Source of the DNA: Escallonia rubra
Taxonomy: Eukaryota > Streptophyta > Magnoliopsida > Escalloniales > Escalloniaceae
Assembly: GCA_033065855.1 (NCBI GenBank)
Contig: JAVXUO010000788.1
Coordinates: forward strand, 1 to 64,000
Direction: 5' to 3'
Length of the DNA: 64,000 nt
The notes below the pieces were generated by a model, which was not told the origin of the DNA, did no database searches, and saw only the letters and a program-made list of their open reading frames with translations. Shown here piece by piece: positions 1 through 64,000 of this stretch (its first letter is position 1; every line of letters starts with the position of its first letter). Both the position numbers and the translations under genes were made by a program.

Positions 1-146
1 AAAAGTTTCAAGAAAACGCATTAGATGTGATCACCCTATTTTTTAGGGATAATACATCAGAAGATCTCAAAATGACACTCAAAATGAGGCGGCGAGAGTA
101 CATCAGAAGATCTCAAGCGCTCCTAGTCGTCGCTACTTGTTTTGTT

Positions 147-170
147 CGTGTGTGTGTGTGTATGTGTGTG
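147..170. repeat. GT-rich microsatellite
   Basis: Nearly pure (GT)n run with one TA interruption. It lies just upstream of a strongly G-rich tract. Confidence 0.9.
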
Positions 171-179
171 AAAGAAAGA

Positions 180-247
180 GGGGAGGGGAGGGGAGGTGGG
201 GCGGCTATGGGGGTTTGGTTGGTGGGAGGGATGGTGGGTGGGTGGGT
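180..247 (+). other. G-quadruplex-prone tract
   Basis: Four GGGG runs at 180-183, 185-188, 190-193 and 198-201 are separated by 1, 1 and 4 bases. A second group of at least four GGG runs lies at about 222-247. Both fit the usual G4 motif of short loops between G runs on the plus strand. No gene is recognised next to it, so a regulatory role is only a possibility. Confidence 0.7.
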
Positions 248-342
248 GCACACAACACACTGCAAAGCTCGTGTTGGAGCTGCATGGGAATATGAAGGGT
301 GTGGTCCAAAGTCCAAACTGCATATGAAACTACGATTACAAC

Positions 343-361
343 TAGTAGTAGTAGTAGTAGT
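343..361. repeat. (AGT)n microsatellite
   Basis: About six copies of the AGT trinucleotide. Confidence 0.9.
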
Positions 362-1060
362 TTAATTGTTTTGAGATTCGAGCTGATGAATTGAAGAATG
401 GAGGGCCCCCCAGTTTTATCTCCCTTTTTCTCTCTCTGCAAACGCAATGCAATGCCGTGCCTCGGCATATCAAAAGCATCATCCACAACATCCGCCATTG
501 CTTCTGCTGCATCTCCCTCCACCATATGCGCTGAGGATCGATATGTGTCTCTCTCTTTTGACAGTTTTTATTCCTTCTCAATAACTCCCTCCCTCCTCTC
601 TCATATATTCCTTTCAAACACAATTCCTTCTTAAAAGATATTCCCAGTTCATCCATACCTTAGCTAGCATTTGATCATCTAACAAAAATCTAAAGGACTG
701 CATACAAACAATCAAGTACTGTCCATGCTTAACTACCCGATATAGAGCAGCACTATATGCATCAATGATCCATGAACCACAGAGCTGATGCAAAAAACAA
801 TCAAGTACTGTCCATGCTTTAATCGTTTTCGTCATTGTTTGTCTCTCTATGCTCATTTTAAACTTGGATGGTTTTAGGCAAAGATGTGGGCTGATTGATT
901 CTGAATATTACAGCGTAAGCTTCCTGAAAATGTTCACTAGAGGAGCCAATCTTCCATCTAGCATAGAGTGTTAATGGGCTGTTTCAGAATATTACAGCAC
1001 TCTCCATCTAGCCTTCCAAAGAGTGCTGTGTATAGACCTCCACTCTCCAGGGTTGCAATT
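362..1060. other. Intergenic, no gene seen
   Basis: No convincing coding sequence. Short direct repeats are present: a 22-base segment beginning CAATCAAGTACTG occurs near 709 and 797, and GAATATTACAGC occurs near 902 and 986. An 18-base repeat (TACATCAGAAGATCTCAA) near 52 and 103 precedes this stretch. Confidence 0.6.
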
Positions 1061-1857
1061 TAACTAGTATATTAGTGATGAGTACTCTAATTTAGGGCAA
1101 TTGACAAATTAACAAAAAATTGAACCTAAATTGACATACAAATCTAAATAAACCAGGCATAATTTAGGGCATGTAACCTAAATTGAAGACAAAATAACAA
1201 AACATTCAGATGATTTAGGGCCATTGACATACAAACCTCGAGGTGGGTACGACGGCGGCGGCGTTGGTGGTGCGGCGACACTGGTGGGTTTCGTTGCGTG
1301 GTGACAGTGGAGGGCTTTGTGGCACGACCGGAGTGTAAGGCTTGGTGGCGCAGCGTCGGGTGGGGGACGGGAGTGTCGCCGGAGCTGGGTCGCCGTAGAG
1401 AAGGGTCGTCGGAGGTGAGAACGGCGGTGGGTGGGTGAGAGCAGGTATTCAGAGAGAGAACGGGGAGAGAGAAAGAAACCAGATGTGTAGTTAAATGGAG
1501 GATCTTTAGCGACGGAATAACACCGTCGCTAAAACTCTGTCGGTGAATGTATTATTATAAAGACTTTTAACGACAGACTTTTTAGCGACGGTTTTATTCC
1601 GTCGTTTAAATAATTTTAAAAAAAAACTCAAAATTACTAATTTTATAAAAATATTTAGCGACGGTATGTCCGTCGCTAAAAGTCCGTCGTTAAAACTCCG
1701 TTGCAAAATACTATTACCGACGTAAGACACCGTCGGTAATAGTATTTTGCAACGGATTTTTAACGACGGGATATTCCGTCGCTTAAAGATAGTTTTAGCG
1801 ACGGAATACCTTCCGTCGCTAAAACTCCGTCGCCAAATACATATTTTCTTGTGGTGC
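1061..1857 (-). mobile_element. One end of a CACTA element
   Basis: The plus strand ends in TTTTCTTGTGGTG at 1857, a one-base variant of the CACTA terminus CACTACAAGAAAA read on the other strand. Inside it, from about 1505 to 1835, are many inverted and direct copies of TTTAGCGACGG/CCGTCGCTAAA, the subterminal motif also found in the complete CACTA at 33733-37015. Read on the minus strand, the repeats are followed by a CT-rich tract and then a GC-rich, leader-like stretch (about 1480 to 1237). That stretch ends in a plausible splice donor, GAG|GTTTGT, at 1237/1236. The complete CACTA has the same order of parts. The opposite terminus is not visible in the window, so the element is truncated or starts to the left of base 1. 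Confidence 0.7.
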
Positions 1858-2134
1858 AAGTTATATAGTGACTCCTGTAATTGGACAAAGCTTGTCCTTC
1901 TCAATACGTAATTCAACAAAGCTTATACCCCCGGGTATAGTGCCTATTTTTTCTCTCACTCAGTTTCGTTTCTCCCTCCATATGAAATAAGGAATATTCA
2001 TCAAAATAATATGGTATACTTCTTGTTTCCTGCTATATAGCTAATTGAATTTGACCAATTTCATAGAGATTGCTTCAAGTATGAACCAAATTGACTGCTT
2101 TCAGCCGCTTGGAGGGAGTGCAACTAGGTTTCTT
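1858..2134. other. Short unannotated stretch
   Basis: No gene is recognised. The right part (about 2040-2134) may be further decayed LRR kinase sequence, but the reading frame is lost. Confidence 0.4.
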
Positions 2135-2779
2135 CAGTTGTTGGATGACAATGACAGCACCTGAAGTTTTGAACAGTTGCCAAGATTCGATGGAATATGG
2201 CCCGTTAACTCATTGCCAAATAGGCTAAGCCATTATAGATTAAGGAGATTGCCAACCTCCTTTGGAATCGTTCCTTGTAGAGAATTGTACCTTAAACTCA
2301 CTCTCTTAAGCTTTGAGATATTCCATAATAATGGTGGAATGGTGCCTGTAAAGCTATTATTTGCAAGGAGTAGTTTTTCAAGGTTAGGCAACTCATCCAG
2401 CCACGTTGGAAGCCCTCCGCTGAAGTCGTTGAAATTTAAGTTGATTTCTTTGATTCAGCGCAAATGAGTCATCTCCTTTGGGATAAAGCCAGAGAAGCTA
2501 TTGTTGCTGAAATCAAGAGTAACGAGGAAGGAGAGATTTCCCATGCTTGGGGGAATGGTGCCTAGTAGCCCCATGTTTGATAGGTTCAACGCGGCAACTC
2601 TTTTTTGGCGATTGCAAATGACTCCAGTCCAGTTACAAATATGTGTGGTAGAGGAGGACCAGCCGGTGGTGATAGAGGCTTTCAAGGAAAGAAGTGCATG
2701 TTCATCAGTGGTGATGTTGGTTACCGCACTTACCGCCGAGCAACTCATGATTAAAGCCAAATATACTACTGCTGCCATA
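2135..2779 (-). pseudogene. LRR receptor kinase N-terminus, broken
   Basis: The minus-strand reading starts at the ATG at 2779 with a hydrophobic signal peptide (MAAVVYLALIMSCSAVSAVT). The LRRNT_2 cap follows (DEHALLSLKASI, then CNWTGVIC), then LRRs (LNLSNMGLLGTIPPSMGNLSFL, TLDFSNNSFSGFIPKEM). This is the start typical of subfamily XII LRR receptor kinases, plasma-membrane immune receptors. The frame is interrupted by an in-frame TGA near 2463 and a second stop (TAA) near 2272. LRR homology then continues (NSFTGTIPPLLWNISKL, GNELTGHIPSNLGNCSKL) and fades near 2135. No kinase domain follows. A retroelement LTR sits 12 bp upstream of the ATG and separates the gene from its former promoter, so the piece is clearly a pseudogene. 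Confidence 0.88.
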
Positions 2780-2791
2780 GCAAATGGGAAG

Positions 2792-3251
2792 TGATATGGG
2801 TAAAAAAATACCCACCAATAGGAAGGTAACACTTGTTACTGCCAGGTGGCACCAAAACTGCTCTTTGATTATTGGAGAAGTGGGAGTGGCACTTGCCGAC
2901 CTTTCCACTTCTCCATTATCTTAATAAAGAGCAATAAACTGCCCATGAAGTCTTGGTAACCTCCCACTAATTAGAGTAACTCCCCATTAAACTGACGTAA
3001 CCGACCCTTTAATACATTCCTATAAAATAGAAGTGGAAAGGAGGAATATGGTAAGTTCTGACTATCTAAGTTATTTTTAGATACTCTCTCAAAATTGCTT
3101 ACTGACTTAAGTATCGGAGACTCTCCGCCGGAGCGCCCTCCGGGACCCGGCGCGTCACCGTTTGCTCGTGTTATGCTTTGCAGGTCTACTCGCGTGCTCG
3201 TATGGTCCCAACCGATGCTCATTCGATTCTGGTCAATTTTTTGCCACAACA
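2792..3251 (+). repeat. 5' LTR of element A
   Basis: 460 bp, TG...CA ends. A TATA-like CCTATAAAATAG lies near 3021-3032. Its 3' part contains a block near 3105-3130 (CTGACTTAAGTATCGGAG, then CTCTCCGCCGG) that is also in the LTRs of element B. Confidence 0.92.
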
Positions 3252-3254
3252 TTT

Positions 3255-3272
3255 TGGCGCCATCCGTGGGAC
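3255..3272 (+). other. Primer-binding site, element A
   Basis: TGGCGCCATCCGTGGGAC starts three bases after the 5' LTR. It is identical to the site in element B. The TGGCGCC start resembles primer sites matching tRNA-Asp, but the rest departs from that, so the primer tRNA is uncertain. Confidence 0.7.
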
Positions 3273-3339
3273 CGACTAGCCAAGCAGACCTAGCAAACAT
3301 GTCAATGACGGAATGCAAAGGAGTACAGAACAGCTGAAA

Positions 3340-5340
3340 TATCATCCGTAGCACCGGGCGGCAATCATGGCTGTCAGCATACCACTGGTGGTCATTAACG
3401 GCATTAACACCCAATGACGTTCCTACCAAGCCACAACCACCGCCACAAAGCAGCCTCCACTGCCATCATCCAGTGCCTGTGCACTATCATCCACCGGCAA
3501 CAACATCAACAATGCCGAAAAAATCCACAAGATGCCTTCTTCTTCGACCACCAACCCACCGCTCTTGCGACCAGCAGCGTCACACCCCAACAATCACATC
3601 GCCCAATTGTCGTTCAAACCCCTAATGTCTCACCATCATAATATGCGACATCGCGCCAGTGATGCTGCAAAGAAGAAGCATTGCAACCGGATAAATCTGC
3701 CCCCGTCAATCACAAAGCAGACAAATCTGCCACCACCACGATTGGCCGATGTCACCCGTTGTACAACCGGATAAATCACAACCAGCCACAGCCGGCCGCC
3801 AAACGTGACAATAACCACGACCACGCCGCTGTTGCATCAGATTCGCGACGATGTCGCAGACCCCACCGTTTGATAACCCGGAGAAGATCCACCACCGCCG
3901 TAGGTTCACCTCACTCCGACAGGGACAACTCCGTCGATCACGCATCATCATGATGATGGGGAAGTTGTCGGCGTCAATCCGGCTAATTACCCGCCAATTC
4001 CATTTATGTCTAACTCTATGCCACAACCGGGGCATCAACCAATTGCACAAACTGCGGCCATTTACGATGGCGCACCGTTGCAACACAACAAAAAAAAAAA
4101 AAGAGAGACGAGTCCAGCAGCAGTACCGCCGCCGACCAGCACACAATGTCGAAATTGCAATGTCGTTGCCAAACAACAGGCTGCCATAACCGCAATCAAG
4201 AGCAGCGTCGTCGCAGCCTCTAATCGACCCGCCACCATGAGTCCTCAATCTAATTGAAGCTCTAAAGCCGGTAATGGACCAAATAGCTAGTGTTGCGGCA
4301 TCTGAACAGCCACAGGTCTACTCACCATGACGGTTCCATTCGGCCACCCCACCAAGGCCTTCGCCACTGATCGGCATCCCCTCGACGATTGTTTTACTCG
4401 CCAGCAGCGCCTTCACGGTCAAATGGCCAGCTGCCTTTGTCGCCTAATCACCGCTGCCGCAGTTGAACTTCTATCAACCGTCACTATCACGCCAACGCCC
4501 CACCAATCACAACTCAACCACTGTGACCACACAGCTACCATATTAGCCATTGAACACCCACGGCCGCCGTGGACTCGATTGAAGCGGCCACTCACAGCGA
4601 CCAATAGAACACTGGTCTCGGCAACCATCCCCGGCCGCATAAAAGCGGCGAGCTGCAGCCACTTATCACAGCAGCTCCTTGCCGTAGCACCCGGTAGCAG
4701 CTCCACCGCCATTATGTGTCACCATTGGTGGCCATTGTCGCGTCAAATTACTGCGTATTACCAAAATGACATGGTCGCACCGAACGCTCCACCGCCGTGG
4801 ATCTGCATCGAACGGCACCAACAAGCGGCGGGCCTTCAACAGCCATCGCGTCCATGCCCTCGCCGTCACAACTCCTAGCTCCACTGCCAACAGCAGCGAC
4901 CATAGCCAGACACCCCGCTTCCGCCACTATTCCGTCCGAACCGCCACCATGGCGACCATTAACGTAGAACCTTCGTCTGCAATCGAACTACCCAAGACGA
5001 AGTGGCCGGATCTCCCTCTTTTCAAGCCAAACCATTATGTTCAGCTCCGGCACAACCGCCAGCTCCACCGCACAACTGCCAGCCAATGCCCCGCCGATCA
5101 TGGACCAGTCGCTACAAATTACGATCACGGCAAAAGCGTGCCATTGCCACCGAGCGACAGGCCACCGTCGCTTCGGCTCACTTTCCGCCGTCGCCAGACA
5201 CACGCCTCTGCCATCGGTGTTCCGCCCAAGCCTGGACCATGGCGACCCATAAAAAAAAGGGCCTTTTCGTCAATTGATAAACCCAGGATGAAACGGCCAG
5301 ATCTGCCTCTGACGGTGCGGTGATGGCTCTAATGGCGGCA
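3340..5340 (+). other. GC-rich interior domain of element A, no known protein
   Basis: About 2 kb rich in CCACC, GCCGCC and CACCAC. Several overlapping open frames (for example 4327-4878 and 4766-5323) exist in different phases and on both strands. That is expected from such composition and none resembles a known retroelement protein. It could be a decayed antisense-ORF or gag region or captured sequence; I see no evidence that decides. It contrasts sharply with the AT-rich DNA around it. Confidence 0.5.
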
Positions 5341-7080
5341 GTGCTCCGGCGACTCAATGGCTGCCCCCTTTTGTGAAAGAGAAACTGACTTTTATCAGGT
5401 GCACTCTTTCCATCTTAAGAAATTATGTTTTAACCCCATACTTTCGCGTATTTCTGTTCTTGCCCACAATCAAGATTTATTTAAATCTTATAATGTGAAT
5501 TATCTATCATGCACATGAATGGCCATATTCATCGCTAAAACATGTATACACGTAGACTTGTCTGTACATGACATAATACGCAACAACTATGATTCTAAGT
5601 GCCGACACGCTTAACATATGCCTGCATATTGCTTAAATACTTTAGCGGAGACCTATTCCTATTTTGGCCTAGCGTCAGCCAATTGCTTCAATTGGCGAAG
5701 CGCCTTCAGACCATCTGAGTGCTCATAATTTCTATTATGCCCCACTTGTGTCATGCAATACGACACATCTTACTTTTCTAAGCGACAGGGTAATAATGGT
5801 GTCACCGCGTATGATTACTACCAGTTTAGTGCTAAAATGTAGTTGTTTTTACCAGCTCATGCGCTTGCTTGATATATTTTTTCATGCCATAATTTTCTGT
5901 TGCAAGGGTCTATATTGCACCCCACTTCATACTTGAAGAAAATTCATAGCCCCTAGCTTTAGTTATACTAAAGAGATTCAAAGGCAGCGTCCTGCCTACT
6001 AAGCGTCACATGTTGACCGAGGTAATGGACATGCACAAGCTATCATTATTGCGATAACCATGAGAGTGTCACAACCTGCGATTATAGCTTCATCGGTACG
6101 TTCGGCAAATTTGAGATCTCGTGCCCGTATTCTTGCCACAATGTTGCACATCGTTGCACGGCGTATCGGCAAAATGCCGCAACGTCTTTGTTAGTCATCT
6201 AGTGGCATCTTGCTTTGACGGACTCCACGTCTATTACTTAGACAATCCATGGTCCCCTAACTTTATCTGCTCATCTAGCCGAGCAAACAGACCGGATTAC
6301 CTAACTTTATCTACTTGTCTCACCGAGCCGACAAACAACGGTTCTGTTTACAAGCCCTATATAGTGACTAGGAAACCATTTTTGCATCTATGTCTTCTTA
6401 GTCAGGGGGGCTACATGTATATGAGACTATGACCACTCTCGCACAGAGCCTACACTCCCCCTCACAGAAATACTCTCGCCATTTCCATCACAAGAAAGAC
6501 CAAGACCATTGATCTTTATAATGGCCACATCACATTCTTTTTAAAAAAAAATGACGAAGAGTATCGTCATTCAAAGGATAAATGACCTAAGAAGATATAT
6601 TACGAAGCTCACTCTTAAGTGCTTCAACCATGCTCTAGCCACTCTCATAACCGACACCTTGAGAAGCTCAGCATCACAGTGTCAGTCATCATCCGATATC
6701 CCTTCACTAAGGACATTTATGATGGTCTAGCCAAGCACCAGTGCTCATCTCTATAAAGAGTTGCCTAAACTTTGGCCCAGCTGAGCATTCCTTTCTTGAG
6801 GAGTCATGTAAGCCTCACAGAGTAGAGATCCTTTGAATTCCTAGCTCACTGCTCACCGGACCGAGCTGAAGAACTCTAATGGACTCCTAACCAGCCAGTC
6901 CGAGCTGGCAAGCTCTTTTAGGCCTCTCAAAGTCTCTCTTGCTCAAAATGAAATAAAGTTCTCCGTATAAAGATATTATTGTAATCCAATAGCCAAGATC
7001 TCACGACCTTTGGGGCAACTAACACATGGTCCCATTCGATCAGCATAACAGGGGGGCAAGTTACCCTTTGTACCCGTTGA
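5341..7080 (+). other. Interior of element A, no gene seen
   Basis: No coding sequence is recognised. From about 6270 onward, scattered degenerate copies of the satellite core appear (for example CATCTAGCCGAGCAAACAGACC) that lead into the tandem array. Confidence 0.5.
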
Positions 7081-8700
7081 TGGAAACAACAAAATTGATT
7101 AGACATGCTACTCCACTTGAATCCTCTATAAAGCCTCTGCTCCCCAGACCGAGGAGACGAGCTTCTTTAAAGTAAGCCTCTACTCGCCTAGCCGAGTAGA
7201 TGAGCTCTTTTTGAGGTCTAGCCTCTACTCGCAAGCCGAGCAGACGGCGCGTTAGACCCATCAATGCCTCTATTCGCCTAGGCAGCGCATTAGACCTATG
7301 CCTCTGCTCTAGCCGAGTAGACGAGCTCCGATGGTCTCAGCCTCTGCCGAGCAGAAGAGCGCATTAGACCTGTGGCTCTGCTCTAGCCGAGTAGACGAGC
7401 TCTCATGGTCTCAGCCTCTACCGAGCAGAAGAGTGCATTAGACCTGTGCCTCTGCTCTAGCCGAGTAGACGAGCTCCGATGGTCTCAGCCTCTGCCGAGC
7501 AGACGAGCGTATTAGACCTGTGCCTCTGCTCTAGCTGAGTAGACGAGCTCCGATGGTCTCAGCCTCTGCCGAGCAGACGATCGCATTAGACATGTGCCTC
7601 TGCTCTAGCCGAGTAGACGAGCTCCGATGGTCTCAGCCTCTGCCGAGCAGACGAGTGCATTAGACATGTGCCTCTGCTCTAACCGAGTAGACGAGCTCTG
7701 ATGGTCTCAGCCTCTGCCGAGCAGACGAGCGCATTAGACCTGTGCCTCTGCTCCAGCCGAGTAGACGAGCTCTGATGGGACGAGCACATTAGACCTATGC
7801 CTCTGCTTGAGCGGAGTAGACGAGCTCTGATGGTCTTAGCCTCTGCTGATCAGACGAGCACATTAGACCTATGCCTTTGCTCTAGCTGAGTAGACGAGTT
7901 CCAATGGTCTTAGCCTCTGCCGAGCAGACGAGGGCATTAGACCCATGCCTCTGCTCTAGCCGAGTTGACTAGCTTCGTTGGTCTAAAGCCTCTGCCTCTA
8001 CTTGCCCAGCCGGGTAGACGAGCTCCTTTCGAGGTCTAAGGTTCTGCTCGCAAAACCAAGCAGACGAACACATTAGACCTCTCTGCATCTACTCGCCCAG
8101 CCGAGTAAACGAGTTCTCTTCGAGGTCTAAGCTTCTGCTTGCAATGCCGAGCAGATGAGCACATTAGACCTCTGCCTCCACTCGCCCAGCCGAATAGATC
8201 AGTACCTTTAGAAATATTGCTCGCCAGGCCGAACAGACGAGCACCTTTAGAGACTAAACCTCTGATCCCCGGGCTGAGCAGACAAGCACATTAGTCTCTT
8301 AGTCTCTCTGCTCGCCAAGCCGAATAGATGAGCGCCTTTAGAGTCAATCCTCCGCTCGCTAACCTGAGAAGACGAGCGCATTAGACTCAAAGTCTCTCTG
8401 CTTACCCAGCCAAACAAACGAGCTATTTTAAGTCTCTTAAGCCTCTGCTCACTAAGCCGAGCCGACAAGCACATTAGTCTCACTCTCTGCTCGCCCAGTA
8501 GAGTAGATGAGTGCATCCATGCTCTTTACTCAGCCAGCAGTAGGCGAGCACGTTTAAGGCCTCTACCCAGCCAGCTGAATAGACAAGCACGTTTAAGGCC
8601 TCTACTCGACTAGCCGAGTAGACGAGCACATAAAGGTCTCTACTCGGCCAATTGAGTAGATGAGCCTTTCTAAGCTTGTATTCGGCAAGCCGAGTAAACA
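7081..8700 (+). repeat. Tandem array, 74 bp unit, element A
   Basis: Most regular between about 7290 and 7960, where a 74 bp unit repeats. Each unit holds two half-copies of GCCGAGTAGACGAG / GCCGAGCAGACGAG, followed by GAGCTCCGATGGTCTCAG and GCATTAGACCTGTG. Further right the units become longer and more divergent (CTCGCCCAGCCGAGTAGACGAGC). The array lies just before the 3' LTR, where Tat-lineage elements commonly carry satellite-like repeats, and shares its core with the arrays in element B. Confidence 0.9.
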
Positions 8701-8876
8701 ACCCTGCCTTAGCCAAACCAGAAGTTTCTGCAATCTACCAATGGGTGAAAGATGTCACCTTTGGTTTAAATTCCTAACACAGAGCATCCCTTTAAAAAGG
8801 GCCCAAAATTCAATGCTACGACAATCATCCTGATTCCGCATTCTTACTCCCAAAAGAATACGAAATAAGGGGCAAA

Positions 8877-9337
8877 TGATATGGGTAAAAAATACCCACC
8901 AATAGGAAGGTAACACTTGTTACTGCCAGGTGGCACCAAAACTGCTCTTTGATTATTGGAGAAGTGGGAGTGGCACTTGCCGACCTTTCCACTTCTCCAT
9001 TATCTTAATAAAGAGCAATAAACTGCCCATGAAGTCTTGGTAACCTCCCACTAATTAGAGTAACTCCCCATTAAACTGACGTAACCGACCCTTTAATACA
9101 TTCCTATAAAATAGAAGTGGAAAGGAGGAATATGGTAAGTTCTGACTATCTAAGTTATTTTCAGATACTCTCTCAAAATTGCTTACTGACTTAAGCATCG
9201 GAGACTCTCCGCCGAAGCCCCCTCTGGGGGTCCCAGCGCATCACCGTTTGCTCGTGTTATGCTTTGCAGGTCTGCTCGCATGCTCGTATGGTCCCAACCG
9301 ATGCTCATTCGGTCCTGGTCAATTTTTGGCCACAACA
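8877..9337 (+). repeat. 3' LTR of element A
   Basis: 461 bp direct copy of 2792-3251, followed immediately by the target duplication GGAAG (9338-9342). Confidence 0.92.
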
Positions 9338-9342
9338 GGAAG

Positions 9343-9669
9343 CAACGGAATCTGATCACCCTAAGCATTTGAAGTTCAGTTTTCTCCAACATGAGATGTG
9401 TTTAACAGGGTCTTGTTTATATCCTTTCCTCACAAAATGCCCAAGAATATGACTCACGGTAGACTTGCATTTCTGAGGCTCAAACTTTGGTGACGGGATT
9501 GACTACCCCATAGACTAGTGAAAGTCTGATACCTCTGGCCACCTACGTGGAAATTTGCAATCTAGATGCGAGTAAATTAGCAGTTAGTACTGTTCTTTTG
9601 CCCAAGTCCTTAATTATTTGTTGGATTAAGCTTCAAACTCTTGGGTTGAGAAATCTCATCATGTCACCA
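9343..9669 (-). other. Displaced upstream region of the LRR kinase
   Basis: This was contiguous with the kinase start at 2779 before element A inserted, so it should include the old 5' UTR or promoter. About 100 bp of it (9447-9545) resembles 13567-13664, showing that the upstream region was duplicated along with kinase fragments. Confidence 0.6.
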
Positions 9670-9679
9670 TGGCAACATG

Positions 9680-9931
9680 GGGTTAATTTTATGCTACACC
9701 CCATACTTAGGGGTTAGTTGCACCTAGCACCTCATGGTTCTAATTTTGGCACCCAACACCAAAATTTTAAAAATCTTTGTTTTCAACACCAGATAACGGT
9801 CAAGAGGGAGTTTGACAACACGTTTGTTAGTTTTTTTAGGGGAAAATGGTCTTATTGCCCCTTAAAGCATACATGTCATCCAGTCAGCTATACATGACCC
9901 AATTAGGCTCTCCACGTCATTTCTCTCTAAC
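9680..9931 (+). repeat. Left TIR of Pack-MULE
   Basis: Aligns by eye over its whole length with the reverse complement of 10889-11141 with only scattered differences. Homology stops after CTCTCTAACA. Confidence 0.92.
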
Positions 9932-9977
9932 ATTAGACGAAGAAATGAAGCAGAAGACACCCAGAGTGCAAGACCGT

Positions 9978-10510
9978 CGACACACAGTTCATCGCCCACG
10001 ACAAGAAGGTCTATGACATCGCCTAGGGTGGCGTCGGCGTCTTCGCTTCCGTCTTCGCCGACAGCTTCGTCAGGGTCTTTGACCTGCGCGACAAGGAGCA
10101 CGCAACCATCATATACGAGAGCGCCGAACCCGACACTCCGCTCGTCCGACTCGACTGGAAAGAGCAGGACCCCAGATACATGGCCACCATCATCATGGAC
10201 AGTGCCAAGGTTGTCATCCTCGACATCCGCTTCCCCACACTCCCTGTTGTTGAACTCCAGCGGCACCAGGCCAGCGTCAATGCCATCGCCTGGGCACCCC
10301 ACAGCTCTTGCCACATCTGCACTGCCGGCGATGACTCCCAGGCTCTCATTTAGGACCTCTCCTCCCATGGGTCAGCCCATCGAGGGTGGCCTTGATCCCA
10401 TTCTTGCCTACACTACTGGTGCGGAAATCGAGCAATTCCAGTGGTCCTCGTCCTCGCCTGACTGGGGTCCCATTGCCTTTTCTTCCACGCTCCAGATCCT
10501 CAGGGTATGA
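9978..10510 (+). pseudogene. LWD1/AN11-like WD40 gene fragment
   Basis: The frame starting at 9978 reads [12 protein letters not shown], then [59 protein letters not shown] and [20 protein letters not shown]. After a frame change it reads [15 protein letters not shown] and [16 protein letters not shown]. This is the C-terminal half of the plant LWD1/AN11 (TTG1-related) WD40 proteins, beta-propeller scaffolds in clock and MYB-bHLH control. Two tryptophan codons are now TAG (10024-10026, 10351-10353). One extra C near 10366 shifts the frame. The N-terminal half is absent. The final AGG|GTATGA may mark a splice donor rather than a true stop. The fragment is GC-rich, unlike its surroundings, and is non-functional as protein. 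Confidence 0.9.
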
Positions 10511-10888
10511 GCATCACTGGGACTATCATTTTCTAATTTAGCCTTTTGGGGATCTTGACAATTGGGGCTAGGGTTAAATGTCCTTTTATTCAGACCCGTC
10601 TGCTTGGATTAATAGTTTAATTTGCATCAATTAACGGTAAAAAATTGCTGGGTGTTTCTTAGTTATGCGATGCTGTTGATTTTGCGGGATTGGTGGCTGT
10701 TCCGGCGGCACATCGGCAAATCTGGTGGTTGTAAAATCTAGCAGCGGCGTCGACAGCATAGTGGCATGGCAGCACGACACCGTCCTTGGTGGTCGATTGG
10801 CTGTTGGTAACCCCATCGCCGGTGGCTGTTGGTGCCTCTCACTGGCGGTTGTTTGTTCATTGCCCCATTTTTTCTCTTCTTGTTCTGC
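10511..10888. other. Pack-MULE interior, second captured stretch?
   Basis: 10511-10620 could be intron or 3' UTR carried along with the WD40 fragment. 10680-10880 is GC-rich (GGTGGCTGTTCCGGCGGC and similar) with no recognisable protein. It may be another captured piece. Confidence 0.4.
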
Positions 10889-11141
10889 TGTTAGAGAGAA
10901 ATGACGTGGAGAGCCTAATTGGGCCATGTGTAGCTGACTGGATGACATGTATGCTTTAAGGGGTAATAAGACCATTTTGTCCTTGAAAAACTAACAGATA
11001 CGTGGTCAAAGTGCCTCTTGACCGTCATCTGGTGTTGAAAACCAAGATTTTTAAAATTTTGGTGCTGGGTGCCAAAATTAGAACCATGAGGTGCTGGGTG
11101 CAACTGACCCCTAAGTATGGGGTGTAGCGTAAAATTAACCC
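10889..11141 (-). repeat. Right TIR of Pack-MULE
   Basis: Inverted copy of 9680-9931. Its outer end is CTACACC...GGGTTAATTTTA read on the minus strand, followed by the duplication TGGCAACATG. Confidence 0.92.
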
Positions 11142-11315
11142 TGGCAACATGCTACCATAGCTTGGCACACTAGTGAGTGTTAAAAAGAGGACAATGGTGC
11201 AAATGGTCCATGTTTCTAATGATCTGGCCAATGTCTAAAACCATGTAACATTTACTCAAACCAACATTAGTCTATCACCTCCAATGACAGGATGGTGATG
11301 TTAATTCCTAACTGC

Positions 11316-12080
11316 AAGCAGGGGCAAACTTATACGGCCTCTGCATTAGATAATCTCCTAAATCTGTAATGGGAGAAGAAATCTTTTTTACTTGTACTTT
11401 GTGAAATAAAAATAGATTGTTAGCACGTTCTTTTTGTGTTTATTGAGACACATTATCCCTAATTTTTGCCCCTATTGCTCGCCTTTTGAAATTTATTAAA
11501 CCATAAGGGACGCCATGACTTCTAAAGAGGTTGTAGCTTCATGCAAAGGAGAGACTATTTGGGTTGATACACACAGAAGTCATTGCAGCATTGGACCTTA
11601 TTTTTGCTTGAGAGATGAGCTTCCTCGTAACATCTCGGAAGCTCTAGTGTACATGGTGTTGCCATGGCTTTGTAATGAATGCATATGCCTTGACCATTAG
11701 CACAAGAAAGGTCTCCCTTCAATCCCTTCTTACACGAACAGATGGGTCCCTACATTCATATGGACCGCTATCTTCACATTGATTTCTAACTTGTAATTTG
11801 GTAAACACGTCTTTGGTCTTTGCTAATGAATGCACATGCCTTGACCATTAGCACGAGAAAGGTCTCCGTTCAATCGACTCTTCCACACACAGATAGGTCC
11901 CTGCATTCATATGGAAAGCAATGTTCACATTGATTTCTAACTTATAATTTGGGAAACCCCTCTTTTGTCTTGGCTTAGAGTTTGCTAGGAAGGTTAATGT
12001 TGGCAATTGTCAAAAGTTGAGGAAGATAATACTGTAATAATTAATCTGCCCAGTACGTAGGCAAGCAAAGGACAGTTTGC
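11316..12080. repeat. Segmental duplicate of 26812-27330
   Basis: Matches 26812-27330 in order, starting GGGGCAAA...TACGGCC and including TCTGTAATGGGAGAA, CTAATTTTTGCCCCTATT and GGGACGCCA(T/C)GACTTCTAAA. This copy contains an internal tandem duplication of about 151 bp (units starting near 11674 and 11825, AATGAATGCAYATGCCTTGACC); the other copy has one unit. No coding sequence is recognised. Both copies lie beside LRR kinase debris. Confidence 0.8.
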
Positions 12081-12680
12081 TTGTCAATTTCTTGATAGAG
12101 GAAAACATGAATTTAACATTTTATGCTCAAGGATGCACTGGATTTCTTACACCAGATTGTATTATGCGAAAAATACACTGGAGATATGTATACACTGGGT
12201 AACCAATTGCCAATAACTAACAGGATATGTTTACATAGTGCCTCTTGTACACCACGTATGCAACCCCATATTTCTTTGCAAAAATCTTGTCGTCTGCTCC
12301 TTCCAGGAGTTCATGTCTTGTACATGCACTTCATGGTGATTTATGAGTTTACGTATGCCTTACGGTCAACTTTTTGGAATTGTGATTTTTATTTTCTTAG
12401 TTACCAGTGAAGAAAAGGATTTCTGCGACACAAGAAAAGTGACACCAATATTTTTTTTCAGCAAAAGTGTCGCAAAGTGGTTTCTCCACACTTCCCACAA
12501 CGCACAAGGCTTTCATCAAACATCGCAGATTTGTCTATCAGGAATTTCCCGACACTTCCTATATGCGTCAGCCACTTACTTATGATGCTTATATGCAACA
12601 CTTAAAAATGGTTCTCACAACGATGTAAATCCCGTTCCAAAATGAAAGTGATAATGTAATTCCTGCTCCAAAGTAAATAA
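12081..12680. other. Intergenic, no gene seen
   Basis: AT-rich. Small open frames (12123-12410, 12343-12585) have no recognisable features. 12420-12560 holds scattered GTGTCGCAAAG / TTCCCGACAC-type words that may belong to the decayed repeat to its right. Confidence 0.4.
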
Positions 12681-13100
12681 TTAAATACAAAAAAACGACA
12701 TTCAATGACGAACGATATTCGTCAAGAAAAGCTTTCAGATTGGCGAGAAAAACTTATATCGGCAAATAATGTTCGATACCTGGTTCTTCTACAACGCGCC
12801 GTCAAGAAAGGTCTTCCTTGACGAACTTCTAACTTTGTCGTGAAATTAAATATGCCCTGTGTTGACAAACTTCCACCTGTCAAGAAATATTGCACCTTTA
12901 ACAACGAACTGGTTTGTAGTTAGAGCTCTTAAGAATTCATCAAGAATAGTTCATGTTCGTCGACAATGAGTATATTTCTTGACGAAGTGGACTCCGTCTG
13001 CGTATTCGTCTCATTTGACAACTTAACTGCATCGTTGAAGTTATGCATTCAATGACGAAGAGGGTTGCCACTATAAGCTATTCCTTCAATGACAAATTCA
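12681..13100. mobile_element. Decayed DNA transposon end with TGACGAA motifs
   Basis: Dense inverted and direct copies of a short motif (TCAATGACGAA, TTCGTCAAGAA, CTTGACGAA, TTCGTCGACAA) at intervals of 20-60 bp. The arrangement resembles the subterminal repeats of CACTA-type elements but uses a different motif from the TTTAGCGACGG family. No clear CACTA terminus or target duplication could be found, so the class is uncertain. Confidence 0.45.
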
Positions 13101-13369
13101 TCTACTGATGTACTTTCTTTCTTATCTACATCGCAATTGCTCTCTGATCGTTTTATAGCAAATAATACATAACAAATTGATCCAAAATCCGGTACCGTGC
13201 CTCAAATAAAAGCAAAAAAACTTATCATTATATGGATGAAACAATGGATATTTGTAACAGGTACATGATTACATCATTCAAAAAAAAAACAAAAAACTAG
13301 AAACGAGCCAAAGAAATATCTTGTGTGTATAAAATACACTTTCGGATTGAGATATTTGGTGAATTCTAC

Positions 13370-13665
13370 ATTAAACTCGACTCATGGTAGACTTCCATTA
13401 TAAGCCAACCTCTTCTGGAATCCTTCCTTACAGTGAATTCTACATTAAACTCAACTCTCTTAAGCTTTGAGATATTTGGTGCCGGTAAATCTGTTATTTG
13501 CAAGAAAGATATTTTCAAGGTTAGGCAACTCATCCTCAAATTTTGGTGAAGACTTGACTTGCATAGACTCGACTCATGGTAGACTTCCATTATAAGCCAC
13601 ATACTTTGGTGAAGACTTCACTACCGCATAGGCTTGTGAAAGTTGTACCTCTAGTCGCTTCAAGA
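13370..13665 (-). pseudogene. LRR kinase fragment with duplicated flank
   Basis: 13428-13535 matches the LRR-coding stretch at 2287-2400 (TTAAACTCACTCTCTTAAGC, then GGTTAGGCAACTCATCC), so it is a piece of the same kinase family on the minus strand. It is bracketed by a direct repeat of about 29 bp starting GACTCATGGTAGACTTCC at 13379 and 13569 (period 190). 13567-13664 resembles the kinase upstream region at 9447-9545. No open frame of useful length remains. Confidence 0.7.
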
Positions 13666-14375
13666 CAAAGAAAAGCTCATAATTTCCAACCTTTGTTTGT
13701 TTTTTCTACTTTAACGTACTCGTTGCAGTCTTTAGGGTCCCTGCTATTAGGAAACAGGCAGCCAGAAACTTTTTCCATGAGGATCTGCGTGTAAATTCAG
13801 TTAAACCGTTGAAAAGCAAGAAGGTTTTCAATTTACAAATGCTGGCACTGTTGCCGCTGCTGCCAAGGTGTCCATACGGTCAATATGTAAAACAGTTTCT
13901 TTCTTGAAACGCTCACGCACGCGCACATGTGCGAAGATAAGTTTTGTAAGGTGCGTGGGCTTGATAGATCATGACATGATCACGTGTGAACAGTGACGGA
14001 GCCGGAAGTTTTGGACGGGGTGGGCACCTAATCGATCAGTTAACTCAAAATGTATTGAAACTAACAAACAGTTAACTCAAAATGAACACATCTCGAAATA
14101 GCACAATTGAAATCACCTATTGGCTCATGTAAATTTGTGGGTGGATGTGCAAATTTAATTACACATTTTTTTTTAAAAAAAACATGTGCTTTACTGGATC
14201 AAAATAGACTCTTCAAATTTTGTGTCGCACCTTTTGTCGAACAAATGGTGTGCAAGTATAGAAACAAGGAAACTCGGCGACAATCTTTATTAACTTGTTA
14301 AATCATTCAAATTTATTACATATGAGCCAATACCTAACAAGACACTTGAATGAGAACACAAATAAATTTCTACTT
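13666..14375. other. Flank of element B, possible decayed repeat
   Basis: No gene is recognised. CAGTGACGGAGCCGGAAG near 13990 resembles the start of common plant non-autonomous transposons. I could not find a matching opposite end across element B. Confidence 0.4.
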
Positions 14376-14381
14376 CTCAGT

Positions 14382-14782
14382 TGTTGTGGATGAAATCTGG
14401 AACACGCTTCCGATGATTCGCAAGCAAACCTGCGCAGCAAAAACGACACCGGTTACTTCGCCGGAAGTGTTTCCGGCGGAGACACTCCGATGCTTAAGTC
14501 AGTTGATCTGTCTGAATATGACTATTATTGTTAAACCAGACCACTCACCTCTTTCTTTGTCTCCATTTCCTTTATATAGAGTTCTCAATCAGAGGATAGT
14601 TATGTCTCCTTATTAGGGGGTTACTCTAATCAGGAGATTTATTCCGGATTAACGATCCGTTAATCTCCTTTAATGGACTGTTACCATCATTTATGGAGAA
14701 GTGGATTCAATATATAAGTTATGATTCTTCCGGATGATGACACGTGTCGTCATCTTGGCTCTTGCTAATTTTACCCATATCA
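14382..14782 (-). repeat. 3' LTR of element B
   Basis: 401 bp copy of 24337-24737. On the minus strand it begins TGATATGGGTAAAATTAGC and ends ATCCACAACA. Confidence 0.93.
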
Positions 14783-14922
14783 TTTGCCCCCCATTCCATG
14801 TTTTCTTCTTGAAGAAGATTATGGAATGTTTGGAATGCCTTCCATTCTGCCTGATTTAAAACCCATTCGGCCAATATGAGCTGAAGAAAAATATCTTAGG
14901 GGCCGAATAGATCAGGCTGGGG

Positions 14923-15640
14923 ACTCGTCTACTCGGCCTGGCCGAGTAGAGATGCTATAGGAACTTTGCCAAGCCTATGATTTGGGAAGTCGTCTACTCG
15001 GCCTGGCCGAGCAGAGGTGTCCTCGAAAGTTGTTTACTCGGCTTGGCTGAGCGGAGACATCTTTGGAAGTCGTCTACTCGGCTTGGCCGAGCAGAGACTC
15101 CATTGGAAGTCGTCTACTCGGCTTGGCCGAGCAGAGGCTCCTTTGGAAGTCGTCTACTCGGCTTGGCCGAGCAGAGGCGCCTTTGGAAGTCGTCTAGGCG
15201 TCTTGGCCGAGGAGAGACTCCTTTGGAAGTCGTCTATTCGGCGTGGCCGAGGAGAGACTCCTTTGGAAGTCGTCTACTCGGCTTGGCCGAGGAGAGACTC
15301 CTTTGGAAGTCGTCTACTCGGCTTGGCCGAGCAGAGACTCCTTTGGAAGTCGTCTACTCGGCTTGGCCGAGCAGAGACTCCTTTGGAAGTCGTCTACTCG
15401 GCTTGGCCGAGCAGAGACTCCTTTGGAAGTCGTCTACTCGGCTTGGCCGAGCAGAGATGTCCTTGGAAGTCGTCTACTCGGCTTGGCTGAGGAGAGATGT
15501 CCTTGGAAGTCGTCTACTCGGCTTGGCCGAGCAGAGACTTGGATTTTCTATTTGGCCTTGCCTAACGTAGGTGCCCTTGGAGGTCTTCTATTCGGCTTGG
15601 CCGAACAGAGACTCAGGGATTTCTACTCGGCTTGGTCGAG
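14923..15640 (+). repeat. Satellite array, 40 bp unit
   Basis: About 17 head-to-tail copies of a 40 bp unit built on GTCTACTCGGCTTGGCCGAG, then CAGAGACTCCTTTGGAAGTC. The middle copies (15260-15470) are nearly identical and the edges diverge. GCCGAG and CTCGGC make each unit partly palindromic. Because 40 is not a multiple of three, all three plus-strand frames stay open for long stretches; these apparent proteins (for example 14977-15570) are artefacts of the repeat. Confidence 0.95.
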
Positions 15641-15654
15641 CGGAGATGTGGCCT

Positions 15655-16290
15655 TTTGCCCTTGTCGAGCAGAGGCGTGTGGTCCATTGTGCCCGTCTGC
15701 TCCACAGAGGCCAGGGACCAAAGTTGCTCGTCTACTCGTCAAGAGCAGAGGCGTGTGGTCCATTGCGCTCGTCTGCTCGGCAGAGGCTAGGGACCAAAGT
15801 TGCTCGTCTGCTCGTCAAGAGCAGAGGCGTGTGGTCCATTGCGCCCGTCTTCCTCGCTGAGGCTAGGGACCACAGTCGCTCGTCTGCTCGTCAAGAGCAG
15901 AGGCGTGTGGGCCATTGCGCTCCTCTGCTCGGAAGAGGCTAGGGACCAAAGTTGCTCGTCTGCTCGTCAAGAGCAGAGGCGTGTGGTCCATTGCGCTCGT
16001 CTGCCCGGCAGAGGCTAAGGACCACAGGCGCACGTCTGCTCGTCAAGAGCAGCGGCGTGTTGTCCATTGCGCTCGTCTGCTCGGCGGAGGATAGGGAGCA
16101 AAGTAGTTCGTCTGCACGTCAACAGCAGAGGCAAGTGGTCCATTGCGCTCGTCTGCTCAGCAGAGGCTAGGGACCAAAGTAGCTCGTCTACTCGTCAAGA
16201 GCAGAGGCGTGTGGTCCATTGCGCTCGTCTGCTCGGCAGAGGCTAGGGACCAAAGTTGCTCGTCTGCTCGTCAAGAGCAGAGGCGTGTCC
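15655..16290 (+). repeat. Satellite array, 76 bp unit
   Basis: About eight copies of a 76 bp unit: GCAGAGGCGTGTGGTCCATT, GCGCTCGTCTGCTCGGCAGA, GGCTAGGGACCAAAGTTGCT, CGTCTGCTCGTCAAGA. It shares the CGTCTGCTCGGC core with the neighbouring 40 bp array, so the two probably arose from one ancestral monomer. It ends about 130 bp before the TATA box of the antisense ORF. Open frames across it are repeat artefacts. Confidence 0.93.
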
Positions 16291-16423
16291 ATTCGGTTCT
16301 ATTGTCGTTACCGTCATGGGGTAAATAGGTAATCTTGCTCCTGTCAAATTTTTAGATGTATGCCACGTGTCAAGTGACTTGATTGGTCATGAGATCTCAT
16401 CCATTGGATGGGTCTGTTGTTTT

Positions 16424-16433
16424 CTATATAAGG
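16424..16433 (+). promoter_or_regulatory. TATA box for the antisense ORF
   Basis: CTATATAAGG on the plus strand, about 175 bp before the ATG at 16608, followed by a CT-rich leader. Spacing and sequence fit a plant RNA polymerase II promoter that would transcribe against the element's own direction. Confidence 0.65.
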
Positions 16434-16607
16434 AGTGAAAGCTTCTCTACCCACTTCACTACTTGCTTCATTTTCTCAGAGAGTGAGGGAGAGAGATCGT
16501 TTTGGGGCTTTTGAAGATTTTTAAGTTTGAGTTTGAAGATCTTCTCTTTTTCTTCAAGTAAGTTTCAAACTTTTTTCTTTTGAAATCCTCTGTTTTGATC
16601 TGAAATT

Positions 16608-17378
16608 ATGTCAAATGAAGGTGAGGAACATGTTTCTGAACCTGACCTACTAGGTTTTAGGATAGAGCCTACCTTTGATCCCTTATTCTTAGAAATTGGT
16701 GTTCCCTTGGTTCCATTTCAAGAATCGAGGGGTGTGCCTGCTAAGGAAGTTTTAACGGAGAACGCCCAATCTCCCAAGCCTTTCGACGCGCACACGCTAA
16801 GGAGTAAGCTAAGTAGTTACGATCTGAAGCTTCTTCGTGATCGTTGTGAAATTCCGCCGATTGTAAAATTAAGGCTTCCTGACGAGGATGAAGCGGGAAA
16901 CATGAGGACAGTTGATGAGATAGTTGTTTATTGGGACATGTTTATCAATGGTTTTAGAATTCGCCTCCACCCTTTCTTTGTCAGGCTTCTAAATACTTAT
17001 GGGCTTGCACCTGGCCAGCTTTCTCCCCATGCGTGGTGCTTTATGAGTTTCTTCATCTACCAATGCCATAAGCTAGGATTAAACCCTAGAGTTAGGGTAT
17101 TCAGATGGTTCTTTACCATCTGTGCAATCACTAAACAAGTAGGTTGGAATTTTTTAAGTCGTCGTCCAAAGGCCGAAGCCAACCTGTTTCCACACCCCCC
17201 ATCATCCAATCATAATTGGAAGGAGAGGTTCATGTTTGTTAAGCTGCCCAAGTCTCAAAGGGGCGAGGTCTGTAATGTATGGCTCCCAGAATGTGAGACG
17301 AGGGCTTGTAATAGATTGAAAGAAAAGGACTTGTCGGAAACTGACCTTGAGCATATTGCGAAGCTTAAGGGAGCGTGA
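16608..17378 (+). CDS. Antisense ORF of Tat element, N-terminal part
   Basis: 257 codons including the stop. It resembles the 'putative gypsy type transposon' proteins encoded antisense between pol and the 3' LTR in plant Tat elements; their molecular role is not established. The conserved core is about residues 60-190: LRSKLSSYDLKLLRDRCEIP, then VYWDMFINGFRIRLHPFFVR, LNTYGLAPGQLSPHAWCFMS and CHKLGLNPRVRVFRWFF. It stops at a TGA (17376-17378). The same frame then resumes without another stop through the next ORF at 17400, so one nonsense change may split a single protein of about 650 residues. A TATA box and leader precede it. The start was chosen because it is the first ATG after the leader and precedes the conserved region. 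Confidence 0.82.
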   Translation: MSNEGEEHVSEPDLLGFRIEPTFDPLFLEIGVPLVPFQESRGVPAKEVLTENAQSPKPFDAHTLRSKLSSYDLKLLRDRCEIPPIVKLRLPDEDEAGNMRTVDEIVVYWDMFINGFRIRLHPFFVRLLNTYGLAPGQLSPHAWCFMSFFIYQCHKLGLNPRVRVFRWFFTICAITKQVGWNFLSRRPKAEANLFPHPPSSNHNWKERFMFVKLPKSQRGEVCNVWLPECETRACNRLKEKDLSETDLEHIAKLKGA

Positions 17379-17399
17379 CCTTTAGAATCCAGATATCCA

Positions 17400-18569
17400 A
17401 TGAGTAATTTCGAGCTCCGTGAATGCGGCATCATTCTTCCCCTTGAGCCCCAAGATTTTGATGAGGAGGAGGGCGAGAATGATCCTGGTAAAGTTCTCAT
17501 CGAAACTTATATTTACCTAATATTGAATGGTGTACTTAACTTTGTTTCGTTTGCAGGAAACATGTCGTCGCGCGCACAAGGGGATCCTCCATTGTTCAAT
17601 GCCCAAGGCATTTTGGGGGAGATCATTCCTGACGAGCTGGCTACCGCTCACGGATTTGAGGATGTGCAAGAACTGGACTTCGGAGCTTTGGTGTCTGGGT
17701 CACAACCGAAGGTGGCTCAATCCGAAGACTTTGTCTTGGCTTTGTCTACGGTAGATAAGTCACAAGAAGGTACCAAGAAACGAAGAATCTCTGGTAGAGG
17801 TGGGAGCAGAGCCACTTCCTCTTCTGTTCGTCCTGACACTCCGCATCGTCCAGCCTGGGGAGTATCGATTGATGAGTCTGTCTTCAAATCTCCTCGCACG
17901 GCATGGGATTGGTCTAGTCATGCCATCATTCCCATGGACCGCAAGACATTGTCGGGCTACGGCGTTAATGAGACGGCCAATGGCATGGTCCAACTGATGT
18001 CTCAGGCCATGGCACAGGTGCAAATCGGGGCTGAGAAGCTTATTGCCGCTGACAAAGTATTGGGCGAGGAGAAGAAAAATGTTATGATAGAGAACAATTT
18101 TCGTCGAGAGGCAGAGAAGAAGGTGGAGGACTTGGGCAGGAAGGTGGAGCAACTATCGACTCGAGTCAATTGCTTCGATGCTGAGAAGTCATCGATTGCT
18201 GCTCAGGCCGTGCAGCAGTTCAAGAAGTCTCAGTTCTTCATGGACCTGCGTTACCGTGACTCAAAAAGGGCACTTGTTCATGGTTATAAGGAGTGCGAGG
18301 TGGACATTTTGAAGGATCATCCTGAGTATGACTTGAGTATCTACGAGCATAAATTTGCTCGTGAAGCTGCTGCAGAGGATGCTCTTCGGGCTGAAGAAGC
18401 CACACGTAGAGCTGCTGGTCTGCGGGTGCCTAGTTCCTCCGTTAGTAGTGTCTGGGTGCTTCGGGGTCAGGATCAGGAACGATCCCAAGGCAATCGGTGT
18501 CTATGCCCGAAGATTCTTCTCATGAGCTGGTGGTGCCGGGGGATGTTGATGATCAGGATGAGTAGATAG
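17400..18569 (+). CDS. Antisense ORF of Tat element, C-terminal part
   Basis: 389 residues in the same frame as 16608-17378, separated only by a TGA and six codons. A likely 69 bp in-frame intron lies at 17488-17556 (donor GTAAAG, pyrimidine-rich acceptor TTTCGTTTGCAG); removing it leaves the frame open. After a basic segment (TKKRRISGRGGSR) there is a long charged coiled coil at about residues 200-330 (AEKLIAADKVLGEEKKN through AEDALRAEEATRR), typical of the C-terminal half of these antisense proteins. The function is unknown. The residues from about 355 on look non-conserved and the true end may differ. Confidence 0.75.
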   Translation: MSNFELRECGIILPLEPQDFDEEEGENDPGKVLIETYIYLILNGVLNFVSFAGNMSSRAQGDPPLFNAQGILGEIIPDELATAHGFEDVQELDFGALVSGSQPKVAQSEDFVLALSTVDKSQEGTKKRRISGRGGSRATSSSVRPDTPHRPAWGVSIDESVFKSPRTAWDWSSHAIIPMDRKTLSGYGVNETANGMVQLMSQAMAQVQIGAEKLIAADKVLGEEKKNVMIENNFRREAEKKVEDLGRKVEQLSTRVNCFDAEKSSIAAQAVQQFKKSQFFMDLRYRDSKRALVHGYKECEVDILKDHPEYDLSIYEHKFAREAAAEDALRAEEATRRAAGLRVPSSSVSSVWVLRGQDQERSQGNRCLCPKILLMSWWCRGMLMIRMSR

Positions 18570-18813
18570 GGTTTCTGTCTAGTAGAGTAGACTAAGATTT
18601 CCTGTTGTATTGCCTAGGATCCTAGTAACTTTTGAATTTTTAATGCAATCAGGTTTTTATTGACGCAATCAAATTTTTATTCATATCAAAACATGCCTCT
18701 GTAGCCAACTAAAAAGTAAGGCGATGAACTTAAAACATAAACAGACTGAGGCTGAGAGATCAGTTTAAAAACATAAACAGAGATTGGGAAGGGATTGCCC
18801 CCCTTCGGTCTGT
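18570..18813. other. Spacer between converging ORFs
   Basis: AT-rich spacer between the ends of the antisense ORF (plus) and pol (minus). It probably holds the 3' ends of both transcripts. No other feature is seen. Confidence 0.5.
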
Positions 18814-19593
18814 TTATGGATAATATTGCCTTAAATGCATCGCATTCCATGTTCGAGGAATTGCCTTGCCATCCAACTGTTCCAAGTGATAGGCCCATGG
18901 GCCTCCTAATCTCACAACTCTGTAAGGGCCCTCCCAGTTGGGTGCTAACTTATCGATGGCTTCGCGCGGGGCTGAAGCTTCGATGCGGCGTAGGACTAGG
19001 TCGCCCACTCGGAAAGCTCGTGGACGAACTCTCTGGTCATAAAACCTGGATACACGATGCTGGTAAGCTGCGAGGCGCATGGCCGCTTGCTCACGGCGTT
19101 CATCAAGGAGGTCGAGATTAGCTCGGAGAGCCTCCTCATTTTGTATTGGGGCATACGATGTGAGCCGAAGAGAAGGTAACCCTACTTCCACAGGTATGAG
19201 AGCTTCCGTTCCGAAAGACAGACTGAAGGGGGTTTCGCCAGTAGGAGTTCTAGTGGTGGTATTGTAGGCCCAAAGAATTTTGGGCAACTCTTCGACCCAT
19301 AAACCTTTCGCTCCATCCAGCCTCTTCTTTATCCCTTGAAGAAGTGTGCGGTTCGTGACTTCAGTTTGTCCATTCGTCTGTGGGTGTGCCACGGAAGTGA
19401 AGCGTTGCTCGATCGATAGATTAGTGCAAAAACTCCGAAAAGTTGAGTTGTCAAATTGTTTGCCATTATCTGTGACGAGCACCCGTGGAATTCCAAAACG
19501 GCAAACAATGGCGCGCCAGAAAAAGTCTTCACATTTCTTTTCAGTAATCGTGGCCAAGGCTTCTGCTTCTGCCCCACTTGGTGAATTAATCAA
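18814..19593 (-). CDS. Integrase core and C-terminus (pol, shifted frame)
   Basis: 260 codons in a frame different from the main gag-pol ORF. It starts inside the rve-type integrase core. GIPRVLVTDNGKQF supplies the second catalytic aspartate region; ERFTSVAHPQTNGQTEVTNR follows, where the catalytic glutamate (QTE) is present. Next comes the C-terminal GPY/F-like segment (APNWEGPYRVVRLGGPWAYH, then WNAMHLRQYYP). The first part of the core lies at the end of 19586-24295. The break lies near 19560-19600, where a tyrosine codon has become TAA and a small indel shifts the frame. The ATG at 19593 is only the first in this frame, not a real start. Confidence 0.9.
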   Translation of the reverse strand: MINSPSGAEAEALATITEKKCEDFFWRAIVCRFGIPRVLVTDNGKQFDNSTFRSFCTNLSIEQRFTSVAHPQTNGQTEVTNRTLLQGIKKRLDGAKGLWVEELPKILWAYNTTTRTPTGETPFSLSFGTEALIPVEVGLPSLRLTSYAPIQNEEALRANLDLLDERREQAAMRLAAYQHRVSRFYDQRVRPRAFRVGDLVLRRIEASAPREAIDKLAPNWEGPYRVVRLGGPWAYHLEQLDGKAIPRTWNAMHLRQYYP

Positions 19594-22500
19594 TTGGCAC
19601 GGTTAGGAGTCGACGCTGGGCCGCGGCTGCAGGGGAAGGACCGAGGATGCCCATTCCCCACATAGTAAAAGGTATGCAACTGCTCAATGATGACAAGGGG
19701 CTTGGTGATTGCCTGGGGATTGAAGAAAAACGTTGGCAAGCATCACATTTTTTTGTGAAGTCCAAAGCGTCACGATGCATTGTAGGCCAATAATACCCAT
19801 GTCGAAGAACTTTGTGTGCCAAGGCGCGTCCTCCCAAGTGTTGTTCGTAAATGCCTTCATGAACTTCCCGCAGAGCATAATTCGACTCTGTCGGTGTGAG
19901 GCAACGGAGGTAAGGAAGTGTGAAGGAACGCTTGTATAGTACATCGTCCACAACAGCATACCGAGCCGAGCGAAGAATGATGCTCCTGGCTTGCTTCCGG
20001 TCGGCAGGTAACGTGCCGTCCTGAAGGTAGGCCTTGATGGGATCAATCCACGACGGTTCATGCTCGGTTTGCATGACTTCCCTCGTTGCAATACTTGGCT
20101 CATGCAGAAGTTCAAGATGAATGGTGCGGCCAAAACCGGATGGATCCTGAGAGACTAACCTTGAAAGTGCATCTGCGGAAGTGTTATCCTCGCGGCGGAT
20201 TTGTGTGATTTTGAAGAGAGTAAATATGCGAGCTACTTCTTTGGCTTTAGACAGGTAAGTGGCCATCTTAGGATCCTTTGCTTCGTACTCTCCTGACATC
20301 TGTTTTACAACGAGCGCTGAATCGCTGAAAGCATGAAGGGATGCTGCCCGCATGGCGTGAGCGAGGTGCATCCCAGCTATCAAAGCTTCGTACTCAGCTT
20401 CATTGTTCGAAGCTTGGAAATCAAAATGAAGAGCGTACTCAATGATCAGGCCCTCTGGTCCATTAAGAATTAATCCCGCACCACTCCCCTGTGCGTTTGA
20501 GGATCCATCCACGAAGAGTGTCCAAGCGAACGATTCGGGTTGAACTAGGAGTGGCTCTTCGTCTTCAATGGGAAAAGTACATTCAACAACGAAGTCAGCC
20601 AAAGCTTGTCCCTTAATTGAAGGCCGTGGTCGACAATGGATGTCAAACTCGCCCAATTCTATCGACCATGGAACGAGACGACCGGAGAGATCAGGCTTGT
20701 GCAATATTCGCCTAAGAGGTTTTTCGGTGAGCACGACCATTGTGTGAGACTGAAAGTACGGTCGAAGCTGCCTGGGGGCGATCAGAAGGGCAAACGCTAT
20801 TTTTTCTGTATTCGGATATCTCTGTTCAGCTCCTTGAAGAATCTTGCTCACATAATAGATGGGGAGCTGTCGACCATCTTGCTCTCGAATTAAAACCGCA
20901 CTGACGGCGGATTCTGAAACGGCCAAATAAAGGAAAAGATCTTCTCCAGGGAGGGGCTTAGAGAGCAGAGGCGGTGAGGCAAGATACTCCTTCAGTTTGT
21001 CGAAGGAGGTTTGACATTCGTCCGTCCACTCGAAATTTTTGATGTTCTTTAATGCCTTAAAGAACGGCAAGCAACGCTCAGCTGACCTAGAGAGAAATCT
21101 GCTGAGGGCAGCTATTCTTTCCGTCAGGACGTGTCTGTCCTGCACGCGTCCGGGAGCAACCATTTCTTGAATTGCTTGGATATTATCTGGGATCGCTTCA
21201 ATTCCACTTTCTGAGATCATAAACAGAAGGAATTTTCCGGTCGATACTCCAAACGCGCATACAGAAGGGTTGAGGCGCATGCGATACTCGCGGAGGAGTA
21301 CGAAACACTGTTGTAGATCAGCAATGTGGTCCTCTGCCTGAAGGCTTTTGACAAGCATGTCGTCGACATAGACCTCCATGCCCTTTCCAATGAGGGGTTT
21401 GAATATTTTATCGACTAACCGTTGGTACGTGGCACCAGCATTTTTTAACCCGAAAGGCATGACGTTGTAGCAAAATAGACCTTGATCCGTGATGAAGGCC
21501 GTCTTGGCTACGTCGTCTGCATGCATGCGGATTTGATTATATCCGGAAAACGCATCCATAAAGCTAAGTAGCTGGTGACCCGACGTAGCGTCGATTAGCG
21601 TATCGATGCGAGGCAGTGGGTAACTATCTTTGGGACATGCCCTGTTCAGATCCGTGTAATCAATGCAGATTCTCCATTTGTTTGCTCCCGCCTTTGGTAC
21701 CATAACAACATTGGCTATCCACTCGGGATAGTCAATTTCCTTGATGAAATCAGCTGCCAGGAGCTTATCGATTTCGGTTTTGATTATCGCCTGTCTTTCT
21801 GGTGCGAAAGGTCGCTTCTTTTGCTTGACGGGCTTGAACGTGGGGTCGACCGAAAGCTGGTGGGTGATTACTGACGGATCAATGCCCTGCATGTCTTCTG
21901 CACTCCATGCGAAGACGTCCATATTGGATCGAAGGAAAGAGACTAGCTGATCTCTAACTCTTGGCTCCAGCATTGAACCAATCCTCACTTGTCGCTCGTC
22001 ATCCCCCTCTCTGATTGGGACAGAAACAAGAGCTTCTACAGGCTCCGCGCGTCTCAAAGTCTTTTCGTTTCGCTGGTCGTCAATAGAGAGTGTCTCTTCT
22101 ACCTTGCACGATGCCACGTAACATCTTCGGGCTAGAATTTGATCTCCTTTCGCATAACCGCCTCCCTTTTGCGTAGGGAATTTCATCATATGATGGTAAG
22201 TAGATGCCCCTGCCTGTCGTCTGTTGAGGCCTGTTCGTCCCAAAATCCCATTGTACGACGATTTAACTTTGACAATAAGGAAATCGAGTGTATGCACCGC
22301 CTGACGAGGCATTTCTCCTGTGACGACCGTAAGGGAGGCAATCCCTTTTACCGGTGCAGAAGCACCTGTGAAGCCGTACAAAGGAGAAGATATTGGCTTT
22401 ACCCTATCCTCAGAGATCCCCATTTGATTGAATGCATCGTCGAAAAGGATGTCGGCTGAGCTTCCTGTATCGACCAAGATGCGTTTGATTTGGAAAGCAT

Positions 22501-24295
22501 CTATCCTCAAAATGATGACGAGGGCATCATCATGTGGAAGGCTCACTCCCTCAAGATCTGCGTCGTCAAATTCTAGCAAGGTGACTTCTTTCGCTCGCTT
22601 TGCCGGTCCTTGTGCAAGATTTACCTGTCTAGCATAGGCTTTTCGTAAAGAGATAGATAGGCCGCCGGCGCTAAGTCCCCCAGAGATGGTATGTATAACA
22701 GGTGGATCCTTTGGGGGTGCTTCATCGGTTCTTCGAGGATTACCTCTTCCCCCAGTCTGCTGCCGATGGTTGTCTTTGACGAACTGCCTACGTTGGCCCT
22801 TGGCGATGAGATTCTCTATTTCTCGCTGAAGCACCTTGCACTCTTCTGTCGTGTGACCGTGATCCTTGTGGAAATGGCAGTATACTCGCGTATCCCTTCT
22901 TTCCGCGGGACCCCTCATAGGCTTAGGCCATTTGAGGATGTTCTGGCCCTTGATCTGATGAAGAATATGTACGCGTGTAATCTTAAGAGGAGTAAATGAT
23001 TTTGAGAGGGGCGCTCGCGGACGCTTGGGTTCATCCTGATGGTTCCCCTCCGGACGATCACGCCTCTTGTGCCCAGAGTGGATCTCTTCTTGTTGTGATG
23101 ATGTCGAATCCTCCTCTGCCCGAAGGTACTTCTCCACTCTGTTAAGGAGATCTGACATATCTCCTGGTGGGCGCAAGTTCAAAGAGAAACGTAGAGGCAT
23201 TCCCGGCCTGACTCCCCTGGCCATCGCTGTAAAGGTTACTCCTGGATCCAAATGATCGATAAGGAGCTTTTCAGTGTTAAAGCGAGCGTAGTATGATTTT
23301 AGGGATTCCCTTGGTCCCTGAATTATACTGAAAAGGGCCGAAGCATTCTTCCTCTGAATGCGACTTGTGAGGAAATTGCTTCGGAAGGATTCGGCCAACT
23401 GGGCCCAGCAAGAAATGGAACGAGGAGCTAAGTGCTGGAACCATACGTGTGCGGCTCCTTTTAATGTCACAGGGAAAGCCCGGCACATTATTTGATCAGG
23501 AACCAGATGCAGATTCATCCCTGAGGTAAAACGGGCTAAGTGTTCCATTGGGTCTCCCTTGCCATCATATGACTCGCACGGAGTCATTTTGAAGTTTGAA
23601 GGAGTTGGGAAGAGATCGATCTCTTCGGAGAATGGCTGTCCAATTATAATTGGAGCATTGGAGTATTGTTCTGCCCGATTACCCCCAGTATTGGGGTAAG
23701 AGTGAGCCTCATTATAATGTTCACGACGCTTTCTAGATCTTGGATTCCGCCTTTCGTCGTCAAATTCTTCATCAGCTTCTTGGGTCTCGCGTTGGTTGTG
23801 ACTTGTTTGTTCCGGTGTCTTTGAAGTGCCCGGATGCCTAAGAGGTTCCGACTGTGGAGGCGGATGTTCTATAGCAGCTTGCAATTTCTCAATAGATTGT
23901 TGCATTGCTCGGATAACGGCCATCAGGTCAGTTTGGTTATCCATAGATTGAGCAATGTTCCCTCCTACTGTGGTGACATTGGTAATGGGAGGTTCAGATA
24001 TGCCGACAGTTTGGAGTGGACGCAAGACTGTGTTTACGGGTGGAGGAGTGAATGTTACCGCCGGTGGTATCACTGCAATAGATGCCGGTGCCGTAGTTGG
24101 TATTATTGCAGGGATTACAGGTACCGCAGTGGTTCGCGCCATAGTAGTGATGGATGGCGTACTCATGATCTTTTTGCCGCGGTTGGGCGGCTGAGATGCA
24201 GAGACCCCACGAATGGGGTCGCGCATCAGAGGTGAAGATGACCCTGGAGGAGGGGTTCCTCCTAACTGAGCTTGCAGATTAGGATTCTGCGACAT
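19586..24295 (-). CDS. Gag-Pol polyprotein, Ty3/gypsy Tat lineage
   Basis: A single 1,569-residue ORF starting 21 bases downstream of the primer-binding site. A capsid-like gag region occupies about residues 230-400 (GDPMEHLARFTSGMNLHLVP, KGAAHVWFQHLAP), followed by a CCHC-like knuckle (CHFHKDHGHTTEEC). Aspartic protease: ILVDTGSSADILF near residue 640. Reverse transcriptase: VVMVPKAGANKWRICIDYTD, SFMDAFSGYNQIRM and catalytic YVDDMLVKS. The pol RNase H follows, then a second RNase H (LFVDGSSNAQGSGAGLIL, ASNNEAEYEALIAGM, EDNTSADALSRL), characteristic of Tat. The integrase zinc-binding HHCC region (HEGIYEQHLGGRALAHKV, CDACQRF) is complete. The ORF stops early in the integrase core, which continues in another frame at 19593-18814. 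Gag and pol are fused without a frameshift. Confidence 0.95.
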   Translation of the reverse strand: MSQNPNLQAQLGGTPPPGSSSPLMRDPIRGVSASQPPNRGKKIMSTPSITTMARTTAVPVIPAIIPTTAPASIAVIPPAVTFTPPPVNTVLRPLQTVGISEPPITNVTTVGGNIAQSMDNQTDLMAVIRAMQQSIEKLQAAIEHPPPQSEPLRHPGTSKTPEQTSHNQRETQEADEEFDDERRNPRSRKRREHYNEAHSYPNTGGNRAEQYSNAPIIIGQPFSEEIDLFPTPSNFKMTPCESYDGKGDPMEHLARFTSGMNLHLVPDQIMCRAFPVTLKGAAHVWFQHLAPRSISCWAQLAESFRSNFLTSRIQRKNASALFSIIQGPRESLKSYYARFNTEKLLIDHLDPGVTFTAMARGVRPGMPLRFSLNLRPPGDMSDLLNRVEKYLRAEEDSTSSQQEEIHSGHKRRDRPEGNHQDEPKRPRAPLSKSFTPLKITRVHILHQIKGQNILKWPKPMRGPAERRDTRVYCHFHKDHGHTTEECKVLQREIENLIAKGQRRQFVKDNHRQQTGGRGNPRRTDEAPPKDPPVIHTISGGLSAGGLSISLRKAYARQVNLAQGPAKRAKEVTLLEFDDADLEGVSLPHDDALVIILRIDAFQIKRILVDTGSSADILFDDAFNQMGISEDRVKPISSPLYGFTGASAPVKGIASLTVVTGEMPRQAVHTLDFLIVKVKSSYNGILGRTGLNRRQAGASTYHHMMKFPTQKGGGYAKGDQILARRCYVASCKVEETLSIDDQRNEKTLRRAEPVEALVSVPIREGDDERQVRIGSMLEPRVRDQLVSFLRSNMDVFAWSAEDMQGIDPSVITHQLSVDPTFKPVKQKKRPFAPERQAIIKTEIDKLLAADFIKEIDYPEWIANVVMVPKAGANKWRICIDYTDLNRACPKDSYPLPRIDTLIDATSGHQLLSFMDAFSGYNQIRMHADDVAKTAFITDQGLFCYNVMPFGLKNAGATYQRLVDKIFKPLIGKGMEVYVDDMLVKSLQAEDHIADLQQCFVLLREYRMRLNPSVCAFGVSTGKFLLFMISESGIEAIPDNIQAIQEMVAPGRVQDRHVLTERIAALSRFLSRSAERCLPFFKALKNIKNFEWTDECQTSFDKLKEYLASPPLLSKPLPGEDLFLYLAVSESAVSAVLIREQDGRQLPIYYVSKILQGAEQRYPNTEKIAFALLIAPRQLRPYFQSHTMVVLTEKPLRRILHKPDLSGRLVPWSIELGEFDIHCRPRPSIKGQALADFVVECTFPIEDEEPLLVQPESFAWTLFVDGSSNAQGSGAGLILNGPEGLIIEYALHFDFQASNNEAEYEALIAGMHLAHAMRAASLHAFSDSALVVKQMSGEYEAKDPKMATYLSKAKEVARIFTLFKITQIRREDNTSADALSRLVSQDPSGFGRTIHLELLHEPSIATREVMQTEHEPSWIDPIKAYLQDGTLPADRKQARSIILRSARYAVVDDVLYKRSFTLPYLRCLTPTESNYALREVHEGIYEQHLGGRALAHKVLRHGYYWPTMHRDALDFTKKCDACQRFSSIPRQSPSPLSSLSSCIPFTMWGMGILGPSPAAAAQRRLLTVPID

Positions 24296-24315
24296 GATTT
24301 ACTCACGAATTTCGG

Positions 24316-24333
24316 GTCCCACGGATGGCGCCA
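24316..24333 (-). other. Primer-binding site, element B
   Basis: Read on the minus strand it is TGGCGCCATCCGTGGGAC, three bases after the 5' LTR and identical to element A's site. Confidence 0.75.
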
Positions 24334-24336
24334 AAA

Positions 24337-24737
24337 TGTTGTGGATGAAATCTGGAACACGTTTCCGATGATTCGCAAGTAAGCCTGCGCAGCAAAAACG
24401 ACACCGGTTACTTCGCCGGAAGTGTTTCCGGCGGAGACACTCCGATGCTTAAGTCAGTTGATCTGTCTGAATATGACTATTATTGTTAAACCAGAAAGCT
24501 TACCTCTTTCTTTGTCTCCATTTCCTTTATATAGAGTTCTCAATCAGAGGATAGTTATGTCTCCTTATTAGGGGGTTACTCTAATCAGGAGATTTATTCC
24601 GGATTAACGATCCGTTAATCTCCTTTAATGGACTGTTACCATCATTTATGGAGAAGTGGATTCAATATATAAGTTATGATTCTTCCGGATGACGACACGT
24701 GTCGTCATCTTGGCTCTTGCTAATTTTACCCATATCA
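24337..24737 (-). repeat. 5' LTR of element B
   Basis: 401 bp. On the minus strand it starts TGATATGGGTAAAA and ends CCACAACA, as in element A. It contains a palindromic G-box block and, about 20 bp further in, a TATA-like TTATATATTG near 24663-24673. Confidence 0.93.
24688..24709. promoter_or_regulatory. 22 bp perfect palindrome with G-box in LTR
   Basis: The stretch equals its own reverse complement. The centre is ACACGTGT, containing the G-box CACGTG, with TGACG on the left arm and CGTCA on the right. These are classic plant bZIP/bHLH recognition cores. It sits upstream of the TATA-like sequence in the LTR promoter region. The 3' LTR copy (14733-14754) has one changed base in the left arm. 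Confidence 0.7.
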
Positions 24738-24743
24738 CTCAGT

Positions 24744-25152
24744 GAAACACAATTTGATCAAAATGATAAAAGTGTATATCTAAATAAAGAACCCACAAGC
24801 ATCGCTACAATTTTTCAATTAATCTGCAATGCTACAGTCTACTATGAATTGAACTAACAAAAATGCAAATGCAATAGGCTATTAAGAACTAACAAAAATC
24901 CAAAACTTTTGTCAAGACAAAAGAGGCTGATATAACTCCAAAAACCAACATACGGATTCAGGTAAATGCAAGATTGGAAGATCACAATGGAACCTATGCA
25001 ACCAAAAATGGAACAATACATATGTAATCCAAGAGAAATCCTCATCACGATTTCATTCAAATCTGAAAAAGGAAAAGGACAGTGAACCAAAGAAACATGG
25101 AGATGATTAAGATTTGGAGTGACTCAGTGAGAGGAGATGAGATCGTGAGATG
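24744..25152. other. Right flank of element B, no gene seen
   Basis: AT-rich. It was contiguous with the sequence left of 14376 before insertion. No coding sequence is recognised. Confidence 0.4.
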
Positions 25153-25853
25153 ACAGGACTAGCTTAGGTGTCAACGCGGGTGATAGTTGTAAGCTATGGC
25201 TCACTGCTAGGGACAAGTCGGGTGGCTACACTAGGATGAAGTAGTAGCAGTAACCCTGATTTTATCAGTTATGTGGATCAAAACACAATTTGGAGGAGAT
25301 GCTTGTTGTGTGGAACTGTAAGCGCCAAATTATGCAGTGATCAGATATGTGAGGGCCTGGTGACATTAGGACAGCCCCATTGAGGAGTCAGGGTGAAACA
25401 CAGGGGAGACCTATGTTTTCCATAATACCGCCATGGTCCATGGATCAACAAGAACAGAAGGGAGCTTGAAGCTTGGAGTTTCAATCGCCTTTTCTTCCAT
25501 CAATCACAACACAAGCCTCTCCCCGTCTCTCTTCGTATTGATCATTGTTTCAAAGTGCTTTAGTCCATGCATGGGAAGATCTTTAGGGGGTTGATTTCAT
25601 CTTCAGAAGCTTACAAGTTTCTCTCCCGGAATCCATTAGCTGCTTAAAGAATTTTATATGTGAAGCTCTGATGTACTGTTGTATGTTGTTCTCTGAATTC
25701 AGTAGTAATCTTCTGACACATATGGCATCTCATCAGCTCAAGTACAAAAGTCATTGGAAGAACTATCAATGAAATTACAGGGTATTCAAGAAGTTTTTTC
25801 TACTTGTATTTGCGTGTCAAGATTCCTTCCATATGTTGTCACCATGAGCATCA
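25153..25853. repeat. 700 bp segmental duplicate, copy 1
   Basis: Matches 52593-53294 over its full length in the same orientation, starting ACAGGACTAGCTTAGGTGTC and ending CACCATGAGCATCA, with few differences. No protein is recognised. Both copies adjoin LRR kinase sequence, so it probably travelled with the kinase genes as 3' flanking DNA. Confidence 0.88.
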
Positions 25854-26780
25854 ATCATAATGTCCAACCTTTGCGGTATATTTAGGACATAACTATGAGA
25901 GTACAACCATTTCTCTAAGCTCCCATTTGGCATATATTCGAGTATTAAGGCTTTGAAATCAGGGGTGGAGCAACTTGTGACAATTTTGATAAGATTTCTA
26001 TGGCGAACATTGCGAATTATCTCACATTCCACAGGAAAACTTTTAAGGGCTCTTTCTTGTTGCAATTTGAATACCTTTATGGCCAAGACCATCCCGTCAG
26101 AAAGTATCCCTTTGTATACTGATCCAAAACTTCCATTACCAAGTAAATTGCTTTCCTCAAACCCTTTAGTTGCTTCTTGAATTTCTTGGTGACTGATTCT
26201 ACGATGTTCAGCCACTGGCTGTAGATCAATTTCTATGGTAGGTCTCTTGCTCTTTCGGCATCTTTTCCACAAAAGTACAGACATCAAGACAAGCACAACC
26301 AATGAAATTGCAGAAGAAACATATATAATCATCACCTTTCGAAGCGTCTTCAATCGATCAGCAGAATTGGTTTTGCATGGACGAACACCAAATTGAGTTG
26401 CACCACATAGAGCTTCGTTTGGAAGGAAAGATTGGCTTGTAAAGTTTCCGAATGGCCCCCATTTGGGATTTCTCCATGTAATTTATTGTAAGACACATTG
26501 AAGTATCTTAGATAAAAGAGCTTGTCTAAAGACTTCAGAATTACGCCTGAGAGGTTGTTTTGAGACAAATCCAATTTTTCCAAGCTCACTAAATATTGAA
26601 ATGTCTCTGGAATAGTCCCCACGAACTCATTATGTTCCAAATAAAGATTGACCAAATTCTGCATATCACCAATGCCGCCAGGGATATCGCCAGAGAAATT
26701 ATTGTACGCTAGATCTAATTTTGTAAGAACCTTCAGATTTCCGATATCAGAAGGTAGATTCCCATGGAAAGAATTTAATG
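25854..26780 (-). pseudogene. LRR receptor kinase, C-terminal LRRs to mid-kinase
   Basis: Closely resembles 55334-56250. The minus strand reads last LRRs (NLVNLYLEHNEFVGTIPET, SLEKLDLSQNNLSGV), a juxtamembrane cap (YNKLHGEIPNGG), and after a frameshift near 26440-26460 a transmembrane helix (VMIIYVSSAISLVVLVLMSV). The kinase N-lobe follows: LLGNGSFGSVYKG as the glycine loop and VLAIKVFKLQ with the catalytic lysine. It ends abruptly after QRLDIMID, before the catalytic loop, where it joins the 25153-25853 duplicate with a short shared ATCA at the junction, as expected from a deletion. The upstream end stops near 26780 in the middle of an LRR. It cannot encode an active kinase. Confidence 0.9.
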
Positions 26781-26811
26781 GGGCAAGTTACATATCTACC
26801 TAGAAATGCAA

Positions 26812-27330
26812 TGGGGCAAATTTTTACGGCCCCTGCGTAGATGATATCTAAGATCTGTAATGGGAGAATAAATCTTTTTTGCTTGTACTTTTAAAAGAAA
26901 AATCGAATGGTATTAGCACCTTCTTTTTGTCTTTTTCCGGACAATTATTCCTAATTTTTGCCCCTATTACAAGCTCACCTTTTGAAGTTTACTAAACCAT
27001 CAGGGACGCCACGACTTCTAAAGGGGTTGTACCTTTGATTAATTTTCTTTTAGTCATGCAAAGGGGAGATTACTTTGACTGATGCACATAGAAGTTGTTA
27101 CATGCCTTGACCATTAGCACAAGAAAGGTCTCCCTCGAATCCAGTCTTACACGCACAGCTGGGTCCCTACATTCTTATGAACAGCATTGATTTCTAACTT
27201 ATAATTCGGGAAACACCTCTTTGGTCTTGGCTTAGAATTTGGTAGTAATGTTCATGTTGGTAATTTTTAAAACTTAAGGAAACCAACAGTGTACAGAATC
27301 TGTCCAGTAGGCAACCAAAGGACAATTTTC
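26812..27330. repeat. Segmental duplicate of 11316-12080
   Basis: Second copy of the non-coding segment described at 11316, with a single version of the internal 151 bp unit. It begins about 30 bp after the truncated LRR at 26780. Confidence 0.8.
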
Positions 27331-27904
27331 TTGGAGAAGTTTTTTTTGGCATGCACTCTGGTCAAGTTCGTGATAAAGGAATGAATTTAACAGGTTATAC
27401 TAAAGAATATTGAGTAGCACGGCAAAGAAAGAAAATGTTTAGGCCTTCAAATATTTTAAGTGCCCTATCATACACAAGAAGTCAGGCTTGATCCTCTTGA
27501 GCTGAGTTACAAAGTTCTCATATTCATCCTTTCCATGGACGACTGCTGCACAGGTCAAAGCCAATATCATGATAGGCCAGCGACTGAGCTAGCAGCAAGA
27601 TGCTAATCCCTTTCCTTTTTAGTTATTTGTGTTTACAACTACTAGGCCACTGAGGTTACCACTGATCTCTTTGGGAATTTTGCTGTAGATCTTGTAGCTA
27701 AATGCATCAAGTCACAAATTTCCAGAACTATATACGAATTGATGCATGTAGCTACAGGATGTACGGCCTAATAGAATGTCATTGAATCCTTTACTTGCTA
27801 GTTGCAAGTCTGCCGACTTATTTCTTGTGTGAATGATAAGAAATGAGCTGGGACTTGGGAAGTCCAAGGCTGTGACTATTTTATGGTAGATGCTGCAAGA
27901 GTGA
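27331..27904. other. Intergenic with possible kinase traces
   Basis: No open gene. Faint resemblance to kinase 3' coding sequence around 27480-27560 is too weak to call. Confidence 0.35.
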
Positions 27905-28107
27905 GCAATTTAATGGAAGATGGAGGTTTTAGTTGAGCAGTTAGTCGCCGAAGGGTTGAGGGTGTCATATCTGATGTGTAGCTTCAAAGCAAGAAGTGCA
28001 TAGTGATCAGTGATGTTGCTCAAAGACATGCTTAGGCAAGCTATGAAACTGTACTCTGTGAACAATACATCACAGAAATGCAAAATAGTCATTGTTTTTC
28101 GTGTCAA
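27905..28107 (-). pseudogene. LRR kinase N-terminal cap fragment
   Basis: On the minus strand a hydrophobic leader is followed by LSNITDHYALLALKLHIRYD, then NPSATNCST. This matches the LRRNT_2 cap of subfamily XII kinases (consensus like NITTDxxALLALKxxI). No LRRs follow; the frame ends after about 65 residues. It is a small relic. Confidence 0.7.
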
Positions 28108-28109
28108 AG

Positions 28110-28739
28110 TGAGGAAAACTCAAGGAAGTGGATTGGTAACCATTTCCAATGGCTAAACCGTGGATGCAAATAACCATCCACAAATGAAGAGTACAATTAT
28201 AATGGGGGGTGTGTGTGAGCACGCGCGCGCTTAGGGGAGGGGATGAAGTGGTTGATTATGCATAGAATAATTACTTTGCGGCTTAGATCAACATCTTTAT
28301 CAATAAAATTGCTCAGTGGGAAAACTATACATCGAAGAACAGGGGGGCAGAAAAGAGGTCTGCATCAGCCAGGTTATATAGCGGACTACCTGGAATTCAA
28401 CAAAACTTTTATTTTACTTTCAGATTGTGAATGGTATAAAATTTCATAGATTGCATTGCCAAGAACATTTGGACGAAAATATAAATATCAGTTATAAGAT
28501 TTTTCATCAGACTTCAATCCTTTCTAAATATGATTCTCTAGCATATATTTGGACTTGATCATCAACATATGGCAAAAGGAAGCAACCCAGGCTTTCATAT
28601 ATTTAACACCCTAGATTTTTCTCCTGGAGCTTTTGTAGGCTACCTGATCGCCACAAAAAAATAAATAAAATAATGCAGGATTAGATCATTAGATCTCAGG
28701 CCTTGAGGGAGCTAAGCACTACCCTCAGTACTTTGCCTC
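28110..28739. other. Intergenic, no gene seen
   Basis: AT-rich with a short alternating purine-pyrimidine run (GTGTGTGTGAGCACGCGCGCGC) near 28206-28229, kept here only as a simple-sequence note. Confidence 0.4.
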
Positions 28740-29275
28740 TGCCAAGATTAGATCAACCTGATAAGATCAATTGGAATATACAGCCTAATGGTAAACGGTA
28801 TAAATTCTGCTTGGACTTGTTTTAGAACTAAAGCAAGCAGTTGTGCTGGAAGCTTGTTTGGTTCAATGGGCATATTCTCAAGTGTTCCATAATTCTATGG
28901 ATGCTGTGTAAAGGTGGTTTGAGAATCAAATCTAAACTGAAGGTATGGAATGTAATCCAAGATGATAGCCGTGTCTTATGCTTCAATCAACCTGAGACAG
29001 CGGATCATTTGTTTATTCAGTGCCCTTATGCTCAAGAGTTATGGAGATTGATTCTTGGAAAACTGAATTTGGTGGTGCCTTTATGCTCATGGATTCAATT
29101 CTTACAACATGCAGTGCAGAACTTTAGAGGCAAGAGCTTCAGGGCCAAATTCTGCAAGCTCTCTATTTCTGTTACAGTTTATGGTCTGTGGAAGGAAAGG
29201 AATGTAGAATTTTTTAGCAGCAGCAAACTACTCCTCAAGGCTGCCTACATGCCATACAACGGTGGGTGAAAATTC
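28740..29275 (+). pseudogene. LINE relic: zinc-binding domain of reverse transcriptase
   Basis: 28841-29269 reads LVWFNGHILKCSIILWM, KGGLRIKSKLKVWNVIQDDS, then CFNQPETADHLFIQCPYAQE and LWRLIL. This is the zf-RVT domain found near the C-terminus of plant LINE ORF2 proteins. The preceding frame (28745-28830, DKINWNIQPNGKRYKF) continues the same domain after a frameshift near 28838. Nothing else of the element is recognised here. The sequence differs from the larger LINE at 31543. Confidence 0.78.
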
Positions 29276-29589
29276 CAGTAAGCAGCTGGAATAAAGTCCC
29301 CTCAACAGCTAGAAACAAAGATCTGTGTATGGCTTGGGGGATCAGCAGCATGGTGTTTGGGGATTAGCTACAATTTTGTGATTATTTCATAGGCTTTGTT
29401 TGATAGTTGTACAGACTAGTATTGCTTGATTCTTGAAATGGTGTAGTGTTGGTTGTATACATGTTTTGAGCTGAAATGGAATACCCGGACATTTGACCAA
29501 AAACAGTTGTATAGGTAAGTGGCCATAGAGAAGTTCCCTGTGGCAAAGCAATACATCCGATTTCCCCTTAATGTTTTCTTTAAGGGGAA
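29276..29589. other. Flank of Helitron, no gene seen
   Basis: Follows the LINE relic and may include its 3' end. No feature is supported beyond that. Confidence 0.4.
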
Positions 29590-29619
29590 CTAGCTAATGT
29601 GCCCGTGCAAATGCACGGG
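29590..29619 (-). other. Helitron 3' end: hairpin plus CTAG
   Basis: Arms at 29602-29608 and 29613-29619 form a perfect 7 bp stem with a 4-base loop. Then come 12 bases to the CTAG end (29590-29593), and T follows on the minus strand. Confidence 0.8.
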
Positions 29620-29872
29620 ACGCGATGTAATTTGATTTTAGTGCTAATAACATATTTTAATATAGCCTATTCATTTTAAAATCCAAAAAACAAAGAAAGA
29701 TAGTTATTTTCAAAGACAAATGAGCTAATTCATTTATGCATCTTGAACGGAATAGTTGACATTACTCAAAGGTACGTAAGTTCCTCCACTACATTAATCC
29801 ACTTCCTAGTGAATTATACTAAAACTGAAAGAACATTTAAGCCCAAACTTTGATTATAGACCATTAGCGAAA

Positions 29873-30345
29873 AAGGGTGTAGATTTAGTTTTACTTTTTC
29901 TCTTTCTTTTTGTGTAAAATATTGGCAAATTCACATATATCCTATGGTCACACCTTATATATTCTTTCATGAGAAGTACAGTATTACATATGCTCTTAGA
30001 TTGGTTCATTCCATTAAGAAGTTGTTCAAACTTCAAAATTTCTGTTAAGAAAAAAGATGCATGGCAAAGTTCACAAACATGCTCATTAATTGTTCTTTGT
30101 ACCACAATCTAACAAAGAATGCTTGCATGTATTATATAACGATAGGCCTATTGCCTCTTTTAGTGACAAAAGGGTGAAGGCTCAGCGGAAATGGGTGTAG
30201 ATTTAGTTTCACTTTTTCTCTTTCTTTTTGTGTAAAATATTAACAAATCCACGGATAGTCCTACAATCATATCGTATATATTCTTTTATGAGAAGTACAA
30301 CATTACATGTGCTTTAAGATCCGATAAGAAATTGTTCAAACATCA
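29873..30345. repeat. Imperfect tandem duplication, about 318 bp period
   Basis: GGGTGTAGATTTAGTTTYAC, then TTTTTCTCTTTCTTTTTGTG and ATATATTCTTTYATGAGAAG, occurs at 29875 and again at 30193. It lies within Helitron DNA. No coding. Confidence 0.8.
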
Positions 30346-31480
30346 AAGTGGCTTCTTGGCCAAAGAGAACTTTTTGATAATTGTACATGGGTACCAAAAC
30401 ATGATCGGCAGAGAAGGTCCTCTAGTGCAAACATTCAGAGTTCCTATTCGTAGGACAAATTTTACAAAACGTGCATGTTTTGTCGAAGAACTAAACGTAG
30501 AATCGTCATTGGTTAATATGATTTACCATTTGTCTGGTTACTGTTCTCAACACTAATTGTCCCACTATCTTATACTAATACACCAACACCTTACTACTAC
30601 CATTTTCATTAAATAACCTCCATTATTATCACCAATCATTATAGTTGTTACCATCTTTACCGTCCCTGCCATTACTACCACTGCTTCCGCCACTTCCGTT
30701 GTATAACACTATTGCAGTCAACCGCCACCATTACCAAAGATATAATATCATTCAAATGTGCAAGATCAATTGCACCTTTACTGTCAATGACACGTCTACC
30801 TCCATATTTTGCTAGCGTTAAAAGTTGTATGGTTTGTAAAAGTTGTCTTAGATCTCATTTATTTTATATTTCTTTTTATTCTCCAAAACTTTTACTAATC
30901 GGAACTACTTAGTCCCCCATCAAATTCAATTACCTCTTGTAATTTAATTTCAAAAAGAATTGGTTCTATATCAGTGTAACATCTTAAACTTAACATATTA
31001 GTTTATAAGACCACAAATTCACGAAAAACCTTAGGAAATATTTTCTCCAAAGTTACTTTTAGCAACCTCAATAGAAAAAATGCTACTCTATTTCAAATCT
31101 CTTGGAGATTCTAAGCCTACTTTTATTATTCTAGAATGAAATATATGACAGACACTATAATTAAATATATAACAATAGATCAATAGTTAATGAGACGATG
31201 ACTAACCAAGTACAACAGATAAATAAATAATGAGATTTAAAAAAATTGATTGTGTTCGGAACATAATTTATATTATGTTCTTCAAAAAATTAGCTGGAAC
31301 ATAATTGAAATTGTGGACCGAAGGTAGAATGTTATATCAAGGTGTCAATAGGTTTACTTTTCAAATGTTGCAGTCATCTGATACTATACTTAAGCCCTCA
31401 CTCTACTTTCTCATTTATTTCAACCAATGGGGTTTATCATTTTCTTTCCTTTAAGCAATCCAGATTGGTGATGGTTTTCT

Positions 31481-31485
<5 letters not shown>
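30346..31485. other. Helitron interior, no gene seen
   Basis: AT-rich. 30540-30730 is rich in ACCACC/ATTACTACCA words similar to 44990-45280 in the second Helitron, supporting a shared family. Confidence 0.45.

Positions 31486-31542
<57 letters not shown>
31486..31542. repeat. (TA)n tract at the LINE 3' end
   Basis: About 57 bp of alternating TA directly beyond the LINE 3' UTR. It may be the expanded tail of the LINE or a pre-existing target microsatellite. Confidence 0.85.
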
Positions 31543-31546
<4 letters not shown>

Positions 31547-31578
31547 AGGTGCAAAGGAAATAACTAAATAAAAGCGTT

Positions 31579-33732
31579 TTACAGACGTAGGTGTCCTACT
31601 CCCTCAGCATCCTGCCTTAACAAGGTAAGGACAGGTGCAGGCGGTTGATCAATATATACATAAGTTTGTTCCTGACGTGCTCCCATTCCAGCTAAAATAT
31701 CAGCACATTTGTTGCCCTCCTTTAAGATGTGGAGGATGGTTGTTTCGGTAGACCGCATGAGAAGCCGGCAGTCCATGATCAAGCTGCTAAGAGGGTGCCA
31801 TGGATTGGGCTCTTGTGTTATCAGGTTCTTAGCCATTTCCGAATCCGTCTCTAGCACTGCTGATGTGTGTCCGTGGTCTTTGATAAACTGGAGGCCTCTG
31901 AGTATCCCCCAAAGCTCTGCTTCCAGCACGCTGCAGATGGGTAAGTGGCCCATATATCCACCAACCCAATTACCTTCACTATTTCTGGCAAGGCCTCCAA
32001 ATCCTCCTGAGTTGCCCTGTTGTTTACTGCCATCCGAGTTAATTTTGATCCTTCCTGCAAGTGGAGGAAACCACACAATTAGTCTGGGTTCAGAAGGTAT
32101 CCTTTGCTCTGATTTGGCAAATGCATTCTGAGTGTCATTTGCAAGATTCAGAGCAAAAGAGAAGGATAAGTCTTCATGGGTACGAAACCCTTCAATGCAT
32201 TCCCTGTTTCTATCCTTCCATATCTGCCACAGAACGGAGCTGAAAACATATTTCCATTGAAACCCTGCAAAATCAGCAATATTCTTATCCATAATATTCA
32301 TTTTTAGCCATTGATTCTTAGGTTGGTTGGCTGCTATGTTCATCTGCCTGATAGTAAGACATTTCCTCCACACATTACGGGCTTTGGGACAATCTCTAAG
32401 AATATGAATAGTGGTTTCCATCGCCCCGTTGCATCTTTGACAGCTGTCATTATTGGTGAGGTTTCTAATTTTCCTAAGTTCATTCGAAGGCACTCTATCC
32501 CAAAGGATGAGCCACAGGAAAAGGATGATCTTACGGGGGAGTTTTAGGGCCCAAATCCATTTCCAATCATCGCTATCAATCTGGTCCTCAAAATTGTTGA
32601 TTAAATGGTACGCACTGGCAAGGGAGAAACTTCCTTGCGGGTTAGGGGCCCAAGAAGGTTGGTCGTCCTTCCTGTTGTCCAAAGGTAGGTGTGTCCTAAT
32701 GATATCGTTTAATCTTTCAGGGCTAACACACTTTTTAATTTCATGGATATCCCATTTACCGTTAGTAATGAAGGTGGCCACTTTAGTTTCTCTATCTCTT
32801 GAGGGGTGCATCTGGGGGCCATCTAGGGGGGCATCTCCATGCCACCAATCTTTCCAAAAGCTAGTTTTCTCACCATTATTGATGATCCATTTGACTCCTT
32901 GTTTGAGGTGTGATGTTCCTTTTTGGATGCTCTTCCAAACATGCGATCCTTTTTTGCTTAGGCTCCAGTCCCTAAGCTCCTTATCTCTTATATATTTCTC
33001 ACGTATCACTCCCACCCACAGGAGTTTTTCTTTGGTGAGAAGTTTCCATCCAAGCTTAACCATGCTAGCAATGTTAACCTCTCTAGCCTTTCTGATCCCT
33101 AATCCCCCAAATCGTTGAGGGAGGCAGACATTATCCCAATTAACAAGGTGGAGCTTTTTCTTAGTGACATTGTCCCCCCACAAAAAGGCACGGTTAATTT
33201 TATCAAGTTTATCACAGATGGATATGGGAAGGGCCTGGGCTTGCATGACATAGGAAGGAATGGCACAAGTAACCGATTTGATAAGGGTTACTCTTCCGGC
33301 AAGAGAGAGGAGGTTAGTCTTCCAGCCAGACAGCCTATCCTGGACTTTTTTAATCACATGATTGTACTCCTTCTTGGACAGTCTGTTATGAATAAGGGGG
33401 AAACCAAGGTAGGTGCCCAAATTCTCCGTAAGCGGAATACCACATCTCCTGCTAAGCTCCTGGGCTTTGATCTTAGAAATGTTTTGGGAAGCAAACATTT
33501 TAGATTTATGAAAATTTATGCTTTGGCCAGAGATCTTGCAGAAGTTAGCTAATGTTTCCATAAGCAAATCACACTCTTTCTCTCCATCCTTACAAAAAAG
33601 GATTAGGTCATCCGCATAGAACAAATGGGTGATTAAGGGGCCACCCCGGGAAGCTCTAAGTCCTATCCGCTCTCTAGATCGATTGCATTGGTAGAGCATC
33701 TGGGACAACTTCTCAATACAGAGCACAAATAA
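31579..33732 (-). CDS. LINE ORF2, 3' part: RT C-terminus, zf-RVT, RNase H
   Basis: Continues ORF2 after the CACTA insertion. It starts with FVLCIEKLSQ and the reverse transcriptase active site HLFYADDLILF, then TYLGFPLIHNRLSKKEYN. The zf-RVT zinc-binding domain follows (WALKLPRKIILFLWLILWDR, then CQRCNGAMETTIHILRDCPK). It ends in an RNase H domain (KINSDGSKQQGNSGGFG, VLEAELWGILRGL, VLETDS, EGNKCADILAGMG) with the acidic catalytic residues present. About 717 codons, stop at 31579. The frame of the 5' part at 37016-38968 resumes exactly here when the CACTA and one TAA duplication are subtracted. The ATG at 33780 seen in this frame lies in CACTA sequence and is not a real start. Confidence 0.93.
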   Translation of the reverse strand, partial: LFVLCIEKLSQMLYQCNRSRERIGLRASRGGPLITHLFYADDLILFCKDGEKECDLLMETLANFCKISGQSINFHKSKMFASQNISKIKAQELSRRCGIPLTENLGTYLGFPLIHNRLSKKEYNHVIKKVQDRLSGWKTNLLSLAGRVTLIKSVTCAIPSYVMQAQALPISICDKLDKINRAFLWGDNVTKKKLHLVNWDNVCLPQRFGGLGIRKAREVNIASMVKLGWKLLTKEKLLWVGVIREKYIRDKELRDWSLSKKGSHVWKSIQKGTSHLKQGVKWIINNGEKTSFWKDWWHGDAPLDGPQMHPSRDRETKVATFITNGKWDIHEIKKCVSPERLNDIIRTHLPLDNRKDDQPSWAPNPQGSFSLASAYHLINNFEDQIDSDDWKWIWALKLPRKIILFLWLILWDRVPSNELRKIRNLTNNDSCQRCNGAMETTIHILRDCPKARNVWRKCLTIRQMNIAANQPKNQWLKMNIMDKNIADFAGFQWKYVFSSVLWQIWKDRNRECIEGFRTHEDLSFSFALNLANDTQNAFAKSEQRIPSEPRLIVWFPPLAGRIKINSDGSKQQGNSGGFGGLARNSEGNWVGGYMGHLPICSVLEAELWGILRGLQFIKDHGHTSAVLETDSEMAKNLITQEPNPWHPLSSLIMDCRLLMRSTETTILHILKEGNKCADILAGMGARQEQTYVYIDQPPAPVLTLLRQDAEGVGHLRL

Positions 33733-34015
33733 CACTACAAGAAAAGAGGGCATTAGCGACGGACTTTTAGCGACGGACACAATTCCGTCTCTAAAATATT
33801 TTTAAGCGACGGAAAACACCCGTCGGTTTAAAGTCCGTCGGTGAAAGAGGGTCCTGCCGACGGACTCTTACCGACGGGTGTTCTCCGTCGCTTACACTAT
33901 TTATAAACGGAATTATTCCGTTGGTAAAAATAACCGTCGGTGAAAGTTAATTTTACCGACGGATTTTTACCGACGGGTAAAAGTCCGTCGGTAAATTCCT
34001 TAAAAATATCAGATC
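33733..34015 (+). repeat. CACTA left subterminal repeats
   Basis: More than ten direct and inverted copies of TTTAGCGACGG / ACCGACGG-type words (33750-33995), presumed transposase-binding sites by analogy with other CACTA elements. Confidence 0.85.
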
Positions 34016-34037
34016 CCCTTCTTTTCTTTCTCCCGTT

Positions 34038-34078
<41 letters not shown>

Positions 34079-34338
34079 GGCGATTTACACTCTGTCGCTC
34101 TCTAGCTCCCGTTGCTCTCTCTCTCTCACCTGCCCCCCCCACCGCCACCGACGCCGCCACTTCCGCCCATCTTCAAAACCGATCGAAGGACCGCCGCCAC
34201 CACAACCGTCACCACCGGCCGAGTTCCCTCTGCGTTTCCCTTTGAGCCGTACAGCGCCTGTGCGCTCCTGCTCTCTCACCAGAAATTGCTGCCGTCTGTT
34301 TTGTTGTCGCCGTTTCCCCCTCTGATTTGCTGCCGCAG
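34016..34338 (+). promoter_or_regulatory. Leader exon with (CT)n and splice donor
   Basis: A (CT)n tract at 34039-34075 is followed by a GC-rich, CCGCC-rich stretch without a convincing ORF, ending CCGCAG|GTAAGG at 34338/34339, a strong splice donor. CT-rich leaders followed by a donor are common in plant 5' UTRs. The truncated CACTA at 1061-1857 has the same layout. Probably the non-coding first exon of the B3 gene. Confidence 0.6.
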
Positions 34339-36011
34339 GTAAGGTCACGGTCCTGTTTTCTCTCTTTATATTTTCTCTTTCCGTTTCTTGAGTCCATTTT
34401 GCAATTACATGTTATAATTTGGTATATTGTGTTATTCATTTTGCAATTACATGTTATAATTTGGTATATTGTGTTATTGAGTCCATTTTGCAATTACACT
34501 GAATCCTATCACATTTTTGTGTCTACATCCATCTTATATGTGGTTAAGGATCATCTACAGCATGCTATCTGCTGTTACAATTTTAGTGACATAAAATTGA
34601 GTTAAAAAGGTTTTTGACTTTTATATTACAAAAGAAATACTGGAGGATCCTTGTATCTTTGGTGCACATGAATGTAAATGCATACTCAAACAGGTAAAGA
34701 GTTTCCGTTTGTTAATCTGGAATGCAATTGATTATACGAGCAAATTCTGCGGCCTTTGATCATTTGTGACGGGACTTGCATGTTATCGCTTAGTAGCTTG
34801 ATGGTACAAAAATGGATCCCTCCTCTCAGATGTTTCGTCACTATAGCAGTAGGGTGCTCTTTTAGCTGCAATATTTGCACTATTCGCCGCTAATCTATAG
34901 CGACAAATTTTGCTGTTTTTGTCTCGCATCAAAGTATAACTGCTATAGCGGTTAGCATGAATACAAGGCGAACTTCAATGTTCTCGGTCAGATCAGGTTA
35001 CAGTATCAACGTGCCAAAAGGATAGCCCGTATTTCAGAAACCAAAGGAAATGCCATTAAACCACTCTTTCAAAGTTGCAGTTAGAAGCACAAGGTTAAGA
35101 GAACGTCATAAAAAATAAGCCTATTAACTATTTACATTCAATATGTTGACCTGACATACATTTTGGAACAAATCAAAATAGAAATTGTGACACTCGGAAT
35201 GAGACTCAGTATCACCTCTTGGAGTTCTACTGCGAGCTAATATATATGTACAATGGCAAGACTATCTGGAAAACCAACATGAATAACCACTGGCTAGTAT
35301 TCATTTACCGCCGTAGCTTAATTATATGCTTGTGATCAACATGGTCTTCACAGTTAGTGTTTCATCACTCACCCTTGATAGACATCCTTTGACATGCAGT
35401 TCAACAAAATTACCGTGTCTGACCTAAGTAGTTAACTAGAGCCTTTTAGAAACCACAATATGGCTCCTGAATTAGGATATGGTCTAATTAAGAAGTTGTG
35501 TTCTCTTTCTTTCCTTAAAGATAAACCAAGTAGGGTGCAGATATTGACCGATATGATGGAACTTTGGTGCAAAGGGCATCCTTCTTCATGTATTTACCTT
35601 GCTTGTTTTTCCCTTTGCGTAGTGGCGAAAATTACGTTCACATAAGTTTATAATGTCACCCTTTCGTCACAGTATCAAGTCAATACTGAGAATGTTCTTA
35701 GGAGGGACCCTATATATGTTGAAATTGATCTCCTTGATATGTCATTGGAATCCTTTGGAACCATTACAAAAGTTCCAGTATAAATTTGGAGCAAATTTGG
35801 CCTGGGGATTGTATTTAACGAGTAGTAAATAAGACCTAATTCTGGCCTCGGAAGTAGTGGCCAGGGACACAGGCTAGTGAAATAATAATAATTGATAGTA
35901 ACCTCCGATGGGTTTTACGTTGCATGCCACGTATACCATAAACTCTGAGCAGCTATGAAATTGATGCTTGTGGATGGAATAATCATCGATTGGTTTTTCA
36001 TGTTAAAGTAG
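34339..36011 (+). other. Presumed 5' UTR intron of the B3 gene
   Basis: AT-rich, 1.67 kb, from GTAAGG at 34339 to AAAGTAG at 36011, five bases before the B3 ATG. A 61-codon frame at 35460-35645 is not recognised and is treated as chance. Confidence 0.5.
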
Positions 36012-36016
36012 GTTAA

Positions 36017-36453
36017 ATGGCTTCTGCTTCGGTGAACAGGGACGTTTCAGTCAACAGGCATTTCTTCAAGGTCATGATGCCTGGTTTTGAGACAGAACTT
36101 GTATGTCATCCCGCTTTCTCTATGTTTTCGTGTGTGTTAAAAGTTTTATCTTTGGTTAAAAACTTACATGTCTTACTGTATTATGAATATGTTAGGCCAT
36201 ACCGGTAGCATTTTGGCGATTGCTCACCACGTTGAGATTTGAAGCAACTTTAACCAGCTGTAAGGGGTCATGGCTTGTTCGATTGAAGAAGAAGGTTGGC
36301 GAAGAGGTTCTTTGCTTCGAAGAGGGTTGGAACGAATTCGTGCAACAACATGACCTCCATCTAGGAGACTTTGTAGTCTTTCAACACATGGGGCAAATGC
36401 GTTTTCAAGTCAGCGTGTTTGATGAAAGCACTTGTGAAAAGCCTTTCCCCTAA
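36017..36453 (+). CDS. Single B3-domain protein (REM-like), two coding exons
   Basis: Exon 1 (36017-36100) encodes MASASVNRDVSVNRHFFKVM then MPGFETEL. A 95 bp intron (36101-36195) has GTATGT at the donor and TATGTTAG at the acceptor, phase 0. Exon 2 (36196-36453) encodes AIPVAFWRLLTTLRFEATL, GSWLVRLKKKVGEEVLCFEE, GWNEFVQQHDLHLGDFVVFQ and MRFQVSVFDESTCEKPFP, then TAA. The 113-residue product is essentially one complete B3 domain: FFKV start, GFETEL-IP turn, W-V core, FEEGWNEFV-HDL-GDF-VF block, V-FD end. This is the DNA-binding fold of the plant REM/VRN1-type transcription factor family. Known REM proteins usually carry one or more B3 domains plus extra sequence; here nothing else follows. There are no stops or frameshifts. 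It lies wholly inside a CACTA element, so it is either a captured gene or a gene now maintained by the transposon. Expression is not known. Confidence 0.88.
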
Positions 36454-36486
36454 TGTACATTTTGAACAATGTTGCGAACATTGACT

Positions 36487-36580
36487 ATTGATCGATGATT
36501 TTGAACAATATTGTATTATTGATCGATGATTTTGAAAAATATTGTATTATTGATCGATGATTTGTTTTAATCGATGATTT
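36487..36580 (+). repeat. Three 31 bp tandem units
   Basis: ATTGATCGATGATTTTGAA, then AATATTGTATT, occurs three times with period 31 just after the B3 stop codon, in its presumed 3' UTR. Confidence 0.85.
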
Positions 36581-36699
36581 TAGATTGTTAATCGTGCATT
36601 TGATATACTGAGATTGTTGACGGAGGATGAGACTCAATTGGTTTGAATTTTTTATTACAGGTTTGGGCATTAAAAAATAAAAATAAATTAAAAAAATGA

Positions 36700-37015
36700 C
36701 TTTAACTTTTAGCGACGGATTAATTCCGTCGCTAAATAGTTTATCCCGTCGCTAATTTTGTAAAAAGAAAATAAATTAAAGTACGTAAAACATAATTAGC
36801 GACGGATATTCCGTCGCTAATTAAGTGATAAATCCGTCGCCAAACGTTCTATATTAGACGACGGATTTTATAATTCCGTCGCAAAACTTTTAGCAACGGC
36901 CTTTTATACGACGGACTTTTAGCGACGGTAATTCCGTCGCTAAAACTTTTAGCGACGGAATATAGGTCTTTAGCGACGGGAAAATCCGTCGCTAAAGACC
37001 TTATTCCTTGTAGTG
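36700..37015 (-). repeat. CACTA right subterminal repeats
   Basis: Many copies of TTTAGCGACGG and CCGTCGCTAA in both orientations, ending in CCTTGTAGTG at 37015. Confidence 0.85.
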
Positions 37016-38968
37016 TAAATAGGGGGAAAGAGGGTCACCCTGTCTAATTCCACGTTGGGGCTTAAAGGCAGGGAGGGGGTGGCCATTCCAGAGGACCTCA
37101 AGGCTAGCTCCCGTTATCATATTCATGATGAGGTTGACCCACTTGCTAGGGAAATTAAATTCTTCCAAGACATTTTTAACAAAACTCCATCTTATTTTAT
37201 CATATGCCTTTTCAAGATCTATTTTAAAAATAAGGCCTCCTTTTTTCCCTTTTTTCTTCTTCAGCGTATGCAAGATTTCTTGGGTAACCAGGGCATTATC
37301 AATGGTGGAACGACCCGGCACAAAGCTACTCTGGGCAGGGCTAATGAGGGTAGACAAAACAGGTCTGATTCTGTTAACAAGAATTTTTCCAAGCACCTTA
37401 TAAGTCACATTCAGCAGGCTTATGGGCCGAAAATGGGAGATATTTTGGGGGATATCAATCTTGGGGATCAGGGTAATCAGGGTCCTGTTATTGTTAACAG
37501 GCATCTCCTCCTTAACAAAACAGTTTTTGATAAAACAGCAACATAAATTGCCAACAATGTCCCAGTACTTATGATAGAAAATACTGCTAATACCATCAGG
37601 GCCAGGAGCCTTCAAAGCTTTAATACTAAAGAAAGCACTTTTAATTTCCTGGTTACTTAAAGGCACCATCATATTCGCACTCTCACTCTCGGTAATTCTG
37701 GGGGAGTTGGGATCCTTCCAAATAAGGCTGTTATTCATGTCGGTTTCCTTAAAAAGGTTGGTAAAGTGATCAACAATGTGGGCTTTAAGACTAGAGACCT
37801 CAGAGATCCACACATTATCATTGTCTTTTAAAGCTAAAATTTTGTTCTTCTTCCTGCGGGCTATGGTGGCTATATGAAAAAACCTAGTATTTTTATCTCC
37901 TTGAGAGAGCCACTGCACTCTAGACTTTTGGAGCCATAGTAATTCTTCCTGAGCTAAAGTATCAATATACTGTTTTCGTAGCTCCCTTTCCAGGCACTCA
38001 AGATTGTGGGAGTGGTTTATGGCCAAAGCAGATTGTATGCCCATAAGACGCGCCCACAACCTTCTTTTTCTTCTAAAGATATTACCAAACACTTCAGAAT
38101 TCCAAATTTTAGCATTAACAGTAAATAAATCAATCGCATCTATAACATCATTTTGGTTATGCCAGGAGCTACTCACAACATCTTTGAAACTATCATTATT
38201 CAGCCAGGCCGCTTCCAATTTAAAGGGTTTAGGAGAAGAACAGAGGGGGTTTCTGAGGAGCGTACCTGAGCAATTTATAATCATAGCGCAGTGGTCGGAA
38301 GTAGTTCTAGGGAAGTTGCAGACCTGTGCTTCGGGGAAAATGACACACCACTCCGGGTTTGCCAACGCCCTATCCAGCCTTTTTTGGACATTCGCCCACC
38401 CCTGTCTACGGTCAGTCCAGGTTAGCTTAGGTCCTGTGCATCCGAGGTCGATTAATCCGCACTTGTCAATGTTTTCTCTGAATTTGCGGATACGGATGGT
38501 TTCGGTGTTGTCCCCCCTTCCTCTTCGTTCGCTGACATCCATAATATCGTTGAAATCCCCTCCAATAAGCCAGGGCAGGTTATTCCTTGACGCAAAATCA
38601 GTAACATTTTCCCACAGGAACTCTCTTTTCCTGGGGTTCGGGCTTGCGTAAACAGCGGACAGGATCCAATCTTCAAAGTCTCTGCGAGAAACAACCGCAT
38701 GAATAACCTGATTCGTAGCTTGTATGATCGATAGGCTGACTTGAGAGGAGTCCCAAAACAGCCAAATGCCTCCCATGCGGCCTTCCGGGTTAACGATACA
38801 TGAGGCGCTGTACCCCAGATTATGAAAAAAGTTTCCCATTTTCTCGTATTGGACTATAGGCTCCAGTATAGCAACCACATTAGGATTAAATCTACGCACA
38901 ATTTCCCGAAAATCATTTCGAAACTTCCCGTTACCTGCTCCACCACAATTCCAGATGTATATATTCAT
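37016..38968 (-). CDS. LINE ORF2, 5' part: endonuclease and RT N-terminus
   Basis: Starts at the ATG at 38968, which begins the apurinic-endonuclease-type domain MNIYIWNCGGAGNGKFRND. Further endonuclease motifs are LEPIV, LIGGDFNDIMDVSERRGRG and TTSDHCAMI. Reverse transcriptase follows: LITLIPKIDIPQNISHFRPI, SLLNVTYKVLGKILVNRI, AQSSFVPGRSTIDNALV, IFKIDLEKAYDKIRWSFV and QRGIRQGDPLSPYL, where the CACTA inserted. The protein resumes at 33732. An open upstream extension to 39217 overlaps ORF1 in another frame. I prefer 38968 because the conserved domain begins there and it follows the ORF1 stop by 35 bases. Together the two parts would encode roughly 1,370 residues, normal for plant L1 ORF2. Confidence 0.93.
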
Positions 38969-39002
38969 GAAATTAAGAATAGTAAGACTTGGTACAATTT
39001 CC

Positions 39003-41009
39003 TTACTGGGGATTTGTAGTATCCTTCTGATTCTGTCTTCCTCTTGAAATTGACCTCTCGCGGGGACGATCTGAGCTAGATGTACCATCATCAGCGTGTT
39101 TTCGGCTTTGTTGAAATTCATCTTCAGACGGGCTTCTTCGTTTGTCGAAAGGATTCGTACGGTATGAAGTTCTGGAGTGCCTCTGGTGACGGTTGGTGCT
39201 AACCTGTTGCGATTCATGTTGTAGACTTGGATCGGTGTGTCCTCCCTCAGCCGGACGGGGATCAGGTGGTCTGATGAGGTGGGGAGGACAAGAAGGAGGG
39301 GGGAGGAGGTAGGTGTTGGGAGGTGGCTGAAAGCTACTACTGGGGATGGCTTCGATTAGGTTAGGGCTGTTGTAGAGCATTTTGACAGGAATCTCCCTGT
39401 CGATCTCCATACCAGGCTCGGGTTCGGCAGGGTCATTTTCGACATTCCAGACGTTCCCCTCAAGGGGCCGGGTGGGGATACTGGGCGGGGATTTTTCAGT
39501 GGTGAAATCTGTTAGGTCCACAATGACCATAACATCTTGGGCTTTGTCCTTATCTTTGGTAGAATCTGAGGCTTCATTTTCGGCAAGGGCTTCCAGAACG
39601 GGCCCATCAAAGGGGGCAGGTCTGTTCGTGTGAGGGCTTGCTTTTGGGCTTTGGTCCTCACCTGAACCTCTCTTGGGGCGTCTTGCTGAAGTAGATGGGT
39701 CTTCCTCTTGTGGTTTACCTGTACTCAAAGGGGCGAATCTGTTAGAAGGGCTGCCAACCTCATTTGTCTTCCCAACTATGGGCCTGCGTCCTCTTCTCTT
39801 GGCTAGCATCCAAGGGCCAAATCCATCCGTGTCCTGTCCCGCACTTCTGTTCTCAGAATTCTCTGTGGGTCCCTTCTGTTCCAAATGAACGTTTTCTCTG
39901 GCAGAGTTGGTACCAGTCATGTCATGACGACCGTTGTGGCTTCCCCTTCCTGTGTCCGTCTTCTCCGGTGGCCTGTTCGTCGGTTCACGGCATAACTCCT
40001 TCCGATGGCCTATCCTGCCACAAAGGAAACAAAAGTTATTCAGATATTCATATTCAACTCTATATTTCCTATTTCTTAGCAAATAAGCTGGGATCAGAGG
40101 TTTTGATAGATCCATCTCAACACAAATACGTGCGTATTTCCCACGAGTAGATGTAGCTGTATTCATATCAATCTTGACCGGTTTCCCAAACTTCGTAGCA
40201 ATCTTGAATAGGACTTTTTCCTCATAGTATTCGATGGGTAATTCTGGTAGCCGTAGCCATATAGCCGATTTGGTTTCTTTGGCCTCAGAGGGCTTAAAAT
40301 CGGGTTCCCACTTCCGAACAGTCAGATAATGGTTTAGGATGATCCAGGGACCCCCACTTGAAACATGATTGTAATCTTCCGTGAAATTAAACTTAATTAA
40401 GAAGAAGCCCTCGTCAAGATCCACCAGATCAAAATCCCCTTGCAGATGCCAGAGATTCCTAAGCCTTGTAGTGAGAGCTCGGAAGCCAATAGTCTTGCCT
40501 AACAGTTTAATTATAAGGCTTGATTTCCACTGTCTTCGGATTTTCTTTAACAGACTTGGCGAGAGAGCTATTTTCGGTAGGAGAGGATCAACCGCCTCTT
40601 CATCCTCCATGTCTCCCTCTCTGGCTGCCAGCGCTAAGTCCCCATCTTCTTCGTCCATTTCTTCTTCAGAGGTTTCTTCCTCGTTGTTCTCAAAATAGAC
40701 TGCCTTAGGGACTGATACAGAGACTGCATCTCTGTACGATTTTGGCTTGTTAGGACCGAGGTTATAAGGTCTCTCATGAGCTTGGGATGTTCCTTCATCC
40801 AAATCAGAAGTGTTAGGACCTGCACCGCCCAAACCCTGTTCATGGATGTTCTTTGCCTTCTTAATACTTCTACCCACATCATCTTCTCCAATAACAAGGC
40901 TGTCTTGGAGTTGTTGCTGATCCTTCCCATTTACTGGAGACGGTGGCTGGTTGCCGTGGAGTGCGTCGTGTTCAATCTCCGGAGGTTCTGAGAGCATTTC
41001 AATTTCCAT
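39003..41009 (-). CDS. LINE ORF1: DUF4283 and CCHC zinc knuckle protein
   Basis: 668 residues. An acidic, low-complexity N-terminus is followed by a DUF4283 region at about residues 150-300 (SSLIIKLLGKTIGFRALTTR, DLVDLDEGFFLIKFNF, GPWIILNHYLTVRKWEPDF, WLRLPELPIEYYEEKVLFKI). A CCHC knuckle CFLCGRIGHRKELC (C-X2-C-X4-H-X4-C) comes next, then a long Pro/Ser/Arg-rich tail. This is the usual composition of ORF1 in plant L1-type LINEs, an RNA-binding chaperone-like partner of the ORF2 enzyme. The frame is fully open, suggesting a fairly recent insertion. The start at 41009 is the first ATG, near the inferred 5' end of the element. Confidence 0.93.
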   Translation of the reverse strand: MEIEMLSEPPEIEHDALHGNQPPSPVNGKDQQQLQDSLVIGEDDVGRSIKKAKNIHEQGLGGAGPNTSDLDEGTSQAHERPYNLGPNKPKSYRDAVSVSVPKAVYFENNEEETSEEEMDEEDGDLALAAREGDMEDEEAVDPLLPKIALSPSLLKKIRRQWKSSLIIKLLGKTIGFRALTTRLRNLWHLQGDFDLVDLDEGFFLIKFNFTEDYNHVSSGGPWIILNHYLTVRKWEPDFKPSEAKETKSAIWLRLPELPIEYYEEKVLFKIATKFGKPVKIDMNTATSTRGKYARICVEMDLSKPLIPAYLLRNRKYRVEYEYLNNFCFLCGRIGHRKELCREPTNRPPEKTDTGRGSHNGRHDMTGTNSARENVHLEQKGPTENSENRSAGQDTDGFGPWMLAKRRGRRPIVGKTNEVGSPSNRFAPLSTGKPQEEDPSTSARRPKRGSGEDQSPKASPHTNRPAPFDGPVLEALAENEASDSTKDKDKAQDVMVIVDLTDFTTEKSPPSIPTRPLEGNVWNVENDPAEPEPGMEIDREIPVKMLYNSPNLIEAIPSSSFQPPPNTYLLPPPSCPPHLIRPPDPRPAEGGHTDPSLQHESQQVSTNRHQRHSRTSYRTNPFDKRRSPSEDEFQQSRKHADDGTSSSDRPRERSISRGRQNQKDTTNPQ

Positions 41010-41045
41010 TTTTCAACAGTTTCCCTTTGACGTGAAATAGGAATT

Positions 41046-42988
41046 TCCAACAACGAACTGCTATATATATATGCATACTGAAGCAGGCATATACTTTCAA
41101 TAAATAAATTCTATTACCATGTCTCTTTCTATTAACATGTTAGTGTCTTCCGTCAACTTAACAAAATCCTTTTAAATATGATAATAATCGGACTGAATGC
41201 TAGACTAAAACTTTTTTTTTATTACCATATACTTTGTTTTTGAAGCTAGATACTTGATGTTTGCGCCTTATATTTTACCCCCTAAATGTTCTCTTTCTAG
41301 TTCCATGCTAGTTAGCTTAATATCTAATCGTTAATAAAATAATTGTATGTCATATCACAGAATGCAACAAAAACAAATTAATATCAACCAACTTTATAAG
41401 AAATTTGACATCATATTCTCCTCAGGTTGCCTTAACAACACCAAAAACCATGGAAAGCATCTTGCGTCTCTTGACCATTATCTGCTCATACAGATTACCA
41501 TATTATCATACTTGGTAAAACTCTAGGCTGCTAATTATTAACCAAAGATGTTTCCTACATTTGCTTAGATTCTCGCTAACAGAAATGTTAGATTTGCTTC
41601 GGTCTTTATTGCCTAACTGTAGTATGCATACATTAAGGCGTGACTATTTCAAAGATTTTTCTTTTTCTCATGTTTGCTTGCTGCTAAAGATGTCATATAA
41701 CTGACAAAAGAACAAAGATTTGTGATAGTATCGATAGGAGTAATTATATTGAAAACCTCATAATTAGATTGCAAATTGCAGAAATAATAGGCAGAGTATA
41801 TTAGAACGCATATTCTGTTGTATTCATGCATCTGTGTTTAGAATGTCTCACACTACTTGACATCTACTATGCCTAATAAAAGGTTTTGCAATAAACAGTT
41901 TTGGAATATTGAATCAAACTAAAATTTGAAATGTACAATAAAGAAAGGCTGAGAAGCCAATAATAACAAAAAAAAAATAAGAATATAATTTACATAATAA
42001 TTGACCTGAATCACTAACACCTTCTTCGGGATGTATTATTAAAGTCATGTTGTTGATTTTTCGTCAAATCCTAATGTCCCATAAAATACTCCTTAATTGA
42101 TGCTAGCTTATAATCAACCCAACCAAAACAGTTCTCTCCATTTGGGTCTTGGCTTAGCAATTATTTGCGGTAGTAAAATTTCTTAGTAACTTTAAAGATT
42201 ACATTTGCCTCACTATATGTATCTGGATTTTATGAAAGGTGAGGTATATTTGCACAATATTTTTGCTAAGTTCACTTATCCATAACTACGTCAAAAAAGG
42301 TGTGTGTTCAAAATGATCTCTTACTGAAATGTTGTTAAGCTACTGGTTCTGGATATAAGAAGGACTAATTAGAACTTTCGGCGGAAAGGTACAGAATTTG
42401 GTGTTTTACTATGGCAATGGCAAATAGTTCAGACCGATCATGCAATCAGAGAGCTGGTCAAAAAGCTTGGTAAGGGAGATACATGCATGAAAAGTACAAA
42501 CGCAATGCAAAAATCCTTCAAATAGCTAAATCTAACTTGGAACCCTAAGCCTTGAATATATGATTTTTTTTCTATTTTTTGTCTGTTTGAATGAATCATT
42601 TTTTTCTTACGCTGATACTTTGGACATCAGTTAGATTATCTGATGAAAACGTCAACATCTAATGCCACTAAGAGGTGATTAGGACCTATTTTAGCAGCTT
42701 GCCTTTAGAAAGAAAATAATTGCAAGCCACGCGAAAGAAGAGAGAGGTATAATACTCTAATACATATGAAAAAGAAAGGAAATTTTGGGCTAACGTTGGT
42801 ACCTATACAGTACACTGCTAAGACTTTCCTTACACATTGTGCAACTACTTTGTATTTGTCAAAGGAGGGGCATCTATATCACTTGTATGTTTGTATGTTG
42901 ATTGTACAGGTAGCAGCAATGAAAGGAAGTACTCAAAATCTACAGAAGTTCAACTGCGATAGACGAAAACCATCAAGCATATATGTAC
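41046..42988 (-). other. Helitron interior, no gene seen
   Basis: AT-rich with several poly-T/poly-A runs. The open frame at 42766-43158 is on the strand opposite to the HMA exons and overlaps them, so it is taken as a shadow. Confidence 0.45.
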
Positions 42989-43296
42989 CTTCCATCTTGT
43001 GGATGCAGTGCTTGACATCCTTGGCACAACCGTCACAATGCAAGAAAATTTTCAGCACAACTTCCACCACCTTTGGCTACAGGAACAGAATGAACATATC
43101 AAACATCAAGACCAGGAAACCACCCAATGGCAATGACACCGCAATGGATGCTAATTAAAAAAATCTAAAAATATGCATCATATACCGTCAAAGCCTCACA
43201 GGCATGTGACGACCCGTTTGGCAAATGTGCCGGTTTCTTATCTAAAGGGAGCAAATGTGCTTTCGTCAAAGCTGGTCGCTCATACAGTGGATATGC
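42989..43296 (-). pseudogene. Captured exons of an HMA (HIPP-like) gene
   Basis: Two minus-strand exons with canonical splice sites. Exon a (43296-43186, 111 bp, exactly 37 codons) has acceptor TTCATGCAG, product starting AYPLYERPALTKAHLL and including PAHLPNGSSHACEALT, and donor GTATAT. After a 109 bp intron, exon b (43076-42989) has acceptor TTCCTGTAG, product PKVVEVVLKIFLHCDGCAKD then VKHCIHKMEG, and donor GTACAT. The phases join correctly. Exon b carries the heavy-metal-associated motif HCDGCAKDV (two cysteines, M/HCxxC) of HIPP-type proteins, which bind metal ions or partners near membranes or in the nucleus. Exon a I do not recognise. The rest of the HMA domain and any start codon were not found, so this is a gene fragment, most likely captured by the Helitron it sits in. 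Confidence 0.75.
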
Positions 43297-43762
43297 CTGC
43301 ATGAACAAAGCAAATATCATTTTTATAAAAGACACATCACAGTAGCAAAATTTTGAATCATGACCACCAGAAAACTGAACAAATAAGACAAAATGCATTG
43401 GTTCTCATCAATTAAACACAGCGGGTGTACCGGTAAAGAGATAGCAAAGGAGAGGTGTCCGCAGCGTCAACTTGAAGTGCTTATGGTGGAGGAAGAGGAG
43501 ATTGAGGGATTGAAGGAGGATTCTTTGTTGGATAGAACTCTAGGCAGGGAGCTCAAGAGTTTTTGTTTTACTGGGTTTACTTTGCTTGGTTGCTGATGTG
43601 TGCGTGAAAGAGTTTTGTTTGAGAAGGTGACTCTAGAAATTAAAGTTCAATCCTATGTGGCAAGCAACCATGAGTTCCAAAAATCTGATGTGACATAATT
43701 ATAGAGCTTCTAAAATTCTACGTGTCGCAATTTTAAGCGAATGCTTCAGCTTTTCATATATA
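43297..43762 (-). other. Helitron 5' subterminal region
   Basis: 43620-43760 matches 49741-49890, the 5' end region of the next Helitron. The plus-strand frame at 43393-43596 (KEIAKERCPQRQLEVLMVEE) looks codon-like but is not recognised. Confidence 0.5.
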
Positions 43763-43791
43763 CTAGTTAATAGACCCGTGCAATGCACGGG
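43763..43791 (-). other. Helitron 3' end: hairpin plus CTAG
   Basis: Stem arms 43775-43781 and 43785-43791 (7 bp, 3-base loop), 12 bases to CTAG (43763-43766). Spacing and sequence parallel the terminus at 29590. Confidence 0.82.
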
Positions 43792-45823
43792 GCGTTCTCT
43801 AATTTCTCAAATATTGTCTAATATTTATTTCTATAGTTTTTTTACAACCGTTGATTTCCTTATCTGTCGATAGATATTTTATAACTGTTAATTTTTCTAA
43901 TTGTTTATAACTGTTATTGTTTGAACTGCACACAAGAAATTTACTATATAGAAGATTGCATTTGAATAGAACTTTTGAAAAATTAGCATTATAAAAGCAT
44001 ACCTTAGCAACAAAGGTAGAATGCATGATTTAATGTGATCAATTTTTACTCACAAATAAGATGTCAACGCTACAATTAAAAGAAAATCGTATTATAGACT
44101 TAGGATGCCTTTTCATTAACGTTTCGCGATGACATATGACAACAATCTCGTACTACTATTTAACTGAATTTAAACTGTTTAGTTTAATATTTGGAGCTTT
44201 GTAGATATAATCGCTAGTATGTATCAATGATATATCCGGAACCAATATGATTAAAAAAAAAGCCAGTTATTTGTACCATCACTTCCCTTTTTTGTGAGTT
44301 TAATCTAGTAAAGAGTGTTATAACTTATTTACTGGTGGTGTATATGAACCTCAATTTTCCTATAAGCATAAATGTCAAATTCACTCATCTTCTTTCTTCA
44401 TGAGAAACTCTTTATGTGTGTTATTTGTCCCGTGCATAATGAAAAAGAAAAGTAGCATTAAAAGTGTTTCTATCTATACATAACTTATTAAAGTTTTACT
44501 AACATGACTTAATGAAAATACCATTGAAATATTAGATAAGTGTAGCCAGGGGCTAGAAAGTGGTTAACCACAAAAACATCGTCTTGCCTAATTAACGAAA
44601 CTTTAAGGAATCAAAATGTGGGAGCAAAATCAAAATCGAAAGATAAAAGTCATTTTAGGGGAAATTTTTTTTTACTACTTCTAGTCCTGAACATAATTTA
44701 TGTACCTTCAAGTTGCTGGTAGAACTAACCTAAAATCATTATGTTTTTATTTAAGTTCATCGCTTGTCTACATAAGATTCTCAGCCTAAACCGTCCATGA
44801 ATACTACATTAACACTACCTCCAAATACCTTAATTAGCGCTATCATTGCCATTACAAATGCAGTTACCTTCACTGTAGTCATAACTTTTGCTCGTTAGTG
44901 CACTTTCATGTTTTTATTGTCGGCTTTTTTAGGTTCATCACTTATTCAATCCAGATTTAGATCATAACTTATCAATTAGTCCTGTAATGTATATTAATAT
45001 TACCTCGAAACACCTTAGTGCTACTACTACAACAACTCTAACAACAACCATCACTCTTGCACTACCACCATTTAGTTATGACTATCACCACCACAAGCAT
45101 CAGCATACTACACGCCAACACCTCTACAACTACATGTTGTCACTACATAATCCAAATCTCACTACCAACACTCCAATTCTACCACAACAATTATCACTAT
45201 TGTAATTAGCATGTCTGATCACTCGCATAATTGCATATATTACCACCCTATCACTTTCACATCTAGCACTGACATCGGTTATACCATTACCACCCTGGGC
45301 CCACCCAGGCTTCTCCCTTTTTTGTAGTTGTTTATGAAGGGTAAAGGATTGTTATAACTAATTTATCTTTTCGTCTCTTTTATTCTACAAACTTATTCTT
45401 AGCTTGTCACAAATTATTCTTCAGTCGATTTTAATTTTTCTTGGAGATCCAATGTAATTGGTTCTGAATATTTTGTTCATATTGTGCGTAACATGTTAGA
45501 TTTTAAGAAGATTGGTGCAAAAGACGAAAGTTACAATAAAGCTTAAGGAGAAATAAGATTTCTTTAAAAAGGAAAAAAAAAATGCCAAAACAAATAGGAT
45601 GATCTTTTGCATAACTAAAAGATCGAGGTAAAAACGAAAATACACGCTATGAAAAGCTTACCTTTTAATTTGTAAAGATTAATCATTAATTTCATACATG
45701 ATTCTCATTGTTTACATTTGCGAGATTTTATTTTATTTGTTTAAGTGTTTTTAAGAAGTTAGTAGTCCAAAATAAAGCCTTTTTGGATTATGTTGAGCTT
45801 TAAAAGAAGTAGACTACAAAAGT

Positions 45824-46674
45824 TGGCCCAATGATCATACTAAAGAATTAGTAAGTAGGGTATGATTTTTGTATTTTATATTTTTGAGATTTTATATTGT
45901 TATTTTAAAGTGCTTTTGAGGTTTTAATAATCAAAATTAAGGCATAATGTATAAGTATATTGATTAGGTAGAATTTTAGAAGGTGTATAATTAGTTTCTT
46001 AGTTTCATAAAGTTTAAAAATATTGCATAAATTATACCTACGAATTTTTTAATAATAAATTAAAGTAAAAAGTTAAATAGAGTAAAAAAAGAAAATAATA
46101 CAAAAACAAATAGGATTCTTGAATCTTGGACTCTAAATAAAGAGATTAACTAAGTTAGGGAAGAGTTAAATAGAAAATTCGGGCCAATGCTCGTACTAAA
46201 GAATTAGTAAGTAGGGTATGATTTTCGTATTTTACATTTTTGAGAATTTATATTGTTATTTTAAAGTACTTTTGAGGTTTTAATAATCAAAATTAAGGTC
46301 TAATGTATAAGTATATTGATTAGGTAGAGTTTTAGAAGGTGTATAATTAGTTTCTTAGTTTTATAAAGTTTTAAAATATTGCATAAATTATACCTACGAA
46401 TTTTTTAATAATAGATTATAGTAAAGAGTTAAGTAGAGTAGAAAAAGAAAAGAATACCAAAACAAATAGGATTCTTGAATTTTATATATCTAATTCAAAA
46501 GAGTTGGACTCTAAATAAAGAGACCAACTGAGTTAGGGGACTATCACATGCAAAGTTGAAACTTATGTGTCAGAAGGAGAAGGCTCTTAAAAAGTTTTAC
46601 ATGTCGCAAAGATAGAGTTCCAAAAATCCTATGTGTTACAATTTTAAGCAAAGATTTCAGCTATATATAATATA
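45824..46674. repeat. Two copies of a 357 bp AT-rich repeat
   Basis: GGGCCAATG..CTAAAGAATTA then GTAAGTAGGGTATGATTTT starts at 45824 and 46181. The second copy runs on through CAAAAGAGTTGGACTCTAAA and AATTTTAAGCAAAGATTTCA to about 46674. That extension is the same 5' subterminal sequence as at 49741-49890. Confidence 0.85.
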
Positions 46675-46679
46675 GCTAA

Positions 46680-49410
46680 CAATGCTTTAAATTGAAATAA
46701 TAACAAATATAATGACTTTCGCTGCATCGATGCATATATGCATAATCATAATAATCGAGATTACTCACTAATATAGATTTCACGAATCAAATAAGCCACT
46801 ACTTAATACGATTAGAATTATATTGACAAAAACTATGTAGAATACTGAAAATGTATCTCATTTTGGTACATCACTATGCTAATATATTATATCAATGTAT
46901 CTAAAAGTTATCAAAGTGAAAATGTATTTAGTTTTCACTAACATTCTACTTTTCTAATTCTTTATATCCTCCTTTAATTATTACGAAATACTATTTTACT
47001 ACGTGAATTGAGTAAAAGAAATATCAAATGGAGAAAAACTTTTGCTCATGCCTAGCTTATCGTACTTACACATATACAAAAAAAAAACTTAGTGTCTTAT
47101 AAAAAATTTATTTTCTTTGAATTTAGATTTGTAAAATTTAATGGGGACATTTGTTCATAGTTTTTTAATCGTTCAATTTTTTTATATACTCAAAATTATT
47201 AATAATATTAATATTAATACATACAAAATAAAGCATTTAAAAAGTAAAGCATGCAATAAATAATCAATTATTGCACATCAAATTATAATTTTACTCCATT
47301 TTAAGGTAATGTTGAACTAATTTTAGTTTTGCACCAAAAAAAAAGTGAGCTTACACATTCAAGAAATCAAACATATCTATATATATTTTTATTTATTTAC
47401 TTATTAACCGTTGGATGAACTTTTATCAATATTCTATCTAAGGCTCTGTTTGACAATTTTTTTGGAGTTTTTAAAAACAGCCGTGATTTAAAACCTGATT
47501 TCTTAAACTGAAGAGGGGGGAAAAAAAGGGTTATCAAATGCGCTTATTTTTTCCAGTTTCCAAAACTGGCAAAAAAAATGAGTGTCAAACGGGACCTAAG
47601 TAAATGTAAGCATTTTCTTATTTTCCACTTTGCGGTTCACATCGTTGATCAACATTCTCATTTTATGGATGTTTCTGATATTGTTGATGACTATTAATAA
47701 ATGAATACAATTGAGAGTCATTTGTATTAAAACTCATAAAAGAAGGTAAAAAGGACACAAATCATTATTTAGTAAATATTTGGGTAGACTTAAATAACTT
47801 ACTATAACATGCCGTGAAACTTTGTAATAAAAAATAAAGCACGTGGAGCTATTTCACTTACCTTCAAATAAACACCCTATAAAAAGAGATTATATAGCAT
47901 TATGTATTCGCAATATTTGTGTGTAATTGTTTTCTTCAAGGTCATGTTTGATGATTTTTTGACCATTCGTTTTGATGTATTTTTGAAGACTTTCTAAGAC
48001 AATCAATTTAAACATATGCGTACAATGTAGTACTAATGATTTTCTTAATTCATTATCAAAATTTTAGAGTGTTTTACAAAAGTTTTGCCTATGATTGAGG
48101 TTAAACAGTTATAAAGTGAAGACTATTCTTACCCATGTAACACTTTGCAATATTGAGGTCAAACAATTAAAAAAGAAGAAATCATTTATCTTGTAAAGTA
48201 TTAATCTTAATATTTCACTTATGATTTTCATAATTTCCCTGTATGATATTTTGTGTTGTTGTTTTTAATTTTTTTTTGAGATGTTAAAAGTGAAATTTAA
48301 GGCCTAATAAGTACATTTACAGTTATTTGTTAACTAAATTTATCATAAAAGTGTCATAGTGTTTAATACAAATTTTGCAAAAGATTGAGATAGATAATCA
48401 TATAATGATGATTATGCTTATTGTCAAATAGACTGTAAATGGTTGATTGAGTTTATATTAGATAATATGCTTAAATGATTATAATTTTAGACTTATGAGC
48501 TATATTAGTTTAGGTTTTTATGTCACATACTATTGGAAACATTTTTTTGAATTTAAAATTTATTTAAGCTTTAGTAATCAAATTAAATCCTAATAACTTA
48601 ATTAGTTGATGAGACGAACCTTTAGAATGTGAGGTTACTTAGTTAAAAATTAATTTGTAGAGTAGCTTGCTATTTTTATATCTTAAAGTACTTTTGAAAA
48701 TTTAGTCATATTTTGTATGATTTTTTTTTCCTGCGTCTATTAAAGAATGTGACTTATAAAAGAGTTTGAGGTTATAGAATTAAAACTAATTTTTTAACTA
48801 TCCTCTTATTTTGATATATCAAAAGTACTTTTAAGTTTTGTATGTTCCGTAAAGAGAAAAGATGGTTAATGTTTCTCATATATACATTTGTCAGATTTGA
48901 TTTTGTTATATTTAAGTACTTTTAAGGTGTTATTAGTCAAAATTCAAGGCCTAATAAGAATGTATAGATTGATTAGATAGAGATTTAAAATATGTAAAAT
49001 TGATATTCCAGTTTTATAGTTAAGGCTTCGGCCAAATATACCCACAAAATGTTTAGTAAAAACCATTCTAAAAACTTAGGAAGTAGGATTGTAAATATTT
49101 TTCATATTAAAAGTCTATTTAAGTGCTACTAGTCAAATTAAATTCTAGTAAGTTAACCAATTAATAATGCAAAGTGATAAAATATTGTCAAATTAGAATA
49201 ATATTTTTTCAAACTTTATTTTAAAGAGAAATGGTACATATTGTTGTAGTTGCAATACCTCATTTTTAAGTTGATATTTGATGGTCTGTAAAAAAGACAT
49301 AGTCTTGTATATAAAAAGTTTTACACGTAAATGAAGTTAAAATAATTACGAATTAATTGATTATGCCTACATTTGTATGATAGATTAGAATGGAACTTTG
49401 TAAAATTACA
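46680..49410. other. Helitron interior, no gene seen
   Basis: Extremely AT-rich, no ORF of note. The palindrome-like TTTTTGGAGTTTTTAAAAAC tract near 47459 and a purine-rich run near 47510-47530 are the only irregularities seen. Confidence 0.5.
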
Positions 49411-49890
49411 AAAAGAATTAGTAAGTAGGGTATGATTTTCGCACTTTATATTTTTGAGATTTTATATTGTTATTTCAAAGTACTTTTGAGGTTTTAATAA
49501 GCAAAATTAAGGCCTAATATCTGAGTATATTAATTAGGTAGAGTTTTAGAATGTGTAAAATTAGTTTCTTAGTTTTATAAAGTTTACAAATATAGGGTAA
49601 AGTAGACCTACGAATTTTTTAATAATAAATTATAAGAAAGAGTTAAATATAGTAGAAAAGGAAAAGAATACAAAAACAAATAGGATTCTTGATTATATAT
49701 ATCTAATTCAAAAGAGTTGGATTCTAAATAAAGACAGCAATTAAGTTAGGGGACTACCACATGCAAAGTTGAAGCTTATGTGGCAGAAGGAAAAAGTTCC
49801 TAAAAAGTCCTACGTGGCGTAAATATAGAGCTCTAAAAATCATATGTGTCGCAATTCTAAGCGAAGGTTTCAGCTTTTTATATATATATA
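49411..49890. repeat. Third copy of the 357 bp repeat with Helitron 5' end
   Basis: AAGAATTAGTAAGTAGGGTA through CGCAATTCTAAGCGAAGG, matching 46199-46672 over about 475 bp, and leading directly into the TCTATATATC terminus at 49900. Confidence 0.85.
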
Positions 49891-49924
49891 GATATATAGA
49901 TTACTGTTTTCTTTAGTTCAGCTT

Positions 49925-52200
49925 CGATACTTTTAGCTTTCAGCTGTTTCAAGATTAGATACAAGCTTAACTCGAATCTTCTTGAGCTTTTCCGGTGCAT
50001 CGTTCATATCGATCCTCTTGTCTGGTGATTCCGCTGAACACTCCAATGCAAACATCATGATGGATGATACATTCTCCAACTGTGCCAAGGGCCTTAGCAC
50101 AACAAAGAAAGAAAATGCCAAAAGTCACTCACATGACCACCCATGTCTTCGTTTAACAACACATTGCTAGGCTTCAAATCACAATGTACCACAGGTGTCG
50201 CAAGACCAAAATCGAGATAGTCTAATGCACAGCCCACGTCAATAATTATGTTCAACCTTTGCATAATATCAAAGTAGTAGTTGTGCGAGTATAACCACTT
50301 TTCCAGACTCCTACTTGGCATGTACTCCAGAACCACAGCTTTGAAATATCAAGGTTAGAGCAACTATTGATAACCTTCGTGAGATTTCGGTGACGAATGT
50401 TGCAAATAACTTCACATTCGGTCCCAAAACTTTTGAGAGCCTTTTCTTGATCAAGTCGGAAAACCTTTACGGCTACAACAATCCCATGATAGAGTACTCC
50501 CCTATAAACTGATCCAAAACTTCCACTGCCAACAAGGTTGCTTTCCGAGAATACATTTGTTGCTACAAGAAGTTCATGGTAACTAATTCTTGGATGTAGT
50601 GTTGTGGGCTGAAGATCCAATTCATGTTCACCTCTCTTACTTTTCCGGTGTCTTGTCAGCACACACACTGATGTCATGACAAGCACTACCAGTGAAACCG
50701 TAGAGAGTACACATATTAGTACCACCTTTTCCACTTGTCTTTGATCGTGTAACCATCCTAGTAATGCATGGTGGGACACCAAATCAAGTAGCACCACATA
50801 AAACTTCATTCGGGGCGAAAAGGTCCAGTAGTCGGAATTTCTGCACTTAAGCTATTGAAAGATACAATAAAGTACACTAGGGAATCATACCAGGGAGGTT
50901 GTTATGACTCAAATCCAAAATTTCTAGACTTGCCAAAGATTCAAGCGTGTCTGGAATAGGTCCTTCTAATCTATTGTATGCCAAGGAAAACTCAACCAAG
51001 TTCTGCGGACCCCCATCGGAGGGTAGAAAGCCGCCCAAGGAATTCCTAAAGCTTTCTGGCATGCTAGAATTTAATTTGTTATAACCAAGATAAAGGTATC
51101 TTAGAGAAGTAACATTCGCTAAGCATGTCGGCACCGGACCAAATAACTCGTTTACATCCAAGTATAATATAATCAAGTTGGATAAGTAACAAAGAACTCG
51201 TGGAATGGATCCTTGTATCTTGTTGCTGCTAAGATCCAGCGCTTGAAGCTTTTGCATCCCTTCGACAGTCACTGGAATAGCTGACTTTTTCCTTATCAGA
51301 GTTGTGTTTCCTGATAATTTTTTGAATAATGTTTAATTTGATTGATAGTATTGTTTACTTTGAGAAATGAAAAGTTATCGTGTGTGGTGGTTCTAGTCCG
51401 GCGATAATTTATAACATTTATAATACTCAAAGTGGAAAAGGGAGAAGGAAAAAAAAAAGTTGGCTATATATCTGAATCATAGCGAATGCATCTTTAAAGC
51501 TACCTGAACACTTGAGACATCTGAAAATGTCAAGGAACAGCATTAATAATCAGGCATCCACTACCCAAAAAATGCAAATAAATTCCGTAAATATAGAATG
51601 GTATGCCTTATATTAGCGACAAAGATGCTAGACATTTTAATTGATGTTTAGTTAATGACAATAAAATGCTGCTAACAAGAGCTGTCGCTTAAGGTCTATC
51701 GCAATACGTAGAATCATAACCATCCTACAACCTGGATGAGCCAAATTTTCTAGTTAGAAATGATTCAGCAAAGTTCTTATTTCACTTCTACATTCTACAT
51801 TCTACATTCCAAACAAACTAAAAGGACCTTTTATTGCCAAAACTTCAGGAAATGTGAGGAACCCTGTAGTAGCCCTGCAGGATCGGGGCCATAAACTTGG
51901 TACGTCTTTCCTTTGAATTTCTCAAAATATGAATATATTATATTCACAATGGAGATAATAAATTTATTGGAGAATGAGTTGGGAATTATACCAGTGAAAT
52001 GGTTTGAAATGACGTCTGTTTTGTAGAGTTTAGAAGCACTTGCGATTGACACAGGCAAACTTCCAGTGAACTCATTTCCTCCAAGTAAGAGTTGCTCAAG
52101 ATTGGGTTGTGTCTGGCCTATAAACGACGGCAAGTCCAACTCCTCGTACTGTAGGTAAGTTAAAGACCGTTGCTGGAATATCACTTATAAAACTATTTGC
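49925..52200 (-). pseudogene. LRR receptor kinase pseudogene (subfamily XII)
   Basis: Minus-strand pieces in correct order but several frames. LRRs at 52184-51960 (QPNLEQLLLGGNEFTGSLPV) come first. An unrelated stretch of about 550 bp (51830-51280) follows, then more LRRs at 51272-50877 (LDLSSNKIQGSIPRVLCYL, LEILDLSHNNLPGMIP). Next a transmembrane segment (VVLICVLSTVSLVVLVMTSV) and kinase N-lobe (LVGSGSFGSVYRGVLYHG, VVAVKVFRL) at 50740-50380. After a frameshift near 50345 comes the catalytic loop VVHCDLKPSNVLL, non-RD type. Activation segment to subdomain X is missing after HVSDF at about 50130. A C-terminal tail (ALECSAESPDKRIDMND, then KLKKIRVKL) lies at 50060-49933. Multiple lesions rule out a functional receptor. 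The tail sits only 25-30 bp from the Helitron's 5' end, so the Helitron landed at its 3' edge. Confidence 0.9.
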
Positions 52201-52592
52201 TCCCGAGTTTATATTATCTCTGTTTATCAGGAGAAGTTTATTATGGAACATGGCCAAGCTGAAGTGGATGCAAACTGAGAAGCAGAAAGCTAGATATGCT
52301 ACAGAAAGTATGTAATAGGAAGAAGCTTGAATATAGAATAAAGAAGTACAAACGCAGGCAGGCCAAATGCATAAAGTAGAGTTTTAGCTACAAACATGGC
52401 TGTGCCAACTTCAGTAACAAAATATCGTCACTTCCGATGTTCGTGACACTTCTGGTAGCACCATACTACACTTTTTGGCTCTGCTGATTCTGCACCTTTC
52501 CAAGTGCAGTGACTGACAATGGCAAAAGGGATGGCGACGGGTACCAAAATGTCGGTAGTACCAAAACAACTACATTGCATTAAGTTGTATAT
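52200..52592. other. Decayed kinase upstream region
   Basis: The first 70 bases still show LRR-like traces out of frame. The rest has no feature. Confidence 0.4.
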
Positions 52593-53294
52593 ACAGGACT
52601 AGCTTAGGTGTCAACGCGGGTGATACTGGTAAGCTATGGCTCACTGCTAGGGACAAGTAGGGTGGCTACACTAAGGTGAAGGATTAGCAGTAACCCTGAC
52701 TTTATCAGTTATGTGGATCAAAACACATTTTGGTGGAGATGCTTGTTCTGTGGAACTGTAAGCGCCAAATTATGCAGTGATCACACATGTGGGGGCCTGG
52801 TGACATTAGGACAGCCCCATTGAGGAGTCAGGGCGTAACACGGGAGAACTATGTCTTTCACAATACCACCACGGTCCATGGATCAACAAGAACAGAAGGG
52901 AGCTTGAAGCTTGGAGCTTCAATCGCCGTTTCTTCCATCAATCACAACACAAGCCTCTCCCCTTAATTCTCTCTTGATATTGATCATTGTTTCCAAGTGC
53001 TTTAGTCCATGCATGGGAAGATCTTTAGGGGGTTGATTTCATCTTCAGAAGCTTACAAGTTGCTCTCCCCAAATCCATTAGCTGCTTAAAGAATTTTTTA
53101 TGTGAAGCTCTGATGTACTGTTGTATGTTGTACTCTGAATTCAGTAGTAATCCTCTGACTCACATGGCATCTCATCAGCTCAAGTACAAAAGTCATTGGA
53201 AGAACTATCAATGAAATTACAGGTATTCAAGAAGTATTTTCTACTTGTATTTGTGTGTCCAGATTCCTTCCATATGTTGTCACCATGAGCATCA
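52593..53294. repeat. 700 bp segmental duplicate, copy 2
   Basis: Pairs with 25153-25853, about 27.4 kb apart in direct orientation. After the shared CACCATGAGCATCA this copy continues into CCTGATATATATT instead of kinase sequence. Confidence 0.88.
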
Positions 53295-53930
53295 CCTGAT
53301 ATATATTATTAACAACTGGAATTGACCAGCTGGAATCGACCAACAAATGATACTTGATAATCACTACTGCAAGAAGAAGAAAACGCGCATGCACATTGAG
53401 CACCAGTAACTAGACGATGGAATCAGCTTTCTTCTGCTTTGTAGACACGAATGTTAAGATTTAAGCGACTTATACAAACGTTTAGAAAACTTAAGAGATT
53501 AGTTCGTTCCTAGTCCCTCCTCCAGATCACAATTTTATCCCTCCCTATTTGAATGTTGATATTTTTTTTTGAATTTTTCAAAAACCTGAAGAACCTTTCC
53601 ATTATTTATGTAATTAAAATGGCATCCTCGATTCATGATTCTTAATAGTTCCTTACTTGAAGATATTAGAGAACCAAGGCATTGAGATTCATGTGGAGTG
53701 ATAGTCAAACGTCCAGTTCGATAACCACAAACTGTTACAAAAGTTAATCATCAGAAAAGAAATTTTCATAAATTTTATGCAGAGAAGGCCTTAAGGACAT
53801 GGTTTGCTACCTCAATGTCTGCAAAAATTTGAGTTCGTTACCACCCTTAGTGTTGCCTCTGACATTTCCGATCTTCTGACTCGCCACAAACTCAGCTCTG
53901 GTTTCTCCTGTCTTTCTAAGACATTTTGAT
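53295..53930. other. Intergenic, no gene seen
   Basis: AT-rich; no supported feature. Confidence 0.4.
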
Positions 53931-53934
53931 ATAC

Positions 53935-54050
53935 CCAGATTTAGCATTTTCATATCCACAACCCCGACTATCGCCTCTGGAAGTGACTCCTTCACCCGAC
54001 ATTTTAAGCTCATACTTCACGCAAACACATCTTCAGTCGGAACAAGTACA
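53935..54050 (-). pseudogene. Kinase subdomain X-XI fragment
   Basis: The minus strand reads PTEDVFA, a stop, then SLKCRVKESLPEAIVGVVD and KMLN. Compare SLKIWVKELLPSAVIQVLD at the intact paralogue (54880 region). A short relic of the same kinase family. Confidence 0.7.
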
Positions 54051-54104
54051 AAGAAACTGTTTCAGTCGGAACTAATCTTTTACATTTAAGGCATCTTGTA
54101 GTCA

Positions 54105-54310
54105 TAACTTTATCATCATGATAACACCACCAACGAAACAGCAGATAGAACACATAATTGCAACCTTTAATGTTGTCATTGATCAATGGACCAATTGATA
54201 AACACCATACACGTACACGGTGCTAATTGGGTAGAAATGATTTGCTTGTAAGGTTCCCAAAAGGCCCTCCACTTGGAATTTCTCCAGTTAATCTGCTAGA
54301 GATACATTCA
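54105..54310 (-). pseudogene. LRR kinase juxtamembrane/TM fragment
   Basis: The minus strand reads LTGEI-PSGGPFGNLTSKSFLP-like sequence in shifting frames, then a hydrophobic stretch (CSICCFVGGVIMMI). The order cap then transmembrane matches the larger paralogues; stops intervene. Confidence 0.55.
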
Positions 54311-54656
54311 AGTAAGGGCACTTATAACTTGAAATGTCTCGTGAATGAACCTGGAATTTATAGCACAATAATGCAATTTGAAATGTCTCCATAAGTAGTG
54401 GTACTTCATGCACTGGTGTTTATAGCACAATAATGCAACGCCAAAGATTCGACAAGGAGAAGAAGTGAAACACAGTCCAGCAATGAAGCTGGATGAGAAA
54501 CTTATACTTAAAGCCAAATTAAAACATACAGGAAAGGAAAAATGTAAGAAGCATGAGGCACAATAATTGAATGGACACTGGTAGCCGTCTTGGTGTCTTG
54601 TGGAGATTTATTACATCGTTACACAGCTTATTCTGATGCACCCTTGTTACTTTTAT
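54311..54656. other. 3' flank of the last kinase gene
   Basis: Contains a direct repeat of GTTTATAGCACAATAATGCAA-type sequence (near 54355 and 54418, period about 63) and probably the 3' UTR of 54657-57127. No gene. Confidence 0.5.
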
Positions 54657-57127
54657 CTAGCAGCTCCCTTCAAGATAATTACCTTTGATTTTCTTCAGTG
54701 TTGCCAGGACATCTTTCATGTTGATTCTTTGCTCTGGTGATTCAGCAGCACAGTCCAAAGCCAACTTCAATATGGACAATAGACAGTCCACCTCTGCCAA
54801 TGAACTTTTTCCGTCTCGCCTTAGCAAATTCTTATCGAGTACCTGAATTACCGCACTTGGAAGCAACTCCTTCACCCAGATCTTTAGGCTCATTTGTCCC
54901 GCAAACATTTCATCAGTGGGCTTCTTCCTAGTAAATGTCTCCATCAGCATTATTCCGTAGCTGTAAACATCACAGCTTGTGGATATTGATCCTCCCAACC
55001 CATATTCTGCATATGACAACTTATCAAAGGAATGAAGAGGATAAGAAAAAAATGCAATAGAACTGGGAACCGAATTATTCTTTGAGTTGATAAAATTGAG
55101 AAACAATGTGTATCACATCACCTGGTGCTATATATCCAATGGTGCCAAGGGTCATAGTATGTGCCACAAGCTCTTCCTCATCTAAGAGCTTTGTGATTCC
55201 AAAGTCACTCAAGTGCCCAATCATATGTTCGGTTCGTCGAGCAAGATATTGCTAGGCTTCAGGTCACAGTGAACTATAGGTGGTGCACAACCATGATGAA
55301 GATAGTCTAATGCACAAGCCAGATCAATCATAATGTCCAACCTTTGCATTATATCTAGCACATAACTGTGAGAATACAACCATTTCTCTAAGCTCCCATT
55401 GGGCATATATTCAAGTATTAAGGCTTTGAAATCAGGGTTGGAGCAGCTTGTGACGATTTTGATAAGATTTCTATGGCGAACATTGCGGATTACCTCACAT
55501 TCCACATGAAAACTTTTAAGGGCTCTTTCTTGTTGCAATTTGAATACCTTTATGGCCACAACCATCCCATCAGAAAGTACCCCTTTGTATACTGATCCAA
55601 AACTGCCATTACCCAGTAATTTGCTTTCCTCAAACCCATTAGTTGCTTCTAGAATTTCTTGTTGAGTGATTCTACGATGTACTGCCACTGGCTGTAGATC
55701 AATTTCTACGGGAAGTCTCTTGCTCTTTTGGCATCTTATCCACAAAAGTACAAATGTCAAGAGGAGCACAATCAAAGAAATTGTAGATGAAACACATATA
55801 ATCACCAACTTTCTGAGTGTTTTCAATCGACTAACGGAATTGGTTTTGCATGGACGAACACCAAATTGAGTCGCACCACACAAATCTTCATTTGGCAGAA
55901 AAGATTGACTTGCAAATTTTTCAAACGGTCCCCCACTAGGAATTTCCCCATGTAACTTATTGTAAGACACATTAAGGAATTTGAGTTGCAAGAGTTTCTC
56001 TAAGGACTTGGGAATCACGCCCAAGAGGTTGTTTTGAGACAAGTCCAAGGTTTCGAGGCTCACTAAAGATTCAAATGTCTCTGGAATGGTCCCCGTTAAA
56101 TCATTGTGTTCCAAATATAGGATGGCCAAATTTTGCAGATCTCCAATGTTGCCAGGGATATTGCCAGAGAAATTATTATACGATAGATCTAATATCATAA
56201 CAGCCTTCAGATTTCCAATTTTAGAAGGTAGATTGCCTTGTAAAGAATTGAAGGATGCACTGAACGTCAATAGATCTTTAAGGTTTCCAAGACTGGCTGG
56301 TATGGTAGAAGTTAATTTGTTGGAACCTAGATAAAGGTATCTTAGAGAACTAATGTTCCATAAACACGTCGGCAACGAGCCGGAAAGTTGGTTGGCAGGC
56401 AACCATAAGCCACCCAAGTTAGGGAGTTGACATAAGTCATCTGGAATCGACCCTCGCAACTTATTACGACCAACATCTAACCGTTGAAGCTTCTGCAACC
56501 CTTTGATGGTATTTGGAATAGATCCAATCAAGTCATTTTCATACAGAGCTAACGAAACCAAACCACTTAAGTTACTAATCTCACTAGGAATGGTTCCTCT
56601 GATTCTACATCCGGATGCATAAAAATCTTGCAAAGAAGCAGATAAATTTCCAATAGAAGCTGGAAGGGGACCAGTTAAAGGATTATATCCAATTCGTAAC
56701 ACTCTTAACTTCGTGCAGTTTGTCAAGGAAGTGATGAAACTGAATTCTGGAAATGTATTAATGAAATCATTGCCTGCCAGTTGAAATATCTCCAGGAGTC
56801 CCAAATTACCAAGCGAGTTAGGAACTCTACCACTGAAATTGTTTTTGGCTAGGTCTATGCGGGTGAGTTTAGTAGCATTTGAAATAGGTTCGGGTAAAAT
56901 TCCAGTGAAGCTATTCCCCCCAAGATGAAGACTTTCAAGATTGGCTAGTTGATGGCTCACATATAATGGTAATGTACCTGAAAGTTGATTGCTTGCAACA
57001 AATAGGTCTTGAAGTGTAGATATATTGAAGATCGTTGCTGGAATAGTACCTCTTAAATTATTTCCTCCTAGACTAATTACCCGTAAATTAGAAAGGTCGC
57101 CAATCTCTCGCGGTACTATACCTGAAA
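54657..57127 (-). pseudogene. LRR receptor kinase, near-complete but broken (subfamily XII)
   Basis: The best preserved receptor. From 57127 the minus strand gives about 16 LRRs (IVPREIGDLSNLRVISLGGN to LKFLNVSYNKLHGEIPSGG), a transmembrane helix (LVIICVSSTISLIVLLLTFV), glycine loop LLGNGSFGSVYKG, lysine in VVAIKVFKL and the non-RD loop IVHCDLKPSNILLDE. Next, CCGAACAT stands where an aspartate codon plus start of DM is expected, a net +5 bases, giving a stop at 55221-55223. The other frame continues MIGHLSDFGITKLL to GTIGYIAP. An intron (55121-55007; donor GTGATG, acceptor CATATGCAG) joins APE to EYGLGGSISTSCDVYSYG and the kinase end at 54657. The signal peptide and first LRRs are missing upstream of 57127. 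If the +5 is real, the product stops before the DFG segment. These receptors act at the plasma membrane in immune or developmental signalling. An assembly error at the +5 is possible. Confidence 0.88.
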
Positions 57128-60100
57128 AATAGATAAGATGCGAAAGCATAAAGTTAGCTCAATTGTTCAATCTACTTGATCTGTTTGAATGATGTACCAT
57201 CGTAGGGATGAAAGGTGAGAATCATTATGTTAAAACCCAGGTCCAGCAGTAACCACCGGATAAATGAATATCAATATCGACAATTTATAAAATACGAGTT
57301 TGTCTCTGGTTTTATTCTCGCCAGTTGGGTGAAGTCCAATTCTTCATGAATTCTATCTAATTTTTACTTAATGTTTCTAGATATCTTATATTATGGCCTA
57401 TTATTCTCATAGGAATGATTATATTAATTGATATCTTTATTATTACATTAAAATATTGGCCAGCTAAGGAAGTTGAATTCATTGTAAAAAAATAATATTA
57501 ATTGATCAGACCATATTTTACCAACAATTATTTTCTTTTTTGTCCTCTAATAAAGTGCTCTGGCAAGTTAGACACTAAAGAATACACCATTTCTAAATGT
57601 GCATTAGTAATGGGAAGATATGTTTTTTTCACCATATTTGCTCACTTGTGTGGTACACATGTGGGAGTAGAACAACAAACAAGAATTGCCTTCGATATCA
57701 TAAACAATATTTCCTTCTCATCAATTCTTCAATTGATAGTTAAGCTTTTACTATTTCCTTCTCGTTTTCGTAACTTCTTAAGAGAGAAAACCTATTGTTT
57801 TCCTTGTTTTAGATGCAACTGTATACCCAAAAGTCGCTCAATAATTGATATTACCATTTTCTTTTCTTTACCCAAAAGTACCAATAACTTTTTATTTTCA
57901 CTTTTGCAAGAACCTCCATAATGAGTGCCTTCAGGTGTTCATGTTGGTTGGTGGATGCCGGAAAACAACCGACACATTTACATTATGCATATGTGATACT
58001 TCAATGAAATAGAAATTTGTTTAAATATTTCATAAAACTGCAATCTTCAGCCAATTTAAGTCACAAACTTCATCAATCACATACAACATTTCATGCATAT
58101 TATCACCACAACATGGAATTAGGAGTGAATTTCCTAAAATGGTGTGAATCTAGCCTCAACCAAAACGTATTAGGCGATCATGATATGAATATTCAAACAT
58201 TCTTCATTAGATTCAGATACACAAAAAGTTGAACAAGGATAGAAAGGATTAGAAAATCAGCATGTTGGTGAAAATCAGATAAATTTTTACCATGACAGTA
58301 GTTTAAATTATATTTGTATAATCTATTAGTATGGTAATGTACCAAAATGGGATACATTTTCCTGTATGTAACACATTCTTGTTAATAAGACTAAACATCT
58401 TACTCAGTGAGATAATTTATTCAAGAAAGTTATGTACCTAAGTAATATCGATTATCATCCTTCATCATTTATGTATGCATTACCTCAGCAAAACTCATCA
58501 TCTTTGTTTATTTTTTCCAATTTAAAATATAACTATGCTAAAATATGATTGATGAGACAACCAAGTTGCATCCCAATATGTGCATGGAGAAACTTAGTTC
58601 AAGGTGGGCACTTAATAGCCAAAAAAAATTCGCTTAAAATACCTTCATCAATGAGTTAAATTAAACCTAACAAATCGATGAACGTGGGCAAAAAAGGCAA
58701 GAAACAAGAACTCTAATTCAGCAATTTGAACTTTTCAGTTCGTCAGGTGGGCAGTATAGCTCCAAATTCTCAAATCTCAATTGCCAAATTCAGTGCTAAA
58801 TTCCCCCAAATGCCAAATTCACAGTTCCTAATTGCAACCACAAGCAACAATTGTCAATCTCTCAATCCAAAATAAAAAAATCCTAACAAACCTCAATTTA
58901 TAAACATATACACTCACCACCCACAAGTAGCAATTGCAATTGAAAAATAAAAATCTAAAATCTCAATCTGAAATTAAGAATCTCACTAGCAGCCCTAATC
59001 CCCAATTTGGACTTGTAAGTTCCAAAACTCAATTATCAAACTCTAATTTGAAACAAAAGAAAATTGTTCAAGTTCAAGGAATTAGAAATTATAAGAATAA
59101 ACATCGGAAGTCTAGATCTTACCTTGCTTTCAAACTAGAAAGATTAGGGTTTGCGACTTTGTATGGAGGCAATGGAGCAATTCCAATAATCAGTGGAAGA
59201 ACGGTGGTTTTATATTTGGGGAAAAAAATGTTCTTCATAATTTTTAGACTAAAGGGATTGTCGTGGAGAAAATTAGGCAAGACACTGATAATTTGGGAAA
59301 GAATATGAGGAGAACGTCATTGCAAATACACTAAGACGGATAGACAAAACTGGAGGAATAGATGAATCAATGATTCAAATAACACACCGCGACTTCAGCC
59401 ATTCTGTCGTGATTGAATCTACCGTCTACGCGACTATGCCGGTCGCCAAAGGTGAACCTGCTGGTGGAGGCAGTGGGTCATGGCATTGAAGGCGAAAGGC
59501 TGGTGAGGGGACTGAGGAGACGGGTGCTCCGTGCCTCTCTCCATTACATGGCTTTGAGGCTTTAGAAATAGGGAGACTTTGAAAACAGTAGAGAATAATA
59601 GTTTTTTTTTTTGTGTTGACTTTAAGCGTAGAACTCTATTTGATTAGCAAGTTTAGCATTTTTAATGGCTAAAAAGACATTTTCTTTTAACTATTTTCTT
59701 TTAATGACTAAAATACATCTCTTTTAAGCATTTTTTAAAAATTTAGGTGGACATTTTTTCATTAAGGATAAAATATACCATCTAATATAGAAAATTTACC
59801 GAGAAGCAGGAGGGCATCGGCCCACCTGTGCCCCCCATTCCTTCTGCCCCTGTGTGCATTCGCATGGATCTATATGGCTAACTGAAAGAGATTATAGAGT
59901 TGCATCTTTTTATCGATACTTATCGATAACAAGTATGCTTATAACATTATTTTGTCTACTATCTTTGAGCAACTTATTTACTCAACTCTCTAAATTTCAA
60001 AGTTATGCAAGATGCGCATTTTTGGATTTTTCGAGTTTAAGAGCTACTTCTGCCAACCTCTCATTCGTTTTTTCCGTTAAAAATGACTATGCATTGCATA

Positions 60101-60160
60101 CTTTGTCTATAAACAATAAAACTAGGGGTATAACTAGAACAACACCTGAAAAAGACAACT
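57128..60160. other. AT-rich region without recognised genes
   Basis: I looked for the missing kinase N-terminus on the minus strand and did not find it. Plus-strand frames 57502-57921 and 58934-59308 have no known motifs. 58740-59100 is full of CAATTT/CTCAATTTG words typical of decayed transposon or UTR sequence. 59790-59860 (GCCCACCTGTGCCCCCCATT) resembles the edge of a common plant repeat. Confidence 0.45.
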
Positions 60161-63100
60161 GTCACGACCCAAACCCACGGGTAGGCCCATGAGCTAGGCA
60201 CGTGACCGGTCACAGACCCAATGGACTCCAACCGAGGGCTCTGCCAGGCCTTAATTAAACCTGTACACAATTCTAAGATCATACAGTAACTAAACCATAA
60301 CATGACTTCTAAAGATTTCCTTACAGCTCTTTTCAATATTATCTCCACTGAATTCCTCCATAAAAACTGATAGTATTTGTTTTAAAGAAAAAATTCCTGA
60401 AATTAAGCTACGGACAATTCAAATAAGTAACTGGCGGTTCTACAATTTCTCAAGGGCTTAAACAAACGTCCTAATAAGCATCTCCTACGGCTTCATTTTC
60501 ATTACTTTCACAGTACTGAGGTTTATCTAGGTGTTCACCTGAAAACATTTATAAAAAGGGGTGAGCTTGGGGCCCAGTAAGTACACAAACCATATCCCTA
60601 AAATAGATTTTGGGATTCATAAAAACATGAAACATGCCATGGTTTTCTTCCATTTAAAACTGCTAAACATTTTCACAAGAGATACTATACATATACTACT
60701 TTATGAAAGAAATTCATTCAAGATTCTCAGAAATGAAGTATGACGTCAAGTAGGCTCATTAACAACTATCACAGTTCATCATAACGTAGGTATGTTGCGG
60801 TCAGCGTCCGTTCCCCCCTGACTAGGGCCCACAATCCCTACTCCACCTGGGATGAACATTATTTGGTCAGGGTATGCGCCCCCTTAACTAGGGCCCACAA
60901 TCCCTCCTTCGTCCGAGATACATATTATTGTGGACGCAATGGCGCACCACGAGCAACAGTACTGTGCGTCAACGTATCGTCCCGTTGACCAGGACCCAAC
61001 AATCCAACTTTTCCCCGTGGATATGGGGCGCAACAACCAAGCCAGAAATACCCTCTCATCCAACATAAGCCAACTTTAAAACATTACTCATAGAAAACAT
61101 TCCTTGGCATTTTTTTATGCATTTTCTCATCAAACAATTTACACAAAAGCAGTAGCATGTAAAAGGCTTTAAAACTTTTAATTGGAACAATTCATTTATA
61201 CATATACATAAACGGAAAATAGGGTATACGAAGGAATATGGCAGGAGTACTTGCCTCGCTCAAAATCCGCTTCAGGTATTTGCTCAAATGCCGGCCCTAA
61301 CTCTTGACTATCAAAACCTAAATAACAAATCATACGAATGTCATTCATTATCGCTCGAGCACACCTAAGTATTAGGTATTAGTTTTCTTTTAGATGAGTA
61401 AAATTTTACCCAACCGTCCCCTGACCTATGTCTAATTACCTATTTGCCCCCAATGCCTAAAGTAGCTTATCCACTAGATATAACCTAGAAGAGTCCTTTT
61501 TAAACAACTAATGGGTATTTCGGGCACTAACGGTCGTTCCGAAAATTTCTCGCTCGGAAACCTAACCTGCACATTCAATTGCGCGTCCATGCTCAAGCAT
61601 CAAATATATAACGAACGGCACCGCAAAGCCACGACATTGCAGACACTCAAGCGTCACCATCATTTTAGATTACCATAAAATTCTAGACTAAAAATAATTT
61701 TGTTTACTATGTTAAATAATTCAAAAACTTGTTTTAAAAATAAAATTGTTTGGGACACTTCCCATGCCCAGAAAAATCCGAGAAAATTCCTCGTCAAAGG
61801 TTTCCCAAAAAGAAGGGAAATTTCAGTTTTGCACTTTGTCTAAAACTGTTTAGAAGAGGTCTTTGAAATAGTTTAAATAAATTGTTGCAATAGTAAAGAG
61901 TTACGCGATACATGATCGAGCGCTACGCTGTTAATAACGTTAAAAATAGCAAACGACTTTTAAAAACTTTTGAAACTCTGGAAAATATTATATCATAGCT
62001 ACATAAGACTATTTTAAAATTTTCATAATTTAATAACTTAGTTTACTATTTTAAAATACTCCGAAAACTCCTATTCGGATAAAACTAGTTAGCATGCTTC
62101 CCGAGCTCAGAACAATATACATTTTTTTGTGTGTGTAGGTCTTGAAAAATTAACATAAGTTACTTCTTTGAGTTTTGTCCAAATAATTTTATAAATATAT
62201 CTTAAAAACTCGAAAAGAAACTGCTAGAATTGGTTAGGTTTTTAGCGACACTTTTTTTTTGTTAATTTCTTAAAACTAGGCTTTCCCTCTCTAAACACAG
62301 TGCCTTCTTCTCCACCATTAACCCCATCACCTTACTTCACAATACTTACACCTCTATGCAGACCCATTTTTCTTCTTTGCAACCAAGTTGCACTTCTCAT
62401 GAATTGCAACATACTTACTACACATATACATGTACACACATTACTCTCACAAACCTTTTTATAATCTTCCCAGCTCACTTCCCTTCTTCCACGGCTGCCC
62501 CATGGTTGTACTCCCTTTCTCATAGCAGCCATAGTTGCCACAACTTGAAACCCACGAAGCTTATCTTGGTTTTCATGGCTCCACATGCCATTCTATATAT
62601 ACACTAAGGCATATGCAATCCACCAACACTTCACCCATAAATTCCCACCTTCCTTTTCATGGCAGCCTCACCTTGCTGCTTATAAACTATTCCCATGCAC
62701 ACAAAACCCATTATGCTCCAACCCTCAAAACTCACAAAAACCCATTATAACTCCAGCCCTCAAAACTCACATAGACCCATTATACTCCTCATCACCATTT
62801 TCAGCTACTGCCTTGCGGCAGTAGCTTGTTTCCTCTTGCCAAAATCATTCTCACAGCCCACTTCTCACATTAGTATACACACAGGTACCCATTTCTTTGA
62901 TTTACACCCACACAAATATATGCACCACACTCCTTGGTTTTCACCTCTCATTCATTCACCTACATTTTCCATCACCATCCAAAACTACTGACTTGGCTTC
63001 ATTTTTCCTTTTCCCAAACCATAATCTTCCAAACCCAAGTCACAACAAAGCCAATTTTTATATACCCTTATACCCGTACCAACCTCTCCTCCTTGCTGCC

Positions 63101-64000
63101 GAGACACAAAACTCCCCTGAACAACTACACACCACCTTGTTCTCAACACAGCTCCCATCCGCTGCCTTGCAACAGTGGGTTTTTACTTCACCACTTCGTC
63201 CCATGAACACACCCATTACACACGCACACATACAGCAGTTGCAAGCTCTCCTTGGCAGTCTCACTCCACCGCACCTTCTCTTGCTCCTTTCATTCATGGG
63301 TACACTCCCACCACACTCGCACACACATAACCATAGTACACATACATGCTGACCACGGCAGCCTTGCTTTTGAGTCCACTGTCTCACGGCAGTGGTGCTC
63401 CTCTACCGCAAAACTCACGTATGTTACAACCAACCGAACTCAACGTAATACACTTCAAGGCAGCCATCCCTGCGCGACGCAAGGCAGCACTCCGCTGCTA
63501 CTTTCTCTTCTTCTCTGTCGCACACGGCCGTTTCACACTACCTCCACGCAACTCATCGGCCGGGCCTCCATCCACTTCCATTCCACGGTAACCATAGCTG
63601 TATGAACCCATCAAGGCACCATGGTGGTTGCCGCAAATCCCACGTGTATATATATCTACACCCCTAGATATTACATCCGATCCTTACACATATACTAACA
63701 GCTATTTCATATCAAGGGAGACCCATGTACATCTACCCATGACACCAATTCATATAAAACTTAACACCAAAGCAAAACTTACCGGAAAAACATTCTTCGA
63801 TCGCCGAGATCTCCTTCTATGTGCTCTGTCGTTTCCAGATGTGTGGCAGCTTAGGGTCGGCTGACCCATGAAGTATGTGTATATATATGTAACAACCCTA
63901 AGTTGTAGAATTACAACAAATCCCCCCTAACTATATCCGAGTCCTTTAAATTCTATTCGGCACTTTTATGGTTGCAAACATGTCCATAATTATTTATGAA
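60161..64000 (+). mobile_element. Probable long LTR, truncated by the window
   Basis: Begins TGTCACGACCCAAACCCACG, the style of many large plant Ty3/gypsy LTRs. GTGAGCTTGGGGCCCAGTAAGTA follows near 60560, then a GC-rich minisatellite, then AT-rich sequence. 62270-63640 is C-rich with many CCCATT/CACACA words and no recognisable protein. A TATA-like GTATATATATCTAC lies near 63646-63659. TGTAACAACCCTAAG near 63889 could start another LTR-like unit. No gag, pol, second LTR or target duplication is visible, so the call rests on the start sequence and layout. Confidence 0.5.
60785..61035 (+). repeat. GC-rich minisatellite, about 67 bp units
   Basis: Three imperfect units built on GGTCAGSGTNNG, CCCCCTGACTAGGGCCCACA and ATCCCT. 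The first two are adjacent; the third (GTTGACCAGGACCCAACAATC) is separated by about 35 bp and more diverged. Confidence 0.8.

Follow-up and report, generated by a model that had tools for sequence, protein, structure and literature searches.

An intact, intron-containing B3 gene in an abundant family of non-autonomous CACTA transposons of Escallonia rubra

Extracts on Pack-CACTA and Pack-TYPE elements describe gene fragments and exon shuffling (PMC8903248, PMC13317346), and for Arabidopsis the extract of the former mentions only a few Pack-CACTAs. In the CACTA elements of Chenopodium, captured host sequence occupies the 5' region ahead of ORF1, and one of the captures is an 80-bp piece of the transcription-factor gene AP2 (PMC8978399, in extract). 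The En/Spm element, as outlined in the excerpted text of PMC2613891, begins with exon 1; its large intron 1 contains the TNPD frames and is followed by the exons of a DNA-binding protein. In the extract of PMC10398659, VANC of VANDAL is a transposon-encoded anti-silencing protein that binds the non-coding repeats of its own transposon. On the host side, according to the extract of PMC12270911, the two-B3 REM proteins of Arabidopsis recognise repeated motifs and bring in Pol IV for the production of silencing RNAs, and VDD, VAL, REM12 and REM13 act together with GDE1 and Pol IV. None of the titles and abstract openings of the literature matches listed, PMC8978399 and PMC8195511 included, reports the capture of a B3 gene by a CACTA element.

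The window, by which we mean the whole 64,000-nucleotide stretch of contig JAVXUO010000788.1 that was analysed, contains a complete CACTA element of 3,283 bp whose coordinates, 33733-37015, are exact. Its borders, its repeats and the LINE in which it lies are as follows.

31579..39355, minus strand: ORF2 of the host LINE (endonuclease, RT, zf-RVT, RVT_3), broken by the element
33730..33732, no strand: left target-site duplication TAA
33733..33741, plus strand: 5' terminal inverted repeat CACTACAAG, found in 20/20 fetched loci
33753..33994, plus strand: 5' subterminal repeats in direct and in inverted orientation around TTA(G/C)CGACGG, with homology to the 5' end of a TNPD-bearing element
36709..36995, minus strand: 3' subterminal repeats, with homology to the 3' end of a TNPD-bearing element
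37007..37015, minus strand: 3' terminal inverted repeat CTTGTAGTG
37016..37018, no strand: right target-site duplication TAA; the LINE ORF is restored when a single copy is retained

The joining of the LINE flanks with a single TAA yields a 1,496-aa ORF that runs through GDPLSPYLFVL, and ORF1 of the same LINE carries DUF4283. The LINE frames are open over the 6.5 kb around the element, which indicates that the insertion is recent. The motif TTAGCGACGG, with at most one mismatch, is present at 35 sites of the window, where 1.5 would be expected; of these sites, 22 are in the B3 element, 12 in a second CACTA end and 1 elsewhere. This second end, with its 12 sites, is located at 1506-1836 of the window. 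None of the 17 scanned ORFs of the B3 element contains a transposase domain, and an Rfam scan returned nothing at gathering score.

The gene carried by the element is modelled as follows.

34012..34338, plus strand: CT-rich, presumably untranslated leader exon with the donor CAG|GTAAGG at its end; predicted from composition, start approximate
34339..36011, plus strand: presumed intron 1, replaced by other sequence at loci L026 and L028
36017..36100, plus strand: first B3 coding exon, codons 1-28; acceptor AG at 36010-36011
36101..36195, plus strand: predicted phase-0 intron (intron 2) of 95 nt, GT...AG, T fraction 0.46
36196..36453, plus strand: second B3 coding exon with the B3 core (Pfam B3), codons 29-113 and stop

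Splicing of 36017-36100 to 36196-36453 gives a product of 113 aa that matches Pfam B3 with 46.6 bits over positions 1-100 of the 101 of the profile, for a cut-off of 30.1. The last exon alone already reaches 44.5 bits (profile 38-100) in the window copy, and when the first 28 residues are shuffled, nine such versions give 43.6-49.6 bits, one of them above the real product, so that Pfam gives no certification of the N-terminal third in this copy; the product of a diverged copy scores 54.0 bits across profile 1-100. Among solved structures (PDB), the domain is closest to At1g16640 (E 3e-4), which we take to be a REM protein, and then to VRN1 (E 0.06), and its placement among the REMs is based on these nearest structures; the first 60 residues gave no B3 match in the PDB and one chance match. 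The unspliced frame is ended by an in-frame TAG at 36193-36195, directly 5' of the last exon, whose frame is consequently reachable only by splicing or from an internal start. The search for protein relatives brought five candidates, none with E <= 0.001, in collections that apparently hold few or no plant sequences, and no relative of the B3 protein was found in viral and prokaryote contigs.

The leader has a GC content of 0.59 and a C content of 0.43, against a GC content of 0.37 downstream, and its donor is retained in 18/18 aligned copies of the window type. Its bases up to about 34197 are homologous to the TNPD-bearing element described below, the match stopping short of the donor-site end; this homology to a transposase-bearing relative identifies the early leader as transposon DNA and not as DNA of the gene's donor. 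At L026 and L028 intron 1 and the end of the leader differ and the B3 gene is the same. The acceptor sequence is preserved at L028, and at L026 its position is taken by a T-run ending in AG; at both loci the start of the gene is present a second time 107 nt upstream, in a copy that runs into a stop after six codons. The acceptor context before the first coding exon is common to the diverged copies and L028. An earlier note, made from the letters of this DNA, had proposed exact CACTA termini with a TAA duplication, a complete 113-residue B3 domain with a phase-0 intron, and a CT-rich leader with a strong donor. Both borders are confirmed; the B3 match and the predicted phase-0 intron hold, with the N-terminal third of the window copy outside what Pfam certifies; the leader's composition and donor hold as well, its early part now being assigned to the transposon.

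The search for copies covered the 566-Mb genome from which the window comes. A nucleotide query with the B3 gene gave 1,262 loose candidates, and the best 40, counting the window copy, match at 99-100% identity along all 437 nt and have an open B3 frame in 40/40 cases. A protein query, the last exon of the diverged copy at locus L011, gave 1,427 loose candidates, among the best 150 of which the last exon is stop-free in 131 and interrupted by a stop in 19, both searches picking the most similar copies and thus biasing the share of intact frames upward. In the 20 loci of 7 kb that were read, both CACTA ends are exact in 19, L009 being without an exact 3' end, and matching 3-bp duplications flank complete elements in 18, L024 being off by one base and L009 indeterminate; the element lengths among the fetched loci range from 2,575 to 3,509 bp. 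The element is therefore a member of a mobile and abundant Pack-CACTA-type family with an intact B3 gene. The earlier note had proposed a mobile element with such a gene and a search for further copies: many exist, and the window copy is by no means single. Since the gene is host-like and contains an intron, one might suspect a host REM locus that was struck by CACTA insertions and mistaken for cargo. This reading is refuted by the 18 loci at which complete CACTA ends, flanked by matching duplications, enclose the gene, and we give it practically no credence.

An alignment of eighteen elements shows a divergence from the consensus of about 0.2% over most of intron 1 and of 0.13-0.18% in the gene; for the leader and the subterminal parts it is 0.7-1.2%, gaps amount to at most 5.7%, and this low divergence points to a recent burst. 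At L011 the diverged copy, which adjoins a younger one, has 90.8% identity over 424 nt, an open frame, a GT-AG intron and the same acceptor. The family comprises at least two subfamilies, probably three. A total of 101 copies were gathered and 99 aligned, L107 and L062 being left out for indels; among the aligned copies five have a stop, one a frameshift, one a lost start and two a changed donor, the GT and AG of intron 2 being intact in 97/99 and AT replacing GT in the other two. Codons 1-109 are unbroken in 90 of the 101 copies.

The origin of the element is suggested by its relation to transposase-bearing elements of the same genome. The best 150 of 2,228 candidates of a Transposase_21 search were scored; at least 38 matches tie at 290.3 bits, and 28 of these have a 761-aa frame. 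One member of this 761-aa group that was read, C9, is a 9,947-bp CACTA element with an ATG/ATG duplication, whose 761-aa TNPD frame contains Transpos_assoc, Transposase_21 (286.8 bits) and DUF4218, DUF4216 being also present in the element. Its 5' end and early CT leader match the window copy at 70.5% over element bases 1-465 (E 7e-78) and L026 at 89-91%, and its 3' end matches the window copy at 79.6% over 309 columns (E 2e-71). C9 contains no B3, and a second TNPD element, from an 875-aa group, showed no match to the B3 element within the 8 kb read. Past the B3 stop, the sequence follows C9 bases 1348-1709 and then jumps to base 9536 onwards, which defines two further features.

36482..36656, plus strand: portion of the 3' UTR with similarity to the 5' part of C9 (bases about 1385-1708)
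36648..36649, no strand: approximate internal-deletion junction, common to the window copy (A) and the diverged copy (B)

The presence of the same junction in A and B places their split after the deletion. Judged from these alignments, the B3 element arose by internal deletion from a TNPD-bearing CACTA element, in the 5' region of which, ahead of TNPD, the B3 gene would formerly have stood, and C9 is its likely transposase donor. A comparison of 190 scored B3 places with 150 scored TNPD places, a minority of the candidates, gave six pairs less than 20 kb apart from start to start, on opposite strands for C161 (4.7 kb), C55 (5.1 kb) and C2586 (17 kb) and on the same strand for C3080 (10.0 kb), C2914 and C77 (18-20 kb); none of the six fits B3 and TNPD within a single C9-type element.

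The B3 protein might also be the element's own binder of subterminal repeats, in the place that TnpA has in En/Spm. The gene model indeed runs partly parallel to the En/Spm exon 1 and large intron 1 with its TNPD frames, and the extract of PMC2613891 notes that little sequence is common to TnpA-type proteins across CACTA families. This substitution is nevertheless unlikely, for C9, which lacks B3, has other frames after TNPD, one of which weakly matches Transposase_24 (17.7 bits, below the cut-off of 28.7; its position behind TNPD and that sub-threshold match are the whole basis for naming this second gene), and the B3 elements, being without TNPD, would need a partner anyway.

Whether selection maintained the B3 frame is a separate matter. 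The earlier note had stressed that the captured gene is intact rather than broken, which stands for 40/40 scored copies and carries little weight for the window copy taken singly: an unselected frame of 342 nt would still be intact there with a probability of at least 0.79-0.85, because a recent insertion would leave it so. The comparison of A and B reaches further back. Codons 1-109 (327 nt) show 33 substitutions, no indel and no stop, against 83 substitutions and 11 indel events in the 554 aligned bases of the 3' non-coding part, the 3' UTR having 18% divergence and 8 indel events. The probability of zero coding indels is 0.0015, or 0.045 with the 3' subterminal rate alone, and the difference in substitutions (33/327 vs 83/554) has p 0.039; in the last codons A and B differ by a 3-nt indel that keeps the frame, and the stop is altered. 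Intron 2 has 6 changes in 95 positions vs 33/327 for the coding sequence (p 0.32), and, since it is at least as conserved, protein constraint is not proven.

In the tree of the 99 copies, the branches leading to at least three copies carry 25 N, 17 S and no nonsense changes (omega 0.56, p 0.048) and the two-copy branches 7 N, 6 S and 1 nonsense, while the terminal branches carry 148 N, 63 S and 4 nonsense (omega 0.89), counts in which terminal N and nonsense are lowered by the choice of copies through protein similarity. Where the earlier note had named a dN/dS near 1 as refuting, the internal value is 0.56, a weak result: the internal and terminal N/S ratios do not differ significantly (p 0.20, or 0.11 with the two-copy branches added), an earlier contrast with 59 copies, L060 and L062 left out, having given p 0.041 and weakened with 99. 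The young copies vary as they would without selection (N 15, S 6, p 0.54).

These figures also bear on the reading in which the B3 gene is a passenger of no use to the element, captured intact, carried by source copies that stayed intact by chance, and multiplied in bursts that outpaced its decay. It accommodates the neutral variation of young copies whose divergence over most of intron 1 is about 0.2%, the one intact copy expected in any event, the equal conservation of intron 2, the insignificant internal-terminal contrast, and the absence of nonsense among 42 internal changes, which has a chance probability of about 0.17. It accounts less well for codons 1-109 remaining free of indels and stops across the A-B split and for the internal omega, and we regard it as a serious possibility, on the doubtful side. 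From the sequence comparisons, selection on the element to keep the frame appears somewhat likelier than its absence.

The model that we propose, and consider probable, is that of a non-autonomous Pack-CACTA-type element that captured a REM-type B3 gene, lost its transposase region and was amplified, the frame being kept for the benefit of the element. A TNPD-bearing CACTA ancestor would have acquired a small REM-type B3 gene, with its own leader on one side of the gene and the transposase region on the other, and an internal deletion would then have removed the transposase region. What was left would be a shortened element with both ends, the CT-rich leader, the B3 gene and, 5 nt ahead of the ATG, the splice acceptor. 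This element would be moved in trans by transposase-bearing relatives, most likely of the 761-aa TNPD family, and would so have spread to high copy number while forming its two or, probably, three subfamilies. The element's own promoter would drive a leader-spliced mRNA for a single-B3 protein of 113-116 aa, and the frame would have been kept because its product was of use to the element or to the family, for instance by binding DNA at the element or by competing with host REM factors.

A bolder variant of this role can be drawn by analogy. As Arabidopsis REM factors recruit Pol IV via repeated motifs, an anti-silencing decoy is conceivable, in which the element would have domesticated a sequence-reading component of host silencing, and a high-copy single-B3 protein would bind or block the repeats read by REMs, or pair with host REMs, thereby shielding the whole CACTA family, TNPD donors included. 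We hold this to be improbable. The REM motifs AAGCGGAT and TTTTGCTTAT are not enriched in the window and have no listed near-match within the subterminal repeats, and, as regards CpG decay as a trace of methylation, CpG transitions make up only 5 of the 56 changes in the 5' subterminal part.

Genes captured by the CACTA elements of plants are, in the extracts cited, mainly described as fragments, and here a complete gene for a DNA-binding protein is found at high copy, its frame having persisted while the element family diversified following the loss of the transposase. If the protein is made, a mobile gene resembling that of a transcription factor is present in the plant many times over. As the extract of PMC12270911 ties REM B3 proteins to the targeting of RNA-directed DNA methylation, the capture by a transposon of host silencing readers becomes directly testable. 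Could a CACTA element use a B3 protein to its own benefit? The question is one that can be put to the test.

In conclusion, the B3 element combines traits of several described systems, and differs from each. VANDAL is a transposon superfamily other than CACTA, and the role of its VANC, as given in extract, is by analogy one possible role for the B3 protein, the protein itself being different. The element's protein has a single B3 domain, whereas the REMs that read motif 1 have two (extract of PMC12270911). Like En/Spm, Tam1 and Tgmt*, the family has CACTA ends and subterminal repeats, and its leader exon and long intron 1 resemble the arrangement that drives TnpA in En/Spm; unlike those elements, whose autonomous form has TNPD and a second DNA-binding protein in the extract of PMC2613891, it is non-autonomous, and its B3 protein is not TnpA. 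As in the Chenopodium CACTA elements, the capture would have taken place upstream of the transposase, with a complete gene here and fragments in the account excerpted there. Like the Pack-CACTAs, finally, it consists of non-autonomous CACTA ends with duplications around host-type coding DNA, and, unlike what the extracts relate of them, it carries one uninterrupted gene, at high copy, whose frame survived the divergence of its subfamilies.

The 3,283-bp CACTA element that carries the B3 gene sits inside a LINE, and two features belong to this part of the window:
31579-41012, the interrupted LINE, whose two ORFs are open
34395-34478, exact tandem duplication of 42 bp inside the presumed intron 1 of the B3 element
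The two LINE ORFs encode 669 aa and 1,496 aa, the latter being read across the CACTA insertion, and because both are open the LINE arrived recently. In L026 and L028, two genomic copies of the B3 element with another intron 1, the intact B3 gene is preceded, at a distance of 107 nt, by a duplicate gene start that runs into a stop after six codons; this is possibly an upstream reading frame.

A second CACTA end lies at the start of the window, and one elsewhere in the genome stands next to a coding stretch of another kind:
1-1856, one terminus of a second CACTA element on the minus strand, with TIR CACCACAAG
L011:5994-6677, minus strand, leucine-rich-repeat coding stretch (LRR_14, 79 bits)
The second element shares the subterminal motif of the B3 element, and the motif is followed by another CT-rich stretch; its other end was not found up to the window edge, and its visible part contains no B3 similarity. 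The LRR coding stretch comes just after a CACTA 5' end with CT-rich sequence, at base 12746 of L011+L029+L030 read in reverse complement, and may be a further gene captured by a related element.

The genome also contains several transposase families:
Transposase_21 hits in the genome; L112:1316 to L110:3762
Among the 150 scored rows, identical scores recur and the open frames are long. One score is common to at least 38 of them among the matches listed, and these reach no further than contig C244 of 3,222, which suggests that they belong to a larger family that was active recently. One copy of this group was read in sequence.
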